Origin: Methyloversatilis sp. XJ19-49 | GTDB taxonomy: Bacteria > Pseudomonadota > Gammaproteobacteria > Burkholderiales > Rhodocyclaceae | DNA: 64,000 nucleotides | NCBI RefSeq assembly: GCF_024580145.1 | Contig: NZ_JANINI010000009.1 | Span: forward strand, 62,001-126,000 | Direction: 5' to 3' | Shown: in pieces, positions 1-64,000 of the stretch | How the letters are laid out: every line of letters starts with the position of its first letter | Numbering within the stretch: the first letter of the stretch is position 1 | The notes under the pieces: model-generated | Seen by the model: the letters and a program-made list of their open reading frames with translations, nothing else | What the model was told of the DNA's origin: nothing | Databases searched by the model: none | Position numbers and translations under genes: made by a program

Positions 1-2
1 GT

Positions 3-1211
3 CTGCCGGATCGCGATGGTCTGTCGCTGTTCGGCGACATCCGGCATCAACATCCGGCGCTGCCGGTCATCCTGCTGACTGCACACGGCACGATTCCGGA
101 CGCAGTCGAAGCGACTTCGCAGGGCGTCGCCGGCTATCTGACCAAACCTTTCGACAGTGCGGTGCTGCTGGCGCAGATATCGCGCGCACTCGAGCACGCG
201 ACACCACCCGGCGCGAGCGCCGCCATCGACGACGCCTGGCGCGCTGACCTGATCAGCCACAGTGCGCGCATGAACACGCTGCTCGATGAAGCCCGGCTGA
301 TCGCGGCGTCCGACGCCAGCGTGCTGATCCGCGGCCAGAGCGGCACCGGCAAGGAGTTGCTGGCGCGTGCCATCCATCGCGCCAGCCCGCGCGCGGCAGA
401 ACCTTTCGTTGCGATCAACTGCGGTGCGATTCCCGAAGCGCTGCTCGAATCCGAACTGTTCGGCCATGAGCGGGGCGCCTTCACCGGCGCGACCGGGCGC
501 CATACCGGCCTGTTCCGTGCGGCGCACGGCGGTACGCTGTTTCTCGACGAAATCGGGGACATGCCGCTGGCGCTGCAGGTGAAGCTGCTGCGTGTGCTGC
601 AGGAACGCGCAGTGCGCCCGGTGGGTGCGACGCAGGCTGAGCCGATCGACGTGCGCATCGTGTCGGCAACCCATTGCGACCTCGACGCCGCGCTCGATCA
701 GGGCCAGTTCCGCGAAGACCTCTATTACCGCATCAATGTCGTCAGCCTGATGCTGCCGTCGCTCGACGAGCGGCGGGAAGACATCCCGCTGCTCGCCGAT
801 CACTTCCTGCGCACGCTGGCGAAGAAGTACGGCAAACCTCTATACGGCTTCGCACCCGATGCGCTCGAAGCGCTGGCAACGGCCAGTTGGGCCGGCAATG
901 TGCGCCAGCTGCAGAACGTGGTCGAACAGGCGTGCGCACTGGCCACCACGTCACTTGTACCGCGTGCGCTGGTCGACCGAGCGTTGCGCGTGAAGCCTAT
1001 GGAAGCGCTTGGCTATGCCGAAGCCAAACAGCGCTTCGAACGCAACTATCTGGTGCAGTTGCTCAAGCTCACGGCCGGCAACGTGAGCGATGCGGCGCGC
1101 ATTGCCGGGCGCAACCGCACCGAGTTCTACCGGCTGCTGCAGCGCTGCGGACTTGATCCGGTTCTGTTCCGCAACGATGCCGCGGACGCGGCACTCGGCC
1201 GCCACGGCTGA
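3..1211 (+). CDS. glrR: GlrR/QseF-type sigma-54 dependent response regulator (5' end outside window)
   Basis: The gene enters the window already in frame; the first visible residues (LPDRDGLSLF...) are the second half of a receiver domain ending in the conserved TKPF. Then comes an AAA+ sigma-54 activator domain with Walker A GQSGTGKE, the sigma-54 contact loop GAFTGA, and Walker B LFLDEIGD. A Fis-type helix-turn-helix closes the protein (GNVSDAARIAGRNRTEFYRLL). Order and spacing match GlrR, which in enterics is phosphorylated by the kinase GlrK and activates sigma-54 promoters. The kinase gene would lie upstream, outside the window. A candidate target promoter follows immediately downstream. 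Other NtrC-family regulators are possible, but the short C-terminus and the downstream GlrR-like site favour GlrR. Confidence 0.85.
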   Translation: MPDRDGLSLFGDIRHQHPALPVILLTAHGTIPDAVEATSQGVAGYLTKPFDSAVLLAQISRALEHATPPGASAAIDDAWRADLISHSARMNTLLDEARLIAASDASVLIRGQSGTGKELLARAIHRASPRAAEPFVAINCGAIPEALLESELFGHERGAFTGATGRHTGLFRAAHGGTLFLDEIGDMPLALQVKLLRVLQERAVRPVGATQAEPIDVRIVSATHCDLDAALDQGQFREDLYYRINVVSLMLPSLDERREDIPLLADHFLRTLAKKYGKPLYGFAPDALEALATASWAGNVRQLQNVVEQACALATTSLVPRALVDRALRVKPMEALGYAEAKQRFERNYLVQLLKLTAGNVSDAARIAGRNRTEFYRLLQRCGLDPVLFRNDAADAALGRHG

Positions 1212-1220
1212 CCGCTGCGG

Positions 1221-1238
1221 TGTCGCCTCAGAGCGACG
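1221..1238 (+). promoter_or_regulatory. Candidate GlrR upstream activating site
   Basis: TGTC, ten bases, then GACG. This matches the GlrR recognition pattern known in enterics (TGTC-N10-GACA) except for the last base. It lies about 54 bp upstream of a sigma-54 promoter match and just after the activator gene's stop codon, a normal place for an enhancer-type site. Confidence 0.45.
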
Positions 1239-1291
1239 CCGCAGTCGCAACCCGCAGTGGCAATTTACTGATCAAAAAAGGAAAAGCGTGT

Positions 1292-1307
1292 TGGCGCGAC
1301 ATCTGCT
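1292..1307 (+). promoter_or_regulatory. Candidate sigma-54 (-24/-12) promoter for the BON-domain gene
   Basis: TGGCGC, five bases, CTGCT. The invariant GG and GC dinucleotides are at the correct spacing relative to the TGGCAC-N5-TTGCA consensus. It lies 54 bp ahead of the BON gene and directly behind the sigma-54 activator gene. Confidence 0.5.
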
Positions 1308-1361
1308 TGAGGGTCAGGCAGGCGTTCCAGCTACACGACCCGACTACAAGGAGGAGACCTC

Positions 1362-1724
1362 ATGATCACCCGACAGCGCATCGTCACCGTACTGACCACC
1401 ACGGCCATCGCCTATTCGATCTGCTCGCCGACCCAGGCTGCCGGTCTGGTGGGTGCCGCGCGCCTGCAGGCGCGCGAGCCGACCACCGAAGATGTCGATC
1501 ACTCCTTGCAGAAGGCGATCCAGGTGGCTTTTCGTGCCGATCACGCGCTCGACGGCATTGATGTTGCAGTGTCTTCGCACGCCGGTGATGTGACCCTGTC
1601 CGGTACCGTGCGTAATGCCGCGCAACTCGCCCGCGTACTGCAGACGGCCCTGTCAGTCGCCGGCGTGAGGCGGATCGACAATGCGCTGGCCGTGGCAGAA
1701 GAACGCCCTGGCGACTCGGCGTGA
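1362..1724 (+). CDS. Small secreted BON-domain protein
   Basis: 120 residues, preceded by a strong ribosome site (AAGGAGGAGACCTC before ATG). The N-terminus is a Sec signal peptide with likely cleavage after TQA (about residue 27). Residues ~45-110 form a single BON domain: a helix (SLQKAIQVAFRADHAL), then beta strands around VAVSSHAGDVTLSGTV, a helix, and a final strand with the typical 'VRRIDNALAV' ending. BON domains bind lipid or other envelope components, so a periplasmic, envelope-stress role is likely. The gene follows the sigma-54 activator and has its own sigma-54-like promoter. A strong bidirectional terminator closes it. Confidence 0.75.
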   Translation: MITRQRIVTVLTTTAIAYSICSPTQAAGLVGAARLQAREPTTEDVDHSLQKAIQVAFRADHALDGIDVAVSSHAGDVTLSGTVRNAAQLARVLQTALSVAGVRRIDNALAVAEERPGDSA

Positions 1725-1754
1725 GAGCGACTTCTTTCCCTTCGCCGGAAACGA

Positions 1755-1786
1755 AAAAGCCCCAGCCGCGCAAGGCTGGGGCTTTT
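1755..1786. terminator. Bidirectional rho-independent terminator
   Basis: A 13-bp perfect stem (AAAAGCCCCAGCC / GGCTGGGGCTTTT) with a 6-nt loop and T-runs on both sides. On the plus strand it ends the BON transcript. On the minus strand it originally ended the tRNA transcript; prophage insertion has moved the intact tRNA about 46.7 kb away. Confidence 0.85.
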
Positions 1787-1791
1787 GTGTC

Positions 1792-1840
1792 TGGTGGGCC
1801 CCCCGAGAGTCGAACTCGGCACCAACGGATTATGAGTCCG
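1792..1840 (-). repeat. attL: 49-bp duplicate of the tRNA 3' half
   Basis: Identical over 49 bp to 48532-48580; the flanking bases differ on both sides. It contains the CCA end, T arm, variable loop and anticodon arm of the tRNA (minus sense) but not the D arm or the 5' acceptor strand, so it is a remnant displaced by integration and not a functional tRNA. Confidence 0.93.
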
Positions 1841-2388
1841 GGCCGCTTTGCTCAGCCGATCAATCGGTTACGTTCGATCCTTACGCACTATCACGACAAA
1901 TTGAGTCACGGTTCTCTGCGGGTTTGCCGGCGTCCACTGAACGAATAGTGAGCGCTCTTTCGGCGCTGCTCTCTCCCCCGTCTTTCAGTCGCGCGAAGTC
2001 GCCAGTCGGCGCGGTCTTCGCGCGCCTCGGTCGACCGAACCCCACTCAGGCGCAGCGGATTAGCGCCGGCGAAAGATCCAGGAGCGGGCGGACTGGATTG
2101 ACGGGCTGTCGAATGCGGCTCAGAGATAAAGAAATACGACGTATCCCAAAGACGTAGTTTCCGCGCGCCCGCGTCATTCTATGGACGGTTTGCCGTGCAA
2201 TAGCGCAGCGCGCCGTCGCTATCGACCGCACAGCTAGACAGCATGCGGCCGACATCCACGCAAGTTGCCTGTCAAGGCTATTGCGGCGTGAAAGGACATG
2301 ATTCAATACTTGCCAGCACGTTCGAAAACGCATTGATGTTGAATGGCTTTCAAAAAAGCCATCCACAAGTAATCCACAGCTTGTTGTC
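1841..2388. other. Non-coding left end of prophage, with a possible integrase arm site
   Basis: I see no convincing gene here; open frames are short and lack ribosome sites. An 11-bp motif TGATAGTGCGT (minus strand, 1883-1893) matches 10 of 11 bases of TGATAGTGCGC beside attR (48462-48472), and a looser TAGTGAGCGC lies at 1946-1955; these may be integrase or Xis arm-type sites. Two near-DnaA-box sequences (ATCCACA, AATCCACA) lie at about 2360-2379, next to an inverted repeat ATGGCTTT...AAAGCCAT at about 2343-2362. Confidence 0.4.
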
Positions 2389-2416
2389 TTGTGCGGAAAA
2401 AAAGCGCGTTTAGAAT
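2389..2416 (+). promoter_or_regulatory. Candidate sigma-70 promoter for the structured RNA / NYN unit
   Basis: TTGTGC, 16 bp, TAGAAT, which predicts a start near 2423, at the beginning of the structured region. It is the only good promoter match between attL and the NYN gene. Confidence 0.5.
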
Positions 2417-2422
2417 GTGTTT

Positions 2423-2670
2423 CATGCCTACCGCCACTAAATATGGTGTTCGCCGCGCAGGTTTGCCCTGCCGGTAGTGGTCGGATGGATGGGTGGCAGC
2501 CGAGACGTAAGTCCCGGCCGCCTGAGCCGTTTGCACAGCTCGCCTTGGAAAGTGGATTGTGCGCCGGGTCTGCCTATGTCGACAACCCCTTCAATGGGAG
2601 ATGGCTATGCCTCCGCCACCACGATGCGGGTGACTGAGTAGTCACCCCCCGGGCAGCTTGCTGCCCGGGT
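2423..2670 (+). ncRNA. Candidate structured RNA upstream of the NYN nuclease gene
   Basis: About 250 nt with several perfect or near-perfect helices in order. CTACCG (2428-2433) pairs with CGGTAG (2472-2477) and encloses GCAGG/CCTGC. GGCAGCCG (2495-2502) pairs with CGGCCGCC (2515-2522), with one mismatch, and is capped by GAC-GTAA-GTC, a GNRA tetraloop. GCACA (2533-2537) pairs with TGTGC (2558-2562). Two back-to-back perfect hairpins end the region: GGGTGACT/AGTCACCC (2628-2647) and CCCGGGCAG/CTGCCCGGG (2648-2669). A promoter match precedes it. CCACTA (2434-2439) can instead pair with TAGTGG (2475-2480), so two alternative folds exist. I do not recognise the RNA family. It could be a leader of the NYN mRNA or a separate RNA. 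Confidence 0.5.
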
Positions 2671-2712
2671 CATTTGCCTGTGAAAGGACGATATATCAAC
2701 CCACTACCCACT

Positions 2713-3270
2713 ATGGTTTTTGTCGACGGCACGAACTTGCTCGTGGAGTTGATCAATCGTTACAGCCTTGAAGAGCGAGCCGAGACGCCCTCCGATGAAG
2801 TCATCAATTTGGCCTCTAAGTTGATCAGCCAAGCGTTGAGCGGATCTCTGGGAACGATTGGCGCATGTCGAGTCGTGAGGAAGTATTGGTTTGGATCCCG
2901 CCAGGGGAGTGATGAAGACATTCAGACGCTTCGGATTCTCTTGAAGCGGTATGGCTACGACTCAAGTATTTATCCGAAGAGGAAGGGTCGGAACGAGAAA
3001 GGCGTTGATCTGGCGGTCGCACGCGAGATGTTGATGCAGGCCTTCCATCGGAATTATGAGGTGGCCGTTCTGGTAGGCGGTGATGCGGACTATGTAGGGC
3101 TTGTTGAAGACGTGAAACGGCTCGGCCGAACATGTGTTGGTGTATTCCCAAACGGGAATTCGATGTCGGACAAGCTGCTCATCAGTTTGGATCGTTACTT
3201 CGAGATTGCTGGACCTGCGGAGGTTTTGACGTACCAGCTCGCCAAGGCTCGCGCGCAGTCAGCAGACTGA
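2713..3270 (+). CDS. NYN-domain (PIN-fold) ribonuclease-like protein
   Basis: The protein starts directly with the first conserved strand of the NYN fold (MVFVDGTNL), followed by EKGVDLAVAREML and LVGGDADYVGLVEDVKRLG. These supply the acidic residues expected of the metal-binding site (Asp in VDGTN, Asp in GVDL, and the two Asp of GGDAD). NYN/LabA/DUF88 proteins are PIN-like nucleases acting mostly on RNA. I chose ATG 2713 (185 aa) because the domain begins there. Upstream in-frame TTG 2674 and GTG 2680 are possible; no start has a good ribosome site, which suggests translation is coupled to the RNA structure just upstream. Its place beside attL, outside the lytic blocks, marks it as cargo. 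Its target is unknown. Confidence 0.8.
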   Translation: MVFVDGTNLLVELINRYSLEERAETPSDEVINLASKLISQALSGSLGTIGACRVVRKYWFGSRQGSDEDIQTLRILLKRYGYDSSIYPKRKGRNEKGVDLAVAREMLMQAFHRNYEVAVLVGGDADYVGLVEDVKRLGRTCVGVFPNGNSMSDKLLISLDRYFEIAGPAEVLTYQLAKARAQSAD

Positions 3271-3347
3271 TCAACGTCCGACACAACCCCATAAGCATTA
3301 CTGCGATCCGTCGCCAAGTGTTGCGATCGGAGCGCAGTCGCGCGCAC

Positions 3348-3878
3348 TCAGTGCAGGCGGGCGGCCGATTCATTCAGGACGTCGTACGCTCGTTCGCAGG
3401 CCCGTCCCGCTATTCCTCTGCGGTCAGTTTCTTCAGCCAGTTCTCGACCCGCGATCTCCATTTCGCCGAGCACGTCGGCGAGCAGATCGGGATCGCTTCG
3501 GGTTGCCTCGCCTGCAACGGCAGATCCGGGATCGTCGGGGCTTCGACGACAACCGGCGGTGATTGCGGCGACACGCTGGCGCAGCCGCCCAGCAACATCA
3601 GATGCAGCAGCAGCGTCAGCACGAACGGCTTCGAGTTGGGTTTGCGTGGCATTGGTGATCTCCCATAGGGCGGTAAAGCGGCGAGCGTCTTCTGCGCGTG
3701 CATCGGTCTCGGCTTCGCGACCGGTGCGTTCGAGGGTGGCCATCTGCTGCGCGTGGTCGCGCTGCGTGCGGGCGTGTGCGGTTTGTTCGCTGGCCAGCCG
3801 GTAGGTCTGCAGGCCGGCGAGCGCGAGCGCGCCGAGCAGCAGCCACGGGACGCTCCGAGTCAGGATTTTCGAGAGCAT
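3348..3878 (-). CDS. Rz-like inner-membrane spanin
   Basis: 176 residues: an N-terminal membrane anchor (VPWLLLGALALAGLQTYRLA), then a long charged helical region (HARTQRDHAQQMATLERTG...), as in i-spanins. A second gene with a lipobox is embedded in another frame of the same DNA, the classical Rz/Rz1 layout. The gene is the last of the lysis cassette and of the late operon. The spanin pair connects inner and outer membranes and fuses them in the final lysis step. Confidence 0.75.
   Translation of the reverse strand: MLSKILTRSVPWLLLGALALAGLQTYRLASEQTAHARTQRDHAQQMATLERTGREAETDARAEDARRFTALWEITNATQTQLEAVRADAAAASDVAGRLRQRVAAITAGCRRSPDDPGSAVAGEATRSDPDLLADVLGEMEIAGRELAEETDRRGIAGRACERAYDVLNESAARLH
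3410..3652 (-). CDS. Rz1-like outer-membrane spanin lipoprotein, embedded in the Rz gene
   Basis: 80 residues from the ATG at 3652, which has a good ribosome site (GGGAG). The signal peptide ends in the lipobox LLGGC, so the mature protein would be a lipoprotein, followed by a proline-rich stretch (QSPPVVVEAPTIPDLP) as in Rz1. It lies entirely inside the Rz-like gene in a different frame. An upstream in-frame start at 3703 would add 17 residues ahead of the signal peptide and is less likely. Confidence 0.78.
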   Translation of the reverse strand: MPRKPNSKPFVLTLLLHLMLLGGCASVSPQSPPVVVEAPTIPDLPLQARQPEAIPICSPTCSAKWRSRVENWLKKLTAEE

Positions 3879-4345
3879 CAGCGCGCTCCCTTCGTCGTCT
3901 CGATCAGCAGCTGGTGCTCGCCGAGGCGCAACACTCCGCGCAGATCCCCCAGGGCGATCTGACTTGAGATCACGACCGACTCGCCACTCTGGGTGCCGTG
4001 CTTACGGCCGACGGCAATGCAGCCGATCACGTCGCTGACGCGGTTGCCGGCGTGGATAAGCACTGCCGATCGGCCCCAGCCTTGCGCGCGCGGTACGTCA
4101 TGCGGCTGGTACCACACGCCCAGCGCCGGGTTGATCAGCGCCCAGACGCTGGGAAACCGCTCGCTGCTGTGCTGGATCAGCCGGTACTCGCCGTCCGGTA
4201 CGCACGAGATGCGCGGCTTTCCACCCGGGCCCGCCGGGTTGGGCACCCATGGCCGCTCAATCGTGGCCAGCTCAAGATCGCCAGCGACGAGGCGGCCGAG
4301 CGTGCATGTGTGGTGGTACGCGAAGCGGGTGAGGACGATGTTCAT
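3878..4345 (-). CDS. DUF5675-like protein in the endolysin position
   Basis: 155 residues. Pattern: T-x-G-R-L...LATIERPWVPN near the start, ISCVPDGEYRL, then RSAVLIHAGNRVSDVIGCIAVG. This fits the phage family DUF5675. The His...Gly-Cys-Ile arrangement resembles the active-site layout of YkuD L,D-transpeptidases (H-x-G...GC), which is only a motif-level similarity. The gene lies between holin and spanins, where an endolysin normally sits, and no other endolysin is visible in the prophage. A cell-wall role is therefore inferred, not shown. It overlaps the holin stop by 4 bp. Confidence 0.65.
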   Translation of the reverse strand: MNIVLTRFAYHHTCTLGRLVAGDLELATIERPWVPNPAGPGGKPRISCVPDGEYRLIQHSSERFPSVWALINPALGVWYQPHDVPRAQGWGRSAVLIHAGNRVSDVIGCIAVGRKHGTQSGESVVISSQIALGDLRGVLRLGEHQLLIETTKGAR

Positions 4346-4683
4346 TGTTTGTCACCCACACCGAAGATGCGATCGCGAAAGCGCTCGTACTGTCCGAGCG
4401 CGCGCGTTCCCATATGCGCACTGATCGCCACCAGCAGGGAGCGCGTCATGCCGTCCATGCCTGCTGTCTCGCACATCATGTGTGTGATGAGGCCGACGAA
4501 TGTGCAGACAATCAGATCCAGCAAGGCATTGCGCGGGCTCCACGGCTCCCCTGCACGAATCTTCTGCGCGACTTGCGCGGCGGTCGCGAGCGAAGAGAGA
4601 AACAACGTCGAGAGCCACGGCAAGACGGGGCGCAGCACGTCGAGTAGCGAAGCGAGAAATGCGGAGGTGTCTCTGTCGTGCAT
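4342..4683 (-). CDS. Phage holin
   Basis: 113 residues from an ATG with the site AAAGGAACGCCA. A first hydrophobic stretch (LPWLSTLFLSSLATAAQVA) is followed by ALLDLIVCTFVGLITHMMC and a third helix (SLLVAISAHMGTRAL), with a charged C-terminus (FRDRIFGVGDKQ). Size, three predicted membrane helices and position ahead of the lysis genes fit a class-I-type holin that times membrane permeabilisation. An in-frame start 27 codons upstream is possible but has no ribosome site. Confidence 0.72.
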   Translation of the reverse strand: MHDRDTSAFLASLLDVLRPVLPWLSTLFLSSLATAAQVAQKIRAGEPWSPRNALLDLIVCTFVGLITHMMCETAGMDGMTRSLLVAISAHMGTRALGQYERFRDRIFGVGDKQ

Positions 4684-4694
4684 TGGCGTTCCTT

Positions 4695-6182
4695 TCAGAC
4701 GTAGCAGACGGGTGTGCTGTAGGTGGTGCTGATGGCACCGGTCAGCGGGTTGATCGCGCGCCACCAGGTAGTCGGCCCGCCGACAAGGCGGCCTGCGCCG
4801 TCAGACGTCCAGCCACCGGAGGCGGCGGCCTGTGCTGCGGCGCTGGAGTCAGGTGAGTAGGCCGACGTCCACGTGACGACGCCGGCGCGGCTGATGCTGA
4901 ACAGGCCGATGAGCTTCTTCGAATACAGCCAGAGCCCGGTCTGGGTGCGATCACGGGAAATGACCAGCAGAGCAGCCTCGGTCGGATCGGCGTAGCTGGT
5001 GATGGGGTAGAGGCCGTCGACGTTCCAGGTCAGGTTTGTGCCGCCCTGGTAATAGACCTCCGGGATTCCGCTTTCGAGTTCGACGCTGTCGGCCGGGAAC
5101 GGGTCATGCGCGATCGACACGGAGGCGACTTCGGTCCCGTCGCGGCTCAGCGTGTAGGTGATGTCACGCGTGGTCTCTTCGTCCCTTCGCGCGAAGAATG
5201 TCGTCCCAAAGCCCGGCACGCTGATGTTGAATTCCCCGAAGTCGCGCACCAGCTCGAAGTCAAACGTGTAGCCGATGGTGAATTCCTTCGGCACATCGGA
5301 TTCACCGAAGTACATCGAGACGATGCGGTCGCTGACTGCATCGTTGCCGCTGAGCGTGACCGTGCCCGTGCGGAATCCCTCGACCGTCGGCAGGTCTTCC
5401 CAATCGCCGGCCGGCACACGCGATCTGGTGCCGGAGACGGTCCCGAGCGTTGCGCGGTGGTTGCGCAACGTCGTCAGTGCGATCGACGGTGTTGGCGAGC
5501 CGTCGCTTACCTCGATGATCAGAAAACCCAGTGCTGACTCGACCGGTGCGGGCACTACGAATTCGGATCCGTAGCGGGGCCTGTAGCTGGTGCGCCGTGG
5601 ATCTGCGAAAAGCCCGACGATTACTTTCGATCCGCTGGAATTGATGTCGCAGATCCGAAGCAGCGTGTCGGTCAGTTCGGTGTTGTTCGTCGTCGCCAGC
5701 GAAAGCGCAATTGCGCCGTCATCGACGGTGTGCGACAGGTCGGTATCGACGGCCGTGAAAGCAGGTTCGCCGATCCGGCCGAACTTGCGGGCGCGCACCC
5801 GAATCGATGTCTGGTAAGTCGCCAGACGAGGCAGCGAAAACTGCCAGCACACTCCGGCGCTGTCACGCCAGATCCAAGCGGGCGCATCGCCGGTCAGCCG
5901 CTTGCCATAGACCTGCGTCGCGGCGCCGGATATCACGAGCTGCTGAAGCCACTGATGGCCAGCCGCATCGTCCTGGAGAAGTTCGTCTTCGGTGCGCTCA
6001 ACGGCGGGCACGCCTGCAAGCGTCACCGCCCAGGCGTCTGCGCTGTTCGGCTGCAGGTATGCGCGGGTCGTGCTGTTCGGCAGCGTCAGCTGCGATAGCG
6101 ACACGGGGCCGTGAAAAGGATGTCCGAAGGAACCGAACTTCGCGAGTGGACCGAACGGCGTGGTGAAAGAGTCGATCGTCAC
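4695..6182 (-). CDS. Phage tail-region structural protein, function unknown
   Basis: 495 residues, predominantly beta-rich and low in charge clusters, with no recognised catalytic motif. It is the last structural gene before the holin, a position often held by receptor-binding or tail-tip proteins. The C-terminal third (GLWLYSKKLIGLFSISRAG...GGWTSDGAGRLVGGP) looks like a ligand-binding beta domain. It overlaps the preceding gene by 4 bp, so the two are translationally coupled. Confidence 0.6.
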   Translation of the reverse strand: MTIDSFTTPFGPLAKFGSFGHPFHGPVSLSQLTLPNSTTRAYLQPNSADAWAVTLAGVPAVERTEDELLQDDAAGHQWLQQLVISGAATQVYGKRLTGDAPAWIWRDSAGVCWQFSLPRLATYQTSIRVRARKFGRIGEPAFTAVDTDLSHTVDDGAIALSLATTNNTELTDTLLRICDINSSGSKVIVGLFADPRRTSYRPRYGSEFVVPAPVESALGFLIIEVSDGSPTPSIALTTLRNHRATLGTVSGTRSRVPAGDWEDLPTVEGFRTGTVTLSGNDAVSDRIVSMYFGESDVPKEFTIGYTFDFELVRDFGEFNISVPGFGTTFFARRDEETTRDITYTLSRDGTEVASVSIAHDPFPADSVELESGIPEVYYQGGTNLTWNVDGLYPITSYADPTEAALLVISRDRTQTGLWLYSKKLIGLFSISRAGVVTWTSAYSPDSSAAAQAAASGGWTSDGAGRLVGGPTTWWRAINPLTGAISTTYSTPVCYV

Positions 6183-6499
6183 GGCGTCGGGTCCGCGAAG
6201 TCAATCCAGTTGCCTCCCTGCAGCGAAACACGTCGGATCGGCTTCACGATCCAGGTGAACGCGCCGTCGGTGCTGGTCACCGTTTCGTCTGGCCAATACG
6301 TACGCGACGCGAACGACGTCTCCACGAGCACGTCACCGCTGCCGCCGCTTGCAGCGGGCGTGCGCCCACGGCCGATGGCGGGAGGCTTTGCGCCCTGCAC
6401 TGGTTTGGGTTCGAACGGAGGGCGAGAGCCCTGCGTCATGCCGCCGCCTGCCAGCTCGCGAGCACCGATTCTCATCAGGGCCTTGCTGATGTCACCCAT
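6179..6499 (-). CDS. Small phage tail-region protein, unknown
   Basis: 106 residues. The Gly/Pro-rich N-terminal half (GGGMTQGSRPPFEPKPVQG) is followed by a short beta-rich C-terminus (TFTWIV-like strands ending WIDFADPTP). No known domain recognised. It lies two bases from its upstream neighbour and overlaps the downstream gene by 4 bp, inside the late operon. Confidence 0.55.
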   Translation of the reverse strand: MGDISKALMRIGARELAGGGMTQGSRPPFEPKPVQGAKPPAIGRGRTPAASGGSGDVLVETSFASRTYWPDETVTSTDGAFTWIVKPIRRVSLQGGNWIDFADPTP

Positions 6500-6501
6500 G
6501 A

Positions 6502-6906
6502 TCAGACATCCGTCTCTGCCGTATTCGGCACGTCGAGGCCGAGATCGGTGTATGTGGTTCCGACCGTCCCTGCGCTGGCGTCGATCCGAATATGCACAGG
6601 CTTCGCGTTGCCTGCGCCTGACAGGACCGTGTGGCCGATCGCCAGAGCAGTGCCACCCGTAGCGCCAGCGAGGCCGCCGTTCGTGGCCGCGAGCTTGATT
6701 GCTGCGGCTGCCAGGCCACTGCCGCCAGCGCTGTCTGTCACGACGATTTGCAGATTCGTCACTCCCGGGTTCGTCGCGTCCTGCAATTGCTTGCCTGCGG
6801 CTGGCGAGCCGAAATAGATCAGCCGGTCACCTTGCGTGCTCAGGTGCCGGGTCGACGCGCCGAGCGGTATCGAAAGGCCGGCATCGGCGAAGAATCCGAA
6901 AGTCAT
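6502..6906 (-). CDS. Small phage structural protein, unknown
   Basis: 134 residues, rich in Ala, Gly and Thr, almost without Cys, and with a probable beta-sandwich character (IPLGASTRHLSTQGDRLIYFGSP...). It may be a tail accessory or fibre-tip subunit. It overlaps the large hub-like gene by 4 bp. No motif supports a specific role. Confidence 0.55.
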   Translation of the reverse strand: MTFGFFADAGLSIPLGASTRHLSTQGDRLIYFGSPAAGKQLQDATNPGVTNLQIVVTDSAGGSGLAAAAIKLAATNGGLAGATGGTALAIGHTVLSGAGNAKPVHIRIDASAGTVGTTYTDLGLDVPNTAETDV

Positions 6907-8834
6907 AGCGCTGTGATCTCCAGTAGATCTTGAGGGATGGCGACCGCGTAGCTGGCCGCCTGCGTCAGCGTGATGGGGTCACGCACAGCCGCCTCGATCT
7001 CCGGCGCCTGGACACTCAGGGCGTAGGGGTAGGCGGGCGCACCGGCGTCGAATTCAGATCCGGCTCGCGCGTTGGTGCTGAATCCGATCATCAGCGCCTC
7101 GTCGAACTCGGGCGCGCCGGACACCTGACCGACATACATGTCGCAGATGCACCCGTAGGCGGCAGATCCGGGCGCGGGCGTCGGATCAGTGGGCGCGGCA
7201 GGCGCGTCCGGTTCGTCGTCGTCCTGTAGCCCGACCGCCGAGAATCCTGAAATGGCGACGGCGAACTCCGTGTCGTGCTCGCCGGCGTCGATGTCCATCC
7301 GGTGCGTCAAGCCGATCACCTTCCCGAGCGCGCTCAGGCGCGGCGTATCGATCTCGATCCGCTGATTCAGGTCGATGCCAGCGTGCAGTGGCGTCATCGC
7401 AGAGACGTGCGTGTCTCGATGCGACGACAGGATCTCGTTGCGCGCTTGAGCGACCAGTGTCGCCGCCGCGTTCTGTGCAGCAGCTCGATCGGTTCGGCCA
7501 TCGCCACCGTAATCGAGGCTCACGTCACCTGTGGTCGGCAGCGTCAAGGCGGGCTCGGCATCGGATTCGAAAAGCCACGCGCCGTCGTCGAACTCGGCAT
7601 CGAGTACTGCACCGTCGAACGTAGCGCGCGAGAGTCCCAGCGCATCGATCGACGCCTGGGCAGCGACGTTCAGTCGGTATTCCTCGGTCACCCATTGAAC
7701 CCAGCGATTCGAGAACCGCGCCGCGAACCCGAGCGCCAGCTGCGGCGCGTCAGTGGCGCTGATCACCGTGTAGACGGTCCCGCCGCTGCCGCTCGACTCG
7801 TAGCTGCCGGGATCGACAGGGACGATGTTGATGTCGCCGCGCAGTTGCCAGCCGCTCATGCCGGACAGTGCTTGCTCGATCATCGCGCGGTTCGGAATGT
7901 CCAACCCCTGCGACGTGTATTGGTTGATCGTTCGTTCGAAATTGACGGACACGACACGGGCGCGCAGCCGCGGAAAGCGGTACTGCAGAACCGTCTCGAC
8001 CTCGTTACGGATGTTGGCCCGGCCCGCGAGCTCGACGCGCAGCGATCCATCGATGATCGAGCTCTCGGTCAGCGTCAGGATGGCGGCGCTGTCGATGGCC
8101 CACGGTGTGACGCGTGCCGACTGGTACGGATCGAGATCCAGCGACGCGGGGACGCTGGCCAGCCGCGCATCCGCGTACTGCAGCGTGTCGACAGGCTCGC
8201 CGCTGACCGCCTCGCTGTAGAAGCCGCCCACATTGGTATCGATCCACTCGCGGGGCAGACTGCGGACAACCTGCTGCAGCTGATCGGTGCATTCGAACGC
8301 GACGAGCTGCTCAGCCACGTCGAGATCCGGGACGTCGACAACGCCGGTGAAGAGGCGGCGCGCGTCGACAGCATTGCCGATCGAGTCCTGTTGCGCGATG
8401 TCGATGGTGACCGCCGCGCCGGTCCAGTCAGGCAGCGTCAGCGGACCCGGTGCGGGCCGCATGATGAAGCTCGCCGTGCGTGCCTCTCCCTCGTCCGCAT
8501 CGATGCGGATCTCGCCAGTTATGCGCTGGCTGACGTCGACACCGGCGAGCGTGACGACGGGCTGCCACTTCTGCGGGCTGGTGATGGTCGCGGACTGCAC
8601 GGTGATGTCGATCGATAGGCCAATGTCCAGCGCCTCGATCGCAACGATTCGAAACCCGAGCGAGATATCGGCGGCCTCGAGGACGACGACGTCGAAGCCG
8701 AGTGCGATATCCGCTGCTTCCACGACGACGATCTCGAAGCCCAGCGACACGGACGCACCCGAGGGCGGTGCGGGCTCAGGTGATCCTGGAGCCGCGCCGT
8801 AGGGTGTGGTCCCGTAGGGTGCTGCGCCGTACAT
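6903..8834 (-). CDS. Probable tail hub/baseplate protein with N-terminal 14-residue repeats
   Basis: 643 residues. It starts with a Tyr/Pro/Gly-rich segment (YGAAPYGTTPYGAAP). About four 14-residue repeats follow (SLGFEIVVVEAADI, ALGFDVVVLEAADI, SLGFRIVAIEALDI, GLSIDITVQSATI; residues ~30-85). The middle (VTLAGVDVSQRITGEIRIDADEGEARTA... RRLFTGVVDVPDLD) resembles the barrel-type hub domains found downstream of tape measures. The C-terminal part contains a Pro/Asp linker (PDAPAAPTDPTPAPG) and a short terminal domain with CICDMYVG. Position after the tape measure supports a hub or tail-tip role; the exact homology is inferred. Confidence 0.62.
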   Translation of the reverse strand: MYGAAPYGTTPYGAAPGSPEPAPPSGASVSLGFEIVVVEAADIALGFDVVVLEAADISLGFRIVAIEALDIGLSIDITVQSATITSPQKWQPVVTLAGVDVSQRITGEIRIDADEGEARTASFIMRPAPGPLTLPDWTGAAVTIDIAQQDSIGNAVDARRLFTGVVDVPDLDVAEQLVAFECTDQLQQVVRSLPREWIDTNVGGFYSEAVSGEPVDTLQYADARLASVPASLDLDPYQSARVTPWAIDSAAILTLTESSIIDGSLRVELAGRANIRNEVETVLQYRFPRLRARVVSVNFERTINQYTSQGLDIPNRAMIEQALSGMSGWQLRGDINIVPVDPGSYESSGSGGTVYTVISATDAPQLALGFAARFSNRWVQWVTEEYRLNVAAQASIDALGLSRATFDGAVLDAEFDDGAWLFESDAEPALTLPTTGDVSLDYGGDGRTDRAAAQNAAATLVAQARNEILSSHRDTHVSAMTPLHAGIDLNQRIEIDTPRLSALGKVIGLTHRMDIDAGEHDTEFAVAISGFSAVGLQDDDEPDAPAAPTDPTPAPGSAAYGCICDMYVGQVSGAPEFDEALMIGFSTNARAGSEFDAGAPAYPYALSVQAPEIEAAVRDPITLTQAASYAVAIPQDLLEITAL

Positions 8835-9760
8835 CAGGCGCCTCTTTGCTCAGTCGCGCGCACGGTCGCGGCCCAATACCAGGTTTCCCCGCTCGCCGCG
8901 CCCTGGGCGTTGACCTGAATCGTGTTGCTCACGACGGACAGGCTGCAGTCGCAGGTCAGGCCGCCGGAAATGTCGGTCTTCGCCTGTCCGATGATGGTCG
9001 GGGCACCGGCGCCGCTGCGCAGCACAAGTGCGCGGATCGTCGCGCCGTAGGCGCCGGCAGAGGGCGCGGTGCGCCGGCCGACTACCTGCACCTCAAGCAC
9101 ATACGCCGAAGATGCCGCGGGCGCGAAGCTGCCGGCGCCGTTCGTCACGGCGACCGATGTGGTGCCGGCGGAGGTGTTGCTGCCGGTGAAGTCGAGGGCG
9201 TGGCCGCGCGGGTTGCCGGTCTTGCCGTCGCCGCTGGTCACGGCGCCTGCTACCTGCGCAACGGTTCGTGCGCCGAGCGCGGTCGAGAAACTGGCGGAAG
9301 CGTTTGCTTGGCAGCCGAGCGCGGTCGAATACACGCTTCCCGCGGTGGCGGCCGCGCCTGCGGCAAGCGCGCCGTAAACTTCGGTTGTGATTTCAGGGCC
9401 GACGGAGTAGTTCGCGACGTCCGTTGCTGCAGTGGCCAGGATGGACGAAACCGCGAACGGCACGCAAAACAGTAGCCCCGTTCCTTCAGCGTCGATGTCG
9501 ATACGGCTGCCGGCATTGCTGCTGCGGATAACCAGGCGGCGGTCAAATATGTCGCCGATGCCGATATCCGTTGTTACGTCGCCGATGCCCTGTTCCCATT
9601 GTCCCAGCGCGTCGGTTATCAGGTAGGGCATTTCAAAAATGTCAGCCACTCCGGCGGCGGCGCGGTAGGTTTGCAGACCGGCCAGCGCCGCGCCGAGTGC
9701 CATCACGCGGTCAGTTCCTGCACTGTCTATCGCCTGGCCGACTCGATCGAATATTCGCAT
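8834..9760 (-). CDS. Phage tail-region protein with a YadA-head-like segment
   Basis: 308 residues. The middle contains STALGCQANASASFSTALGA, the S-x-A-x-G spacing seen in the left-handed beta-roll of YadA-type trimeric adhesin heads. The N-terminus is alpha/beta (MALGAALAGLQTYRAAAGVADIFE) and the C-terminus is a beta domain (YVLEVQVVGRRTAPSAGAYG...). Such segments suggest a trimeric tail-associated protein. It touches the downstream hub-like gene (shared base 8834) and lies 1 bp from its upstream neighbour. Confidence 0.58.
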   Translation of the reverse strand: MRIFDRVGQAIDSAGTDRVMALGAALAGLQTYRAAAGVADIFEMPYLITDALGQWEQGIGDVTTDIGIGDIFDRRLVIRSSNAGSRIDIDAEGTGLLFCVPFAVSSILATAATDVANYSVGPEITTEVYGALAAGAAATAGSVYSTALGCQANASASFSTALGARTVAQVAGAVTSGDGKTGNPRGHALDFTGSNTSAGTTSVAVTNGAGSFAPAASSAYVLEVQVVGRRTAPSAGAYGATIRALVLRSGAGAPTIIGQAKTDISGGLTCDCSLSVVSNTIQVNAQGAASGETWYWAATVRATEQRGA

Positions 9761-9761
9761 G

Positions 9762-10292
9762 TCACTTTTCCTCGGTGTTCAAGGCCCATCCCGATACGCC
9801 GCTGGCACTGTCCGTTGTGTGCTCAGGCGGGTCAGCAATGACGACCAGCTGCGGGAAGTAGATGACGCTGTAGCCCACAGCACCGGCCACGGCGACGAGC
9901 GTTGCCGTGTGCGAGGCGATCGAAATCGATGTCTGGACCTCGTTGCCGTTGGCCAGGTGAGCGCGTGCCGTCGGGAGGTACGGCGCATCGGTTCGGCGCG
10001 CGACCGGCAGTGCGATGACGTTGCTGTTGCTCAGCACCGAGTGCGGCTCGCCGCACTTCAGGACAAGGCCGGCCGGGTTGTCCCAGTCAAGGGCATCGAC
10101 GCCCAGCGGGCACCAGCCCTCGCCGGACAGCTGAACAGCCAGCTTTCGGTAGTGGGTCTGCTTTAGGGCGTCGCCGTTCATCATCCGGCGCAGCGAAGAG
10201 CCGCCAGGCAGAGGAGCGATGCGCTGCTGGATGTCGCCGGCCACGGTGTATGGCACCGCGATTCCGCCGAGCTCGAATGCGATTCCGTTCAT
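9762..10292 (-). CDS. Phage tail protein downstream of tape measure, unknown
   Basis: 176 residues, beta-rich, with a GEGWCPLGVDALDW motif. Immediate overlap (4 bp) with the tape-measure gene suggests a distal-tail or minor-tail role by position. No domain recognised. Confidence 0.55.
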   Translation of the reverse strand: MNGIAFELGGIAVPYTVAGDIQQRIAPLPGGSSLRRMMNGDALKQTHYRKLAVQLSGEGWCPLGVDALDWDNPAGLVLKCGEPHSVLSNSNVIALPVARRTDAPYLPTARAHLANGNEVQTSISIASHTATLVAVAGAVGYSVIYFPQLVVIADPPEHTTDSASGVSGWALNTEEK

Positions 10293-12667
10293 CGGCCGGT
10301 CTTTCTCGCTTCGCGACGCAGCTCGCGCGCAAGCGTCGCCGCGGTGCGCCGCTCGACACGCGCCGTGACTGGTGTCATGCCGGGGAAGTTGAAGGTCGCA
10401 GACACCGTGCCGGGCGAGTCATTCGCAGCGGCGCGGATGCCAGGCGTAACTGGCCCGCCGTCGGCGAATCGAGGCAGCTGCATCGAGTTGAGCCGGTGCA
10501 TGAAGTCGTCGCCGTAGTGGCGTGAGGCCTTGGCGTTGACCATCCATTCGCCCGGGCTACCCCACAGCAGCAGGTTGTCGCTTCGATCGCTACCCGGGCC
10601 GCTCAGCTTGCCGCCAGATGCGAAGGCAGGAAGTGCGGCGGTCGCTTCGGCAGGCGTACCGGTGGCCGCGACCGTCTGAACCGTGACGGTGACAGTCTTG
10701 TCCGGTATGGCAGCGAGCCTTTCGGTCAGAAGCTGGATCTGCTTCTCGGCTTCGGCGATATCCGTCTGCAGGGACACCGGCTTCGCAAGCTCCGCTTTCA
10801 CTGCGGTAATGCGTTCCTCAGCCAGCTTGATCTGTTGCTGGATCGAGACGGCAATGGCTTCAAGGTCAGCTGCTTCGCGCTCTTTGGCCTGCGCCTGCGC
10901 TTCGCTGATCGTCTCCTGCACACGAGACAGGTCTTCCAGGGCACGCGCTGCGTCGTCGTCGTCCTGAATGGCATCGGCTGCCCGCTCGGCTCGCTCGGCC
11001 AACTTCGCGGCATCGGCCGCCAGCCGTGCCGCTTTCTTCAGGTCGCCATCCCGTGCCGCTGACTGTGCACGGCCTGCTGTGAGCGTCGCCTGCGACGTCA
11101 GGCTGCTCGCGTTCCGTCGGTTCAGGTCTTCGCGTTCGCTGTCGGACAGGCCACGCGCGCGGCGAGATACCGCGCGATCGCGCAGGTCGGTGCCGGCGTT
11201 CGCGCCCTCGGATCGGATGCTTGCAGCTTCCTCTCGCGCCTTGCGCGCATCGTCGATCGTCTTCAAGTAGGCGTCGCGCAGCTTGTCGGCGCCGGCCTCC
11301 TCCGCCTTGAGCCGCTCTTTCAGCGCCTGCTCGGCGATCTTGTTGCGCTCCTCGGCGAGCTGCTTCTCGCCCTTCAGGATGTCGGCTGAGGCCTCGCCGG
11401 CTGCCACCTTGCGGAGGTTCTCCAGCTTGGCGCGCTTCTCGGCCAGATCCTGCTCGATCTCGACACGCGCGTTGCCGTTGTCGCGTGCGTTGCGAAGGCG
11501 GTTTCGCTGAGCCGACAAGGGCTCATCGAGGATGGCGCGTACTTGTTCGTCGATCGCACGGTATGTCGCCAACGCGCCGTCGAGATCACCGGTCAGCGCC
11601 TGTTGAATGGCGAGCGTGTAGCCGGCAATCCCGGAGCCGACGACCCTGAACAGTCGCGATATCCCGTCGATCGAATCGACGGTGAACTGGATCAGCGGAA
11701 CGAGCGTGTCGGTCAGGAAAGGCTGCAGGCGCTCCAGTCCGTCTGCCAGCTCGACAATTGCTCCAGCCAAGTCGGCTGACGCGCCGGACGCTTCGTCGGT
11801 GCGGCCGACGAACAGCAGCAGGCTGTTCGATGCCACGTTGCCCGCCTGAGCGACCGTGAGATTGATCTCGGCAAAGTCGGCAGCGACGCTGTCCTTGACC
11901 TTCTCCATCGCCCGCGCGAACTGCTCGGCCGTGATCTCGCCGGCTTGCGCAAGCTCCTTAAGCTTACCGACAGGCACGCCGAGACCATCAGCCAATGCCA
12001 CTGCCAGCGGGCGCGCCTGCTCGAGAATGCTGTTCAGCTCTTCGCCGCGAAGCTCGTTCGCGCCGAGACCTTGCGCGAGCTGCTGCAGGGCGGCGCTGGT
12101 CGCTTGCGCCGATGAGCCACTGGTCGCCAGGGCCTGCGACACGACGCGAAGAACGCCGACCGTGCGTTCGCTACCGATTCCGACGGCGTTCAGGCTCGGC
12201 GCAACGCTGGCGTACAGATCGACGATGTCATTGAGCGGCGCACGTGTCTCGCGCGCCAGTGCAATCAGCTGGGTTTGTACCTGCCGGAAGTCGCCTGTGT
12301 CCTTCGTCGCGACTCGCAACCGTCCCGAAAGCTGCGAGTACGAGTCAGCGAGCGTAACCAGTTCGCGGACGCCCAGCGCACCCACCGTCGCACCGAAGAT
12401 GTTCCTGACGCTCGCGCGAAGGCCGTCGAGCTGCTTCGTCAGGCTGCCGACACCGATGTCGCTGAGGCCGCGCCGGCCTTCTTCCGCGGTCTTCTTCAGA
12501 TCCGAACGTAGGCCCTGGAGCTCGTTGCGCAGCGTGGCAACGCCCGCATCGCCGAATGAAGCCTGCGCATTGCGGCCGGCCTGCTGAAAGTCGGTTCGAA
12601 GACCCTGCAGCGCTGACCGGATCTCCGCCAGGTCGGCGGACACCTTGAACGAGATATCACCGGCCAT
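10289..12667 (-). CDS. Tail tape measure protein
   Basis: About 792 residues from the ATG at 12667, which has GGAG 8-12 nt upstream. It begins MAGDISFKVSADLAEIRSAL, as in lambda-like tape measures. Residues ~100-250 contain a tape-measure domain (QTQLIALARETRAPLNDIVD...ALATSGSSAQATSAALQQLAQG). A long coiled coil follows (KAKLENLRKVAAGEASADILKGEKQLAEE...). The end carries a small domain after FASGGKLSGPGSDRSD. Together with the G/GT chaperone just upstream this identifies it. Its length sets tail length; this size implies a medium-length flexible tail. Confidence 0.88.
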   Translation of the reverse strand: MAGDISFKVSADLAEIRSALQGLRTDFQQAGRNAQASFGDAGVATLRNELQGLRSDLKKTAEEGRRGLSDIGVGSLTKQLDGLRASVRNIFGATVGALGVRELVTLADSYSQLSGRLRVATKDTGDFRQVQTQLIALARETRAPLNDIVDLYASVAPSLNAVGIGSERTVGVLRVVSQALATSGSSAQATSAALQQLAQGLGANELRGEELNSILEQARPLAVALADGLGVPVGKLKELAQAGEITAEQFARAMEKVKDSVAADFAEINLTVAQAGNVASNSLLLFVGRTDEASGASADLAGAIVELADGLERLQPFLTDTLVPLIQFTVDSIDGISRLFRVVGSGIAGYTLAIQQALTGDLDGALATYRAIDEQVRAILDEPLSAQRNRLRNARDNGNARVEIEQDLAEKRAKLENLRKVAAGEASADILKGEKQLAEERNKIAEQALKERLKAEEAGADKLRDAYLKTIDDARKAREEAASIRSEGANAGTDLRDRAVSRRARGLSDSEREDLNRRNASSLTSQATLTAGRAQSAARDGDLKKAARLAADAAKLAERAERAADAIQDDDDAARALEDLSRVQETISEAQAQAKEREAADLEAIAVSIQQQIKLAEERITAVKAELAKPVSLQTDIAEAEKQIQLLTERLAAIPDKTVTVTVQTVAATGTPAEATAALPAFASGGKLSGPGSDRSDNLLLWGSPGEWMVNAKASRHYGDDFMHRLNSMQLPRFADGGPVTPGIRAAANDSPGTVSATFNFPGMTPVTARVERRTAATLARELRREARKTGR

Positions 12668-13273
12668 TTGCGGCGTTCTCCAGGTCCGAGGTGAAGCGGC
12701 GCCAAGCGTCCTTGTTGCCGTTCGTCGCAATACGAATCGCGGTTCCGATCCGTAGCGCACGCCGCGCTTCCTCGCGAGCAATCGCGCGCCTGTAGCCTTC
12801 GACTTGAGCCAGGGTGTAGTTCATGGCGTCTGCCCGGGTGTGTCCGTTGTTGAGCAGTGACTGGATTACGTCGAACCAGTCCGGCTCCCGGCCAGGTGCG
12901 CGACGCGCGCCAGCAGTTCCGGGTTCATCCGGCGCGCGAAAAAATCCCGGTTCACGCCGATGACGGCGGCGATCACTGCGATGAACTCGTCGGGAGGAAG
13001 TGCAGCGATGCTCTTCGCGTCCTGACGGGTGGCCACGGCGCACGCTTCGATGATGGCGTCGCCGTGCTCCGCGATATGGAACAGCATCGAGTCGGGATCC
13101 GTGCCGTCGGCCACCGCGAGCAGCAGGCCGCCGCACTGTCGGATTGCGCGGGCGAATGCCGGCAGTTGTCCGATGCGCAGCGGCTCGACAGTGATGTCTC
13201 CGGCCGATGTCGGAACGGTGCGGATGTCGCTCGGCTCGATCGCCTCCAGCGGCTTCTGCTCGGTGTTGTTCAT
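12657..13273 (-). CDS. Tail assembly chaperone, GT-type -1 frameshift product
   Basis: The reading frame that takes over at the slippery site encodes RAPDEPGTAGARRAPG, then WFDVIQSLLNNGHTRADAMNYT and ...WRRFTSDLENAANGR, stopping at 12657. This ending has gpT character and overlaps the tape-measure start by 11 bp. The T frame has no convincing start of its own, so it is expressed only by -1 shifting from the G gene. Total product about 205 residues. Confidence 0.75.
12866..13273 (-). CDS. Tail assembly chaperone, G-type product
   Basis: 135 residues (MNNTEQKPLEAIEPSDIRTV...). It lies between tail tube and tape measure, the fixed position of gpG-type chaperones, which keep the tape measure soluble during tail assembly. 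A canonical slippery heptamer near its 3' end (12938-12944) permits a -1 shift into the next frame. Confidence 0.78.
   Translation of the reverse strand: MNNTEQKPLEAIEPSDIRTVPTSAGDITVEPLRIGQLPAFARAIRQCGGLLLAVADGTDPDSMLFHIAEHGDAIIEACAVATRQDAKSIAALPPDEFIAVIAAVIGVNRDFFARRMNPELLARVAHLAGSRTGST
12938..12944 (-). promoter_or_regulatory. -1 slippery heptamer T TTT TTC in the tail chaperone gene
   Basis: In the G frame the codons read GAT TTT TTC (Asp-Phe-Phe), so T TTT TTC has the X XXY YYZ phase. The downstream T frame is exactly -1. GC-rich sequence follows immediately (GCGCGCCGG), able to form a stimulating structure. Confidence 0.8.
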
Positions 13274-13362
13274 GTTGGGGTCCGGTGAAAAAAGGGGCCG
13301 GCGCCGTGGTCAGCAGCGCCGGCAGAATTCCGCGGGGTCCAATCCGCGGCAGGAGGTTTCCG

Positions 13363-14274
13363 TCAGCGCTCGATGTCGGCCTTGAAGTACTGCGAGATAC
13401 CGACGCCGGTCTTCGTGGTGTCCTTCAGGAGCTTTCCGGTCACGTCGAGCGCGGCGTATTCGTCGCTGAGCAGTCCGACGGCCTGGGCGACGCCCGGCTT
13501 GTAGCGGAAGGCTTCCAGGCGCGTGCGCTTGCCGCTTCGCGCCTCGTTGAGGCCGTCGAATACGACTTCGTACTCTTCGCCGCTGGTCACCAGTGCCTGC
13601 ACGACGTCCGTGTCGACGCTGGTGTAGGCAGCGGTCCACGTCTCGCCGGCCACAACACGACCATCGAGCACGATGATTCCGCCCGGACGGATGTCGTAGT
13701 CGGTGCCGGCCACCAACGTTGCGCGGCTCACGCAGGTCAGCACGGCAGTACCGTCAGTCACGGTTTCGCCGATCGCCGTCGGGAAGGTCGGAGCGCTTCC
13801 GCCGGTGGTGCCGGCCGTGGTGACCTTGTAGAGGAAGCCATTCGGCGTTGCCGGGACGATGTACTCACCCAGCGTGACCGGATCGGTCGTTGCGTGTGTC
13901 GTGCTTGCAGGCGGTGCGATGGTCGGCGCAGGCGACGAAGCCGGCAGATGTGAGAAGGGGCTGTACTGGCCGGGCCCGACTGCAATCGATTCGCCGGTGA
14001 TCGCCTCGCCTTCGTAAGCGCTCGTCGCGCCGTACAGCGCACGCGCCAGATTCTCGGGGCTCAGCTCAGCAGCAATGATCTGAAGCGCGCACGACTCGAT
14101 CCGGCGCACTTCGTTGAAGGTTCCGCCGCCCGGCTGCGTGCGGTCGGGCTTGGTGATCTCCTGCTCGGTCGTGTTGATGTTCACGCCATCGCAGTTGCCT
14201 ACTTCGATGAATCCGCCGGTGCTGCCGATCTTGCGCAGGTAGATTCGGCCGGAGCCGATGTAGCTGTAATCCAT
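13363..14274 (-). CDS. Major tail tube protein
   Basis: 303 residues. The N-terminus (MDYSYIGSGRIYLRKIGS) and the pattern ALQIIAAELSPENLARALYGA fit siphovirus tail-tube subunits. An extra Thr/Pro/Gly-rich insertion of about 90 residues in the middle (SSPAPTIAPPASTTHATTDPVTL...) resembles the surface Ig- or fibre-like decorations seen on some tube proteins. It precedes the G/GT chaperone. A 74-bp gap with a stem separates the two. Confidence 0.8.
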   Translation of the reverse strand: MDYSYIGSGRIYLRKIGSTGGFIEVGNCDGVNINTTEQEITKPDRTQPGGGTFNEVRRIESCALQIIAAELSPENLARALYGATSAYEGEAITGESIAVGPGQYSPFSHLPASSPAPTIAPPASTTHATTDPVTLGEYIVPATPNGFLYKVTTAGTTGGSAPTFPTAIGETVTDGTAVLTCVSRATLVAGTDYDIRPGGIIVLDGRVVAGETWTAAYTSVDTDVVQALVTSGEEYEVVFDGLNEARSGKRTRLEAFRYKPGVAQAVGLLSDEYAALDVTGKLLKDTTKTGVGISQYFKADIER

Positions 14275-14286
14275 CGTCGTGTCCTC

Positions 14287-14724
14287 TCAGGTGTCATGGT
14301 CGCCACGCATCGTGGCCGTGTGGGTGAAGATCAGCGGTAACCAGCAGTACCCCGATTCAAACTCAGGGCCGGGTGACTCAGACAGCTGCAGATATTTGCC
14401 TTGGCCAAGATGGAAGCCAGCCAAGGCGCAGATGACGCTCGCTGCAAGGCGGCCGGCTTCGACCTTCGCCGCATGGTTGTCGCCGGCGCCGATCGCGGAC
14501 TCGGCTGAGCACACGATCACCCACTCGTGACGGACCTGAACTACACGTCCGTTCTGTGATCCCTCGCCTGTTGGGGTGAGGCCGTCATAGGCGACGAAGA
14601 CTGCTGGCGACAGCTGACGCAGTTCAGGCTTCTGGTCTGCCTGGTCGAGTGCGAGAACGTGAACACCGTCGGCAAGCTTGCTGCGCAGTCGCGCGAGGAT
14701 GGTCTGTTCGTGTTCGGCAAACAT
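14287..14724 (-). CDS. Gp37-like (DUF1834) protein, probable tail terminator
   Basis: 145 residues. VHVLALDQADQKPELRQLSPAVFVAYDG and the VRHEWVIVCSAE strand fit the Mu gp37/DUF1834 family. Position between the G-like morphogenesis gene and the tube gene suits the protein that caps the tail tube before head joining. It overlaps its upstream neighbour by one base. Confidence 0.72.
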   Translation of the reverse strand: MFAEHEQTILARLRSKLADGVHVLALDQADQKPELRQLSPAVFVAYDGLTPTGEGSQNGRVVQVRHEWVIVCSAESAIGAGDNHAAKVEAGRLAASVICALAGFHLGQGKYLQLSESPGPEFESGYCWLPLIFTHTATMRGDHDT

Positions 14725-15317
14725 CAGCTGGCCTTTCTGAGTAGGAACGCTCGAATGCGGGCAACGATGCTGGTCACCCAGGAGGTGGGCAGCGCGAGGA
14801 TTCCGGTCTTATCGAGGGGCAGGAACGCGCGGCGTGGAATGACTGACTTCTTGGCGAAGATCAGTGCACCGTTCGGCCCGGGGAAGATCAGGTACTTGCC
14901 CTTCTTCGGCAGGATCACGGCGCCGAACTGATGAACAGCTGCGATGCTCGCGCCGCTTTTCGCGCGCAGGTTCGTGCCGACGGTGACGCCATCGGGAGCG
15001 GCCTGGTACGTGATGCTTCGCTGTAGCCGGCCGGTGTCGCGCAGCGGCTGTCCAGCGCGGCCGGATCGATTCGCCTGGGCTTGTCTCCGACCGGTGCGAC
15101 TGATCTTTCCGCCGTCGTCGGATCTGCGCAGCCCACGAAACTTCAGGGGTGCCCACTGCTGGCCGTACGGATCCCGCGAGAACTTGAAGCCAAGGTCAAT
15201 CAGCGTCTTCAGACCCGCTCCGACGCTGTCGTAGAGCTCGGCTGACTGTCCCGCGGAAATGAGGCGCTGCAGCTTCTTCTGGGCGCCGTCGCCATCGACA
15301 TCGACCGTGACGCTCAT
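14724..15317 (-). CDS. Mu G-like virion morphogenesis (tail completion) protein
   Basis: 197 residues with the family pattern: an N-terminal beta strand (MSVTVDVDGDG), LYDSVGAGLKTLID, FSRDPYGQQWAPLK, LRDTGRLQRSITYQ and AAVHQFGAVI. These motifs define the phage virion morphogenesis family (Mu gpG), minor proteins needed to complete or join head and tail. Confidence 0.82.
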   Translation of the reverse strand: MSVTVDVDGDGAQKKLQRLISAGQSAELYDSVGAGLKTLIDLGFKFSRDPYGQQWAPLKFRGLRRSDDGGKISRTGRRQAQANRSGRAGQPLRDTGRLQRSITYQAAPDGVTVGTNLRAKSGASIAAVHQFGAVILPKKGKYLIFPGPNGALIFAKKSVIPRRAFLPLDKTGILALPTSWVTSIVARIRAFLLRKAS

Positions 15318-15326
15318 GACTGAGCC

Positions 15327-15752
15327 TCAGTAGCCGCAAAGCTTGTCGGCGGTGAAGATCCGTTCCGGTGCGAAGGCGGCCGTCTTGATCGACTGCACCG
15401 GTTGAGCGTCTCCGGTGATTGCGTCAGGTGGCAACGTCAGCAGACCCTGCGCGAACATCTTCAGCTGGTCCAGCGCGTCGTCGTACCGGTCCCTCACCTC
15501 TTGCGGGGCGTTTCGATGCCAGAGCTTGAATCTGGCCACGTCGCACGCGATGGTGACCAGCACGGCCGGGACGCTGGCCAGCGGCAGCGAGTAACGGGCC
15601 GAGAGGTGTGCGTTGATCAGCGCATCGGCGTCAGCGATTGCCCGCTCGGTCACCTCGGTGTCGGGCTGGCCAGTGCGAAGCGGGTCGCTCAGCTGGTCGA
15701 TCTCGACGTCGCCGAATCGCTTCCTCAGCTCGTTCTCGTCTGTGTAGGCCAT
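15327..15752 (-). CDS. Mu gp36-like (DUF1320) protein
   Basis: 141 residues from ATG 15752 (MAYTDENELRKRFGDVEIDQL). The run TEVTERAIADADALINAHLSARYSLPL and AVLVTIACDVARFKLW is the DUF1320 signature. In Mu-like phages this gene sits with gp37 and G and probably encodes a head-tail connector. Confidence 0.8.
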   Translation of the reverse strand: MAYTDENELRKRFGDVEIDQLSDPLRTGQPDTEVTERAIADADALINAHLSARYSLPLASVPAVLVTIACDVARFKLWHRNAPQEVRDRYDDALDQLKMFAQGLLTLPPDAITGDAQPVQSIKTAAFAPERIFTADKLCGY

Positions 15753-15760
15753 GGCGTCGG

Positions 15761-16093
15761 TTACCTGTTCGCGCAGCGGATGGTGATGGAGCGCTCGTCC
15801 GTGCGGCCCTGCGCAGTCGTGATGCGGCAGGCCGCACGGTAGGTCGCGCCAGCGGTGCCGCCCGACAGCCACGCCGTCGTGAGCGTGCCCGCAGCGCATA
15901 TCAGTGACGCGCCATGCGAGGGCGTCGGCGCGATCGTGATGGGCGCCGCATTGACCGCACTGCTATCCAGCGTGATGCCGTCCGGGACTGTCCAATCGGC
16001 AGCGGTGACGTTGTCGCCATTGGCCAGCCAGTCGCCCCAGTAGATCGAGTAGTCGACGACGGCTTCGGGGTCTTTCAGGAAGTGGCCGTTCAT
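15761..16093 (-). CDS. Small virion protein next to the repeat fibre, unknown
   Basis: 110 residues from ATG 16093, overlapping the fibre gene's stop by 4 bp. It contains KDPEAVVDYSIYWGDWLANGD and a C-terminal Ig-like pattern (TAWLSGGTAGATYRAACRITT...GRTDERSITIRC). This resembles small phage proteins of the 'D-Y-x-x-DW' type that accompany fibres. Function unknown. Confidence 0.62.
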   Translation of the reverse strand: MNGHFLKDPEAVVDYSIYWGDWLANGDNVTAADWTVPDGITLDSSAVNAAPITIAPTPSHGASLICAAGTLTTAWLSGGTAGATYRAACRITTAQGRTDERSITIRCANR

Positions 16094-17667
16094 TGCTGCA
16101 TACCCGGGGCGGCGACAAAGAAGGTGCGCGATTCGCGCGGCGCGACATAGACGAAAAGGGGCGGGAAGTTGCTCGGGTCGCCGACGCTCCAGCGGAACGT
16201 GATCGCACGGCCGGTGGTACCTGCCATGTCCCAGCGCAGATCCACGGTGCGTGCAGCGAGGGCGGTGATATCCCAGCGTGCAGTTATTTCGCGCACGGTC
16301 GCGGTCAGCATGGCCCAGCGCAGGCTGGTGTCGCCATTCACGAATTCGAGCAGGTTCCAGCGCGCATCGATCGACTGCTGCACGGCAGCGATCAGTGACC
16401 AGCGCAGCGACAGGGAGGCGGCGACGGTGCCGAGGCTTGCGGCAATATCCCAGGCGAGCGCCGCGTCGCGCGAGACCGCTTGGACGAGGTTCCAGGCGAG
16501 GTCGGCGTCGGCGCTCACCGCTTGGATCAGCGACCAGCGCAGTCCGACGTCGCTGGCGATCGCCTGCACCATCGACCAGGGCAGCGCCTGCTCGCGTGCG
16601 ACGGCTTGCAGCAAGTTCCAATGGAATTCGGCGTCGGCGCTGACCGGTGCGAGCATCGACCAGCGGGCGGCGAAGTCGCGCGAAACGGTGCCGGTCGCGC
16701 CGGCCATGTCCCACAGCAGGGTGGTGTCCGAGGCTACGGCGGCAAGCATCGACCAGCACAGATCGGCGTCGGCCTGCACCGCTTGCACAAGCGACCAGCG
16801 CAGGGTCGCGTCGGCGTTCAGGGCGGCGACCAGCGACCAGCGGGCGATCGCTTCACGCTGCGCGGTCTGCAGCAGCGACCACATCAGCGTGGCGTCGCGC
16901 TGCGCGAGGGCGTTGAGAGACCACCGCAGTGCCTGGTCGGCGTGCACGGCCGAGGTCAGGGACCAGCGCAGCACGCCGTCGGCGGAAACGGTCGCCGCAC
17001 CCGAGGGGACGTCGAAATACAGCCGGTGGTCGGTCGCTTCAAAAATGCGCCACGGGTTCTGTGCGATCGCCCGGATTTCGGCTGCGGACAGCGTGCGCGG
17101 GATGTATGCGACGTAATAGATTGCCGCCTGTCCGCGGTATGTTGCGGTGTTGTTGCCGAGTATCCAGCAGTCGCCCGGCGCGACAGTCGCGGCCTGCAGC
17201 CCGGCGGCAAAGCTGGTGACGAATTCTCCGTCGACGTAGGCGCTGACCTCGCTCGGCGTTCCGACCATTGCGTACAGGTGGTCGTCGTTCGCCGTGGTGC
17301 TGATCGGCAGGCTCTGAAAAGCCCCGAGTCGCCGATAGGTCATGCTTTGGGCGGAAATGAACCAGCCGCCGCCCGTGCTACCTGCGCCACCACAGAACGG
17401 GGTCGTGGTGTCGCTTGGGCGTGCGAAGCAGAGCATTGTGAAACTGGTCGACCGGATGAAAAACGGCACGCCGGAGTTAGGCGACGTGACGTTTTTGTTC
17501 GTGGTCGATGTCCCAAGCCACGCGCGGCGGCCTTCAATCCGAGTGAGTTCCGGGTTGCCTATTTTCGTCCAGTAGTTCCCGGGGTGCGCGATCGCCCACG
17601 CGCCGCGGCCGTGTGCGGGGCCGCGTGGCTGTTTGAAACGTCGCCGGGTTGCGTAGACGACCGGCAT
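16090..17667 (-). CDS. Virion fibre/decoration protein: LamG-like head plus ~18 tandem 14-residue repeats
   Basis: 525 residues. Residues ~30-210 look like a concanavalin/LamG jelly roll (YVDGEFVTSFAAGLQ, then RTLSAAEIRAIAQNPWRIFE, typical of the end of such domains). Residues ~228-505 are about 18 consecutive copies of a 14-residue unit close to LRWSL-x-QAV-x-ADA. Trp, the following hydrophobic residue and Asp are the most constant; three units are 15-16 residues long. The gene lies among head-tail joining genes instead of the tail tip, so a head fibre or sugar-binding decoration is plausible. Role inferred. Confidence 0.65.
   Translation of the reverse strand: MPVVYATRRRFKQPRGPAHGRGAWAIAHPGNYWTKIGNPELTRIEGRRAWLGTSTTNKNVTSPNSGVPFFIRSTSFTMLCFARPSDTTTPFCGGAGSTGGGWFISAQSMTYRRLGAFQSLPISTTANDDHLYAMVGTPSEVSAYVDGEFVTSFAAGLQAATVAPGDCWILGNNTATYRGQAAIYYVAYIPRTLSAAEIRAIAQNPWRIFEATDHRLYFDVPSGAATVSADGVLRWSLTSAVHADQALRWSLNALAQRDATLMWSLLQTAQREAIARWSLVAALNADATLRWSLVQAVQADADLCWSMLAAVASDTTLLWDMAGATGTVSRDFAARWSMLAPVSADAEFHWNLLQAVAREQALPWSMVQAIASDVGLRWSLIQAVSADADLAWNLVQAVSRDAALAWDIAASLGTVAASLSLRWSLIAAVQQSIDARWNLLEFVNGDTSLRWAMLTATVREITARWDITALAARTVDLRWDMAGTTGRAITFRWSVGDPSNFPPLFVYVAPRESRTFFVAAPGMQQ
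16155..16990 (-). repeat. Imperfect ~42-bp tandem repeats in the fibre gene
   Basis: DNA periodicity of about 42 bp arising from the 14-residue protein repeats; the plus-strand phrase 'GACCAGCGCAG' or close variants recurs along it. Copies have diverged at the third base and carry substitutions, so this is an old expansion, not a recent slippage product. Confidence 0.8.
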
Positions 17668-18072
17668 TTATACAGTGCTCGCAGACGAAATTTCGCTCAG
17701 GAACGCTTCGATGTTCACGCCTTGCCCGGTGTTGCCGGTGAATTCCGTCTGCAGGTGCATCACGCCGGGTGGCACCTCGAAATAGTCTTCGGCGACGGCG
17801 CTGTTTGCTGCGCCGGCAGTGAATGACCACAGGGTTTTCCAGTCCGCACCCGCGGCGGCAGCTGCAGGCGTGGAGCCGGCGTTGTGCGCGGCAAGCACGC
17901 GCAGTTCGCACGGCAAGGTCGGACCGGTGGCGCCGTTCGCGATTTTGAAAGTCAGCAGGCCGCCGTGCGTCGTGCGCATGTCGAGCACGCCGCGCGTGGT
18001 GGCGCCGGCTGCGTTCGTTGTGCCGGCGGCGACAAGGGTTCGCGGGGTCTTGACGAGTGTTGTTGTGCTCAT
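17668..18072 (-). CDS. Phage structural protein, unknown
   Basis: 134 residues, Thr/Ala/Gly rich. A beta-rich core (GLLTFKIANGATGPTLPCELRVL...WKTLWSFTAGAAN) and FEVPPGVMHLQTEFTGNTGQG suggest a fibre- or decoration-type beta sandwich. It abuts the repeat-fibre gene and overlaps its upstream gene by 4 bp. Confidence 0.58.
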   Translation of the reverse strand: MSTTTLVKTPRTLVAAGTTNAAGATTRGVLDMRTTHGGLLTFKIANGATGPTLPCELRVLAAHNAGSTPAAAAAGADWKTLWSFTAGAANSAVAEDYFEVPPGVMHLQTEFTGNTGQGVNIEAFLSEISSASTV

Positions 18073-18524
18073 ATCGCGAGGCTCCCGTCGTCATTGAGCA
18101 CAGCGCGGCGCACGTCGTACTCGCTCAGCGGCTGTTGCTCTTCGGCCAGCGCCTTCACGGCCTGCACGGCGGCTGCATCAAGCAGGCCGAGCGCGGCCAT
18201 TGTGTCGAGCAGCATGCGGACGGTGCTTGAACTGGCGTCGAGGCCGTCGCGCTTTAGCCAGGCCAGTTGCCGGGCGATGCCTGGCTGGTAGGTTTTCAGC
18301 GGGTGTTCGGCGGGTAGGTCGGCAACGGCGAACGATTCCAGCGCCTGCAGAAAGGTTTCGCCCTCCATGATTCCGAGCGCATTCACGATGCCGCGCTCGG
18401 TCACGAAAGTTTCGCGCAGCGTGACCACGGGCGGCAGCGCATCGGCGATGCCTTGCCAGTCGGGGATCATGGCCGCCAGCGCCGGGTTTGCAGCAAAGGC
18501 GGCGCGGATCGCTTCGGTGCTCAT
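18069..18524 (-). CDS. Phage protein of the fibre cluster, unknown
   Basis: 151 residues, mostly helical (EAIRAAFAANPALAAMIPDW...ALLDAAAVQAVKALAEEQQPLSEYDVRRAVL). It has no membrane segment and no catalytic motif. It overlaps both neighbours by 4 bp. Confidence 0.58.
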   Translation of the reverse strand: MSTEAIRAAFAANPALAAMIPDWQGIADALPPVVTLRETFVTERGIVNALGIMEGETFLQALESFAVADLPAEHPLKTYQPGIARQLAWLKRDGLDASSSTVRMLLDTMAALGLLDAAAVQAVKALAEEQQPLSEYDVRRAVLNDDGSLAI

Positions 18525-18751
18525 TTCGGGTCATCCTTTATCAGTTCGCGCGCCCAGGCTCGGTCGTTTTCGTGGCTGATGCGGCAATGCTCTTTCTCGA
18601 ACGGCGCGAAAATCCGGTCGATGAACCGCACGGCCGCGGCGTGGTTTTGCCTGTAGGCGCGGCTGCTCAGGCTCTCGTTCTGGTGGCCGCGGAACAGCAC
18701 GACGTTGACCAGTTGAGAGCCGACAGCAAGCACGCGCGATATCAGGCTCAT
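18521..18751 (-). CDS. Small phage protein, unknown
   Basis: 76 residues from ATG 18751. A short amphipathic or hydrophobic N-terminus (MSLISRVLAVGSQLVNVVLF) is followed by RGHQNESLSSRAYR and a charged helix. It may be membrane-associated. Overlaps both neighbours by 4 bp in a tightly coupled cluster (19254 to 17668). Confidence 0.55.
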   Translation of the reverse strand: MSLISRVLAVGSQLVNVVLFRGHQNESLSSRAYRQNHAAAVRFIDRIFAPFEKEHCRISHENDRAWARELIKDDPK

Positions 18752-19254
18752 GCGGCCGTGTCGCCCTGGATGCGGATCGTGGCCTGGTCGTCGGTGTAGG
18801 CGGCGGCGCCGGCTCCGACGATGCGCTTGACCCACACTGCGCGGTGCTGGCCGGCCGGCAGGTTGCCCAGCGAGAGCGCGGCGCCCAGGTTTGCAGCTGC
18901 AAAAAACGTGACGCCCGCGGGCGCGGTGCTTTCGTCCGCTACGGCGGTTTCGGTTCCGTTGACGGCAGCTGCGCCGACGCCGATCTCGACCGAGGTGTCG
19001 CCGCTCGGGGTGTTGCTCTGAATGAAGACCACGGCGTTTTCCAGCGTCAGCGAGCCGTGTCCGTTGTGCGCATAAAAACAGCGGTACTCAGTGTCGCCTG
19101 CGGTCGTTTCGGCGCTGCCCACGACGTCGAACAGGTTGTGCAGGCCGGTGCCGATTTCGGTCGAGCTTTTGATGCCGCCGATTGAAGCGTTCGGGTCGGT
19201 GTTGCTCGCGCCGCCGGACAGGCGGTACTTGATGTCTGTGCTTATGATCGGCAT
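18748..19254 (-). CDS. Phage structural protein, unknown
   Basis: 168 residues, beta-rich, starting MPIISTDIKYRLSGGASNTDP; C-terminus LPAGQHRAVWVKRIVGAGAAAY. Repeated small strands and absence of Cys beyond one suggest a virion surface protein. First gene of the fibre-like cluster. Confidence 0.58.
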   Translation of the reverse strand: MPIISTDIKYRLSGGASNTDPNASIGGIKSSTEIGTGLHNLFDVVGSAETTAGDTEYRCFYAHNGHGSLTLENAVVFIQSNTPSGDTSVEIGVGAAAVNGTETAVADESTAPAGVTFFAAANLGAALSLGNLPAGQHRAVWVKRIVGAGAAAYTDDQATIRIQGDTAA

Positions 19255-19265
19255 GGCTCAGTCCT

Positions 19266-19598
19266 TCAGGTGGCGGGCGGGCTGTCAGCGGTGCCAGCCG
19301 TTGCGGCAGCTGCCTCGGATTCTTCGGTGGCCTTCTTTGCAGCCGCTTCCGCTTCTGCTTCAGCCTTCGCACGTTCTTCGGCCTCGGCCGCAGCAGCTGC
19401 CTCCGCTTCCGGATCTGCCTTCGGGGTGGCTGCAACGATCGCGCCGCTGGCCAGAAACGGTGCGGCATCTTCATCGTTCAGCGGTACCTCGTCACCGACG
19501 GCGTATCGCGTGCCGTTGTGCTTGATGTCCCACTGAACGGCGTACAGAACCGCGCCGACTGCGGCGGCCGCGGCCATCCTTGCCTTTGATCTCGTCAT
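19266..19598 (-). CDS. Small head-region protein with Ala/Glu-rich tail
   Basis: 110 residues. A hydrophobic Ala-rich start (ARMAAAAAVGAVLYAV) is followed by a small beta domain (WDIKHNGTRYAVGDEVPLND) and about 50 residues of nearly pure Ala/Glu/Lys helix (EAAAAAEAEERAKAEAEA). The beta part resembles small proteins common after Mu-like capsid genes. The helix is probably an exposed coiled coil. Function unknown. Confidence 0.58.
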   Translation of the reverse strand: MTRSKARMAAAAAVGAVLYAVQWDIKHNGTRYAVGDEVPLNDEDAAPFLASGAIVAATPKADPEAEAAAAAEAEERAKAEAEAEAAAKKATEESEAAAATAGTADSPPAT

Positions 19599-19653
19599 GG
19601 TTTTCGCTCCATTCGCGGCGGCCCGACCAACGCCAGGCCGCCCACTTCTAGGG

Positions 19654-20595
19654 TCAGATGGCGTCCTGGATGAAGTAGCCGCAGTCGCTGGCCGTGATCA
19701 GTTCCTTCACGGTTTCGCCCACACGCACGCGGGTCGATCCCTTCAGACCGATCTTCGGTTCGTCCATGGTCGAGGCGAAGCGGGTGCCGTGCTCCGCGGT
19801 TGCGCCGAACGTGATGCCATTGCCGCGCAAGCCAGCCAGCGGGTTCTGGTGGAGCATGGAGAAGTGGTTGCCCCACACACGGGACAGCGACAAGGTCTGG
19901 CCGGGCTTGTTGGTTGCCTTGTATGCCCGGCCCACGAGCACGCGCTCGAACTCGAACAGCTCGGCGAATTGCTGCAGCGAGAGGATGCCGCCGCCGGACG
20001 CATTGACCGGGAAGAATGCAGCCAGCAGCTTCGGGTGGCGACGCAGCGCGAACCAGACGGCCTCACCCATGACGCAGGTGTTGTAAGACATCAGGGCCGC
20101 TTCCTTGCCCGTGAGGATGTCGGCGACGGGGTCACTGTTCGCCTCACCGTACTCATTCCACTGGTCGGTGGTGCTCAGCTGGACCTTGTTGCCGACCGGG
20201 TAAGTGCCAGCGGCGAAGACGAGATCGGCAGTGCGGATTTCGCGGTCAAGCATGATGAGGTTCGAAATGCCTTCGGTCGCGCGGCCGAGCGGATCCAGGC
20301 CGGGCTTGCTGCGGGCAGCTTCGATGTCCTCACGCGGCACCACGTCGTCCAGGCCGTAATCGCCCACGCTCGAGGTCTCTTCGGTCGCGGTGAATTCGAC
20401 CTCGTTCGGCGAGCCCTTGCGGCCGACCAGAGTGGAAGGCACCTGGAACAGGTCGGACTTCGTGTGCTTGTCCCACTTGAAGCTGCGTTCGTTGACGGTG
20501 ATGCGCGGCAACACCTCGTCCGCGATCATTTGGCGGTTGGTGTAGGCGAGTGCGATCGCCGTGTATTGCGGCGCGGGTACGAAAGGGAAGTTCAT
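19654..20595 (-). CDS. Major capsid protein
   Basis: 313 residues, no signal or membrane segments. It follows the protease/scaffold and decoration genes in the order expected. Features include the N-terminal strand region (YTAIALAYTNRQMIADEVLPRI), the ...LDREIRTADLVFAAGTY helix, and the C-terminal DCGYFIQDAI end, in keeping with HK97-fold capsid proteins of this phage group. The absence of a scaffold segment in this protein agrees with a separate scaffold encoded inside the protease gene. Confidence 0.8.
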   Translation of the reverse strand: MNFPFVPAPQYTAIALAYTNRQMIADEVLPRITVNERSFKWDKHTKSDLFQVPSTLVGRKGSPNEVEFTATEETSSVGDYGLDDVVPREDIEAARSKPGLDPLGRATEGISNLIMLDREIRTADLVFAAGTYPVGNKVQLSTTDQWNEYGEANSDPVADILTGKEAALMSYNTCVMGEAVWFALRRHPKLLAAFFPVNASGGGILSLQQFAELFEFERVLVGRAYKATNKPGQTLSLSRVWGNHFSMLHQNPLAGLRGNGITFGATAEHGTRFASTMDEPKIGLKGSTRVRVGETVKELITASDCGYFIQDAI

Positions 20596-20638
20596 ATCGG
20601 TTTCCTTTGGTCAGGCAGTGCCAGGGTTTTCGGTCGGG

Positions 20639-20998
20639 TCAGACGGAGCCGGGGGCGATGCGCACGGAGCCGATGTCGCCCGACACGCCGGAAAGCATCG
20701 CGATGCCGATGACTCGGTTCGATGCCGTGGTGGTGGCGATGGCCTGGCCGTTGGCGTCGCTGGTGAGCAGATCACCGGCCGCCACGTTGCCGCCGTACTT
20801 CACCAGTGCGATGCCGTCGACGATCACGTCGAACGTTTCGCCACTCGCCGCGCCCAGGTTGTCGGAGACGCCCATCGACTTGTCCGTCGCCGCCGCTGCC
20901 TGGACCGCTTGGGTGTCAGCCGAGCCGAACTTGACGATGCGGTTGGGATTGACCGCCGCGCCGGCGATCAGGGTTTTCTGCAGGCCTTCGTTGCGCAT
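20639..20998 (-). CDS. Capsid decoration-like protein (DUF2190-like)
   Basis: 119 residues. GLQKTLIAGAAVNPNRIVKFGS, then DVIVDGIALVKYGGNVAAGDLLTSDANGQ, matches the small beta-barrel proteins that lie between scaffold and capsid genes and stabilise heads (DUF2190/gpD-like). Position supports the call. Confidence 0.72.
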   Translation of the reverse strand: MRNEGLQKTLIAGAAVNPNRIVKFGSADTQAVQAAAATDKSMGVSDNLGAASGETFDVIVDGIALVKYGGNVAAGDLLTSDANGQAIATTTASNRVIGIAMLSGVSGDIGSVRIAPGSV

Positions 20999-21035
20999 GG
21001 TGCTGTCCTCTCTTCCGTGATCTGTGGGCGCCGAA

Positions 21036-21557
21036 TCAGCCGGCAGTGCTCATGACTTGCGAGACGGCCTCGGTGTAGCTGAGGGGCTTGCCGGCTTCCT
21101 CGGCCTTCTTGACGAGATCGCGGGCCTTGTCCGCGATCGCCTCCGGGCTGGAGGCATCCGCGCCTGCTGCGCCATTCGCCGGCGCGCGCTCTTCGTAGTC
21201 GACGACCTTCGGGCCGGCGGCCACGTCGCGCAGATAGGCTTCGCGCTGCGTGACCTTCTCGGCCTTGTCGCCCTCGCCGAAGTCGAAGACCGTTTCCTTG
21301 TCGGCAAGCGCCATCGCGAAGTCGACGACGGCCTTGCGCTTGGCGGGCAGCACGCGACCCTCCTTGATGAGCGCATCGACGCGGGCCTCGACTGTGGCGC
21401 GCGCGGCGGCGGCTTCGCGCTCGTTCAGCGACTTTTCGCGCTCGCTGAACTCGGCTGCCTGGGTCTTCAGGGTGGTGTTCTCGCCTTCCAGCGTGCTCAC
21501 GCGACCCTTCAAGGCCTCGTTCTCCGCCTGCATCGCGGCGATCTGTTCAGGTTTCAT
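21036..21557 (-). CDS. Scaffold (Mu Z-like), in-frame internal start in the protease gene
   Basis: Internal ATG preceded by AGAGGACAACGCA. The product (MKPEQIAAMQAENEAL...) is 173 residues, mostly helical. This nested arrangement is the normal solution for protease and scaffold in Mu-like and lambda-like phages. The evidence is the ribosome site and the domain border. Confidence 0.65.
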   Translation of the reverse strand: MKPEQIAAMQAENEALKGRVSTLEGENTTLKTQAAEFSEREKSLNEREAAAARATVEARVDALIKEGRVLPAKRKAVVDFAMALADKETVFDFGEGDKAEKVTQREAYLRDVAAGPKVVDYEERAPANGAAGADASSPEAIADKARDLVKKAEEAGKPLSYTEAVSQVMSTAG

Positions 21558-22181
21558 TGCGTTGTCCTCTTCATAGGAAATGGCCGGAGCTGCGTCCGGA
21601 GTTGCGGGGGTGAGGTGTGCGCGCTGCAGGTCTTCGACGAGGTACTCCGGCGCGACCATGTCGGCGGTCTCGACGTCGAACTTGGTGATCAGCCATTCGC
21701 GCAGATTGCGAAACATGCGCATGACCGGCCAGGCGGGTGCGTCAGCGAATTCGACGGTGATCGAGCCGTCTTCCTGGTCCGCAGAGAACTGGATTTCCTT
21801 CAGGCCCTTGACGGCCGGCGGCTGCGCGCCGAGGAATGCGACGTGCCGGACGTAATAGACGCCGGGCTTCGGGTTGTGCGGGCTGTCAGGTGTGTAGAAG
21901 CTGGCGCTGCGCTTCTTGAAGCGGCCGGCCGCGACCATCTCTTCGAACTGGACTTCAACCTGATTGGGGGCGGCTATGATCCGGCCGTCGTCATACGAGA
22001 GGGCACTGATCCAGCCGTATGCCGGCAGGTTGTCCGCCGGGTGACCCACGGTTATCGGTGCCTCGTGAATCTGCGGGTCATAGGCTGCAACGGCCTCGCG
22101 CAGGTCATCCTCGCTGAACTGCAGGACGGTTCCGTTGCTGGCCGTCTGCTGCCCGGCCTTGAATATCTCGAAGGGTTTCAT
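21036..22181 (-). CDS. Mu I-like prohead protease with C-terminal scaffold
   Basis: 381 residues. The N-terminal ~200 residues form the Mu-like protease domain (PITVGHPADNLPAYGWISAL, RFKKRSASFY, VRHVAFLGAQPPAV), with His/Ser candidates for catalysis in VGHP and KRSASF. The C-terminal ~175 residues are a coiled coil and scaffold (ALKGRVSTLEGENTTLKTQ). As in Mu I/Z, an internal ATG at 21557 with a good site (AGAGGACAACGCA) would make the scaffold alone. The start codon is directly preceded by an 8-bp hairpin (22182-22209). Confidence 0.85.
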   Translation of the reverse strand: MKPFEIFKAGQQTASNGTVLQFSEDDLREAVAAYDPQIHEAPITVGHPADNLPAYGWISALSYDDGRIIAAPNQVEVQFEEMVAAGRFKKRSASFYTPDSPHNPKPGVYYVRHVAFLGAQPPAVKGLKEIQFSADQEDGSITVEFADAPAWPVMRMFRNLREWLITKFDVETADMVAPEYLVEDLQRAHLTPATPDAAPAISYEEDNAMKPEQIAAMQAENEALKGRVSTLEGENTTLKTQAAEFSEREKSLNEREAAAARATVEARVDALIKEGRVLPAKRKAVVDFAMALADKETVFDFGEGDKAEKVTQREAYLRDVAAGPKVVDYEERAPANGAAGADASSPEAIADKARDLVKKAEEAGKPLSYTEAVSQVMSTAG

Positions 22182-22209
22182 CGACGCACACTGTTGTTGT
22201 CGTGCGTCG
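22182..22209. promoter_or_regulatory. Hairpin abutting the protease start codon
   Basis: CGACGCAC pairs with GTGCGTCG (8 bp, 12-nt loop). In the minus-strand mRNA the stem ends exactly at the ATG of the protease gene and would cover its initiation region, which has no clear Shine-Dalgarno. This may limit protease/scaffold translation. It could equally act in a plus-strand transcript. Confidence 0.45.
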
Positions 22210-22222
22210 CATGGTGTCTTTG

Positions 22223-22253
22223 CTGCAGGTCGCTCATAACCTGCAGTTTTTTT
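22223..22253 (+). terminator. Plus-strand rho-independent terminator or attenuator
   Basis: Perfect 8-bp stem CTGCAGGT/ACCTGCAG with an 8-nt loop, followed by seven T on the plus strand. It lies 21 bp ahead of a plus-strand gene, too close for a promoter to fit between. It either attenuates that gene or ends an antisense transcript entering from the protease gene. Confidence 0.6.
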
Positions 22254-22273
22254 AGAACAACAGGAGGTGCGCT

Positions 22274-22669
22274 ATGTGGGTATTTCTGAACAACGCTTTC
22301 GTCTCGATCGTTCAGCACCGCGAAGATTCGGGCCTGCTGCTGGTGCGCGGTCGCACGGATGGTGATGTGCAGCGCTTCATGGGCGCGCACATGCCCGAAG
22401 GGGTGAAAGTCGAGCGCACACCGCGCGCGGACTACCTGTTCCGTGCTGTCGTGCCACGCGAGTCGGTGGATGCCGCAATGCAGTCAGCGGTTCGCTCGAT
22501 CGACTACCCGAACTTCAAAGATTCAGTCGCGGAGGAAGCGAGGCACCACGCATACACCGCGTGCTGGTCGGCCATGTACCGCCTGCAGGTTTCTCAGGAT
22601 GTCGTCCAGAAGGCGCGGACGATCGCCGAAGGGTATGACGAGACGTCAGAGCGTCTCGGCCTTTCCTAG
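22274..22669 (+). CDS. Plus-strand gene inside the late operon, unknown
   Basis: 131 residues, with a good ribosome site (CAGGAGGTGCGCT before ATG). Sequence MWVFLNNAFVSIVQHREDSGLLLVRGR looks like a small alpha/beta protein, followed by helices (EEARHHAYTACWSAMYRLQ). It runs opposite to the surrounding late genes and overlaps the end of the next minus gene by 4 bp. Plausible roles are an early regulator or moron. Function unknown. Confidence 0.68.
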   Translation: MWVFLNNAFVSIVQHREDSGLLLVRGRTDGDVQRFMGAHMPEGVKVERTPRADYLFRAVVPRESVDAAMQSAVRSIDYPNFKDSVAEEARHHAYTACWSAMYRLQVSQDVVQKARTIAEGYDETSERLGLS

Positions 22670-23076
22670 GCCTCGATCTCGTCGCTGGGTCCGAACACGA
22701 GTGCGCGAACGCGCTCGCGCTCGGCTTCCCAGGTTGTGCCGGCAGCGTCCAGCTGCTGCCTCATGAAATCCATCTGATCACCGATCTGGTCGGCGTCCTC
22801 TTCCGGGCTGTATTCGGCAAGGATGACCGACCAGGTTTCCCCATCGGCCCGGATGTTGTAGGCCTCGCCGTACTTCGTCAGCTGAGCTCCGACGGCACGA
22901 TGTTCTGCCGGCGTTGGAGCGCCGTTCGGGTCGAGATACGAAGGCTCAACCCAGACGAGGCCGTCGCCGTCGCCGAAGACGAATGCAGCGCCGCGGTACA
23001 TCGTCTCCGCGTCCATCTTCACGATGACCAGCGCGCCGGAACGCCAGAGGCTGGTGACTTCTTCAACTGTCGGCAT
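22666..23076 (-). CDS. Hypothetical phage protein, acidic
   Basis: 136 residues, strongly acidic (EYSPEEDADQIGDQMD), with GALVIVKMDAETMYRGAAFVFGDGDGLVWVEPSY at its start. No known domain. It overlaps the minor-head gene by 14 bp and the plus-strand gene's end by 4 bp. Confidence 0.6.
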   Translation of the reverse strand: MPTVEEVTSLWRSGALVIVKMDAETMYRGAAFVFGDGDGLVWVEPSYLDPNGAPTPAEHRAVGAQLTKYGEAYNIRADGETWSVILAEYSPEEDADQIGDQMDFMRQQLDAAGTTWEAERERVRALVFGPSDEIEA

Positions 23077-26000
23077 TGTGCTGAGCCTTCGTAATGATTA
23101 CTTCGTTCAGGGCACGACCATCCGGCCACTGACGGTAGCCGCGCGATTTCAACCATTCGATGGCCTCGGCCACCTCTTTCTTGCTCGCCAGCACTATCTT
23201 GTCCAGGTCGTCGAAAACCGACATCCCATTCTTGAAGATCGTTTCGTTCGAGCCGTGGATCGCAGCTGTGCGAAAGCTGTCGACTGTCTGACCGGAGCGG
23301 TTGGCTTCCATGCGTTCCGGCCTGGTGTCACCGAACATGTCCGAGTTGTAGGTGATGGCATCCATCCGGCGCAACGCTGTTGCTTTCCAATAGACACCAG
23401 TGCCTGTCGAGCCGGAAGTGCGTCGAGCAATTCGCGTGAAGTGGTACTCCCCGCCACCGGTTTGCAAGTCTGAGACAACCGAGGAGCCCGACAAAGCAAC
23501 GCCGCGACGCACGCGGTCAGTCAGGCTTGCAAACATACCTCCGCCTTCAATGATCGGCTTCAGTCGTTCGAAAACGTCCTTTCCTGCGTCTCGTCCGAGC
23601 CCTTGCGGGTTGTGGTAGAGGACGTAGTCGCGCTGGAATTGCTGGAATTCTGGTCCGTCGAGGTCGGGACGCAGCTGGTACGCGCGGCCATGACCGAATG
23701 CCTGCCGCACGCCCTCGATCGTCTTCCAGCCGTCCGTGCGCTCGATATCGACACCGGTGGCTGCCTTCAACAGTTCGAGCTTCAGCCGCACGCCCTCGGC
23801 TCCTTTGTCGACGATCGCAGCGTACTGTCGGCGCGCCGTGGCGTCCCTGATGATTCGCAGGCGAGCGAGCTTGTTGAGGTAGAGGTGCTGACGATCCACT
23901 TCGGTGGATCTGCTCGAGTTGATACGGGACGCGTCCAGAGCTTCGAAGATCCTCCCCGTCGACGTGATGCTGCGGCCGGGCGCATCGATCTGGATGGTGC
24001 CCTGCATGGCATACGCGACGGTGTTCGTCGGTGGGAAGAAGCTGACCCGCGTTCCGTCCGGAAGCTCCGCCTCGTAGTAGGAAAGCACACCGTGCGCGGA
24101 TCCGATCTCGTCGGTTTCCCGCGCGAAGCTGCGGTCGAACTGATTGATCCGGTAGGCGTACCCGCCGCTCACCTTTCGCCAAGCGAGCGCTTCGGCGCTC
24201 TGCTCGACTGACCGGGCGAACGACAGCTCTTCTGGGAAAACTGCAGTGGGGAATGCGACCTGCAAGCGCTCTGGCACTCGGTTCAGTTCTACGCGTGACG
24301 CGAGGGTGCCGCGCCAGTCAGACAGCAGCTGGATCATCAGCCGGATCTTGTCGGGTTCAGAGGCAACGCTTGCCGCTCTCTCAAGATCTCGAATTGCATC
24401 GCCTACCAGCCGGTCGGCTGCCGACATCTTCTCCACGACGCGATCGTCGATCGGCATTCCCTTGTCGGCGCGGTGATTGATCGACTTCGCCACCGCAAGC
24501 ATCGCGTCGCGGGCAGCGCCGATCTGGACGGTGATTCCAGCGCCCGACGCTTCCTTGATCCGGTTCAGCAGATCCTCGGACGCCGACGTGGCCAGCTTCA
24601 GCCACCCGCGCGTGGTGTCCGATCCGTCTGCGCGCTTGAAGGTATGCACCACGACCATGTGATCCTCGATCTGGTCGGCGTCGGTGCTCATTCCGTAGCC
24701 GTTCACCCGGCTATCCTCGATCGCGCGCTGCTCGCCTGCGGTCACACGATCAGATGCTGGCGGCTCCATTTCGGCGCGGCCGTTCAGCTGCGCAGCTCGG
24801 CGAGCAGCTTCGGGATAGCGCTTGGCCAACGTGCGCTTGCGGGCGATCAGCATGTCGGCCAAGGCGGTGCGCTCGGCCTTGTCGCGCGGCCCGTTCTGTT
24901 CGACCAGCTGGAGGATTGCCTGGTCGTCTGTCTGCAGCACGCGCACGACTCCCGCTTCGATCTGCTCGGGCGTGAGCCGGCCGAAGACAGCGCGCGCGTT
25001 CGCATTCTTGGTCGCGTCGCGAAGCGTCTCGATCTCGGTGACCTGGTCATCCCAGCCGGCGCCCTTCAGGCCGCCCTGGGCACGGTACCGCAGGGCGCCG
25101 CCGGTATCGACGCGCACCGCACGCGCGCCCTTGATCAGCAGATTGTCGAAGCCCAGCCCGATGACGTCCCAGTTCGCCAGCCATGCGTCGACGGCGAAGC
25201 CTTCTGCAGTGCCAGCAGTGGTGGCCAGCTTCTCCGGCGTTGCCTTGCTGAGCCCATCGACGATTCGAGAGGCTACTGTTGCCCGGCCCTCGAACTGCAC
25301 GAAATGCAGCTCGGGCACCTCGACGCCGGCCAGTTCGTAGAGCTTGCCGGCCAGCACTTCGTTGCGGGCAATGTCCTCGGACGCGGGCTGCTTGAGATAC
25401 CACTGCAAGCCGGTGTCGGTGTCCAGGTACAGACCGCCGGGGTTGCTGCCTCGCTGCTCGCCGATCTTGGTGAGGGTACGCAGGTTCGGCGGCGTGCCGC
25501 TGGCCAGCGATGCGGATTGCTCAGCCGCCTTGGCTTGCGCGGCAGCCTGCAGCGCGGCCTTCTCCACGTCGATCTTCGACAGGAAATCTGCCTGCTGCGC
25601 CTCGTCCAGGCTGTTGAACGCCTTCACAAGCGCCGGTGATGGAGTCTTGCCGGCGAGGACTGCCTTCTTGTACCCGCTCAGGTTGGCCGACAGCTTCTTC
25701 GCCGCCTGGATCTCGGCGGCCTTGGCCTTCACGGATGCCAGCTGCTCTACCGGCGTCAGATCTTCGAGCACGCCCGACTTCGTGAGCTGCGATAGCGCCG
25801 CCTGCTGGGTCTTCAGTCCGCTGACCTCGGCGGTGCCTGCCTTGATCGAATCGATGGCCGACTGAGCGGCCGCCTGCTTCGCCTTTTCAGCAGCCATCGC
25901 CTGCGCGCGCTTCAGAGCGGCTTGCGCTTCAGCATTGGCGAGCGCTGCCTGCGCCTCTGCCGTTGCCTTGGCGATCTCTGCTGCCTGGGACGCCTTGTCG

Positions 26001-26848
26001 ACGCTCGATGCCGCTGCTTCGCGCATGCTCGCAGGCAGGCGCGCGACCTTCTCGCCGAGCAACTGCTTCAGGTCGTTCAGATACGAACGACCCACGTTGT
26101 AGTTGAAGCCCGGGTCGATACCCTGTGGGATCACTTCAACCGCACCGGTGCGCGGGTTCTTCCACTGGTAGTTGCCGTCGGAGGGGGCCTGCTGGTCGAT
26201 GCTGAGCCCGAGCGCTTCCGCTTCTTCCGCGGTCAGCTGGATGACGCCGCACCTGCAGTTCCAGCCGTTCGGCGGGTAGTGCGTTGCCCACCATCTGTGG
26301 TTTGCCGGCAGCAGCTTGCGGTCCCACGACCGGTGCAGCGGCCGTGTGCGGAAGTCGTCGACCGCGTCGTACATCAGGAAGGGGGCGATGTCAGCTTGCG
26401 CCTCGATCTGTCGCCATTGCCCGGCCGCATAGGCGCTCTGCATGTTCGTTCGGAAGATCGTTTCCAGGCGCGAAGGGGTGCCGAGCCGCGCGCTCACCTT
26501 CTCGCCGGTCAGAGGATCCACGACATCCTTTCGGCCCCACCAGCCGGCTGCCTGCAGAGTTGGCATCAGCTGACTGGACCAGTCCTTGAAGGTCATGCCG
26601 TTGGCCAGCGCGTCCTCGAGGCTGCCGCGCACCTGAGCCAGCAGATCCACGTCCATCATCTTGGCGACGGTGAACGCATGCTGGTTCGCCTCGGCGGTCA
26701 TGTCGGCGTAGCTGAACGACGGCTGCAGACCCTTCGACTGGAAGTAGCCAATCGCTTCCTCGGGTGGCAGATCGAACGAAGCCGCGATCGGTGCTTCCAG
26801 GAACGACAGGATGGATGCGGCGTCCGCCGCTCGGCGATACCTACGCAT
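23063..26848 (-). CDS. Mu F-like minor head protein fused to a kinase-like domain and large C-terminal effector region
   Basis: 1261 residues. Residues ~1-260 are the phage head morphogenesis (Mu F/SPP1 gp7) domain, with the conserved R-T-x-x-Q-SAY, RPLHRSWD and PPNGWNCRCGV. Residues ~270-450 are Ala/Lys/Glu coiled coil. Residues ~465-640 look like a HipA/PI-kinase-type fold: GLYLDTDTG, Lys in WYLKQP (486), Glu in RNEVLAGKLYE (497), then D561, N569 and D581 in NWD...FDN...VRVDTGG. The remaining ~600 residues are unassigned and include SSVVSDLQTGGGEYHFT and GVYWKATALRRMDAITY. Usual family members are about 400 residues, so this is a 'polyvalent' version that might travel in the virion. Enzyme activity is inferred. 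Confidence 0.7.
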   Translation of the reverse strand: MRRYRRAADAASILSFLEAPIAASFDLPPEEAIGYFQSKGLQPSFSYADMTAEANQHAFTVAKMMDVDLLAQVRGSLEDALANGMTFKDWSSQLMPTLQAAGWWGRKDVVDPLTGEKVSARLGTPSRLETIFRTNMQSAYAAGQWRQIEAQADIAPFLMYDAVDDFRTRPLHRSWDRKLLPANHRWWATHYPPNGWNCRCGVIQLTAEEAEALGLSIDQQAPSDGNYQWKNPRTGAVEVIPQGIDPGFNYNVGRSYLNDLKQLLGEKVARLPASMREAAASSVDKASQAAEIAKATAEAQAALANAEAQAALKRAQAMAAEKAKQAAAQSAIDSIKAGTAEVSGLKTQQAALSQLTKSGVLEDLTPVEQLASVKAKAAEIQAAKKLSANLSGYKKAVLAGKTPSPALVKAFNSLDEAQQADFLSKIDVEKAALQAAAQAKAAEQSASLASGTPPNLRTLTKIGEQRGSNPGGLYLDTDTGLQWYLKQPASEDIARNEVLAGKLYELAGVEVPELHFVQFEGRATVASRIVDGLSKATPEKLATTAGTAEGFAVDAWLANWDVIGLGFDNLLIKGARAVRVDTGGALRYRAQGGLKGAGWDDQVTEIETLRDATKNANARAVFGRLTPEQIEAGVVRVLQTDDQAILQLVEQNGPRDKAERTALADMLIARKRTLAKRYPEAARRAAQLNGRAEMEPPASDRVTAGEQRAIEDSRVNGYGMSTDADQIEDHMVVVHTFKRADGSDTTRGWLKLATSASEDLLNRIKEASGAGITVQIGAARDAMLAVAKSINHRADKGMPIDDRVVEKMSAADRLVGDAIRDLERAASVASEPDKIRLMIQLLSDWRGTLASRVELNRVPERLQVAFPTAVFPEELSFARSVEQSAEALAWRKVSGGYAYRINQFDRSFARETDEIGSAHGVLSYYEAELPDGTRVSFFPPTNTVAYAMQGTIQIDAPGRSITSTGRIFEALDASRINSSRSTEVDRQHLYLNKLARLRIIRDATARRQYAAIVDKGAEGVRLKLELLKAATGVDIERTDGWKTIEGVRQAFGHGRAYQLRPDLDGPEFQQFQRDYVLYHNPQGLGRDAGKDVFERLKPIIEGGGMFASLTDRVRRGVALSGSSVVSDLQTGGGEYHFTRIARRTSGSTGTGVYWKATALRRMDAITYNSDMFGDTRPERMEANRSGQTVDSFRTAAIHGSNETIFKNGMSVFDDLDKIVLASKKEVAEAIEWLKSRGYRQWPDGRALNEVIITKAQHNADS

Positions 26849-28409
26849 CAGAGCGCTGCGCGCGGAACGCCCCGAGCATGCGCGAGAAGATCGACGCGCG
26901 CGTCACCTTGTCCAGTGCTTCGGGCGCCGGCATCTCTGCTGCCATTTCGTCTATCCGCCGGCGGAAGGTTTCGAAATCCTCGCTGTACTGCAGCGCGTCG
27001 ATCAGCGCGCCGACTCGTCGGCCAATGATCGTGTCGTACTGCTGCGCGAACTGCACTGCCGCCTCGACGATTGCGTCCTGGTCGCCACGGCGCGCGGACA
27101 TCAGCGCGGCGAGCGCCGCGGTCTCGGCGAAGTCTTGAGCCTGCGGTGGCTGCTGATCGCCGGGCTGACGCGGCACGGCGCCGGGCATTGCGGGCAGCTG
27201 GGGCGGGGGGGCCTTCTTCTTCCAGCCTTCGCCGTAGGTCTCGGTGATGTAGTTCTCGTCCGGCTCGAAGCCCAGCGCGTGGATCTTCGTGTCGCGCTCG
27301 GCGCGTGTGTTCAAGTCCTCAGCGGGCTCGACCTTCCGATACACGCGCGGGGCCGCTACACCCGGGAAGTTCCAGTCCATCCACCAGCGGACTACCTGAC
27401 GATTGAAGCTTTCGCAGATCAGATCCGCATCGGCTTTCACGACGTCGTCGCGCACTGACTTCTGGGTGTCGTCGCTGCCGAGCTTGCCGGGCGTGCCTTC
27501 GGTGCTGGCCGTCTGCGACAGCACGACCTTCGCGATCGCCTTGTCCATGTACTCGCACATGCTCGAGTAGTCCGCTGTGCCGCTCCGCGTGGCCTCGAGC
27601 AGATCGATAATCAGGTTGTCCGGGATGACCACGCCGCTGTCGGTGGCGATCGAATCCAGCACCTTTTTCGCTTCTGCGATCGTCTTCGGGTCGTCCATCA
27701 TGCCGGCCGGTACCGTTGCCCGCGCCGTCGGCTGCCCGAACCGCTCCAGGAAGACCAGCCAGAACTTCACGCCATTGCGCTTGAAGAACACCGGCCAGTA
27801 GATCGAGTGCGCCAGGCCGAGGCCGTACGGGTCGTCGTGGCTGTCGCCGCCCGCGTTCATCGTCCAGAACTTGCGCTCGGGCATCTGCTCGAGCGTGGCG
27901 CCGTCACGCAGAAGGTAGAGCGCGCCGCTGTGGCCGAAGCGGAATCGCGCCCGGTCGCGCACCTTCACGTCGGCGATCTGCACGCGGCCATTTCCCGGTG
28001 CCCACATCACCTCGCCGATGCCCCACCCGTAGAACACGCTGAATAGCGCCTTGTCGGTGATGTCATCCCATCGCATGGCTTTGAGGTCTTCTCGCAACGC
28101 TTCTGCGGCTTCCTCTGCTCGGCTGTCCTCAGCGCCTGGTTCGACAACCCACTCTTTCGCCCACACAGCCGTACGCCGCTGCTGCAGCGTGCTCCGGACC
28201 TGGTCATCGCGCAGCAGCTCCTTGTAGATCTGCAGCTGGCCGATGCCGCCGCCCTTCGTCTGGATGATGGTGTCGGTCGGCGCGAGCACGTCCATGAAGC
28301 CGTTGATCCGGCTGCCGACGCGAGAGAACGCGCCAAGGTGATCCGGCTTCGCAAGCTCCTGAGATTCAGGTTTCGCGGGCTTCGGTGCCGTGGTCGCTGT
28401 GTCTGCCAT
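26841..28409 (-). CDS. Mu gp29-like portal protein (DUF935)
   Basis: 522 residues. GGGIGQLQIYKELLRDDQVRSTLQQRRTAV, KEWVVEPGAEDSRAEEAAE, and the segment around MWAPGNGRVQIADVKVRDRARFRF are typical of DUF935 portals. It lies between large terminase and the F-like minor head gene, as in Mu. The dodecameric portal forms the DNA entry and exit channel. The C-terminus carries a long Pro/Gln linker (PPPQLPAMPGAVPRQPGDQQPP). Confidence 0.88.
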   Translation of the reverse strand: MADTATTAPKPAKPESQELAKPDHLGAFSRVGSRINGFMDVLAPTDTIIQTKGGGIGQLQIYKELLRDDQVRSTLQQRRTAVWAKEWVVEPGAEDSRAEEAAEALREDLKAMRWDDITDKALFSVFYGWGIGEVMWAPGNGRVQIADVKVRDRARFRFGHSGALYLLRDGATLEQMPERKFWTMNAGGDSHDDPYGLGLAHSIYWPVFFKRNGVKFWLVFLERFGQPTARATVPAGMMDDPKTIAEAKKVLDSIATDSGVVIPDNLIIDLLEATRSGTADYSSMCEYMDKAIAKVVLSQTASTEGTPGKLGSDDTQKSVRDDVVKADADLICESFNRQVVRWWMDWNFPGVAAPRVYRKVEPAEDLNTRAERDTKIHALGFEPDENYITETYGEGWKKKAPPPQLPAMPGAVPRQPGDQQPPQAQDFAETAALAALMSARRGDQDAIVEAAVQFAQQYDTIIGRRVGALIDALQYSEDFETFRRRIDEMAAEMPAPEALDKVTRASIFSRMLGAFRAQRSDA

Positions 28410-28412
28410 GTC

Positions 28413-29984
28413 TCAATACCCCGATGTTTCGGCGCTCGCGCGCCTGGTGGTTGTGTAGCCGCCGGTGCGGTTCATTTCGGCCAGTGCCACTGCGGATTCG
28501 CGAGGGCCTGTCGATGCGCTGCTGATCGTGAAGGTCCAGTTCTCGACCCATTTCAGGAACTGCGTCAGCTGATCAACCTGGTCGTCGTGCGTGGCCAGCG
28601 GAAAGGAGAAGAATTCCCGCTCGAAGTCGGCAAGCCAAGGTGCAGATTCCGGCAAGTGCACAAGCCCGGCCTCTGTTGTCGGGCTGACGTCGTCGGCACG
28701 GAAGAGCTTCGACCCGCACGGCTCGATGGCGATGACGGGGATGCTGGTGCTCGATCGCAGATCCTGGATAAGGCTGGTGCCGCTGCCCTTGTCCTCGATG
28801 AGCACGGCGCGCGGGTTGTCGCGCTTGGCGTAGGCGATGACCTTCCGCTTCAGATCCGGGTACTCCAGACGCTCCGCTGTGACCTCGGCGAGGTAATAGC
28901 CCTGCACACCGCGGCCGAGCCGATACACGCCGCCGGCGGTCGGATCGTTGCGTTCGCCGTCCTTCTGCGCGGTGTCCCAGCTGTGGACGCAGACGTCCGC
29001 GGCCGCCGGGATCGCGCCGTAGCGATCGCGGAACCACTGGCGCTTGAACGTGCCGCCTTCGCCTGGAGCGGGTCGCTGCTGGAAGAGCGCCGACCACGTG
29101 CGTGCGTTGCGCATGAACGGTGACCAGTGATCGGTACCGAACCACTCCGGCCAGATGAACTCGCCAGGCTTTCGGCCCAATGGATCATCCCAGCGCTCGC
29201 ACTGCGCCGGCAGGCACAGAACCTCCCAGTCGTCGCCGTCATTGCAGCGGATCAGGCCGCTGCGCCCGTCGTAGCCCTTCGGGAGAAGCCGGCCGGCGAT
29301 GTCGTCTTCGTGCCAGCGTGTCTGCACGATCACCACGAAGCCACCCGGGATCAAGCGCGTCAGCAGGTCGTCGTTGAAAGCGTCCCACGTCGTCTGCCGG
29401 ATCGTCTCGCTGTCGGCTTGCTGGCGGCCCTTGATCGGATCGTCGACGAAGATGCCGTGCGCGCGGTTGCCGGTGATGCCAGACAGAATGCCGCCGGCCA
29501 GATATTCGGATCCGTTGGTCAGCGCCCATTCATGCGCGGCGCTCGTGCTGGTGCTGATCGTGCAGCCGAACAGGGAGGCGAAGCTGGGCGAGCGCGCGAT
29601 CTGGCGGGCACGTCGGCCGAGGCGACGGGCAAGCGGTGTCGCGTAGCTGGCCAGGATGAAACGGCGTTCGCGCTGCTGCGCCATCAGGTAGGCCGGCGCG
29701 ACCACGCTGCAGTACGTGCTCTTCGCGCTGCCCGGCGGCATGAAGACCATCAGCCGGCCGCGGTGCTTCTTCGCCGTGCGCTCGATGGCCTGCAGTAGCA
29801 AAAGGTGGTGAAGGGCGAGGCCCGTTTCCACCGGCAGGAACAGCCAGTCGTCTGCGTCCTCGTCTTCGCTGACCGGCTTGCCGGGTATCTCGATCGCCTG
29901 AGAGAACCCGACCAGACTGTCCCGGCCGCGCCGACGGCGCAGCAGCTCAGCGGCCGCCGCTTGCGGCGACAGCGGCGAGCTCAT
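28413..29984 (-). CDS. Terminase large subunit
   Basis: ATPase half: Walker A MPPGSAKST and Walker B GIFVDDP, with a following motif RWHEDDIAGRLLP. Nuclease half: SWDTAQKDGER, AVLIEDKGSGTSL and ATHDDQVDQLTQF give the acidic RNase H-like triad. I chose ATG 29984 (about 523 aa). A TTG at 30056 would extend it 24 residues, with a 110-bp overlap into the small subunit. It packages DNA into the prohead. The sequence class (Mu gp28-neighbouring 'phage terminase large subunit') suggests headful packaging, an inference. Confidence 0.9.
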   Translation of the reverse strand: MSSPLSPQAAAAELLRRRRGRDSLVGFSQAIEIPGKPVSEDEDADDWLFLPVETGLALHHLLLLQAIERTAKKHRGRLMVFMPPGSAKSTYCSVVAPAYLMAQQRERRFILASYATPLARRLGRRARQIARSPSFASLFGCTISTSTSAAHEWALTNGSEYLAGGILSGITGNRAHGIFVDDPIKGRQQADSETIRQTTWDAFNDDLLTRLIPGGFVVIVQTRWHEDDIAGRLLPKGYDGRSGLIRCNDGDDWEVLCLPAQCERWDDPLGRKPGEFIWPEWFGTDHWSPFMRNARTWSALFQQRPAPGEGGTFKRQWFRDRYGAIPAAADVCVHSWDTAQKDGERNDPTAGGVYRLGRGVQGYYLAEVTAERLEYPDLKRKVIAYAKRDNPRAVLIEDKGSGTSLIQDLRSSTSIPVIAIEPCGSKLFRADDVSPTTEAGLVHLPESAPWLADFEREFFSFPLATHDDQVDQLTQFLKWVENWTFTISSASTGPRESAVALAEMNRTGGYTTTRRASAETSGY

Positions 29985-30399
29985 CGTCAGTAAATTCTGC
30001 TGCGCTTCGGGTTTCTTGCTTGATCGGCGGGGCGTCGGGATCTCCACCCAGGCCAATGCGCTGCGGAGCGTCCAGCCCTTCGAGCCTCGCGCGGCGCTCC
30101 ATGATCTTCAGTATGCGATCGATTGCCGTTGCGTTGCCTTTGCGGGCCTTCTCCCAGAGGAAGCTCTGCAGGTCGTCGAGCCGCTGCATCTCCAGCGCGC
30201 GCAGCTGCTCCGCGGTCTGGCCGGTCTTCGTGCGCACCTCGAGCAGCTTCCTCTCGAAGATCTGGTGCGCACGCTGAGCGGTCACGCCCAGAGCGGCGCC
30301 GATCTTCTCGAACGTGGCGCCGCCCTTGCGCATTTCGAACACTTCGCTCTCACGCGCTGCACGTGTGGCCTTGCTCTTGCTGTTTGCCGCCCGCGTCAT
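29947..30399 (-). CDS. Probable terminase small subunit
   Basis: 150 residues. An N-terminal helix-turn-helix (FEMRKGGATFEKIGAALGVTAQRAHQIFERKL) could bind the packaging signal. A helical oligomerisation region (QRLDDLQSFLWEKARKGNATAIDRILKIMERRARL) follows. Directly upstream of, and overlapping, the large subunit. Confidence 0.75.
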   Translation of the reverse strand: MTRAANSKSKATRAARESEVFEMRKGGATFEKIGAALGVTAQRAHQIFERKLLEVRTKTGQTAEQLRALEMQRLDDLQSFLWEKARKGNATAIDRILKIMERRARLEGLDAPQRIGLGGDPDAPPIKQETRSAAEFTDDELAAVAASGGR

Positions 30400-30408
30400 T
30401 TCAAGTTC

Positions 30409-30804
30409 CTATGGATCAATGCTGCCGAACAGATCGGCAACACGAGAGTCGTCTGTCGATCCTTCCCTTGCCTGCATCTTGGCCAGCACGGCGTCGATGC
30501 CAGGGCGGGTGAGTCCCCACCGGTGCGACAGCCTCAGCACGCTGGCGCCGTCCTTCCATTCCTTGAAGATCAGTTCGTTGCGAAGGTCGATGGTGGCGTT
30601 TCGCTCGATCGGCAGTGAAAGGGTGCAGCAGGGGAATTCGGCGCTGAGCTTCTGGGCTGCCTCGAACCCGATGGCGAATGCGATCGGATGCTCGCGGCCG
30701 ATGCTCTCGGGCACGTACAGGTCGCGGCCTCCCCAGCGGGAAACGAGTTCCAGGCACGCCGGCAGGCCGATCACATCCGCGATTTCCCTGAGCACTTTCT
30801 GCAT
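30409..30804 (-). CDS. Mor-family transcription activator
   Basis: 131 residues. The C-terminal helix-turn-helix RNELIFKEWKDGASVLRLSHRWGLTRPGI and the upstream REHPIAFAIGFEAAQKL region fit the Mor/C family of Mu, which activates middle or late promoters with host RNA polymerase. Its place just upstream of the terminase genes suggests that it switches on the packaging-head-tail-lysis block. The gap to terS is only 9 bp, so the target promoter may lie upstream of Mor itself or further downstream. Confidence 0.82.
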   Translation of the reverse strand: MQKVLREIADVIGLPACLELVSRWGGRDLYVPESIGREHPIAFAIGFEAAQKLSAEFPCCTLSLPIERNATIDLRNELIFKEWKDGASVLRLSHRWGLTRPGIDAVLAKMQAREGSTDDSRVADLFGSIDP

Positions 30805-30807
30805 GGT

Positions 30808-31389
30808 TCAGCCTCCCGGTCCAATCTCTCGGATCAGCACGTCGACGCCGGGAACGTTGCTGTAGCGCTTCTGCTTCTGGACCGAGACGACCTGAACGTC
30901 GTCCTTCCACACCACACCGTTCAGGCCGTCGAAGATCGCCTTTTCGACGTTGTCGATGTCGGGCTTCTTCGTCGGATGGACCTTGCCGTCCAGCGCCATC
31001 AACCGCTTGCGGTTCGACCAGCTGGAGGGCACAGGCAGGCGGATGTCGAGATTCACGAAGACCGCGCCCTCGATCAGCGGTCGTCCGGCCATTGCGGCAT
31101 GCCCGCTGTGTGCGACAAGTCCTTCGTAGTTCGCCGTCTTCTCGGGCGTGTAGAGCTGCGCGAACTTGCCGCCGCGGCTGGCGACCTTGGGGCGGCCTTT
31201 GCCTACGGGCGTGCCGGGCACGACGAACTCGACGACTTTTTTCGCTCCAGCCAGCGTGCATTCACGGCCTCGCGAAGCTTCTCCGCCTCGGTCAGAGACA
31301 GCGCTTCGTACTGCGCTTGTCGCGCATGCCGCGGCAGATTCGAAACCCAGCGCACCTTGCATTCCCAGCACTCCGTCATTCGGTACCAT
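30808..31389 (-). CDS. rusA: RusA-family Holliday junction resolvase
   Basis: The RusA core starts at VVEFVVPGTPVGKGRPKV and contains KPDIDNVEKAIFDGLNGVVWKDDVQV, with the catalytic Asp cluster (DIDN...KDD). It resolves recombination or replication branches before packaging. The start is uncertain. The only in-frame ATG with a perfect site (GGAGGTGA, 6-nt gap) is at 31389, but that adds ~50 residues of unprotein-like sequence over a different reading frame. Alternatively the core is reached by -1 frameshifting from the small CxxC gene at a canonical A AAA AAG site (31236-31242), giving a fused protein. Confidence 0.8.
   Translation of the reverse strand: MVPNDGVLGMQGALGFESAAACATSAVRSAVSDRGGEASRGRECTLAGAKKVVEFVVPGTPVGKGRPKVASRGGKFAQLYTPEKTANYEGLVAHSGHAAMAGRPLIEGAVFVNLDIRLPVPSSWSNRKRLMALDGKVHPTKKPDIDNVEKAIFDGLNGVVWKDDVQVVSVQKQKRYSNVPGVDVLIREIGPGG
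31203..31379 (-). CDS. Small CxxC protein, possible N-terminal partner of RusA through frameshifting
   Basis: 58 residues if unshifted: MTECWECKVRWVSNLPRHAR, then a basic helix (QAQYEALSLTEAEKLREAVNARWLERKK) and a Ser run. The N-terminal CWEC could be half of a zinc ribbon. Codon use looks more protein-like than the overlapping RusA-frame extension. The slippery heptamer lies at its penultimate Lys-Lys codons, exactly -1 to RusA. The ATG lies 16 nt from the GGAGGTGA site, longer than usual. Confidence 0.55.
   Translation of the reverse strand: MTECWECKVRWVSNLPRHARQAQYEALSLTEAEKLREAVNARWLERKKSSSSSCPARP
31236..31242 (-). promoter_or_regulatory. Candidate -1 slippery heptamer A AAA AAG before RusA
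   Basis: Codons CGA AAA AAG (Arg-Lys-Lys) in the CxxC frame give A AAA AAG in X XXY YYZ phase. RusA is in the -1 frame and its conserved core begins at the next codons (Val-Val-Glu-Phe). A GGAG lies just upstream, and a 5-bp stem CGTGC-CCG-GCACG begins 13 nt downstream. Confidence 0.6.
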
Positions 31390-31435
31390 CCTGACTCACC
31401 TCCGTTTTGTTCCGCCCTTGCGCAGCAGTCGCACG

Positions 31436-31846
31436 TCACGCTGCCGTCATTCTTCGAATCAATGCCTGCACCTCGGCCATGTTGCGCTGACGTGCCGGGG
31501 CGTCCGGGTGCGGCGCCTTGAGGAGCGGTGGCAGCCCGTTGGGCTGCTGACGGCAGAGCTCCAGAAACTCCGGCAAGGTCGGTGGCATCGTGCGGTGCCG
31601 GCAGGCGTCGATCGCCTTGGCGATGCGTTGCTGGCCATCCTTGTCGGCGAACCCGGAGAGCTCCATCGCCCACTGCGCCTTCGCCAGCAACATGCCCTTG
31701 TCTGCCTTGGCGCCGCCGGGCAGTTCCATCGTCTCGCCGGTTCGCCATCGGTCGAGCCAGAGCGAGCCGTACAGGCCCTGCAGGCGGTCGAACAGCCGGT
31801 CGACAAGCTTGGCGTCAAGGGGCGGGCGCTTCGATGTGCTGGACAT
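31436..31846 (-). CDS. Replication protein P-like helicase loader
   Basis: 136 residues from ATG 31846, with a strong site (GGAGGATCGACCG). The pattern LVDRLFDRLQGLYGSLWLDRW, WAMELSGFADKDGQQRIAKAIDACRHR, then MPPTLPEFLELCRQQP is typical of lambda P-like proteins. These recruit the host DnaB helicase to the phage origin complex. It overlaps the YdaU-like gene by 32 bp, as expected for an initiator/loader pair. Confidence 0.78.
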   Translation of the reverse strand: MSSTSKRPPLDAKLVDRLFDRLQGLYGSLWLDRWRTGETMELPGGAKADKGMLLAKAQWAMELSGFADKDGQQRIAKAIDACRHRTMPPTLPEFLELCRQQPNGLPPLLKAPHPDAPARQRNMAEVQALIRRMTAA

Positions 31847-32789
31847 CGGTCGATCCTCCGTGGAGCTGGGTTGCGGCCAGTGCGTCGGCCAGGCTGGTGC
31901 CGGACGCGAGCGCTCGGCCTTCGTCGCGGTTGCGGGGTGCTCGGGGCGTGCCGTCCGTGGTCGCGCTGGCTGTGACGTCGCGCAGTATGGCGCTGAGGTA
32001 TCCGGCGTTGATCGCTGCGGCGCTGCCGCTGTCGTGTCGTCGCTGCTGCGCGATCTCCAGCGCCTGAAGGGCCTGGGCATCGGTGACGCCGCGCGCTGCC
32101 CAGTCGCGGACGTTCGGGTCACCGGTCTGCAGCGCTGCGCCTCTCGGCCTGAGCAGCATCACGAGCTGCAGCGAACGCTCGGTGACCGAATCGGCTGGTC
32201 GAGCTCCAGGCAGCGCAGCAGCGTGTGCCGCCCCACGCTCCTCTGGTTGATCCATTGCTGCTGCTTGTTCACTCTGGTGTCTGGTGTCTGGTGCCTGGGT
32301 AGACGTGTTGTCACGCGTGACAGGTGGCGTGACATCTGGTGACTTGTCACGCTTCGTCACGCGTGACAACAACGCTTCAAGCTCGCTTGTTTTCGTGTCG
32401 AACGCAGGTACGAATCCGTGACCGCGGAGCGCTTCGAAGAGCTCCTTTCGGCGTGCGCGCGCCCTTTTCTGGCGTTCTCGTGCGTTGTCTCGCTTCGCCT
32501 CGCGGTCCGGAATCGTCTCCAGGTAGCGATCGATTTCTTCGTCGCACCTGTGCTGCCGATATCCGTCGTCCGTGAGTTCGAAAAATTCGTCGAGGATCGT
32601 CTGCACCGCAGATTTTTCTTCACGACTGTGCGCGCGAACGCGTCGCTGGATGAGCTTGATGTCGGCCGGCAGCGGCGACTCGCTGGCCATGTACCAGCGA
32701 ATCAGGCGGCTGTAGATCCCGTCCTCGCACGCCGTCAGATGCGCCGTGGCCTGGTCGTAGTCGCCGATGTGGTGCTCGTAGTAATTCAA
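31815..32789 (-). CDS. YdaU-like (DUF1376) replication initiation protein
   Basis: Start is TTG 32789, which overlaps the upstream stop (TTGA) and has GGAG 8 nt before it. The protein is about 324 residues. LNYYEHHIGDYDQATAHLTACEDGIYSRLIRWYM is the DUF1376 signature. A basic region (RDNARERQKRARARRKELFEAL) and a disordered linker follow, then a C-terminal helical domain (WAARGVTDAQALQALEIAQQRR). Phage proteins of this type replace lambda O as origin binder; the origin may lie within the gene, where TCACGCGTGACA-like inverted sequences are repeated (about 32310-32370). Confidence 0.75.
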   Translation of the reverse strand: MNYYEHHIGDYDQATAHLTACEDGIYSRLIRWYMASESPLPADIKLIQRRVRAHSREEKSAVQTILDEFFELTDDGYRQHRCDEEIDRYLETIPDREAKRDNARERQKRARARRKELFEALRGHGFVPAFDTKTSELEALLSRVTKRDKSPDVTPPVTRDNTSTQAPDTRHQSEQAAAMDQPEERGAAHAAALPGARPADSVTERSLQLVMLLRPRGAALQTGDPNVRDWAARGVTDAQALQALEIAQQRRHDSGSAAAINAGYLSAILRDVTASATTDGTPRAPRNRDEGRALASGTSLADALAATQLHGGSTDVQHIEAPAP

Positions 32790-32944
32790 CGAAAGAGCTC
32801 CATCTGCACCGGCTCCGGCCAGAGCCAAGCATTGCCCTCTCGCAACCGGCGAGCGATGTCCTGGCGTGTTTCAGTCGGATCGGATTTCGGCCACTGTCGC
32901 ATGTGCATCGCGAAGTGCATGCTGAGCTGGTAGGCGGCGTTCAT
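32786..32944 (-). CDS. Small phage protein ending QMELFR
   Basis: 52 residues from ATG 32944 (MNAAYQLSMHFAMHMRQWPKSDPTETRQDIARRLREGNAWLWPEP...). The stop overlaps the TTG start of the YdaU-like gene and its start overlaps the upstream stop (ATGA), so the three are translationally coupled. A C-terminal ...ELF is the type of short motif seen in sliding-clamp binders, but this is only suggestive. Confidence 0.6.
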   Translation of the reverse strand: MNAAYQLSMHFAMHMRQWPKSDPTETRQDIARRLREGNAWLWPEPVQMELFR

Positions 32945-33141
32945 TCGACAAGGTCGCTCAATGCGAACCACGCTTGTCCGCGGCGCATGCGGTTCAGCGA
33001 AAAGCCTGCGCGTTCAATCCGCCGACGAGCCTTGCGCCGCTGCCGAGACGAGCCGGACAGGCCGACGTCAGCCCAAACGTAATCCGCCCACAGCATGCGC
33101 AAGCGGGGAAATTGTTGAACGATTGGCTGGGCGCGATTCAT
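32941..33141 (-). CDS. Small basic phage protein
   Basis: 66 residues, rich in Arg in the middle (SGSSRQRRKARRRIERAGFSLNRMRRGQ), preceded by LRMLWADYVWADVGLSGS. It may bind nucleic acid. Coupled by 4-bp overlaps on both sides in the cro-replication operon. Confidence 0.6.
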   Translation of the reverse strand: MNRAQPIVQQFPRLRMLWADYVWADVGLSGSSRQRRKARRRIERAGFSLNRMRRGQAWFALSDLVE

Positions 33142-33518
33142 ACCGAGCCCTTCAGCGTCGGCAGCAACGCAGACAGTTGCGCCAGCAGTTGCTCGGTCTG
33201 ATGGATTGCGCGGGCGTGCCGCGTGATGTCGGTTTCGAGATACTTGGCGCTCAGGTACTCCACCACCGCGGCCGCGTCACCCGATGCCCGGATCCAGTTC
33301 TCGAGGTCGTCCACGTTGAACCGCTGCGTGTCGTCTTCCTTCGGGTTGAGCTTGCGCGACAGCATCGACGGCGACAGATCCATGTCCATCGCTATCGACT
33401 TTGCCGGCTTCTGATTGGCCGATGACCGGAACGCGATGTACTCGCGCAGCGTCGGGAAACGCTCGGGCAGCGCCGGGTCGAAATTGAGGGTGAGCTGGCT
33501 GCTGGAAACTGACGTCAT
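33138..33518 (-). CDS. CII-like phage regulatory protein
   Basis: 126 residues from ATG 33518. FPTLREYIAFRSSANQKPAKSIAMDMDLSPSMLSRKLNP is a helix-turn-helix of the phage CII-like family. RFNVDDLENWIRASGDAAAVVEYLSAKYL and a C-terminal leucine-rich helix for oligomerisation (TEQLLAQLSALLPTL) follow. Its position downstream of cro matches lambda, where CII activates repressor and integrase for lysogeny. Confidence 0.75.
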   Translation of the reverse strand: MTSVSSSQLTLNFDPALPERFPTLREYIAFRSSANQKPAKSIAMDMDLSPSMLSRKLNPKEDDTQRFNVDDLENWIRASGDAAAVVEYLSAKYLETDITRHARAIHQTEQLLAQLSALLPTLKGSV

Positions 33519-33583
33519 CGCGTGTTTCCATCTATTGCCATCTCGGCACGCCACAAAAAAAGGAAGATGAGGGCATGAAAAGG

Positions 33584-33603
33584 GCGGTTTCCCGCGATGC
33601 CGA
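33584..33603 (-). terminator. Possible tR1-like weak terminator between cro and cII
   Basis: On the minus strand GCGG-GAAA-CCGC forms a short GNRA-capped stem followed by CCTTTTC. The stem is only 4 bp, so this is weak, but its position corresponds to lambda tR1. Confidence 0.25.
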
Positions 33604-33647
33604 TAGAATGGAAGTTCCACCAACCACCCATCGATAAAGGGGAAACC

Positions 33648-33827
33648 ATGGACAAACAGCGAGCCACAGCGCGAGCGAACGAGCTTCTGATGACAATCCT
33701 CCAAAGCCAACCGGGATTGATCGAGAAGACGACAGTCACTCCAGCAGGAGGCACCGCAGCAGGGGCATTCATCACGTCGCTCCGCGCTTCTCTGATTGCG
33801 ATGTACGAGGCTGACCAAGAAGGCTGA
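33648..33827 (+). CDS. Small plus-strand protein antisense to the cro operon
   Basis: 59 residues (MDKQRATARANELLMTILQ...AAGAFITSLRASLIAMYEADQ) with a good site (AAAGGGGAAACC). A TAGAAT -10-like box lies upstream (33604-33609). It runs against the cro-cII transcript. Helical; function unknown. Confidence 0.55.
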   Translation: MDKQRATARANELLMTILQSQPGLIEKTTVTPAGGTAAGAFITSLRASLIAMYEADQEG

Positions 33828-33924
33828 TCTCTGTCGCGGCCGTGCTCGGGGCGATGTGGCCCCGAGCAACCGCGCGGATCGTGGTGAGCTTGAGCAGAAA
33901 TCGTTCCAACCACGTCGGGTTCAT
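33772..33924 (-). CDS. Possible small protein between cro and cII
   Basis: 50 residues (MNPTWLERFLLKLTTIRAVARGHIAPSTAATEISLL...) with the site GAGGTATCGCC before ATG. It lies in the cro operon but shares 56 bp, on the opposite strand, with the small plus-strand gene; one of the two may be spurious. Confidence 0.4.
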   Translation of the reverse strand: MNPTWLERFLLKLTTIRAVARGHIAPSTAATEISLLGQPRTSQSEKRGAT

Positions 33925-33961
33925 GGCGATACCTCGATTGGATTGGAAAAGAGACTGGTGC

Positions 33962-34204
33962 TCATGCGGCGGCCGCTTGCGCCGATGAGTTTCGGATAAC
34001 CGCCCAGTCGACGTCAGTACGCAGATCCTCGACACGCACGGCGCCACAGGACTCTCGCTCGATGTTGATGCAAGTCGACTCGGCGATCTTCTGGCCGCTG
34101 CTGATGGCTTTTCGCAGATATCCGACAGACGTTCCGCACCGGGTAGCGAAGTCGCGTTGCTCGGCGGTCGGCATGCCGTTCAGAAGAAGACGGAGCTTTT
34201 CCAT
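33962..34204 (-). CDS. Cro/YdaS-like repressor
   Basis: 80 residues. LRLLLNGMPTAEQRDFATRCGTSVGYLRKAISSGQKIAESTCINIERES is the YdaS-type helix-turn-helix. YdaS proteins act as the Cro equivalent in lambdoid phages. The gene is divergent from the CI-like repressor, with a shared operator region between them, and is first in the leftward early operon. Confidence 0.8.
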   Translation of the reverse strand: MEKLRLLLNGMPTAEQRDFATRCGTSVGYLRKAISSGQKIAESTCINIERESCGAVRVEDLRTDVDWAVIRNSSAQAAAA

Positions 34205-34233
34205 TGGGGGACGAAGTTGATTTGCGTCCCTTT

Positions 34234-34262
34234 ACGTTACCTTGAGGTAACACCATGGTCAA
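34234..34262 (-). promoter_or_regulatory. Leftward early (cro) promoter
   Basis: On the minus strand: TTGACC (34262-34257), 17 bp, TAACGT (34239-34234). Operators overlap the -10 (34237-34250) and the -35 (34262-34275). It drives cro and the replication genes. Confidence 0.75.
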
Positions 34263-34290
34263 TACCTTAAGGTTATTTACCGAAAAGTAA
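34237..34290. promoter_or_regulatory. CI/Cro operators at the immunity region
   Basis: Three related 14-bp sites: TTACCTTGAGGTAA (34237-34250), ATACCTTAAGGTTA (34262-34275) and TTACCGAAAAGTAA (34277-34290). The first two start 25 bp apart and the third 15 bp further. The pattern is TTACC-N4-GGTAA. The same motif with the same 25-bp spacing recurs at 38237-38275. Confidence 0.8.
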
Positions 34291-34309
34291 CGCCCGGAAA
34301 CAATGGTGC

Positions 34310-34978
34310 ATGGACAGAGAACAGCGAAAAGAGCATCGCCGGCAGCGCTTCATCGCCCTGATCGACGAGAAGTTCGGCGGCAACCAGGCGCGCTTCGAGT
34401 CGAAGACTGGAGTGGCGGCGAGCCTTGCGTCTCGCTACATCAGCGGCAGCAAAGGCATCGGCGAAGACATGAAGGCGAAGATCGAGGAACAAGCCGGGGT
34501 TCCAGGATGGTTCGATGATTCAGAAAGCACGGCTGAGCTTTCACCAGAGCGAGGGCTACAGATCGACGTGTTGAGCGTTTCCGGATCCATGGGTTTTGGT
34601 GAACCGATACCGGATCATGAAACGGTGATCAACCGCCTGAACGTCGAGCTCGAATGGGTGCGGAAGCATCTCCCGTCTGTATCGAGCCCTGGAAACCTCA
34701 AAGTGATCAGTGGTTACGGTGACTCGATGGCGCCGACCTACAACGACGGGGACATCCTGCTGGTCGACACCGGGGTGCGGTCAGTCATGATCGACGGCGT
34801 GTATGTGCTCAGCGCTCACAACCGGCTGTACATCAAGCGGGTGCGCCAGCGCATGGACGGTCAGTTCGAGGTGTCGAGCGACAATCCCACGGTCAAGACG
34901 GTCGATGTACTGAACGGAGAGCACGAAGTGACGGTGCACGGCCGTGTGATGTGGGCCTGGAACGGAAGAAAACTCTGA
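34310..34978 (+). CDS. CI-like prophage repressor (HTH + S24)
   Basis: 222 residues. The N-terminal helix-turn-helix is around QARFESKTGVAASLASRYISGSKGI. The C-terminal S24/LexA-like domain has the catalytic Ser139 in GDSMAPTYNDGDIL and Lys176 in LYIKRV. No clear Ala-Gly cleavage site is visible in the linker; SVSGSMGFG is the nearest candidate. It maintains lysogeny by binding the TTACC-N4-GGTAA sites on its left and at 38.2 kb. First gene of a rightward operon. Confidence 0.88.
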   Translation: MDREQRKEHRRQRFIALIDEKFGGNQARFESKTGVAASLASRYISGSKGIGEDMKAKIEEQAGVPGWFDDSESTAELSPERGLQIDVLSVSGSMGFGEPIPDHETVINRLNVELEWVRKHLPSVSSPGNLKVISGYGDSMAPTYNDGDILLVDTGVRSVMIDGVYVLSAHNRLYIKRVRQRMDGQFEVSSDNPTVKTVDVLNGEHEVTVHGRVMWAWNGRKL

Positions 34979-34982
34979 GGGC

Positions 34983-35156
34983 ATGCACTTGCAGAAACTG
35001 CTGAAGATTGGTCAGGTGGTGGGCGTTTTCGTGATGGGTCTGGGAATCGCTGGCGCGATCATCCCGAACGCAGGTATGGCGATGCTCCTTTTGCCGGGAG
35101 CCCTGCTGTACGCCGGCTGCCGCTTGACGCTGTGGATCAAGAGCGGGAAGGACTGA
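34983..35156 (+). CDS. 57-residue two-helix membrane protein in the repressor operon
   Basis: The ATG lies 4 bp after the repressor stop. Two hydrophobic segments (QVVGVFVMGLGIAGAIIP and GMAMLLLPGALLYAGC) are separated by a short turn, with a positively charged end (LWIKSGKD). Genes of this type expressed with the repressor often block superinfection at the membrane; that role is inferred from location. It ends 1 bp before the next ATG. Confidence 0.6.
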   Translation: MHLQKLLKIGQVVGVFVMGLGIAGAIIPNAGMAMLLLPGALLYAGCRLTLWIKSGKD

Positions 35157-35157
35157 G

Positions 35158-35382
35158 ATGAAGAAGAACCCCCTCGCAGATCTGGCGGCCTACCGCAAAA
35201 GCTTGAACGAGAACCAGACCGAGTTCTGGTCCCGCTTCGGCGTGACTCAATCTGGCGGTAGCCGGTACGAGAGTGGGCGCTCGCTACCGACCCCGCTTGC
35301 ATTGTTGGTGCTAGCGTTCACCCGAGGCTTGTTGGATGATGCGGCGCTGAACGTGCTACGCAACAAACTGTCGTTACATTGA
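35158..35382 (+). CDS. XRE-like helix-turn-helix protein
   Basis: 74 residues: ADLAAYRKSLNENQTEFWSRFGVTQSGGSRYESGRSLPTPLALL is a compact Cro/C1-type helix-turn-helix. Third gene of the repressor operon. It may be a second regulator, possibly of the cassette that follows. Confidence 0.68.
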   Translation: MKKNPLADLAAYRKSLNENQTEFWSRFGVTQSGGSRYESGRSLPTPLALLVLAFTRGLLDDAALNVLRNKLSLH

Positions 35383-35450
35383 GCGCCTCGGTTAGTGATG
35401 CACGCAAGCTGCGTAGTGCCAAACAGTCGCTTATGTGGCAAAGAGGCAGT

Positions 35451-35459
35451 TGCTAAAAT
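35451..35459 (+). promoter_or_regulatory. Candidate extended -10 promoter of the three-gene cassette
   Basis: TGC-TAAAAT (extended -10), with a weak TTATGT 17 bp upstream of TAAAAT. It would give the cassette constitutive expression in the lysogen, independent of the repressor operon. Confidence 0.4.
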
Positions 35460-35527
35460 TTCGCCATTCTTACGAAGAGTATGAGGCCTAGGCTAACGAG
35501 CATAACTGTTCCTTCGATCGGATCCAT

Positions 35528-36292
35528 ATGAGTGCCTCATGGAATGCTGACCATCTGGTCACCGTGCAATCTAATAACTTAGATCGCTACAAGAAGAACT
35601 TTCTGCAACAAGCTGTGTGTGAGCTGAGATTTCCGACTCTTATGGAGCTCGGAGAGTCGCGTCCACCATCCGTATTGGTTAACGCGCTACGAAAAGAGTA
35701 TCCACACCTCGAGCTAGCCAATGAATTCACAATTGGCCCTGGCGCTTCCAGTACCGGGGCTAACAATTCGCATATTTTCCGATCAGCTAAACTGAACTGG
35801 ACGATTTCAATTAAAGAAAGTGCTTTGTCGATTGAAACATCGAGTTACTCAGGCTTTCCTACGATGCGATCGAAAATTCTCCAAGCGGTAGAAGCTGCAA
35901 AAGAGGTTATCGATACCGATTTCTTCACCAGAATCGGATTGCGTTATATAAATATAATTGAAAGTGGGGACGAGCCGGTTACGAGTTGGATAAATCCAGC
36001 TTTAGTTCAGACGCTTTTAAACGGGCCTTTCAAAAGCGTTTCGGAGTATGCGGGAAGGCTCCATCTTTCCGCTGACGACGGAGGCTGTTTGCTGCAACAC
36101 GGAATCAGATATAAGCAAAATGCTAACAAGAGCTCCCCGATTTTGCCAGACTATACTATCGATATAGACGCGTATCGAAATACTGTATCAATTGCCGATA
36201 CTGAGAGCGCCATCGACAAGTTGCATGAGCAAGCATTTGCATTGTTCGACTGGGCCCTTGCTGAGCCAGCCCGAAAATTCCTAACTTCTTAA
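35528..36292 (+). CDS. TIGR04255-family-like protein, first gene of a putative defence cassette
   Basis: 254 residues. The N-terminus FLQQAVCELRFPTLMELGES and the middle DFFTRIGLRYINIIESGDEPVTSW match the sparsely distributed TIGR04255 family of unknown function. No membrane segment or known catalytic motif. Base composition is clearly lower in GC than the phage around it (for example TTATATAAATATAATT in the middle of the gene), a sign of separate origin. No good Shine-Dalgarno. Followed after 13 bp by an unknown gene, then by an HNH nuclease gene. Function unknown; defence is inferred from neighbours and location. Confidence 0.72.
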   Translation: MSASWNADHLVTVQSNNLDRYKKNFLQQAVCELRFPTLMELGESRPPSVLVNALRKEYPHLELANEFTIGPGASSTGANNSHIFRSAKLNWTISIKESALSIETSSYSGFPTMRSKILQAVEAAKEVIDTDFFTRIGLRYINIIESGDEPVTSWINPALVQTLLNGPFKSVSEYAGRLHLSADDGGCLLQHGIRYKQNANKSSPILPDYTIDIDAYRNTVSIADTESAIDKLHEQAFALFDWALAEPARKFLTS

Positions 36293-36305
36293 CTGAGATT
36301 AAGAC

Positions 36306-36824
36306 ATGGACTACGTCAGCCTAGCGCCAATTAACTCTGCTCAATCTGCATGGATTCAGTACGCGCCGTATGAACCCCCAAGGTTGAAGAACCATGAGGT
36401 TTTGTCAACCGGCACTGGCGCCTCGAAAAAATTCGAACTATTCGAGCTTAAGGAGGGCCCTACAGCGCCCACCATGTTTGTAGCTGATAAAGATTCGAAG
36501 ACAGCTGCAGGTCAGGCAACGAAAGCAGAAGTTTCGATCAAAGTTAAATCGCAAGAATCGAATAATCAGAAGAGTTTTTTTGAAGCGTCGGATGTCACGA
36601 TCGTTGCAAGGCAACGTGTCAAGCTCATGGCGGCGCGGTATGTACTTGATCATGAGTCGGTTGAAGTGCTGGCGCGGCTTGAGATATTAAACCGAAAGCT
36701 GATTGAGAAAGCCCCCAGAGTTTCTGCGGATCAAGTCGCTGCTCTGGAGGCCGCCCACGATACTCTTGCGCAAGTTAAGGCGAAGAAGGATGCTCGCGCC
36801 GCAAGATTTGGAATATCGGCCTAG
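36306..36824 (+). CDS. Unknown middle protein of the cassette
   Basis: 172 residues. The N-terminal half is beta-rich (PRLKNHEVLSTGTGASKKFELFELKEG). The C-terminal half is strongly helical (VLARLEILNRKLIEKAPRVSADQVAALEAAHDTLAQVKAKK) and may be a coiled coil for complex formation. No known domain. AT-rich like its neighbours. Its stop lies 5 bp before the HNH start, so the two are probably co-translated. Confidence 0.65.
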   Translation: MDYVSLAPINSAQSAWIQYAPYEPPRLKNHEVLSTGTGASKKFELFELKEGPTAPTMFVADKDSKTAAGQATKAEVSIKVKSQESNNQKSFFEASDVTIVARQRVKLMAARYVLDHESVEVLARLEILNRKLIEKAPRVSADQVAALEAAHDTLAQVKAKKDARAARFGISA

Positions 36825-36829
36825 CAGCA

Positions 36830-37503
36830 TGACTTTGTTTCAGTATCCGAAAGACAGGCACCGGCGCACGCTCAATCCACGCCAGTTCAAACGTTATCGG
36901 ACATACAAGCGCTATCTGCAGGTCGAGTTCAAGAGGGTTTGTGTCTATTGTAGGCAGCCGGACAGTTCTGCCCCTAACTTGAATTTTGGCGTTGATCATT
37001 ATCGGCCAAAATCAGTGCCGAGATTCAAATCTTTGGTTTGTGAATACCAGAATCTTTACTATTGCTGCGGTGGTTGTAATACTCGCAAGAATGATTATTG
37101 GCCGATTGACGATGCAAAAGGCCCGTTTATTGTAGCGCCGTGTGAACACGAAATGGCTGCGCATTTGCGTTTTAATAGTAAATCTGGCCGAATCGAGGCG
37201 CGGTCGATTCACGGTGCGCATACCGAAGACCTGCTTCAATTAAATGATGAGGCGCTTGTTAGTTATAGATTGGGGGCTTTGAAGATAGTCGATTCGTTAA
37301 GGCGTGTAATGTCAGAAGCCGAGTCACTTATGAAAAAGCTCGAAGCAAAGTATCGGTTGGGGGAAATTACCTCGAAAGAGATCGACGAGGCGCGTGACGA
37401 GCATTTTGAAGAGCTTAACCAATTAAGAACGTTACTCGATGCGCATGAAGGGAGTTCGCCTACAAAGCCGATTCCTAAGAGTCGTTTAGGGGTTGCACTC
37501 TAG
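36830..37503 (+). CDS. HNH endonuclease of the cassette
   Basis: 224 residues. CVYCR (CxxC), then NFGVDHYRPKS (His-containing catalytic strand), then YQNLYYCCGGCNTRKNDYWP (second CxxC, Asn and final basic residue) give a zinc-stabilised HNH fold with its key residues intact. The C-terminal ~90 residues are helical (SLRRVMSEAESLMKKLEAKYRLGE...). It is reminiscent of PtuB-like HNH effectors, but no ATPase partner is present. Last gene before a strong terminator. Confidence 0.82.
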
Positions 37504-37659
37504 TAGGTACTTTTTTCCGATTTGTCGCCCTACGGTAGTCTCGGAAATTAATGCCTGACAAAGTTAATCTTTTAATGGTTTTGCTGAGAGTGAGTTTTGC
37601 GTCTCTCTTAAGCTTATACGCATAACCTCTAGGTTTGACACGAAAAGCTGGATAAAGAG

Positions 37660-37685
37660 AGCCCGCGCACACGCGGGCTTTTTTT
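37660..37685 (+). terminator. Rho-independent terminator after the cassette
   Basis: AGCCCGCG-CACA-CGCGGGCT followed by a T-run to 37685. It ends the rightward cassette transcript and insulates it from the convergent DUF4124-like gene. The 37504-37659 stretch holds no gene that I can support. Confidence 0.85.
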
Positions 37686-37687
37686 CG

Positions 37688-38128
37688 TCAGCAGTCTCGC
37701 TTGATCTGGTTCTGCAGCGCAGGGATGCGCGCCTTCGCGCTGTTGTATTGCCAGTGCACTGCGCCGTTTCAAACTGTTGATTCGGCGACGTCGAGATCGC
37801 GCTTAAGGTCGCTGCAACGGCGTTCCTTGCGATCCGCCGCGAGATTATCCAGAGGTCTATTCGCTTCTCGGATTTCCTTCAGCCGCTGCTCGTTCTCGGC
37901 TTCGGCACGCTCCCTCTGCTTCAGGTTTCGGAACTGGCGATCCCACGCTTCGTCGCGCCACCCGTCCGGGGTATCACCCCGAGGCGGCTTGACGTTGACC
38001 GGCTGGGCGCTCGCACCCCAGGGCATGTCGGCAAACACGGTGTTGCCTTTCGCATCCTTGCACTTGTGAACCTGACCAAACGCCGGCGCGCAGACCAGCG
38101 CCAGCAGCAGCACGCCACTTCGAATCAT
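37688..38128 (-). pseudogene. DUF4124-like secreted protein gene interrupted by an in-frame TGA
   Basis: From ATG 38128: signal peptide (MIRSGVLLLALVCAPAFGQ), then a DUF4124-type segment (VHKCKDAKGNTVFADMPWG), then a Glu/Arg-rich helix. The frame stops at TGA 37769-37771 after ...DVAESTV (119 aa). The same frame continues for 26 further sense codons with protein-like sequence (NGAVHWQYNSAKARIPALQ...IKRDC) to TGA 37688-37690. This suggests a nonsense mutation that removes the last part, including a terminal Cys that might pair with the Cys in RCSDLK. The short form may still work. Confidence 0.55.
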
Positions 38129-38236
38129 GTTTTTACCCTCCCTTCGGTGCGAGCAAGTATAGGGGCGACCCTCTGGCCACCAGGCTCCCACCCGTATCAC
38201 TTTCGTAGTCATCCGAAAGGATGAGGCAAAGAAAAA

Positions 38237-38278
38237 TTACCCAAAGGTATTGACTAAAAAGTTACCGAAGGGTAATGT
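38237..38278 (+). promoter_or_regulatory. Rightward early promoter with two repressor operators
   Basis: TTGACT (38250-38255), 17 bp, TAATGT (38273-38278). Operators TTACCCAAAGGTAT (38237-38250) and TTACCGAAGGGTAA (38262-38275) overlap the -35 and -10; they are 25 bp apart, as at 34237/34262. The CI-like repressor 4 kb away is thus expected to silence the recombination-integration operon. Confidence 0.8.
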
Positions 38279-38320
38279 TAATCCCGTAGCGAACGCCAAC
38301 GAACGCATACGGGGGGTGAG

Positions 38321-38674
38321 ATGGTCAGCACGAAAGAAGCCGGACAGCCCGGCGAATACAGCTTCAAGGTGCGCGAGGACGTCGACTGCATGGTCACGGC
38401 CGCGTGCAGCGAAAACCCGGCGCTGATGCACATCGGCGAGCAGGGCGGGTTCGACGCGGTGATGCAGACGCTGCTGGTGGCTGGCTGCATGTACATGCGC
38501 GGCGCCCGCGGCATTCAGCCGGCCGACGATGCCGCCGTGATCGACGTTGCGAAGGCTGCCCAGGTGCTTGGCTTCGCACTCGTGACCCGGCCCGATGGCT
38601 CCATCGTGGTGGCGACGCCAGACGCTGGCCGCCCGGTCGGTGTGGTGGAACGCGATGCGCGGGTGACGGCATGA
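38321..38674 (+). CDS. First gene of the rightward early operon, unknown
   Basis: 117 residues, no known domain. It contains ENPALMHIGEQGGFDAVMQTLLVAGCMYM and a C-terminal beta part (LGFALVTRPDGSIVVATPDAG). Ribosome site GGGGGGTGAG before ATG. Its stop overlaps the next start (ATGA). Confidence 0.65.
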   Translation: MVSTKEAGQPGEYSFKVREDVDCMVTAACSENPALMHIGEQGGFDAVMQTLLVAGCMYMRGARGIQPADDAAVIDVAKAAQVLGFALVTRPDGSIVVATPDAGRPVGVVERDARVTA

Positions 38675-38784
38675 CCTCCGCCCTGATTCTCCTCGGGGTA
38701 GTCGCGTTCGTCGCCATCGGCTGGTTCTGCGCGCGTGGCTTCGGCCAGTGCGCCGACGAAATGGGCGGGCCAGACGATGAGTAA
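38671..38784 (+). CDS. 37-residue single-helix membrane protein
   Basis: MTSALILLGVVAFVAIGWFC forms one membrane helix, followed by ARGFGQCADEMGGPDDE. Start overlaps the previous stop; its end overlaps the next start by 8 bp. Support is from coupling and composition only. Confidence 0.5.
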   Translation: MTSALILLGVVAFVAIGWFCARGFGQCADEMGGPDDE

Positions 38785-38878
38785 GCGCGCCTTCAAGTTC
38801 CTGACCGACACCTTCTACTACCTGCGCCGCGGCTACGGCATCCGCAATGCCGTGCGGCTGGCGCGCATCACCCTCTGA
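38777..38878 (+). CDS. 33-residue basic protein
   Basis: MSKRAFKFLTDTFYYLRRGY and a short Arg-rich remainder (GIRNAVRLARITL). Overlaps the previous gene; 20 bp before the RecT-like gene. Small and strongly basic; may be real because of tight coupling. Confidence 0.45.
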   Translation: MSKRAFKFLTDTFYYLRRGYGIRNAVRLARITL

Positions 38879-38898
38879 CCTCACAGGAGAACCACACG

Positions 38899-39762
38899 AT
38901 GGGCAATGAAATCGTGGCGGGCAAAGCCTCGTCTGCAGGCTTCCTCGCCAACCCGCAGAACTTCGATGAAGCGATGCGCATAGCGCGCGTGCTCGCCGAT
39001 TCGGACATGGTCCCGAAGGACTACAAGGGCAAGCCTCAGAACTGCCTGGTCGCTCTGCAGTGGGGCGCGGATGTCGGGCTGCCTGGCCTGCAGGCGCTGC
39101 AGAACATCGCGGTGATCAATGGCCGGCCGTCGATCTGGGGTGATGCAGCGCTCGCGCTCGTTCAGTCGCACCCGGCTTATGTCGGCCATCGGGAATGGAT
39201 GGAAGGCGAGGGCGAAGCGCGCGCGGCGTGCTGCGCGGTGACCCGCAAGGGCGCACCGGAGCACATCCAGCGGTTCAGCGTCGCCGATGCGAAACGGGCC
39301 GCTCTGTGGGGCAAGACGGGGCCTTGGACGCAGTACCCGGACCGGATGATGCAGATGCGTGCTCGCGGTTTCGCGCTTCGCGATCGCTTTGCCGATGCGC
39401 TGCGCGGGCTGTCGATCGGCGAAGAGTCCCAGGACATCGCCGAGGTGGACATGGGCACTGCAGAGCGAGTGCCGGCGCCAGCAGCACCGCCGCAGCGGAC
39501 GGAACCACCTCGTGCTCCCGCGCTGCCCGACTACGCCGATGACCGCTTCGCCGAGAACCTGCCGACATGGAAGGACTTGGTGGCCGCAGGACGCAAGAGC
39601 GGTGCCGACCTCGCTGCGATGCTGAGCACGAAGGCCATGCTCTCCGAAGCGCAGCGCGCCCAGCTGCTCGAGCTTGATAACTTTCCGCCCGCCGATCCCG
39701 CACCCGCTCTCACCGCTGATCAATCCGACTTCGTCGGCCAGATGGAAGGACACGACCAATGA
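38899..39762 (+). CDS. RecT-family single-strand annealing protein
   Basis: 287 residues. NFDEAMRIARVLADSDMVPKDYKGKPQNCLVALQWGADVGLPGLQALQNIAVINGRPSIWGDAALALV is the RecT core signature. The C-terminal half has a Pro-rich linker (ERVPAPAAPPQRTEPPRAPALP) and a small helical end. It anneals complementary strands after the YqaJ exonuclease has made single-stranded ends. The stop overlaps the nuclease start by 4 bp. Confidence 0.85.
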   Translation: MGNEIVAGKASSAGFLANPQNFDEAMRIARVLADSDMVPKDYKGKPQNCLVALQWGADVGLPGLQALQNIAVINGRPSIWGDAALALVQSHPAYVGHREWMEGEGEARAACCAVTRKGAPEHIQRFSVADAKRAALWGKTGPWTQYPDRMMQMRARGFALRDRFADALRGLSIGEESQDIAEVDMGTAERVPAPAAPPQRTEPPRAPALPDYADDRFAENLPTWKDLVAAGRKSGADLAAMLSTKAMLSEAQRAQLLELDNFPPADPAPALTADQSDFVGQMEGHDQ

Positions 39763-41414
39763 AAACTCTGAACCTCATCCAGGGCTCGCCGGAATGGCAC
39801 GCTCATCGTGCAACGCACTTCAACGCGAGCGACGCGCCGGCGATGCTGGGCTGCAGCCCGTACAAGACACGCACGCAGCTGATGGCAGAGCTGCATACAG
39901 GCCTGCAGGGCGACGTAGATCCGGCGCGCCAGCGGTTGTTTGACGACGGTCACCGCTTCGAAGCACTGGCCCGCCCGCTCGCCGAGCAGATCATCGGCGA
40001 TGACCTTTACCCGGTGGTCGGCGAGGAAGGTAAGTTGTCGGCGTCGTTCGACGGCCTGACCCTCGACGAGCAGACCGCGTTCGAACACAAGAGCCTGAAC
40101 AACGAGCTGGTCGCGATCCTCTCTCGCGAAGGTGTCACCGGTGCCGATCTGCCGCTGTATCACCGCGTGCAGATGGAACAGCAGTGCATGGTGTCCGGCG
40201 CGAAGCGCGTGCTGTTCATGGCCAGCCTGTGGGACGAAGACGACCAGCTGGCAGAGGAAATGCACTGCTGGTACTACCCGGACCCGGCGCTGGCGATGCA
40301 GATCGCCGCCGGTTGGTCGCAGCTCGAGCATGACCTGCAGAGCTTCAAGCCGGTACCGGTCGAGGTGAAGCCGGCTGGCCGCGCACCGGAGACGTTGCCC
40401 GCGCTGCACATCGAGGTGACCGGCGCTGTTACCGCCAGCAACCTGAAGGAATTCAAGGCGCAGGCGCTCGCGGTGTTCAAGGGAATCAACCGCGAGCTGA
40501 AGACCGACGAGGACTTCGCCGACGCAGAGAAGACGGCGAAGTGGTGCGGCGACGTCGAGGACCGGCTGAAGGCAGCGAAGCAGCACGCGCTGAGCCAGAC
40601 GGCGAGCATCGACGAACTGTTCCGCGCAATCGACGACATCAGCGAAGAAGCACGCCGGGTCCGCCTGGATCTGGACAAGCTGGTGAAGGCGCGCAAAGAG
40701 TCGATCCGCGAAGAAATCGTGGTTGCCGGCATCGACCTGTTCCGCGATCACATCAAGGCGCTGAACTCGCGCCTTGGTAGCCCGCTGATGCCGGCGATCC
40801 ATGCGGACTTCGCCGGTGTGATCAAGGGCAAGAAGAACCTCGAGAGCATGCGCGACGCAGTCGCCACCGAGCTCTCGCGCGTGAAGATCGCCGCCAACGA
40901 GGTGGCCGATCGGATCCAGATGAATCTGAGCAAGCTGCGCGAGCGCGAAGAACTGTCGTTCCTGTTCCCCGACGTGCAGCAGCTTGTGCTGAAGGCGCCG
41001 GACGATCTGGCCGCGGTCATCGCCATGCGCATCACTGATCACGAACGGAAGGAAGCGGAGCGGCGCGAAGCAGAGCAGAGCGCTGCCGAGGCGATCAAGC
41101 GTGCGGCTGAGCCGGTACCGGCTGCTGCTCCGGCGCCGGTTCCTGCACCGGCGGCCACTGCGCAGCCGGCCGCCGTCGCGCCGCAGCCCGAACTGATCGC
41201 GCGCACCGAAGAGCAGCCGACGCTGAAGCTGGGTGTCGTGTGCGAGCGCCTCGGCTTCAACGTCACTGCCGACTTACTCACAGGACTCGGCATCCAGGCG
41301 CACGTCGAGCGCAGCGCAAAGCTGTACCGCGAATCCGACTTCTCCCGGATCTGCGCCGCCCTGGTGGCGCACATCCAGAGCGTCGCGCAGCAGCCGGCAA
41401 AGGTCGCCGCCTGA
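39759..41414 (+). CDS. YqaJ-family recombination exonuclease
   Basis: 551 residues. The N-terminal ~220 residues contain QGSPEWHAHRATHFNASDAPAMLG, a Glu in DDGHRFEALARP, and the Asp/Glu-x-Lys metal site in SASFDGLTLDEQTAFEHKSL, as in lambda exonuclease. A long helical region follows (coiled coils, residues ~230-450), then an Ala/Pro linker and a C-terminal domain (TLKLGVVCERLGFNVTADLLTGLGIQAHVE). The extra ~300 residues are unusual for the family (typically 200-300 aa) and may contact RecT or DNA. Confidence 0.83.
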   Translation: MKTLNLIQGSPEWHAHRATHFNASDAPAMLGCSPYKTRTQLMAELHTGLQGDVDPARQRLFDDGHRFEALARPLAEQIIGDDLYPVVGEEGKLSASFDGLTLDEQTAFEHKSLNNELVAILSREGVTGADLPLYHRVQMEQQCMVSGAKRVLFMASLWDEDDQLAEEMHCWYYPDPALAMQIAAGWSQLEHDLQSFKPVPVEVKPAGRAPETLPALHIEVTGAVTASNLKEFKAQALAVFKGINRELKTDEDFADAEKTAKWCGDVEDRLKAAKQHALSQTASIDELFRAIDDISEEARRVRLDLDKLVKARKESIREEIVVAGIDLFRDHIKALNSRLGSPLMPAIHADFAGVIKGKKNLESMRDAVATELSRVKIAANEVADRIQMNLSKLREREELSFLFPDVQQLVLKAPDDLAAVIAMRITDHERKEAERREAEQSAAEAIKRAAEPVPAAAPAPVPAPAATAQPAAVAPQPELIARTEEQPTLKLGVVCERLGFNVTADLLTGLGIQAHVERSAKLYRESDFSRICAALVAHIQSVAQQPAKVAA

Positions 41415-41449
41415 ACCGTCGTCTCACCCCAACACTTGGAGCACACCAC

Positions 41450-41983
41450 ATGAACACCACCACCATCGAAATGATCCCCTGCGACTCGTCGCAGATCGAA
41501 GCCTTCGGCTATGACGCCGAGTCGCAGATCCTCGCCATCCGCTTTCCGGGCCGCGGCGCGACGCCGGGCAGCGTCTATCACTACGCCGACGTGCCGGCGA
41601 ACGTGTTCGAAGCTATGAGCGGCGCCGAGTCGAAGGGCAAGTTCTTCGGCGGCCAGATCCGCGGGCACTACGCCTACGAGAAGCAGCCGGACGCCAATGG
41701 CGTCGTCTTCGGCCTGACCACCAAGCAGGAACCGAAATACACGACGGCGACGAAGGACGGTCGCCTGGTCAATCGCGCCACCGGCAAGGCGATCCCGGAC
41801 GACGAACCAGTGTTCGTGCTGCGCGCTCAGGACGCGCTGGCTCTTCCAGCGCTGGAGGCCTACGCGGCGCTGGTCAGTGACCACACGCACGCCCATGCGG
41901 TCGAGCAGCGAATCGACGCATTCATCAAGTTTGCCGACGCTCACCCCGAGCGAACGAAGCTGCCCGACACCGCTGCAGCCTGA
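41450..41983 (+). CDS. KTSC-domain protein
   Basis: 177 residues. IEAFGYDAESQILAIRFPGRGATPGSVYHYADVPANVFEAMSGAESKGKFFGGQIRGHYAYEK is a KTSC domain (small beta fold, proposed nucleic-acid or lysyl-tRNA-synthetase-like binding). The C-terminal ~100 residues are unassigned. In the recombination operon after the exonuclease. Confidence 0.72.
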   Translation: MNTTTIEMIPCDSSQIEAFGYDAESQILAIRFPGRGATPGSVYHYADVPANVFEAMSGAESKGKFFGGQIRGHYAYEKQPDANGVVFGLTTKQEPKYTTATKDGRLVNRATGKAIPDDEPVFVLRAQDALALPALEAYAALVSDHTHAHAVEQRIDAFIKFADAHPERTKLPDTAAA

Positions 41984-42015
41984 TCACCACCCGACACCGA
42001 AGGACCACACACATC

Positions 42016-42519
42016 ATGTTCAGCCTCGATAAGCAGGAATCCACCCTCACCAGCGTCAATCCGCGCGCCGAGCTGCACGGCGAAGACAAGCACCTCGCCG
42101 TCGACTTGGGCTTCGCGATCACTGTCAGCAACGACGTGCTGAGCGAGTTCGACCCGGCGCTGAAGAACGCGCTGTATCGCGTGGCTGATGCCAGCGACAG
42201 CGACATGTTCAAAGATGAACCCGGCTACCTGCCGAAGCTGCGCTTCCCTCTGCTGGGCTCGCTCAAGTGGGGAAAGGAATATGCCGGCTACTCCATCACT
42301 GTCCATTACGGGGTCAGCGGCAACGACATTCACATGGGCGACTGCGACGTCGACAAGTTTCGCTTCGACTGCAAGGACGGTGGATCCGTCGGGGTGTCGT
42401 TCCGCGTGATCGCGCACCCGAAGTCAGAAGACCTTGGCCGGCTGTGCGAAATGATCCAGCAGGGTGTCACGCTGTCCCTGGTGGCGCCGGCGGATGACAT
42501 GGCCGGGGGCGACGAGTAA
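42016..42519 (+). CDS. Early phage protein, unknown
   Basis: 167 residues. A beta-rich small domain (AELHGEDKHLAVDLGFAITVSNDV...WGKEYAGYSITVHYGVSGNDIHMGD) with FRFDCKDGGSVGVSFRV. Proteins like this are common beside RecT/YqaJ genes; they may bind single-stranded DNA, but no motif proves it. The stop overlaps the next start by one base. Confidence 0.65.
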   Translation: MFSLDKQESTLTSVNPRAELHGEDKHLAVDLGFAITVSNDVLSEFDPALKNALYRVADASDSDMFKDEPGYLPKLRFPLLGSLKWGKEYAGYSITVHYGVSGNDIHMGDCDVDKFRFDCKDGGSVGVSFRVIAHPKSEDLGRLCEMIQQGVTLSLVAPADDMAGGDE

Positions 42520-42722
42520 TGATCACCGAGACCATCGAATGGATCACCGACGAAGCGCTGCCGGACGCCGAAGAACTGGTGCTGGTTGAGATCGAGGGCG
42601 AAGGCGTGTGGCCAGGCAGCTGCGACGGCCACCACTGGATCAACGCTGACGGGTTCCCGATCGAGAGGGAACTGATCATTGCTTGGGCGCGCATGCCGCT
42701 GGGCTCGAAGGACGGTGTTTGA
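42519..42722 (+). CDS. Small DUF551-like protein
   Basis: 67 residues. The pattern W-I-x-D...P-D-A-E-E-L-V-L-V-E...W-P-G-S-C-D-G-H-H-W...I-A-W-A-R-M-P resembles short DUF551-type phage proteins ('evLV...W...W..lP'). Function unknown. Its TGA overlaps the methylase ATG. Confidence 0.6.
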   Translation: MITETIEWITDEALPDAEELVLVEIEGEGVWPGSCDGHHWINADGFPIERELIIAWARMPLGSKDGV

Positions 42723-44386
42723 TGCACGCCGACCGTGACGTGATCACTGCCGCCCGCGAGGGCGAGTTTCTGGACGACATCGGGCAGTTCTTCGCGCCGA
42801 CTTCGACCGATATGGTCGACGGACTGGTGGCCGGCTATCGGCAGGACCGCGCACGGATCGAAGCGGCTGCTGCGTTCATCAACGGTCCGGAGTGCGCGTG
42901 CGTCCTGAACTACTTTCTGGACGGAAATTCCGATCGGGATCGTGGCCGCATGTCGCTGTCGTCGGCGGCGAGCAAGCTGTTCCAGGAGGAGGGCGCTGTC
43001 GCTGCGCTGAACTCGAAGTACTGGTCCAAGGCGCTCGCGCTGACTGATGTCTACGACGCCATGCCGCAGGACCGCAGGAACCAGTGGAACGCAGTCATCG
43101 ATGGACAAACCGCGCCGGACTTTGAAGAAGAGGCTGTCCGCGCGACGCTCTTGGATCTGCTCAACAGCCGCGCCAAGTTCCTTGCCGAGCGCGTCGACGG
43201 CATCTTCCGCGCGCTGTCCGGCAGCCACGTGACGAACTGCCCGGAGGGATTCGGGCGCCGGATGATCATCGCTCACCTGATCACCAGCTACGGCACGACG
43301 AACACCGACCGCGTCGGCTACATCAATGACCTTCGCTGCGTGATCGCGAAGTTCATGGGCCGGGATGAACCTAGCTGGAATGCCACGTCGGGCGTAGTCG
43401 GGATGGCGCGCCAGCAGCGCCGCGGCGAGTGGGTAACGCTGGACGGCGGCGCGCTGCGCCTGCGCGCCTACAAGTGCGGAACCGCGCACCTTGAAGTGCA
43501 TCCGGACATGGCATGGCGACTGAACTGCGTGCTGGCTCACCTGTATCCGCTAGCCATCCCCTCGCAGTTCCGCCAGCGGCCGAAGAAGAACCCGAAAGAC
43601 TTCGTGATGATGGGCCGGCCGCTTCCATTCCGCGTCGTCGAGGCGTTGAGCGGACTGGAGGAGGCCTACCTTATGGAGAAGAACACCGGACCGCAGGCGT
43701 GGCGACAGGAGTTCGTTCGCAAGCGGATACGCAACGGCTTGCAGCTGCGCTATGGGCGTGTCGACGACAACGTTCTTCAGGCGGAAATCGACCGCGTGAT
43801 GGCTTACCTGGGCGGCGTGAAGACGGAGAACGACCGCAGGTCGCATTACTACGCCTTCGATTACGACGCGCACGATGTCGTCGCCGAGGTGGTCGCATCC
43901 GGCTGCATCCCGGACCAGAAGTCACACCAATTCTATCCGACCCCTCCGTCCGTCGCTCAGGCGGTCATTGAGGCTGCGCAGATCGGCCCGGAGCATATGT
44001 GCTTGGAGCCTAGCGCCGGGACGGGAGCGCTGGCCTCGCTGATGCCCAAGGATCGGACGACGTGCATCGAGATCAGCGCGCTGCACTGCGCTGTGTTGAC
44101 GGCAAGGGGCTACTGCGCCGTTCAGGCTGACTTCCTGAAGATCCACGAAAGACAGCTATACGACCGCATCGTGATGAACCCGCCCTTCGCCGACGGTCGA
44201 GCTCAGGCGCACACCGAGCACGCCTACTCCCTGCTGAAGACGGGCGGCCGCCTGGTCGCCGTCCTGCCAGCGTCGATGCGTGGCCGGGACTTCCTGCCGG
44301 GAGTGACCGATTGGTCGCGCACCTACGATAACGAGTTCGCCGGCACCAGCGTGTCGGTGACCATCATGACAGCGACCAAACAATGA
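42722..44386 (+). CDS. DUF4942 protein fused to an N6-adenine-type DNA methyltransferase
   Basis: 554 residues from ATG 42722. Residues ~60-240 form a DUF4942 domain (FLAERVDGIFRALSGSHVTNCPEGFGRRMIIAHLI, then DLRCVIAKFMGRDEP). The C-terminal ~170 residues are a class I methyltransferase with AdoMet motif LEPSAGTGALA and catalytic NPPF (IVMNPPFADGRAQAHTEHAY), typical of N6-adenine enzymes. The middle (VQ..FYPTPPSVAQAVI) resembles the target-recognition lead-in of phage adenine methylases. It could protect phage DNA from host restriction. No cognate nuclease is nearby. Confidence 0.82.
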   Translation: MHADRDVITAAREGEFLDDIGQFFAPTSTDMVDGLVAGYRQDRARIEAAAAFINGPECACVLNYFLDGNSDRDRGRMSLSSAASKLFQEEGAVAALNSKYWSKALALTDVYDAMPQDRRNQWNAVIDGQTAPDFEEEAVRATLLDLLNSRAKFLAERVDGIFRALSGSHVTNCPEGFGRRMIIAHLITSYGTTNTDRVGYINDLRCVIAKFMGRDEPSWNATSGVVGMARQQRRGEWVTLDGGALRLRAYKCGTAHLEVHPDMAWRLNCVLAHLYPLAIPSQFRQRPKKNPKDFVMMGRPLPFRVVEALSGLEEAYLMEKNTGPQAWRQEFVRKRIRNGLQLRYGRVDDNVLQAEIDRVMAYLGGVKTENDRRSHYYAFDYDAHDVVAEVVASGCIPDQKSHQFYPTPPSVAQAVIEAAQIGPEHMCLEPSAGTGALASLMPKDRTTCIEISALHCAVLTARGYCAVQADFLKIHERQLYDRIVMNPPFADGRAQAHTEHAYSLLKTGGRLVAVLPASMRGRDFLPGVTDWSRTYDNEFAGTSVSVTIMTATKQ

Positions 44387-44421
44387 AGCGCAACGACGTC
44401 CTCACTCAGCCGGGTGCGGTT

Positions 44422-45018
44422 TCAGTGACGTACGGCCGAATTGAAAACATCGAGTGCCCAGGAGAGCCTACGCTGAATACTCAAGAGGTCCGACTTGGTT
44501 CCTTCGCTGTAGACCAAGCCACGTCCTCGAGCAGCTTCCGAGAGTTGATCGACAATATGCAGCATGAGCTTTACGTCGCGGCGAGTGCGCAGCAACTGCA
44601 CTCGGAGCCGCGCGTCTGTGATCGTGTGTATATCGAAGGTCTCCAAAGCTTCGAAATTGCACTGAAGCGTAGTCCTGTCGAAGGCCGTCCGCAAAAAAAG
44701 CTCTCGCATCCGCACATCGTCAAACACAAAGAGTACGTCGCTCACCAATTTGTGCGTTTGCTCGCTGAGTTCAATGATGACTTTGAGCGCGATGTTCCAC
44801 TCATCGTTGGCAGCATCTCGAGCACGCTTAGCTTCAAGACGATGCTGGACGTGGATTGCATAGATCGCGCCGATGATGGCGACTATCGATCCAATCGCTT
44901 GAACCCACGCAGCAACATCGGACGAATCCGAGCCCGCGTGGAAGGCGATCATCAGAAGGAAGCTGAGTACGAGTGCGAGGCATGCGACTGCAAATGGGAG
45001 ATAGTCTCGATCAAACAT
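44422..45018 (-). CDS. Membrane protein of a minus-strand cargo pair
   Basis: 198 residues. Two N-terminal helices (LPFAVACLALVLSFLLMIAF and AAWVQAIGSIVAIIGAIYAI) are followed by a long cytoplasmic helical domain. It lies antisense to the rightward early operon, together with the gene 6 bp upstream. Two-helix plus helical-domain proteins of this kind are frequent as lysogenic exclusion factors; the function here is unknown. Confidence 0.68.
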   Translation of the reverse strand: MFDRDYLPFAVACLALVLSFLLMIAFHAGSDSSDVAAWVQAIGSIVAIIGAIYAIHVQHRLEAKRARDAANDEWNIALKVIIELSEQTHKLVSDVLFVFDDVRMRELFLRTAFDRTTLQCNFEALETFDIHTITDARLRVQLLRTRRDVKLMLHIVDQLSEAARGRGLVYSEGTKSDLLSIQRRLSWALDVFNSAVRH

Positions 45019-45024
45019 TCGCAG

Positions 45025-45357
45025 TCAGTTCATTTTCGGAAGGATCTGCAGCGTCGGCGTTGGCTTGCCGTCCAAATCCACGCTCTGCAAGGTTTCGTGA
45101 TTGCCCTTCGTCGTAGTGACAACGACACGGTCCCCCGGTGCGTAGGTACCACTCGCTTCGTCCCAGTGCAACGTCACTGCAGTGTCTCCGCCGACAAGGT
45201 TGTTGACCAGATCGTCAAGCCCCAACGGAAGAAAGTCGGTCGTGGGCAGCAAACCAGGCGGGGATTCCGGATCCGGCTGCATGAATCCCACGACGCATAC
45301 GTCGTCGATCGAGCCGTCAGCATTCAGACGCACATGGGTTACGCCGAACTTCGCCAT
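45025..45357 (-). CDS. Small protein of the minus-strand cargo pair, DUF3892-like
   Basis: 110 residues. [23 protein letters not shown] has the look of DUF3892-type beta proteins. It ends [26 protein letters not shown]. First gene of the pair; its promoter must lie in 45358-45446, divergent from the next plus-strand gene. Confidence 0.62.
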
Positions 45358-45446
45358 AAGAATCTCCTGGACTGGACAGTTCGCTCAGTTTATTCCCATC
45401 GCCTACAAGGCGTGCGGACCAGTCCGACGCCAGGGGATAGCGCGCC

Positions 45447-45629
45447 ATGACCGAGCGCGCAGCCCTCATCCGCGCCGCCCGGATCTATCTCGCGCAGTCC
45501 CGCCACTTCACCGGCCGTCACCGCATATGGAGCTTCAAGCTCCTGGAGTGGGCCGCTCAATGCCGGCGCCGGGCTGCCGCCGTGCGCAACGAGCCCGCAC
45601 AGGGCGATCTATTTGGAGGAACCGCCTGA
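45447..45629 (+). CDS. Small phage protein before ssb
   Basis: 60 residues, basic helix ([31 protein letters not shown]), ending QGDLFGGTA. Its stop overlaps the SSB start (TGATG), a sign of translational coupling. Unknown role. Confidence 0.62.
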
Positions 45630-46117
45630 TGGCATCAGTCAACAAGGTGATCCTGGTCGGCAATCTCGGCCGCGATCCAGAAACACGCCATACCCCTAGT
45701 GGCGACGTGATCTGCAACATCACCGTCGCGACCACCGACAGCTGGAAGGACAAGGCCACCGGCGAGAAGAAGGAACAGACCGAGTGGCATCGCGTCGCCT
45801 TCTTCGGCCGGCTGGCGGAGATCGCCGGCCAGTACCTGCGCAAGGGATCGGCGGTTTATGTCGAGGGCAGCCTGCGCACCCGCAAGTGGCAGGACAAGGA
45901 CGGCAACGACAGGTACACGACCGAGATCCGCGCCGACTCGATGCAGATGCTGGGGGGCAAGCAGAACTCCGGTAGCAGCGGTGATGGTGGTGGCAACGGC
46001 GGCGACTACAGCCAGCCGGCGCCGCAGTCCAGCCAGCTGAGCCGGCAGCAGCGTCCAGCAGCGCCGCCTGCGTCGTCTGGCGGCTTCGGCGGCATGGACG
46101 ATGACATCCCATTCTGA
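45629..46117 (+). CDS. ssb: Phage single-stranded DNA-binding protein
   Basis: 162 residues: an OB-fold domain ([32 protein letters not shown]...[36 protein letters not shown]), then a Gly/Gln/Pro-rich linker and the acidic tip DDDIPF. The tip docks host repair and replication proteins. Good site GGAGGA before the ATG. Confidence 0.93.
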
Positions 46118-46127
46118 GGTGACGACC

Positions 46128-46433
46128 ATGAACATCGAATACGAACACTTCGGCCTGTACCCGAAGGGCACGCAGATGGCCATGACCGGCGAGGACTGGA
46201 CCAGCGAGCAAGACAAGAAGAGACGGGCTAAGGCTGAAGCACGACGGAAAGCAGCGGCAGCGCACTGCGCGAAGAAGCTCGAAGTCGCCGCCGACTCGCT
46301 CCGAGACTTCTTGCGAGCCTGCAACGAATGCAACGACGGCAGCGGTGACGAAAAAATGGGCGCCGCGGACGGACGGCTGCGCCTTGAGTCCGATCTGCGC
46401 GAGTACGCCTCTTTCCTTGACGGGAGGTTCTGA
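46128..46433 (+). CDS. Hypothetical early protein
   Basis: 101 residues (MNIEYEHFGLYPKGTQMAM...), with a Lys/Arg/Ala helix (KKRRAKAEARRKAAAAHCAKKLEVAADSLRDFL) and CNECNDGSGD. Site GAGGTGACGACC before ATG. Unknown. Confidence 0.6.
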   Translation: MNIEYEHFGLYPKGTQMAMTGEDWTSEQDKKRRAKAEARRKAAAAHCAKKLEVAADSLRDFLRACNECNDGSGDEKMGAADGRLRLESDLREYASFLDGRF

Positions 46434-46435
46434 CC

Positions 46436-46891
46436 ATGAACATCACAGCACTGTCCGCAGCGAACTTCGCGTATCAGACTGCGGACATCAAGAAGGGCCA
46501 GCGAGTACTGCTCGCCGGCGACGTTGTCCCGTTGCTCGACTCGTTCCAGCCGGTCGCGGCGCAGGTCACGTGCCTTGTCGGAGACATCGCGCTCGTCGAC
46601 CAGCTGCGCGCGCGTGGCTTCCGGGCCCTGAGAGCATCGCTGCTCACCTGGACGGACGCGCAGTGGCTTGATGGTGAGCTGTTCGACGTTGCGGTGATCG
46701 GCCTCTTGCCGGCTGACATCGGCTTTGCTCGATCGATGCGGGATGCTGCCGCACTCATTACGACCGGTCGGATCCTCGCCGTGATGCCCTTCGGAGACAT
46801 GGGGCTGTCCGGGGAATGGATCGGTGGTTACGACTGGCGCGGGAAGCCAGCCGCGGTCTGGATGTCATCAGCTGCAGAGGTGTGCTCATGA
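46436..46891 (+). CDS. Hypothetical early protein with Rossmann-like pattern
   Basis: 151 residues. Strand-helix alternation (QRVLLAGDVVPLLDSFQPVAAQVTCLVGDIALVDQLRARGFRAL...FDVAVIGLLPADI) resembles a reduced methyltransferase-like Rossmann fold without a recognisable AdoMet motif. Its stop overlaps the next start (ATGA). Function unknown. Confidence 0.55.
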   Translation: MNITALSAANFAYQTADIKKGQRVLLAGDVVPLLDSFQPVAAQVTCLVGDIALVDQLRARGFRALRASLLTWTDAQWLDGELFDVAVIGLLPADIGFARSMRDAAALITTGRILAVMPFGDMGLSGEWIGGYDWRGKPAAVWMSSAAEVCS

Positions 46892-47229
46892 CCGCCACCG
46901 CGTTTTCCGACCATGTCCGCTGGGCCAGCGCCAGGCATGCAGTGCCGCGCACACGCGCAAGCGCGAGGCCGCAGAAGCTGCTGGCCATGGTCCGAGACTT
47001 GCGAAAAGTGACCACTGCCGAGCTCTGTGAGGCCGCCGGCCTGACGTCATCGATCGTATGGGGAGCGCTCAGCTATCACATCCGTGTCGGCCGGGTCCGC
47101 TTTCACGATGGGATGTGGGAATGGATCTCCGGCGTGGTCACCGACGATGAGAAGCGCGCTGCTCAGTTTCTGCGATCACGAGGCTGGAGTGTTCAGGAGC
47201 CGAACGAGGACGACGATGATGGGATCTGA
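46888..47229 (+). CDS. Winged-helix-like DNA-binding protein
   Basis: 113 residues. KLLAMVRDLRKVTTAELCEAAGLTSSIVWGALSYHIRVGRVRFHDGMWE is a winged helix with recognition helix and beta wing. The acidic tail is NEDDDDGI. It overlaps the previous and next genes and may regulate the integration end of the operon. Confidence 0.65.
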   Translation: MTATAFSDHVRWASARHAVPRTRASARPQKLLAMVRDLRKVTTAELCEAAGLTSSIVWGALSYHIRVGRVRFHDGMWEWISGVVTDDEKRAAQFLRSRGWSVQEPNEDDDDGI

Positions 47230-47452
47230 CACGTATCTATCAACCGCAGAACTGCGCGAGCTGACTGGCTGCGCACACCGCCGCCGTCAGCAGGCGTGGC
47301 TCACGGCACAGGGCTGGCCGCATGCCGTGGCCGAAACCGGTCATATCCGTGTGCTCCGCGAGTATTGGCACGCGAGGATGACCGGAGCAAAATCCACAGC
47401 CCCGACCGTGCACGCCGGTACGAAGCACAACTTTTCGGCCATCGCAGCCTGA
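47216..47452 (+). CDS. DUF4224/excisionase-like protein
   Basis: 78 residues. MMGSDTYLSTAELRELTGCAHRRRQQAWLTAQGWPHAVAETGHIRVLREYW is the DUF4224 pattern, a short helix-turn-helix related to excisionases. Located just before the integrase (5-bp gap), where xis normally is. Confidence 0.75.
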   Translation: MMGSDTYLSTAELRELTGCAHRRRQQAWLTAQGWPHAVAETGHIRVLREYWHARMTGAKSTAPTVHAGTKHNFSAIAA

Positions 47453-47457
47453 ACCCT

Positions 47458-48456
47458 ATGGGACGTCGTCGCACCGTCAATCGTGGCCTGCCCGAACGCC
47501 TCTACCTGAAGCGCGACGGCTACTACTACCGCGACCTGAACCGTCGCGAGACGAAGGTCGCTCCGGCCGACGATCTGCCGAAAGCCTTGATCGAGTGGGC
47601 GCAGCGCGAAGGCGTGCGCCTGAACCCTGACGCCGTCACGTTCGGCGCCGTCGCCGGCAAATTCCGCGAGCAGTACATCCCGAGCAAGGCCGCGAAGACG
47701 CAGCGCGACTACCTGCGCCAGCTCGATAACCTGATATCGGTGTTCGGGCAGTCGGCTCTGGATAGCGTCACCCCCTCGGACGTCGCCGAGTATCGGCGGG
47801 TGCGGTCCGAGAAAGCGCCCATCCAGGCAAACAGGGAGATCGCGCTCCTTTCGGTGCTCTGGAACTGGTCGCGCGAGCACGGCTACACGTCACAGACGAA
47901 CCCGTGCCAGGGCGTGCGGAAGAACAGGGAGACCGGCCGCAGCGTCTACATGACGGACGCCGTCTACAGCGCCATCCTGCTGGCAGGCGACCAGTCGGTG
48001 AAAGACGCGATGCGGATCGGCAAGATGACGGCGGCGGACATCGGGGTCATCCTCGCCGCGACCACGCGGCAGATCGACGGCGACATCCTGCGCATGCAGC
48101 GCACGAAGACCGGCACAGCGGTTCGCTTCCGACTGCGCGACGAAGCAGGCGCGCTCAACGAGCTGGGGGCGCTGCTCGAGGAAATCAGGACGCGCAAGCG
48201 CACGGCAACGTCCATCTATCTCGTTCAGGACGACGATGGCCAGGCGCTGACGTACGACACCTTCGTGCGGCGCTTCTCGGCTGCCCGCACGCTGTCAGGT
48301 GTGGGCAAGGCCTACCAGTTCAGGGACATCCGGCCGAAGGTGGCGACCGACATGGACGACATCAACCGGGCGCAGGCCATGCTCGGACACAAGCAGATTG
48401 CGACGACACAGCGCCACTACATCCGACGCGGGAAGCTGGTCGATCCCGCGAAATAG
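47458..48456 (+). CDS. int: Tyrosine integrase
   Basis: 332 residues. It has an N-terminal arm-binding region, then a core-binding domain (AVTFGAVAGKFREQYIPSKAAKTQRDYLRQLDNLISVFG). The catalytic domain includes MRTKT-like K (QRTKTGTAVRF), RDIRPKVATDM in place of HxLRHT, and LGHKQIATTQRHYIRR with the Tyr nucleophile near residue 321. The canonical first His of HxxR is Asp here (FRDIR), a variant seen in some phage integrases. It sits 75 bp from attR and recombines attP with the tRNA gene. Confidence 0.88.
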   Translation: MGRRRTVNRGLPERLYLKRDGYYYRDLNRRETKVAPADDLPKALIEWAQREGVRLNPDAVTFGAVAGKFREQYIPSKAAKTQRDYLRQLDNLISVFGQSALDSVTPSDVAEYRRVRSEKAPIQANREIALLSVLWNWSREHGYTSQTNPCQGVRKNRETGRSVYMTDAVYSAILLAGDQSVKDAMRIGKMTAADIGVILAATTRQIDGDILRMQRTKTGTAVRFRLRDEAGALNELGALLEEIRTRKRTATSIYLVQDDDGQALTYDTFVRRFSAARTLSGVGKAYQFRDIRPKVATDMDDINRAQAMLGHKQIATTQRHYIRRGKLVDPAK

Positions 48457-48481
48457 TGCGCTGATAGTGCGCTTAGTGCGC
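48454..48481 (+). repeat. Three TAGTGCGC direct repeats beside attR (likely arm-type sites)
   Basis: TAGTGCGC occurs at 48454-48461, 48465-48472 and 48474-48481. The integrase stop codon lies in the first copy. An inverted near-copy (TGATAGTGCGT) lies inside attL at 1883-1893. Pattern and location fit integrase or Xis binding sites. Confidence 0.55.
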
Positions 48482-48531
48482 ACCTCAGCTTTCCGCCGAA
48501 GCCCTGAAACCCGCGTCAGGACTGAGTGTTT

Positions 48532-48610
<79 letters not shown>

Positions 48611-48697
48611 GGCAAGGGCGCGTACTATATCAAAGCGCCCTGGGGTTCGGACAACCGGACATCCAGACGGCGTCCCTTGTGGAGGATGCAGCGCGGC

Positions 48698-49867
48698 ATG
48701 TGGCCGGATTTCGAAGGCGGGTCGATCGTCGATCTTATGGACAGCGTGGTGCGTGCGCGGGGTGGCATGGCTGCCGGGCAGGGTTTGCGCGAGGTCGTGA
48801 CGTCGGATTGGCGCGACGCACGCACTATCGTGCTGCTGGTGCTCGATGGCGTCGGCATGAAGCAGCTTGACCTGCTGCCGGACGACAGCTTTCTGCGGCG
48901 CCACTGTGCACACGCACTGACATCGGTTTTTCCCTCCACCACGGCGGCAGCGATCACGACCTTCATGACCGCGCGCGCGCCTGCGGTGCACGGATTGACG
49001 GGCTGGCACGTACGCTTCGACGAACCGGGGGTCGATGGGCGGGTGCTGGCCATCCTGCCGGTCACGCCACGCGGTTCGCACGACGTTTCTGAGCTGACGC
49101 TGACGCCTGACGAAATATTGGCACGGGTGTGCTGCACGCCGTCGATGTTCGCTTCGCTGCCCGGCGACAGCTGCCTCGTTTCCCCGGCCGACATCGTCGA
49201 TTCGCCGTTCAACCGGCGCCACAGCGCAGGGGCGCGGCGCATCGGCCACAATGGTTTTCCGGACATGCTGGACCAGATCGACTGCGCGCTGCGAGCGCCG
49301 TCCCCACCGTCCTACGTCTATGCCTATTGGCCGGATTTCGATCATTGCGCCCATCAGCGCGGCGCGGCGTCTGACGAGGCGGGTGCCCTGCTGCGCGCTG
49401 CCGACGCTGCGCTGGGCCGCTGGGTGCAAGCGCAGCCACGACGCGACTCGTTGCTGCTGGTGACTGCCGATCACGGTTTCATCGATGGTCCGCCGCAGCG
49501 CTTGATCGACATGGAGGACTTGCCGCCGCTCGCCGATTGTCTCGCCGGTCCGCTGTCCGGCGAACGACGGACGGTGTTCTGTCACGTGAAGCCGGGGCGC
49601 GGGCTCGATTTCGAGCGCGCGGTGCAGGCGCTTGATCACGCCTGTACCGTGTGGCGCTCGGCCGATCTGCAGGCGGCCGGGCGCTTCGGGCCCGGTGCGC
49701 CCCATCCGAAGCTACTGTCGCGCGTCGGCGACTTCACGCTGGAAATGCGGGATGACTGGACGCTGCGCGACACCATGCCAGGCGAGCGCAGGCACCGTCT
49801 TGCAGGCGTCCACGGCGGTACGCACGCCGACGAAATGGGGGTGCCGCTGGTTCAGCTGGTGATATAG
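48698..49867 (+). CDS. Alkaline-phosphatase-superfamily phosphodiesterase/pyrophosphatase
   Basis: 389 residues from ATG 48698, which has GGAGG 12 nt upstream (ATG 48686 and TTG 48677 are alternatives). The metal-binding residues of type I phosphodiesterases are seen: VLLVLDGVG (Asp), VFPSTTAAAITTFMTA (Thr nucleophile), YAYWPDFDHCAHQRG (Asp, His), LLVTADHGFID (Asp-His) and AGVHGGTHADEMGVPL (His). It hydrolyses phosphodiester or pyrophosphate bonds of nucleotides or lipids; the substrate is unknown. Host gene. Confidence 0.82.
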   Translation: MWPDFEGGSIVDLMDSVVRARGGMAAGQGLREVVTSDWRDARTIVLLVLDGVGMKQLDLLPDDSFLRRHCAHALTSVFPSTTAAAITTFMTARAPAVHGLTGWHVRFDEPGVDGRVLAILPVTPRGSHDVSELTLTPDEILARVCCTPSMFASLPGDSCLVSPADIVDSPFNRRHSAGARRIGHNGFPDMLDQIDCALRAPSPPSYVYAYWPDFDHCAHQRGAASDEAGALLRAADAALGRWVQAQPRRDSLLLVTADHGFIDGPPQRLIDMEDLPPLADCLAGPLSGERRTVFCHVKPGRGLDFERAVQALDHACTVWRSADLQAAGRFGPGAPHPKLLSRVGDFTLEMRDDWTLRDTMPGERRHRLAGVHGGTHADEMGVPLVQLVI

Positions 49868-50283
49868 CTTTCGAGTTGCCGGATCAGGAACTGCTGGTAA
49901 GCGATGGTTTCCTTGACCATGTCGCCGATGGACACGACGCCGACCAGCGTACCGGCTTCGTCGAGCACCGGGAGGTGACGTATGCGCTTGTCGGTCATGA
50001 GCTGCATCGCGTCGTCCACCGTATTGACTGGCGTCACGTGGATGAGCTTGCTCGTCATCACCTCGCGCAGTGGTGTCGTCGAAGAGCTTTTTCCTTCGAG
50101 TACCACGCGCCGGGCGTAGTCGCGTTCCGAAAAAATGCCGGCAAGCCTGCCGTCATCGGTGATCAGCACCGCGCCGATGCCGTGCTCCGCAAGGAGGCGC
50201 AATGCGTCGAGCACCGTGCGATCCGCCTCCATCGTCGCGATCGGGGCGGCTTTTCCTTCAAGTACCTGGGCTATCGTTTTCAC
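49852..50283 (-). CDS. CBS-pair domain protein
   Basis: 143 residues, two CBS motifs. The first is KAAPIATMEADRTVLDALRLLAEHGIGAVLITDDGRLAGIFSERDYARRV. The second begins MTSKLIHVTPVNTVDDAMQLMTDKRIRHLPVLDEAG. Such stand-alone pairs bind adenosine ligands and act as energy sensors. Convergent with the phosphodiesterase (16-bp overlap); encoded just after rpoD. Confidence 0.87.
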   Translation of the reverse strand: MKTIAQVLEGKAAPIATMEADRTVLDALRLLAEHGIGAVLITDDGRLAGIFSERDYARRVVLEGKSSSTTPLREVMTSKLIHVTPVNTVDDAMQLMTDKRIRHLPVLDEAGTLVGVVSIGDMVKETIAYQQFLIRQLESYITS

Positions 50284-50335
50284 GGTGCATCCTCCCTGTT
50301 GTCGATCAAGACTCCGGGTGAGGATGCACCCGAAA

Positions 50336-52390
50336 TCAGGTCTCCGTGTCGAGGAAGCTGCGCAGCTTCTCCGAACGCGACGGATGACGCAGCTTGCGCA
50401 GCGCCTTGGCTTCGATCTGGCGGATGCGCTCGCGCGTCACGTCGAACTGTTTGCCGACCTCTTCCAGAGTATGGTCGGTATTCATTTCAATGCCGAAGCG
50501 CATGCGCAGCACCTTGGCTTCACGTGGCGTCAGGCTGTCCAGCACTTCCTTCGTGATGTCGCGCAGGCTGGCAAACAGCGCGGCGTCTGTCGGCGCCAGC
50601 GTTGCGGTATCTTCGATGAAGTCGCCGAGATGGGAATCGTCATCGTCGCCGATCGGCGTTTCCATCGAGATCGGCTCCTTGCTGATTTTCAGGATTTTCC
50701 GGATCTTCTCTTCCGGCATTTCCATGCGGATCGCCAGCGTCGCCGGGTCCGGCTCGGCACCGGTTTCCTGCAGGATCTGGCGGGAGATACGGTTCATCTT
50801 GTTGATCGTTTCGATCATGTGCACCGGAATGCGGATGGTGCGCGCCTGATCGGCGATGGAACGCGTGATCGCCTGGCGGATCCACCAGGTCGCATAGGTC
50901 GAGAATTTGTAGCCGCGACGGTATTCGAACTTGTCCACCGCCTTCATCAGGCCGATGTTGCCTTCCTGGATCAGGTCAAGGAACTGCAGGCCGCGGTTGG
51001 TGTACTTCTTCGCGATCGAAATGACCAGACGCAGGTTGGCTTCGGTCATTTCGCGCTTGGCGCGGCGCATCTTGGCTTCACCGGTGGACATCTGCTTGTT
51101 GATGTCCTTCAGTTCCTTCAGCGGCAGACCGATGCGGTCCTGGATGTCGATCAGCTTGCCCTGTTCCTCGATGATGGCCGGCGCGGCGCGAAGCAATTGC
51201 GCGCCGTTCGACTTGGCAGCGGTGATTTCACCCTTCAGCCAGTCGATATTGACCTCGTTGCCGGGGAACACCTTGATGAAGTGCGAACGCGGCATGTTGC
51301 CCTTGTCCACGCACAGTTCCAGAATCTTGCGCTCGTGCTTGCGTGCCGACTCGACCATGCCACGTACCGAATCGCACAACTTTTCGATCATGCGGGCGGT
51401 GAAGCGGATGTTCATCAGTTCGTCGGACAGCTGCTTCTGCAGCTTCAGGTAGATCTTGTCCTGCGAGCCCTTCTTGTCCAGCGTGGCCTGCATCTTCGTG
51501 TAGAACGCGCGGATGTTCTCGAAGCGTTCGAGTGCGTCGGCCTTGAGCTGGATCAGCGAGGCGCTCATCGCGCCGGCTTCGTCCTCTTCTTCCTCGTCGT
51601 CCTCTTCGCTGTCCTCGTCGACGGCCGGCTCCGGCGCCGCCGCGGCTTCTTCCTCGACCGCATTCGGATCGATGAGGCCGTCGATCAGCTCGTCGATGCG
51701 CATTTCCTCGCGCGCGACCTTGTCGGCCATGTCGAGGATTTCGGCAATCGTCGTCGGGCAGGCTGAGATGGCCTGGATCATGTGGCGCAGGCCGTCTTCG
51801 ATGCGCTTGGCGATCTCGATCTCGCCCTCGCGCGTCAGCAGCTCGACCGTACCCATCTCGCGCATGTACATGCGCACCGGATCGGTCGTGCGGCCGAATT
51901 CCGATTCCACCGTGGACAGCGCCTGTTCGGCTTCCTCCTCGACTTCCGACGCGTCGACCACAGCCGGGGCGTTTTCGCCCATCAGCAGGTCTTCCGATGC
52001 GGGGGCTTCATCAAAGACACGGATGCCCATGTCGTTGAAGGTCGAAATGATCGACTCTATCTGCTCGGCATCGACGATGTCGTCCGGCAGGTGGTCGTTG
52101 ATTTCGGCGTAGGTCAGGTAGCCACGTTCCTTGCCGAGCGCGATAAGCGTCTTCAGGCGCAGGCGGCGCTGGTCGGCGTCCATCGGCAGTGCATTTGCGA
52201 CGGCGCCGGCTGCCTTGGCAGCTTTCAGTTCCTTCGCCTTGCTGGCGGCGGTGGCGGCCTTTGCGGGCTTTGCGGCGCGTGCCGCGGTGGGCTTCGGTGC
52301 GGCTGCTTCAGTCGGGTTGGCGGCGGCAACAGGTGTTTCTTCGACCGCTACCTGCTTGCGTGTATCCTTCGACTTGTCCTTGGCGACCAT
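50336..52390 (-). CDS. rpoD: RNA polymerase primary sigma factor (sigma-70)
   Basis: 684 residues. Region 1.1 follows an Ala/Lys-rich N-terminal extension (residues ~1-65) not present in enterics. Regions 1.2 and the non-conserved insert contain an acidic run ([15 protein letters not shown]). Region 2 has [57 protein letters not shown], and region 4 has [33 protein letters not shown]. Last gene of the rpsU-yqeY-dnaG-rpoD operon, with its own promoters in the spacer. Confidence 0.97.
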
Positions 52391-52633
52391 GTAATTCCTC
52401 AGATCTGCGTGTTACCAACGATCTTCCGACCATCGGAATATCGTCCGCCGGCATCGATGTGACACCCCGCGATGTGGCGGCCCGGAATGCTGCAAGGGCA
52501 TCCGGCTAACGTTTTTGCGATTCGCTCTACGGTTCGGCTTGCGCTACGGTTCGAGTACGTTGCGCCCGACGAGTTCGGCGATGCCCGGAAGGGCGCCAGC
52601 GCCGCCGGCGAACGTTCAATAGGGGAACCCGTC

Positions 52634-52672
52634 ATTATACGTGTTTTAGGGGGCACGTCGGCCTGTTTCAAG
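52634..52672 (-). promoter_or_regulatory. Internal rpoD promoters: sigma-32-like and TATAAT box
   Basis: Minus strand: CTTGAAA (52672-52666, overlapping the dnaG stop), 13 bp, CCCCTAAA (52652-52645), close to the heat-shock consensus CTTGAAA-N11-16-CCCCATNT. A perfect TATAAT lies at 52639-52634. E. coli rpoD also has an internal heat-shock promoter. The 52391-52667 spacer holds nothing else coding. Confidence 0.5.
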
Positions 52673-54434
52673 TGCCGGCCTTTTCCTTCAGCAGACGATG
52701 CAGCTCTTCCTGCTGCGCCGGGGTCAGCCCGGACTGCCGGCTCAGCTCAGTCAAGCGCTTGATCGCATTCGATATTCCGGCACGTCGCAGATGCAGGATG
52801 GTGTCGTCGAACATGTGCGGCAGCGCACCTTCGTCGGCTACATCCTCCAGCGAGCTGGCTGCAGCTTCGGTCATCAGGGCTCCGTGCGGGCTGTCCCGGA
52901 AGAATTCCATCAGCGCGGCGGCGTTCGGCGATTCGATGTCGCCATGTTCCAGGCAGTCCGCCACGGCCTGCACCGCCTGCAGCCAGCTGTCTTCCTCCAC
53001 GAATTCCAGATGACCCAGCCGCAGGCTCAGTTCCGGGCGCTGCATCACGATGCACAGCAACTTGCGGGCGGGTGAGGACGGCGCGGTGCGTGGCGCCGCT
53101 GCCGGCGCGCGCGCCGGATAGCTGCCGCGCCGAGGCATGCGCAGCCCGCACGCCTCGGCCAGTTCGGCCGCTGACAGGCCGACCGCCGGCGCAAGCAGAT
53201 GGAGCAACTGCGTGCGCAGTGCGCCGGCCGGCACCTGCGTGACCAACGGCTTCGCCTCCGTCACCAGCTGTGCGCGCCCTTCGGCGCTGTGCGTATCGCA
53301 GCGCGCCTCTAGCTCGTGCAGCAGGTATTCGCTCAGCGGCTGAGCCGACAGCGCAAGCTGGCGGAAGCGGTCGGCGCCCTGTTCGCGCACGAAGCTGTCC
53401 GGATCGTGTTCTGGCGGCAGGAACAGAAACGATGCCGATCGACCGTCGGCGAGTTCGGTCAGCGCCGATTCGAGCGCACGCCAGGCGGCCTTGCGACCGG
53501 CGCGATCTCCATCGAAGCAGAACACGATGCGGTCGGTCTGGCGGAACAGCTTGTGGATATGCTCGGCTGTGGTGGCGGTACCGAGCGTGGCGACCGCGTT
53601 GCCGACGCCGAACTGCGCAAGCGCGACGACGTCCATATAGCCTTCGACCACCAGAACGAAGCCGTCGTCGCGGATCGCCGTGCGCGCCTGCGTCAGGCCG
53701 TACAGCTCGCGGCCCTTCGAGAACAGGGGGGTTTCAGGGGAGTTCAGGTACTTCGGCTCACCCTTGTCGAGCACGCGACCGCCGAAGCCGATCACGTTGT
53801 TGCGGGCGTCGAAGATGGGAAACATGATCCGGTCGCGGAAGCGGTCATAGCGCCGTCCTTTTTCCTGGCCGTCTGACGCCTCGGCGTCGATGACCAGGCC
53901 GCACTCGTTCAGCCCGGGCGCCTCGTAGTCGTCAAAGGCGTCACGCAGACCTTGCCAGCCATCGGGTGCATAACCGATGCCGAAACGCGCAGCGACCTCG
54001 CCCGACAGACCACGCCCCTTGAGGTAGTCGATGGCGCGCGGCGTCTTCTTGAGCTGCTGCTTGTAGTGATTCGCGGCGCGCGCCATCAGTTCGGTCAGCG
54101 AAGCGGCCTGCTGGCGGCGCTGCGCCATTTCGGGCGTGAAATCCTCCCGTGGCACGGTCATGCCGGCCTGGCGCGCCAGTTCCTCTATCGCTTCCGGATA
54201 CGGCAGGCCGGAATATTCCATCAGGAAACCGATGGCGCTGCCGTGGGCGCCGCAGCCGAAGCAGTGATAGAACTGCTTGGTCGGGCTGACCGTGAAGGAG
54301 GGCGACTTCTCGCTGTGGAACGGGCAGCAGGCCTGGTAGTTGGCGCCGGCCTTCTTCAGCGGCACGTGGCGCTCCACCACATCGACGATGTCGACCCGAT
54401 TGAGCAGTTCCTGGATGAAGGACTGCGGGATCAT
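52668..54434 (-). CDS. dnaG: DNA primase
   Basis: 588 residues. The zinc-binding domain has CPFHSEKSPSFTVSPTKQFYHCFGCGAHG (CHC2). The catalytic core has FPIFDARNNVIGFGGRVLDKGEPKYLNSPETPLFSKG and TOPRIM motifs (VVEGYMDVVAL, FCFDGDRAG). The C-terminal DnaB-interacting domain ends the protein. Makes RNA primers for replication. 12 bp after yqeY. Confidence 0.97.
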   Translation of the reverse strand: MIPQSFIQELLNRVDIVDVVERHVPLKKAGANYQACCPFHSEKSPSFTVSPTKQFYHCFGCGAHGSAIGFLMEYSGLPYPEAIEELARQAGMTVPREDFTPEMAQRRQQAASLTELMARAANHYKQQLKKTPRAIDYLKGRGLSGEVAARFGIGYAPDGWQGLRDAFDDYEAPGLNECGLVIDAEASDGQEKGRRYDRFRDRIMFPIFDARNNVIGFGGRVLDKGEPKYLNSPETPLFSKGRELYGLTQARTAIRDDGFVLVVEGYMDVVALAQFGVGNAVATLGTATTAEHIHKLFRQTDRIVFCFDGDRAGRKAAWRALESALTELADGRSASFLFLPPEHDPDSFVREQGADRFRQLALSAQPLSEYLLHELEARCDTHSAEGRAQLVTEAKPLVTQVPAGALRTQLLHLLAPAVGLSAAELAEACGLRMPRRGSYPARAPAAAPRTAPSSPARKLLCIVMQRPELSLRLGHLEFVEEDSWLQAVQAVADCLEHGDIESPNAAALMEFFRDSPHGALMTEAAASSLEDVADEGALPHMFDDTILHLRRAGISNAIKRLTELSRQSGLTPAQQEELHRLLKEKAGT

Positions 54435-54446
54435 GCCCGCGCCCGG

Positions 54447-54902
54447 TCAGCCGCCAGCGCCGCCGAGCGCGGACTTCACGAGTGCCGATGCGGCGGTCAT
54501 GTCGGTCCTGCCGGCCAGCTTCGCCTTCAACGGACCCATGACCTTTCCCATGTCGGCCGGACCGGTTGCTCCGACCGCCGCAATCACCTCGGCGATGACG
54601 GCGCGCACCTCGTCGGCGCCCAGTTGCTGCGGCATGTAGGCAGTCAGGATTTCGAGTTCGGCCTTTTCCGCGTCGACCAGATCCTGCCGGCCTGCGCTTT
54701 CGAACTGACTGATCGAATCGCGCCGCTGCTTGAGCATCTTGTCGATGACCGCGGTGACCTGTGCATCGTCGAGCACGATGCGTTCATCGACTTCCTTCTG
54801 CTTGATCGCCGCAAGCAGCAGGCGAATCGTGCCCAGACGCGCACTGTCCTTGGCGCGCATCGCCGATTTCATGTCTTCGGTGATCTGGTCCTTCAGGCTC
54901 AT
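54447..54902 (-). CDS. yqeY: YqeY-family protein (GatB/YqeY domain)
   Basis: 151 residues from ATG 54902. MSLKDQITEDMKSAMRAKDSARLGTIRLLLAAIKQKEVDERI and YMPQQLGADEVRAVIAEVIAAVGATGPADMGKVMGPL are diagnostic. Related to the tail domain of amidotransferase GatB and often found between rpsU and dnaG. Function poorly known; may bind tRNA. Confidence 0.92.
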   Translation of the reverse strand: MSLKDQITEDMKSAMRAKDSARLGTIRLLLAAIKQKEVDERIVLDDAQVTAVIDKMLKQRRDSISQFESAGRQDLVDAEKAELEILTAYMPQQLGADEVRAVIAEVIAAVGATGPADMGKVMGPLKAKLAGRTDMTAASALVKSALGGAGG

Positions 54903-54948
54903 GGTCGGGTGCTCGCAGCGAAAACGGTTGAAGGGGCGCAAGAAACAC

Positions 54949-54986
54949 AAAAAGCCGAAGGCGCTGTGGAGCGCATCCGGCTTTTT
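54949..54986. terminator. Attenuating terminator between rpsU and yqeY-dnaG-rpoD
   Basis: A long hairpin: AAAAAGCCG pairs with CGGCTTTTT, with inner GCGCT/AGCGC; T-runs on both strands. Located between rpsU (stop 55021) and yqeY (start 54902), as the known attenuator in this operon, where partial termination keeps S21 expression above that of primase. Confidence 0.82.
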
Positions 54987-55020
54987 GATTCAAGCCCTGC
55001 AGCCTTGCAGGGCCCGGCGA

Positions 55021-55233
55021 TCAGTACAGCTTCGGCGGCAGGGTCTGGCTGCGCAGCCGCTTGTGATGGCGCTTGACCGCGGCAGCCAGCTTGCGCTTGC
55101 GCTCGGCGGTGGGCTTCTCGTAGAACTCGCGTGAGCGCAGTTCGGTCAGCGTGCCTGCTTTTTCGATGGTGCGCTTGAAGCGACGGATCGCCACTTCGAA
55201 CGGTTCGTTTTCCTTGACGCGAATACCCGGCAT
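55021..55233 (-). CDS. rpsU: Ribosomal protein bS21
   Basis: 70 residues: [61 protein letters not shown]. Standard length and sequence for bS21 in proteobacteria; first gene of the macromolecular synthesis operon, divergent from tsaD. A TATACT -10-like box lies at 55299-55304 (minus). Confidence 0.97.
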
Positions 55234-55362
55234 GCAACAGCCCTCAATGGCGCGCCCACTTCTCTGGATGGAAGCAAACGCATAACGGAAAGCCGGTGAG
55301 TATATCGCCTAGTTGGCGGTGTGCCAAGCCTGACCGACGTTGCGCCCCTTACAATATCGGTC

Positions 55363-56373
55363 ATGTGGATACTTGGCATCGAATCGTCGTGCGACGAAAC
55401 CGGTCTGGCGCTTTACCACGACGTGCGCGGGTTGGCGGCGCACGTCGTGCATTCGCAGATCGATCTGCACCAGGCCTACGGCGGCGTGGTGCCCGAACTT
55501 GCGTCACGCGACCACGTGCGGCGCATCGTGCCGCTGTACCGTCAGGTAGTGGCCGAGGCAGGTATCTCCGCAGGCGACATCAGCGCGGTGGCCTATACCG
55601 CAGGACCGGGTCTGGCCGGGGCGTTGCTGGTCGGTGCAGCGTTTGCGGAGTCGCTCGCACTTTCGCTGGGTCGGCCCGCGATCCCCATCCATCACCTCGA
55701 AGGGCATCTGCTGTCGCCACTGCTGTCGGCCGACCCGCCGGCGTTTCCGTTCGTGGCGCTGCTGGTGTCGGGCGGTCATACGCAGCTGATGCGGGTAACC
55801 GGCGTCGGTGCGTATGAGTTGCTTGGCGAAACGCTGGACGACGCGGCAGGCGAGGCGTTCGACAAGACCGCCAAGCTGCTCGGCCTGCCCTATCCGGGTG
55901 GTCCGGCGCTCGCGGCACTGGCCGAGCATGGCGTGGCGGGCCGCATCAAGCTGCCGCGCCCGATGCTGGGCAGCGGGGATTTCGACTTCAGTTTTTCAGG
56001 CCTGAAGACAGCCGTGCTCAACACGGTCAACAAGGGGGTCGAAGACGCTGCCCGGGCAGACCTCGCGGCTGAATTCCAGGAGGCTGTGGTCGACGTGCTG
56101 GTCGCAAAATGTCTTGCCACACTGCGCCACACCCGCCTGAACCAGTTGGTCGTGGCCGGAGGCGTCGGTGCCAACCGGCGCCTGCGCAGCCGGCTCGATG
56201 TCGAACTGGCGCAGCGGCGCGGCCGTGTGTTCTACCCGGAGCTGGCGTTGTGCACTGACAACGGCGCAATGATCGCCTTTGCAGGCGCGTTGCGGCTGGC
56301 GGCCGGTCTGGTACAGACATCGACGGGCGGCGAAATAACCGTGCGGCCGCGCTGGGCGCTCGATACGATCTGA
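55363..56373 (+). CDS. tsaD: tRNA N6-threonylcarbamoyladenosine transferase TsaD
   Basis: 336 residues. It starts [18 protein letters not shown], with the metal-binding HLEGH motif, [13 protein letters not shown], and C-terminal [13 protein letters not shown]...[19 protein letters not shown]. Transfers threonylcarbamoyl to A37 of ANN-decoding tRNAs, together with TsaB and TsaE. Start chosen by homology; an in-frame ATG 14 codons upstream adds non-conserved residues. Confidence 0.97.
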
Positions 56374-56383
56374 ACGTGTCGCG

Positions 56384-56998
56384 TCAGCCGGCGGCGGTTT
56401 TCTTGCGCCCGATACGGCTTTCGCTGCCATTCATCAGACGGCGGATGTTTTCGGCGTGGCGCCAGATCAGCAGTCCGGCCATCGCGGCGAATGCACCGCA
56501 CACCACAGCTGAGCCGGTGTAGAGCAGGCCCGTGATCGGTGCGCTGCATGCGGCAAGCAGAGCAGCAAGCGATGAGTAGCGGGTGACTGCCGCGATGGCT
56601 ATCCAGATGCCGAGTGCGATCATGCCTGCCTGGGGAACAGCAACCAGCATGACACCGGCCGCCGTGGCAACCCCCTTGCCGCCGCGAAAGCTCAGCGTGG
56701 CAGGAAAGACGTGGCCGACAAAAGCTGCAACGCCGGCCAGCAGGGCCATGGTGTCGCCCATGCCCAGTGCGCGCACCACCCATACGGCAACGCACCCCTT
56801 CAGCGCGTCACCGAGCAGCGTGAGAATTGCTGCCTTCTTGTTGCCGGAGCGCAGCACGTTGGTGGCACCGGGATTGCCCGAGCCGTAGGTGCGCGGATCG
56901 GCGAGTCCGAAGATCCTGCTGGTGATGACGGCGAAGGGGATGCATCCGAAGGCGTAGCCGATGACGAGAGCGAGGGCGATGCTTGAAGCGGTATTCAC
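56384..56998 (-). CDS. plsY: Glycerol-3-phosphate acyltransferase PlsY
   Basis: 204 residues with five predicted membrane helices. Conserved loops: GCIPFAVITSRIFGLADPRTYGSGNPGATNVLR, GHVFPATLSFRGGKGVAT and the third Gly-rich loop. Uses acyl phosphate to make lysophosphatidic acid. Convergent with tsaD (10-bp gap). Confidence 0.95.
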   Translation of the reverse strand: MNTASSIALALVIGYAFGCIPFAVITSRIFGLADPRTYGSGNPGATNVLRSGNKKAAILTLLGDALKGCVAVWVVRALGMGDTMALLAGVAAFVGHVFPATLSFRGGKGVATAAGVMLVAVPQAGMIALGIWIAIAAVTRYSSLAALLAACSAPITGLLYTGSAVVCGAFAAMAGLLIWRHAENIRRLMNGSESRIGRKKTAAG

Positions 56999-57061
56999 GA
57001 TATGTGACGGGCCCGACGTAGAATCCGATCATTCTAGTTCCACACAGGCAGCACGCGAGTC

Positions 57062-57421
57062 ATGGACTGCATATTCATCGAAGGCATGAAGGTGACCGCT
57101 TCGGTCGGTATTTACGCCCGCGAAAAAGCGCATACGCAACAGCTGGAAATCAGCATGACGTTTGGCGTTCCGGATGCCGCAGCCGAAAACGACGACATCA
57201 ACGACACCATCGACTACGCCGAAGTGGTCAATCGCATCCGCGCCGAACTGGGCCAGCGCCACTTCAATCTTCTGGAAACGCTGGGCGAATTCGTCATCCA
57301 CATGATGCTCGAAGACTTCAAGGCGCCATGGGTCAAGATATCGATCGCCAAGACCGGCATCATGAAAGATGTGCGTCAGGTCGGCGTGACGATAGAGCGC
57401 GGCCGTTCGCCGACAGCCTGA
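57062..57421 (+). CDS. folB: Dihydroneopterin aldolase
   Basis: 119 residues. MDCIFIEGMKVTASVGIYAREK, DTIDYAEVVNRIRAEL, and HFNLLETLGEFVIHMML with the catalytic Glu; ends VSIAKTGIMKDVRQVGVTIER. Folate synthesis step. Its 3' end overlaps the convergent ogt gene by 62 bp. Confidence 0.93.
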   Translation: MDCIFIEGMKVTASVGIYAREKAHTQQLEISMTFGVPDAAAENDDINDTIDYAEVVNRIRAELGQRHFNLLETLGEFVIHMMLEDFKAPWVKISIAKTGIMKDVRQVGVTIERGRSPTA

Positions 57422-57905
57422 AGCCGCCCGCGGCGGCCTCGTGCGTCAGCAGCCAGTGCTTGATGCCGGGCAGGAAGCCGGTGGTCGAATGCGCGAAGCC
57501 ACCCAGCCTGCCGCCGGCCGCAACGATGCGGTGGCAGGGAATCACGACCGGAAAGCGGTTGGCACCGCAGGCGCCGCCGACCGCGCGTGGCGAACTGCCG
57601 ATCTGCGCCGCGACTTCGCCGTAGGTCAAGGTACTCCCCGGTGAGATCGTCCGCATCACCTGCCAGACCGTGCGTTGATGTGCCGAACCGGCGATGGCAA
57701 GCGGCAGGTCGAACGGGGTCAGCGGATCTCGCAGATAGGCCGTGAGCTGGGTTGTGACCTCGCGGCCAAGGGCGCAGCGCGCACTGCGCGTCAGCCCGGC
57801 AGCGAGGAATTCGATGCCGGCAACCGTGTCTGCCATCAGCCGAACGCCAAGTGCGAAGCCCGGTGCGCCAACGATGACGTCCCAGTCGTCTTCCGCCGTG
57901 CTCAT
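57360..57905 (-). CDS. ogt: Methylated-DNA-protein-cysteine methyltransferase
   Basis: 181 residues. The active site is FPVVIPCHRIVAAGGRLGGF, with the helix-turn-helix before it (TLTYGEVAAQIGSSPRAVGGACGANR). Repairs O6-alkylguanine by self-alkylation. Start ATG overlaps the stop of the upstream gene. The C-terminus extends across the folB 3' end. Confidence 0.92.
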   Translation of the reverse strand: MSTAEDDWDVIVGAPGFALGVRLMADTVAGIEFLAAGLTRSARCALGREVTTQLTAYLRDPLTPFDLPLAIAGSAHQRTVWQVMRTISPGSTLTYGEVAAQIGSSPRAVGGACGANRFPVVIPCHRIVAAGGRLGGFAHSTTGFLPGIKHWLLTHEAAAGGFRLSANGRALSSRRPDAHLS

Positions 57906-58483
57906 TGCGCGGTATGGCCCGCCAGCAGCTGTACCTTCAGATCGTCCTGCGTGGGCACCGGGCCGATCCATACCGCGAGCAGGCCGCGATAGAAATCTTC
58001 GCCCTTGATCAGCGTGGTCGACGGCTGACCATCGACCACGATGCGCGTACCGCGGCCGGGGATCCAGTCCAGCGCCAGCCGGCTGCCAGATTTCACGGAT
58101 CCGATGGCCAGCACCTGTTCCGAAAAAGCCCTGATGCGCGGCTGCATCGCTTCGTACTCTTCTCGCGGAAGATTTTTCCTGATGCCGCGGATCAACGGCT
58201 TGTTGAAGTGCTCGGCCGGTACATCGACCATCGACACGATTTCGATCCGCTTGGCGCCCGGCACTGCCATGGCGCTGTCGAGGCTGTCGGCGGGTGCGCC
58301 CAGATAGAGCCCGATGGCGTACGCCTTGAGCGAATAAAGGCTGCGAATGCCTTCGCCATTGAGCTTCAGTGGCGCATCGGCGACGCGGGTAACCGGCTCG
58401 AAACGCTGTGCCGCAGGCTCTGCTGCGTACAGCGGAGCGGACAAGAAGACAGTGATGAACAACGCGAGGGCGCGTGACGGCAT
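57902..58483 (-). CDS. Periplasmic chalcone-isomerase-fold protein
   Basis: 193 residues: a signal peptide (MPSRALALFITVFLSAPLYAAE), then GEGIRSLYSLKAYAIGLYLGAPADSLDSAMAVPGAKRIEIVSMVDVPAEHF and GEDFYRGLLAVWIGPVPTQDDLKVQLL, the CHI-like pattern. Bacterial members are thought to be lipid- or fatty-acid-binding, not flavonoid enzymes. Operon with ogt. Confidence 0.88.
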   Translation of the reverse strand: MPSRALALFITVFLSAPLYAAEPAAQRFEPVTRVADAPLKLNGEGIRSLYSLKAYAIGLYLGAPADSLDSAMAVPGAKRIEIVSMVDVPAEHFNKPLIRGIRKNLPREEYEAMQPRIRAFSEQVLAIGSVKSGSRLALDWIPGRGTRIVVDGQPSTTLIKGEDFYRGLLAVWIGPVPTQDDLKVQLLAGHTAQ

Positions 58484-58681
58484 GCCGGACTCCGTGCGGG
58501 GCGAGCGTCGGATTATCCCGCGTCGTCATGCGATGGCAACGCTGAAGCGGCAAAGATGACAGATTTGTTTAGGAAGTAGCCTTAAAAAACGGTTGCAACC
58601 TATTGTTTTTCATGTCTTGAGGTGCAAAGATTGAGGGCCTGAATATTCAGTTGCCGCATGTTTCCGCGGCAGGGAGAACAC

Positions 58682-60055
58682 ATGAAAACAACGAAAAGGT
58701 CAGCGTGGCGTGCCCATCGGGCGTCCGCTTCTGGTTTGCGACGATGGCTCTACCTTCCGGCTGTCGTGCTGTGGCTGGGTAGCCAGGCGCATGCGCAGTC
58801 GGTGACCGAACAGGCCGCGGCACACATTGAAGCGGGACGTCATGCAGCGGCCTACGCCTTGCTGGCGCCGCAGGAAAGCGAACGTGCCGGCGACCCGCAA
58901 TTCGATCTGCTGCTCGGCATCGCTGCGGTCGAAACCGGTCGTCATACGCTGGCGGTGTTCGCACTCGAACGGGTGCTGGCGTTGCAGCCGGATAACGCGC
59001 GTGCCCGCGCCGAAATCGGTCGCGCCTATCTCGCGCTTGGCGAATCGGCGAGCGCAAAACGCGAGTTGCAGGCGGTGCGCGGACAGAATGTGCCGCCGGA
59101 GGTCGCGCGCTCGCTCGACCGTCTGCTGTCGGCGATCGACCGCGCTCCGACAGAACCCAAGCCGTCATTCGCGGGTTTCATCGAGGCGGCGGTCGGGCGC
59201 GATACCAATGTGAACAGCGCCACGTCGGCTGGCTCGGTCGCGATTCCGGGGCTGATCGGCGACTTCACGCTGACCGGCGACAGCCGCAGTCGAGACGCCT
59301 GGTTCTCGTCACTCGCCGGCGGCATCAATGCCCGAATTCCGCTCAGTCGAGAGTGGGCGGTGGTGGGTGGCGTGTCCGGGGCCGGTCGCTTCAACGGCGG
59401 TGAATCGCGCTTCGACACGACCGCGGTCGACGGCAATGCAGGCGTCGCCTGGACACGTGGCGCGAACCGCGTCACCGCCGCGTTGCAGGGCGGCATCTTC
59501 GAGGTGGACAACGACAAGCTGCGCGACTACACCGGCCTGAGCCTGCAATGGCAGCACACGCACGACGCGCGCAACCAGACGACCGCCTTCATGCAGCACG
59601 TGCGCCTGCGCTACGACGGCAGCAACGACGTACGCGACGTCAACCGGAACATCTACGGCGTCGGTCACGCCCACGTGCTGCAGGGTGGCAAGACGATGAT
59701 GTTCGGCAGTTTCTATCTGGGCAGCGAAACCGGTCGCAACGATCTGCCTTCCGGCGTCAATATCGCCGGCAACGATGTCATCGGCTTCCGTGTCGGCGCC
59801 CAGCACACGCTCGACCCGCGCTGGCTGCTGTTCGGCGCGCTCGCTCATGAAGCACGTGATTACGAGAATCCCGACCCCTTGTTCCTGCGCGTGCGCGACG
59901 ATACCTTGACCACGCTGTCGCTCGGTGCAACCTACGCGCTGACCGAACGCTGGTTGTTGACGCCGTCGGTCACGCTGATGCGCAACGATTCCAGTTTCAG
60001 CATCAATGATTATCGCCGCGGCGTTGCGCAGTTCGCCGTGCGCCGTACGTTCTAG
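58682..60055 (+). CDS. Slam/DUF560-like outer-membrane protein with TPR region
   Basis: 457 residues. Signal peptide to about residue 40 (AVVLWLGSQAHAQ). TPR-like helices ~40-160 (AVFALERVLALQPDNARARAEIGRAYLALGESASAKREL). Then a beta barrel of alternating strands ends in VAQFAVRRTF with a terminal Phe. The barrel stretch ENPDPLFLRVRDDTLTTLSLGATY is typical of the surface-lipoprotein-assembly-modifier (type XI secretion) family, which moves proteins to the cell surface. 9 bp before a FecR-domain gene, a likely substrate. A 10-bp palindrome GGTTGCAACC lies upstream (58593-58602). Confidence 0.72.
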   Translation: MKTTKRSAWRAHRASASGLRRWLYLPAVVLWLGSQAHAQSVTEQAAAHIEAGRHAAAYALLAPQESERAGDPQFDLLLGIAAVETGRHTLAVFALERVLALQPDNARARAEIGRAYLALGESASAKRELQAVRGQNVPPEVARSLDRLLSAIDRAPTEPKPSFAGFIEAAVGRDTNVNSATSAGSVAIPGLIGDFTLTGDSRSRDAWFSSLAGGINARIPLSREWAVVGGVSGAGRFNGGESRFDTTAVDGNAGVAWTRGANRVTAALQGGIFEVDNDKLRDYTGLSLQWQHTHDARNQTTAFMQHVRLRYDGSNDVRDVNRNIYGVGHAHVLQGGKTMMFGSFYLGSETGRNDLPSGVNIAGNDVIGFRVGAQHTLDPRWLLFGALAHEARDYENPDPLFLRVRDDTLTTLSLGATYALTERWLLTPSVTLMRNDSSFSINDYRRGVAQFAVRRTF

Positions 60056-60064
60056 GAGACCGCC

Positions 60065-61465
60065 ATGATCCGGATTTTCAGGCCAGTTCCGCTGGCGCTC
60101 GCCATGGCTGCCGCGTTTCCGCTCGCCGTGAATGCCGACAGTGCGGCACGCGTCGAATTCACCGCCGGCGAAGTCCGCGCGGTCGCGGCGGACGGACGCA
60201 GCCGCCCGCTGACGCGCGGCGCCCAGGTGGGCAGTGGCGACACCATCGACACCGGCAGCGGGCGTGCCCAGATGCGCTTCACAGACGGTGCGCTGGTATC
60301 ACTGCAACCGCAGACACAGTTCCGCATCGACCAGTACGCATTCGCCGGCAAACCGGACGAGGACCGCGGCTTCTTCAATCTGCTCAAGGGCGGTCTGCGC
60401 ACCATCACCGGGCTGGTCGGCAAGGCGAATCGCAGCAACTACAAGCTCACCACCTCGGTCGCCACCATCGGCATCCGCGGCACCGAGTTCTCCGTGGCCT
60501 ACGGCAATAGTGTGAATGTCACGACCGGCGATGGCGCCGTCGATGTGTGCAACGGTGCCGGATGCCTGACGGTCGAGGATGGCCAGAGCGCCTACGTTGC
60601 AGACCAGAACACGATACCCGTCATCATTGAGGTCAAGACAGACCTGCCGCCGCCGCCGCCATCGAATGCGTCGGGCGGCGTCGAGCCAGCGGTGAGCAAT
60701 GAAGTGTTTCTCGTTGGCGAGGAACGCGACGACGACGGCGATCTGGTCACGCTTGACGGGCTGGACCCGCAGGGTGACCTGCAGTCGGGCGACGGCTATT
60801 ACGTGTATGGGCAATACACCGAACAGTACGGCGGCTATGGCGGCCTGGTCACGCTCACCGGTGTCACCACGGTCATCGAGGGCAGCGCACTCAAGTCAGC
60901 CGACAACGGCGACAGCGGCGTGCTGACTTCAGGCACCGTCGTGCAGTCGGCACAGGACGGCATCATCGGCTGGGGCCGCTGGGCCAGCGCGTCATGCTCC
61001 GGCTTTTCGTGCGATGGCGACGTCATCGCCGACCTGCATTACGTCACCGGCCGTGCCACGCCGGATCTGGCGGCGCTCGGCGGCATCAGCGCGACCTACA
61101 GCCTCAGTGGCGCAACGACGCCGACCACCTCGGGAGGCGCGCCGGGTGGCGCGGTCAGCGGTACGCTGCTCGCCGATTTCAGCAGCTACACGGCTGATCT
61201 GGATCTCGGCGTCACCGTCAGCGCGGTCACGTTCAACGTCTCCGGTTCGGGATCGATCAATTCGGGTACGGCCGCCTTTGCCGGCTCCTTCGACAGCTGC
61301 AGCGGATGCGGCAGCACACCGAACGGCAGCTTCCATGGTTTCTTCGCCGGGCCTGCAGCGGAGCGGGCCGGGGTGGTGTACTCCTTCGACAGCGCCATCG
61401 GCGGCATCGACAAGGTGACGGGCGCGGCGGTGTTCGCCAAGGGCGGTTCGAACATGGGCAACTGA
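60065..61465 (+). CDS. FecR-domain secreted protein with TbpB-like C-terminus
   Basis: 466 residues. Signal peptide (MIRIFRPVPLALAMAAAFPLAVNA) without a lipobox. FecR domain ~30-185 (VEFTAGEVRAVAADGRSRPL...LTTSVATIGIRGTEFSVAYGN). A Pro-rich linker (DLPPPPPSN) follows, then ~240 residues rich in Gly, Ser and Asp. The end (NGSFHGFFAGPAAERAGVVYSFD...) has the G-x-F-x-GP-x-A-x-E-x-G-G pattern of TbpB-like 8-strand barrels, which are recognised by Slam proteins. Co-transcribed with the Slam-like gene. Probable cargo released or displayed at the surface. Confidence 0.68.
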   Translation: MIRIFRPVPLALAMAAAFPLAVNADSAARVEFTAGEVRAVAADGRSRPLTRGAQVGSGDTIDTGSGRAQMRFTDGALVSLQPQTQFRIDQYAFAGKPDEDRGFFNLLKGGLRTITGLVGKANRSNYKLTTSVATIGIRGTEFSVAYGNSVNVTTGDGAVDVCNGAGCLTVEDGQSAYVADQNTIPVIIEVKTDLPPPPPSNASGGVEPAVSNEVFLVGEERDDDGDLVTLDGLDPQGDLQSGDGYYVYGQYTEQYGGYGGLVTLTGVTTVIEGSALKSADNGDSGVLTSGTVVQSAQDGIIGWGRWASASCSGFSCDGDVIADLHYVTGRATPDLAALGGISATYSLSGATTPTTSGGAPGGAVSGTLLADFSSYTADLDLGVTVSAVTFNVSGSGSINSGTAAFAGSFDSCSGCGSTPNGSFHGFFAGPAAERAGVVYSFDSAIGGIDKVTGAAVFAKGGSNMGN

Positions 61466-61628
61466 CGGCGCGCGCCGCGGCCGCGCGCGGCAGTCGTCTT
61501 TTCGGCGGCCCGGCACTCCTGGGTCGCCGACCCCTGGCTTTTCGCGTCCTGTTCCGACGCTGCGCGAACGATCCCCGCGCAGCGCGGTCTTGCTCCGTCG
61601 GCAGAAAAAAAAACGGACTCCACGCAAC

Positions 61629-63287
61629 ATGCCCCATCACACCCCGCTGATCACGACCATCGTCGGCGGTCTCGTGCTCGCGTTCATCTTCGGTTCACTG
61701 GCGCATCGGCTGCGCATGCCGCCGCTGGTTGGCTACCTCGTCGCCGGCATCGCGGTCGGTCCGTTCACGCCCGGCTTTGTCGCCGACGTCGCGCTGGCGC
61801 AGGAACTGGCGGAAATCGGCGTGATCCTGCTGATGTTCGGAGTCGGGCTGCATTTCTCGCTCAAGGACCTGATGTCGGTGAAGGGCATCGCCATCCCGGG
61901 GGCGATCGTGCAGATCGGCATCGCCACGCTGCTCGGCATGGCACTGGCCTGGGCGATGGACTGGACCGTCGGGGCCGGCATCGTGTTCGGGCTGGCGCTG
62001 TCGGTCGCCAGCACGGTTGTGCTGCTGACGGCGCTGCAGGAACGGCGGCTCGAAACCACCCGACGAGGGCGCATCGCCATCGGCTGGCTCATCGTCGAAG
62101 ACATCGCCATGGTGCTGGCGCTGGTGCTGATCCCCGCCTTCAGTGGTCTGCTCGGCGGCCAGGGTGATGCGCTGAGCGGCGATGCGCTGCTGAAGACGCT
62201 TGCCATCACGCTGGGCAAGGTGGCCGCTTTCGTCGTCGTCATGCTGGTGGTCGGACGCCGGGTGATCCCCTGGACGCTGGAACGCATTGCCGATACCGGC
62301 TCGCGCGAGCTGTTCAGGCTCGGCGTGCTGGCCATCGCACTCGGTTTCGCACTCGGCTCGGCCTATGTGTTCGGCGTGTCGTTCGCGCTCGGCGCCTTCT
62401 TTGCCGGCATGATCCTGAGCGAATCCGAACTGTCGCACCGTGCAGCCGAAGAGTCGCTGCCGCTGCGCGACGCGTTTGCGGTGCTGTTCTTCGTGTCGGT
62501 CGGCATGCTGTTCGATCCGTCCATCGTCGTGCGGGAACCGCTGCTGGTGCTCGCCACCGTGTTCATCATCGTCATCGGCAAGTCGATCGCCGCGGCGGCC
62601 ATCGTGCGCGCCTTCGGCCATCCGCTGAGCACAGCGCTGACGGTGTCGGCCAGCCTGGCCCAGATCGGCGAGTTCTCCTTCATTCTTGCCACGCTGGGTC
62701 TGTCACTCGGGCTGCTGCCGGAAACCGGGCGCGACCTGATACTGGGTGGCGCCATCATTTCCATCCTTCTCAATCCGTTGCTGTTCGTTGCACTGGACCG
62801 GCTCAAGCCCTGGCTGGAAGCACGCGAAGGCGGTGCGAGCGCAGTCGCACCGGATACCTCCGCCGCAACCGGAATCGAAGGTCATGTAGTGCTGGTCGGC
62901 TTCGGCAAGGTCGGCCACCGCATCGTGATGGCGCTGCTGGAAAGCGGGCACCAGGTGGTCGTCATCGAAGACCACGCGGAAGTGGTCGAGGCGTTGAACG
63001 GTGACGGCATCCCGGCGCTGTACGGTAACGGTGCGGCGCCCGGCATGATGGAGGCGGCGCGCATCGAAAGTGCGCGCTTCCTGCTGGTGGCCATTCCGGA
63101 TGCGCTGGAAGCGGGCCAGATCATCGAGCATGCGCGGCGCATCAACCCGGACATCGAAGTGATCGCGCGTGCCTACACCGACGCCGAACTGGCGCACCTG
63201 GAAAAGCACGGCGCGACCCACACCGTCATCGGTGAAACGGAGATCGCGCGCGGCATGGCGCAGCGGGTCATCGACGCAATGGTCTGA
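61629..63287 (+). CDS. CPA2 cation:proton antiporter (KefB/YbaL type)
   Basis: 552 residues. About twelve membrane helices with family motifs (PLVGYLVAGIAVGPFTPG, LLMFGVGLHFSLKDL, VLFFVSVGMLFDPS, IGEFSFILATLGLSLGLLP). The C-terminal TrkA-N/RCK domain has EGHVVLVGFGKVGHRIVMALLESGHQVVVIEDHAE. K+/H+ exchange in the inner membrane with nucleotide control. Start ATG has no strong ribosome site. Upstream spacer 61466-61628 has a GCGCGC-rich stem and no gene. Confidence 0.88.
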   Translation: MPHHTPLITTIVGGLVLAFIFGSLAHRLRMPPLVGYLVAGIAVGPFTPGFVADVALAQELAEIGVILLMFGVGLHFSLKDLMSVKGIAIPGAIVQIGIATLLGMALAWAMDWTVGAGIVFGLALSVASTVVLLTALQERRLETTRRGRIAIGWLIVEDIAMVLALVLIPAFSGLLGGQGDALSGDALLKTLAITLGKVAAFVVVMLVVGRRVIPWTLERIADTGSRELFRLGVLAIALGFALGSAYVFGVSFALGAFFAGMILSESELSHRAAEESLPLRDAFAVLFFVSVGMLFDPSIVVREPLLVLATVFIIVIGKSIAAAAIVRAFGHPLSTALTVSASLAQIGEFSFILATLGLSLGLLPETGRDLILGGAIISILLNPLLFVALDRLKPWLEAREGGASAVAPDTSAATGIEGHVVLVGFGKVGHRIVMALLESGHQVVVIEDHAEVVEALNGDGIPALYGNGAAPGMMEAARIESARFLLVAIPDALEAGQIIEHARRINPDIEVIARAYTDAELAHLEKHGATHTVIGETEIARGMAQRVIDAMV

Positions 63288-63300
63288 GTCAAAGGGCGTC

Positions 63301-63897
63301 TCAAAGGGTGTCGATGAAGTTGCGGATGCCGGCCAGCAGCATTTCGATCGAAACCGCACACAGCAGCAGTCCCATCAGACGCTCCAGCGCAGCCGTGCCG
63401 CGTTCGCCGAGCCGGCGGATCAGCGGTCCGGCTGCCAGCAGAACGAGCGTGGTGACGGCCATGGCGGCGCTCATCGCGCCCAGCCAGGTGTAGAAGCGCT
63501 CGGGCTCGCGCGATACCAGCAGCATCACCATGGCCATCGCCGACGGGCCGGCGATCAGCGGAATCGCCAGCGGCACGATGAATGGCTCGCCACCCGACCA
63601 CTCGCCGAACACGCCGTCCGGCTGATGGAAGATCATGCGCAACGCGATCAGGAACAGCAGCACGCCGCCGGCGATGCCGAGCGATGTTTCCGAAAGCTGC
63701 AGCACGCGCATGACCGATTCGCCGGCATACATGAACAGCACGAGCGCCAGCCAGGCAGCGAAGCATTCGCGCAGGATGACGAGCCGGCGCCGCTCCCGCG
63801 GCACGTCCTTCATCAGCACCGTCATCACCGGCGCATTGCCGAACGGGTCGAACAGCAGCAGGAGCAGGATGCTGGCGGAGAGGAAGCTATCGGACAT
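63301..63897 (-). CDS. MarC-family (UPF0056) membrane protein
   Basis: 198 residues with six predicted helices. FDPFGNAPVMTVLMKDVPRERRR, GIAGGVLLFLIALRMIF and PFIVPLAIPLIAGPSAMAMVMLL are MarC motifs. Function unknown in the family. Convergent with the antiporter gene (13-bp gap). 63898-64000 contains no gene that I can see. Confidence 0.92.
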   Translation of the reverse strand: MSDSFLSASILLLLLFDPFGNAPVMTVLMKDVPRERRRLVILRECFAAWLALVLFMYAGESVMRVLQLSETSLGIAGGVLLFLIALRMIFHQPDGVFGEWSGGEPFIVPLAIPLIAGPSAMAMVMLLVSREPERFYTWLGAMSAAMAVTTLVLLAAGPLIRRLGERGTAALERLMGLLLCAVSIEMLLAGIRNFIDTL

Positions 63898-64000
63898 GTT
63901 CTTGAATCAGGTGGCGCGCGTGAGGGAGACGTTGGGCATCGCTGCGCTCACCCCAACCTACGGAGTGCGGCACGCAGGTACGGTTAGCGCAGCAATGCCG

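What the first reader, a model, noticed from the sequence alone, without database searches (positions are those of the whole stretch)
2389..3270. Candidate undescribed RNA + NYN nuclease unit at the left prophage end
A promoter match starts a ~250-nt region with six helices, including a 7-bp-plus helix capped by a GUAA tetraloop and two adjacent perfect hairpins, ending 43 bp before a NYN-domain nuclease that lacks a normal ribosome site. The two pairings available to 2472-2480 (with 2428-2433 or 2434-2439) could form a switch. Cargo genes beside attL often protect the lysogen. An RNA acting as guide, antitoxin, sensor or substrate of the NYN nuclease would be a new type of phage system; I do not recognise the RNA as any named family.
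Basis: partly seen in the sequence, partly recalled or inferred. Interest (0 to 1): 0.75.

Follow-up and report, generated by a model that had tools for sequence, protein, structure and literature searches.

The report
Conserved RNA leader, unlinked to nuclease
The stretch beside the prophage end holds a real, conserved folded RNA that looks like the control leader of a tiny gene in a sister species; the nuclease gene next to it looks like an unrelated neighbour rather than its partner.

Summary
The RNA is real; the RNA-nuclease unit is not supported. A covariance model found one clear homologue, in same-genus genome G407 (E 1e-20; plus-strand model 5e-73). Homology covers window 2191 to about 2612 (78% over 403 BLAST columns to 2591; on to the start codon): upstream DNA, promoter-like TTG-N16-TAGAAT, about 185 nt of leader, Shine-Dalgarno and start codon. 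No frame shows a coding-like third-position excess. The plus-strand fold of the window alone breaks 8 of 63 pairs in G407, against 16.2 expected (P 0.0005), with 4 two-sided changes. In G407 the leader precedes a 47-aa small ORF and a terminator-like hairpin, in a defence island (DRT10/UG17, PDC-S54). In the window an 8-codon ORF and two hairpins follow, then NYN. Homology stops before NYN, and G407 has no close relative of it. Best reading: a translational leader whose small gene was lost or replaced, with NYN as adjacent cargo. Nothing in Rfam. Only two copies are known; ligand and regulation need experiments. Folding energy favours the minus strand (z -6.0 against -2.3), the main contrary result.

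The parts
2191..2388 (+). Conserved upstream DNA; 2331-2388 is the best conserved block of the whole element and holds an inverted repeat (ATGGCTTTCAAAAAAGCCAT) and a DnaA-box-like TAATCCACA (2370-2378; TTATCCACA in G407)
   Evidence: Identity to G407 48 of 70 (2191-2260), 51 of 70 (2261-2330), 51 of 58 (2331-2388); box, G407 sequence
2389..2416 (+). Weak sigma-70-like promoter TTGTGC-N16-TAGAAT; G407 has TTGCGT-N16-TAGAAT
   Evidence: not listed by the consensus scan
2423..2606 (+). Structured leader RNA. Helices 2427-2434/2477-2484, 2435-2439/2444-2448, 2457-2461/2467-2471, 2489-2494/2572-2577, 2495-2506/2511-2522, 2524-2543/2552-2570, 2578-2581/2602-2605, 2586-2587/2597-2598
   Evidence: Homologue by covariance model; 54-pair consensus with 4 two-sided changes and no broken pair; window-only fold tested on G407
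2596..2600 (+). Shine-Dalgarno GGGAG, partly paired in the last hairpin of the leader
   Evidence: mean unpaired probability of GGAG 0.41 or 0.28 depending on length folded
2607..2633 (+). Short ORF MPPPPRCG at the start codon conserved with G407, where the ORF has 47 codons of unrelated sequence
2628..2669 (+). Two adjacent perfect hairpins (8 and 9 bp), no run of T after them; outside the conserved element
   Evidence: no terminator called
2674..3270 (+). NYN-domain gene (start uncertain: TTG 2674, GTG 2680, ATC 2695 or ATG 2713); adjacent cargo, not part of the conserved RNA element
1792..1840 (-). attL core, 3' part of a tRNA-Met gene; identical 49 bp at 48532-48580

Best explanation
It is a plus-strand transcription unit: a promoter at 2389-2416 makes an RNA whose first ~185 nt (2423-2606) are a structured leader ending in a hairpin that holds the Shine-Dalgarno just before a start codon at 2607. 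In the sister species the same leader precedes a 47-residue basic small protein followed by a terminator-like hairpin. I infer that the leader controls translation of that small ORF by hiding or exposing its ribosome site; the signal is unknown. In this prophage the small ORF has been lost or replaced (8 codons remain) and the NYN nuclease gene downstream is separate cargo that may receive read-through. Shown here: homology, preserved structure, ORF and context. Inferred: transcription, strand, translational control, read-through.
For: One clear homologue by covariance model (E 1.1e-20 among 297 family genomes; E 4.8e-73). 314 of 403 identical, window 2191-2591, plus sense, continuing through SD and start codon. 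Promoter hexamers and spacing kept. Window-only plus fold breaks 8 of 63 pairs in G407, simulated mean 16.2, P 0.0005; two-sided changes 4 against 1.1, P 0.02. Consensus of 54 pairs: 45 invariant, 5 one-sided, 4 two-sided, 0 broken; no two-sided change in any of six slid controls. Two-sided changes on plus lie in the GUAA hairpin (2), the 2524-2570 helix (1) and the SD hairpin (1). No third-position excess in any of six frames (at most 20 of 52 in the 271-column block). G407: 47-aa ORF and hairpin plus T run after it. In two unrelated loci with relatives of the small ORF, the SD is also predicted paired: mean unpaired probability 0.02 (L071) and 0.00 (L073); 0.28 in G407.
Against: Only two sequences. 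Folding energy prefers the minus strand in both (window leader z -4.4 against -1.0; G407 -2.9 against -2.2), and minus consensus also has no broken pair, with 2 two-sided changes. Structure taken from G407 breaks 13 of 66 pairs, P 0.067. Shuffle control of pair counts: 36 of 500 reach the observed value. The SD is only partly hidden in the window (0.41 or 0.28 unpaired). Relatives of the small ORF elsewhere do not have this leader (L071-L073, no R3 match).
Confidence: 0.55

Rival explanations
1. A stand-alone trans-acting small RNA on the plus strand; the small ORF in G407 and the short ORF here are incidental or make it a dual-function RNA.
For: The RNA body is conserved while the ORF is not; in the window hairpins follow the leader at once, so a discrete ~250-nt RNA is possible; long invariant stretches (e.g. 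2475-2499 region and 2524-2541) could pair with targets.
Against: SD and start codon are kept in both loci and the SD hairpin shows a two-sided change; no terminator is called in the window.
Confidence: 0.2
2. The functional RNA is on the minus strand, antisense to the leader.
For: z -5.99 against -2.28; most extreme of 322 windows; A.C mismatches of the GUAA hairpin become G.U on minus.
Against: Evolutionary test weaker: 13 of 62 pairs broken, P 0.066, structure from window; 12 of 55, P 0.11, from G407. A minus transcript would have to start in DNA right of 2612 that is not homologous between the loci. Helix 2533-2562 and the SD hairpin change in ways that keep pairs on plus only.
Confidence: 0.1
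3. RNA and NYN nuclease form one system (guide, antitoxin, sensor or substrate), as first proposed.
For: Adjacency at attL on one strand; NYN proteins are nucleases by family (established knowledge).
Against: RNA homologue without NYN; NYN relatives without RNA (48 sources searched with R3, only the window and G407 locus matched strongly); homology ends before NYN.
Confidence: 0.08
4. Conserved DNA rather than RNA: a regulatory or replication site (DnaA-like boxes, inverted repeats) of mobile islands.
For: The best conserved block is upstream, 2331-2388, 51 of 58; perfect TTATCCACA in G407.
Against: Pair-preserving changes downstream; TTATCCACA-like 9-mers are only mildly in excess in the window, 9 against 4.1 expected.
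Confidence: 0.05

Closest known systems
Structured 5' leaders that control translation by sequestering the Shine-Dalgarno (riboswitch-, thermosensor- or leader-type)
   Same: Promoter, long structured leader, SD in the last hairpin, start codon right after it
   Different: No Rfam family matches; ligand or trigger unknown; in the window the ORF is only 8 codons
DRT10 (UG17 reverse transcriptase, SLATT protein and ncRNA; passages of PMC12632851 seen)
   Same: A UG17 RT (PADLOC) and SLATT_5 gene lie in the same island as the G407 copy; both involve folded RNAs
   Different: The paper places the 137-nt ncRNA just upstream of the SLATT gene; our RNA is about 5.5 kb from the RT on the other strand, next to a small ORF and PDC-S54. 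No RT was seen near the window copy, though not every window ORF was searched
NYN-domain proteins (Pfam PF01936; LabA/DUF88-like; VPA0982, 2qip)
   Same: Pfam match over cut-off; conserved acidic residues; best Foldseek match to a low-confidence model is 2qip
   Different: Nearest relatives found are 39% identical at most over part of the protein
Type III toxin-antitoxin systems (RNA antitoxin with nuclease toxin)
   Same: RNA next to a nuclease gene
   Different: By recall, those use repeats of a short RNA upstream of a ToxN-like toxin; no such repeats or toxin were found here (direct repeats in 1700-3300)

Membership tests
NYN domain (Pfam PF01936) | Score above the curated cut-off | tested here: met
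   52.4 bits against 24.2
NYN domain (Pfam PF01936) | Conserved acidic residues of the PIN-like active site | tested here: met
   D16, D110, D135, D137 of the aligned window protein invariant in a three-sequence alignment; which are catalytic is recalled
NYN domain (Pfam PF01936) | PIN-like fold | tested here: inconclusive
   Model mean pLDDT 56.8, pTM 0.61; best PDB match 2qip, E 1.8e-3, none at 1e-3 or better
NYN domain (Pfam PF01936) | RNase activity | not testable with these tools
   Needs the purified protein
Translational leader | Conserved structured RNA between promoter and start codon | tested here: met
   Two copies
Translational leader | SD hidden by the structure | tested here: inconclusive
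   Mean unpaired probability 0.28 in G407, 0.41 or 0.28 in the window; helix 7 has a two-sided change
Translational leader | Changes expression of the downstream ORF | not testable with these tools
   Needs reporter fusions
Any Rfam family | Match at gathering score | tested here: not met
   Only a tRNA at 48535-48610 in the whole window; permissive searches give sub-threshold hits only
DRT10 ncRNA | Lies just upstream of the SLATT gene of a UG17 RT | tested here: not met
   In G407 SLATT_5 is at L070 2223-2918 and RT at 2915-4285, the RNA at 9763-9963 on the other strand
Type III toxin-antitoxin system | Tandem repeats of a short RNA before the nuclease gene | tested here: not met
   No tandem repeat family in 1700-3300; four two-copy families far apart

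The most novel reading that the evidence does not exclude
A mobile RNA control module: promoter plus sensor leader that sits in front of different cargo in prophages and defence islands (small basic protein beside PDC-S54 and DRT10 in one species, NYN nuclease in another) and switches that cargo on when phage infection changes the cell, for example when translation or an RNA-binding factor changes.
Probability: 0.12. Interest if true: 0.7.

Novelty: new member of a known kind. Interest (0 to 1): 0.35.

Why it matters
It gives a structured RNA that no Rfam family covers, with a defined promoter, fold and start codon, in two mobile or cargo loci beside defence genes. It makes a cheap test possible: whether such leaders time the expression of defence cargo. 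It also warns that an RNA next to a nuclease gene need not be its partner, and that folding energy alone can point to the wrong strand.

Tried and rejected
Notebook entries 1 and 2 still say minus; they are superseded.

A 40-aa ORF on the minus strand (2425 to 2303): a similar reading exists in G407, but all six frames are equally similar and none has a third-position excess; no tblastn match in phages at E 1. A plus frame starting MDGWQ (about 2486 onward) looked alike in both loci but fails the same test.

NYN relatives as a source of RNA relatives: 7 of 399 genomes of the order incl. our own, 93 of 369 of the class with a loose profile at E 1e-5, 1 of 29 candidate stretches in genome contigs, 0 of 15 and 1 of 34 in viral contigs, none in phages or plasmids at E 1e-5. 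Fold z of the ~300 nt upstream was computed for 34 of 35 loci (L061 too short); 2 of 34 (L007, L039) are below -3 on either strand. The starts were guessed by script; at least L038, L045, L051, L054, L059, L064 look misassigned, L005 was left out.

DNA relatives: plasmids 1 record with 22 bp; phages 2 records with 31 bp; order, 399 genomes, 306 with some match at E 1 but apart from our own the best is 26 bp at E 0.0019, judged chance (this set lacked G407); viral contigs patterns gave 3, 0, 0, 0, 0 stretches; the 3 were not read, only searched as part. Weak model hits left aside as chance: G863 and G980 (one search shows no extended match), five genomes at E 0.10-0.47. Model R2 was built and not used. 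R3 in 80 genomes of the order: only our own.

PDC-S54 as a marker: 2 of 150 genomes, no RNA there. The 47-aa ORF: 1 of 199 family genomes (G422; G407 was not drawn), 2 phage records, 1 plasmid record, no Pfam or NCBIfam family.

Papers: seven searches answered, of listings only; passages seen of PMC12813430, PMC12632851 and PMC8934634. None of the listings showed an RNA-NYN phage system; titles, counts and abstract beginnings only were read. Most subscription papers are not in that library.

Notebook entries 4 and 5 place the start codon at 2608; one search corrects it to 2607-2609 (ORF 2607-2633). The name vapC for the G407 direct repeats in the notebook is recalled, not from a call.

Full report
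Setting. The window is G000:C45:62001-126000. The finding lies just inside the left end of a prophage: a 49-bp identical core at 1792-1840 and 48532-48580, the second within an intact tRNA-Met gene, with integrase, terminase, tape measure, holin and Rz-like spanin genes between. Right of attL come about 350 bp without assignment, then the element discussed here, then the NYN gene (2674 or 2713 to 3270), then lysis genes on the other strand.

The hairpins and the NYN domain are there. Rfam has nothing at gathering score in the region and only sub-threshold hits with permissive search. Folding alone is ambiguous. The plus strand 2420-2680 has z -2.28 with 4 of 200 shuffles as good; the minus strand has z -5.99 with none of 200. 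Among 322 windows of 260 nt over both strands, with 30 shuffles each, minus 2420-2679 is the most extreme at -5.3, the plus strand of the same place -1.75.

Finding a relative. Searches by NYN protein and by DNA gave no relative of the RNA. A covariance model, R1, built from one stretch of the window (2418-2545, minus sense), was run on 297 genomes of the family: 4 match at E 0.1, our own, G407 of the same genus (E 1.1e-20, 103.8 bits) and two weak ones. BLASTN of the G407 locus against the window gives 314 of 403 identical over window 2191-2591, and the aligned sequence carries on through the Shine-Dalgarno and start codon. A plus-strand model from both copies, R3, finds only these two clearly: 7 of 41 relatives at E 1, of which five lie at E 0.10-0.47; only our own in 80 genomes of the order; only these two strongly among 48 held sources.

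What is conserved. Identity is highest at 2331-2388 (51 of 58), then the leader (58 of 68 for 2423-2490, 23 of 33 for 2491-2523, 35 of 42 for 2524-2565, 32 of 47 for 2566-2612), and drops to 34 of 88 from 2613 on. The promoter-like TTG-N16-TAGAAT is kept. None of six frames has a third-position excess; in the 271-column block third positions hold 13 to 20 of 51-52 differences.

Structure and strand. The consensus plus fold has 54 pairs: 45 unchanged, 5 changed on one side, 4 on both, none broken; the minus consensus has 44: 38, 4, 2, none broken. To avoid circularity, the fold of one sequence was tested on the other against 2000 random placements of the same substitutions. Plus from the window: 8 of 63 broken, mean 16.2, P 0.0005; two-sided 4 against 1.1, P 0.02. 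Plus from G407: 13 of 66, P 0.067; two-sided P 0.026. Minus from the window: 13 of 62, P 0.066; two-sided 3, P 0.062. Minus from G407: 12 of 55, P 0.11; two-sided 3, P 0.057. Pair counts on the plus structure reach the observed value in 36 of 500 shuffles, and no slid version has a two-sided change. So evolution favours plus, moderately; energy favours minus in both copies. Promoter, SD and ORF direction decide for plus in my judgement. Homology does not extend to the right of about 2612, where a minus transcript would have to start.

Context of the second copy. In G407 the leader is followed by a 47-codon ORF (L070 9769-9626, minus strand of the locus; predicted pI 10.4) and by a hairpin with a T run at 9612-9579 (the terminator scan did not list it). 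Next on the same strand is a protein matching PDC-S54 (E 4.2e-165). Further off lie a UG17 RT (E 1.8e-151) and a SLATT_5 gene (E 4.1e-23), beside a cyanate lyase gene. PADLOC's PDC means PADLOC defence candidate (passages of PMC12813430). UG17 with SLATT and its own ncRNA upstream of SLATT is DRT10 (passages of PMC12632851; SLATT_5 next to 82% of UG17, passages of PMC8934634). Our RNA is about 5.5 kb from that RT on the other strand, so I do not take it for the DRT10 ncRNA. A 148-column direct repeat, 78% identical, flanks the RNA and ORF.

Is NYN the partner? G407 has two NYN genes, with the same scores as two of the four in our genome, and its best match to the prophage NYN protein is E 0.0085. 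So the RNA exists without this NYN, and the NYN relatives in hand lack the RNA. In the window NYN may be read from the same promoter, since no terminator is called between them, but nothing shows a functional tie.

How it may work. Shown: a conserved noncoding stretch with pair-preserving changes, ending in a hairpin with the SD beside a conserved start codon. Inferred: the hairpin limits translation of the small ORF until a signal frees it. In two loci with relatives of the small ORF but without this leader, the SD is also predicted paired (0.02 and 0.00 unpaired), which fits a protein whose translation is held back. In the window the ORF shrank to MPPPPRCG, followed by two strong hairpins; the leader may now be a relic, a short RNA, or the 5' part of the NYN message.

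Novelty. A structured leader outside Rfam with two copies is a new member of a known kind. The bold reading, a mobile sensor leader that serves different defence cargo, is not excluded, but rests on two loci.

Noticed in passing
L007 1196-1253 (upstream of an NYN ORF near 1284-1839): A pair of attC-like core sites (RYYYAAC and GTTRRRY, 51 bp apart) before an NYN gene suggests that some NYN genes travel as integron cassettes (motif recalled).
   Followed up: partly
window 37601-37860 (+): Second most extreme fold of the window (z -4.6); the sequence holds GCCCGCGCACACGCGGGC followed by a T run, a strong terminator-like hairpin.
   Followed up: partly
L070 9375-9520 and 10240-10385: 148-column direct repeat, 115 identical, flanks the RNA and small ORF in G407, as if the unit had been inserted or duplicated.
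   Followed up: partly
window 2361-2378; G407 equivalent: DnaA-box-like 9-mers upstream of the promoter; a perfect TTATCCACA in G407.
   Followed up: no
L070 8095-9339: Full-length match to PADLOC candidate PDC-S54 directly downstream of the RNA and small ORF.
   Followed up: partly
L043 (G679:C1:4678846-4679010): NYN relative of the same subgroup as L004 with one stop inside the match, so possibly a broken copy.
   Followed up: no
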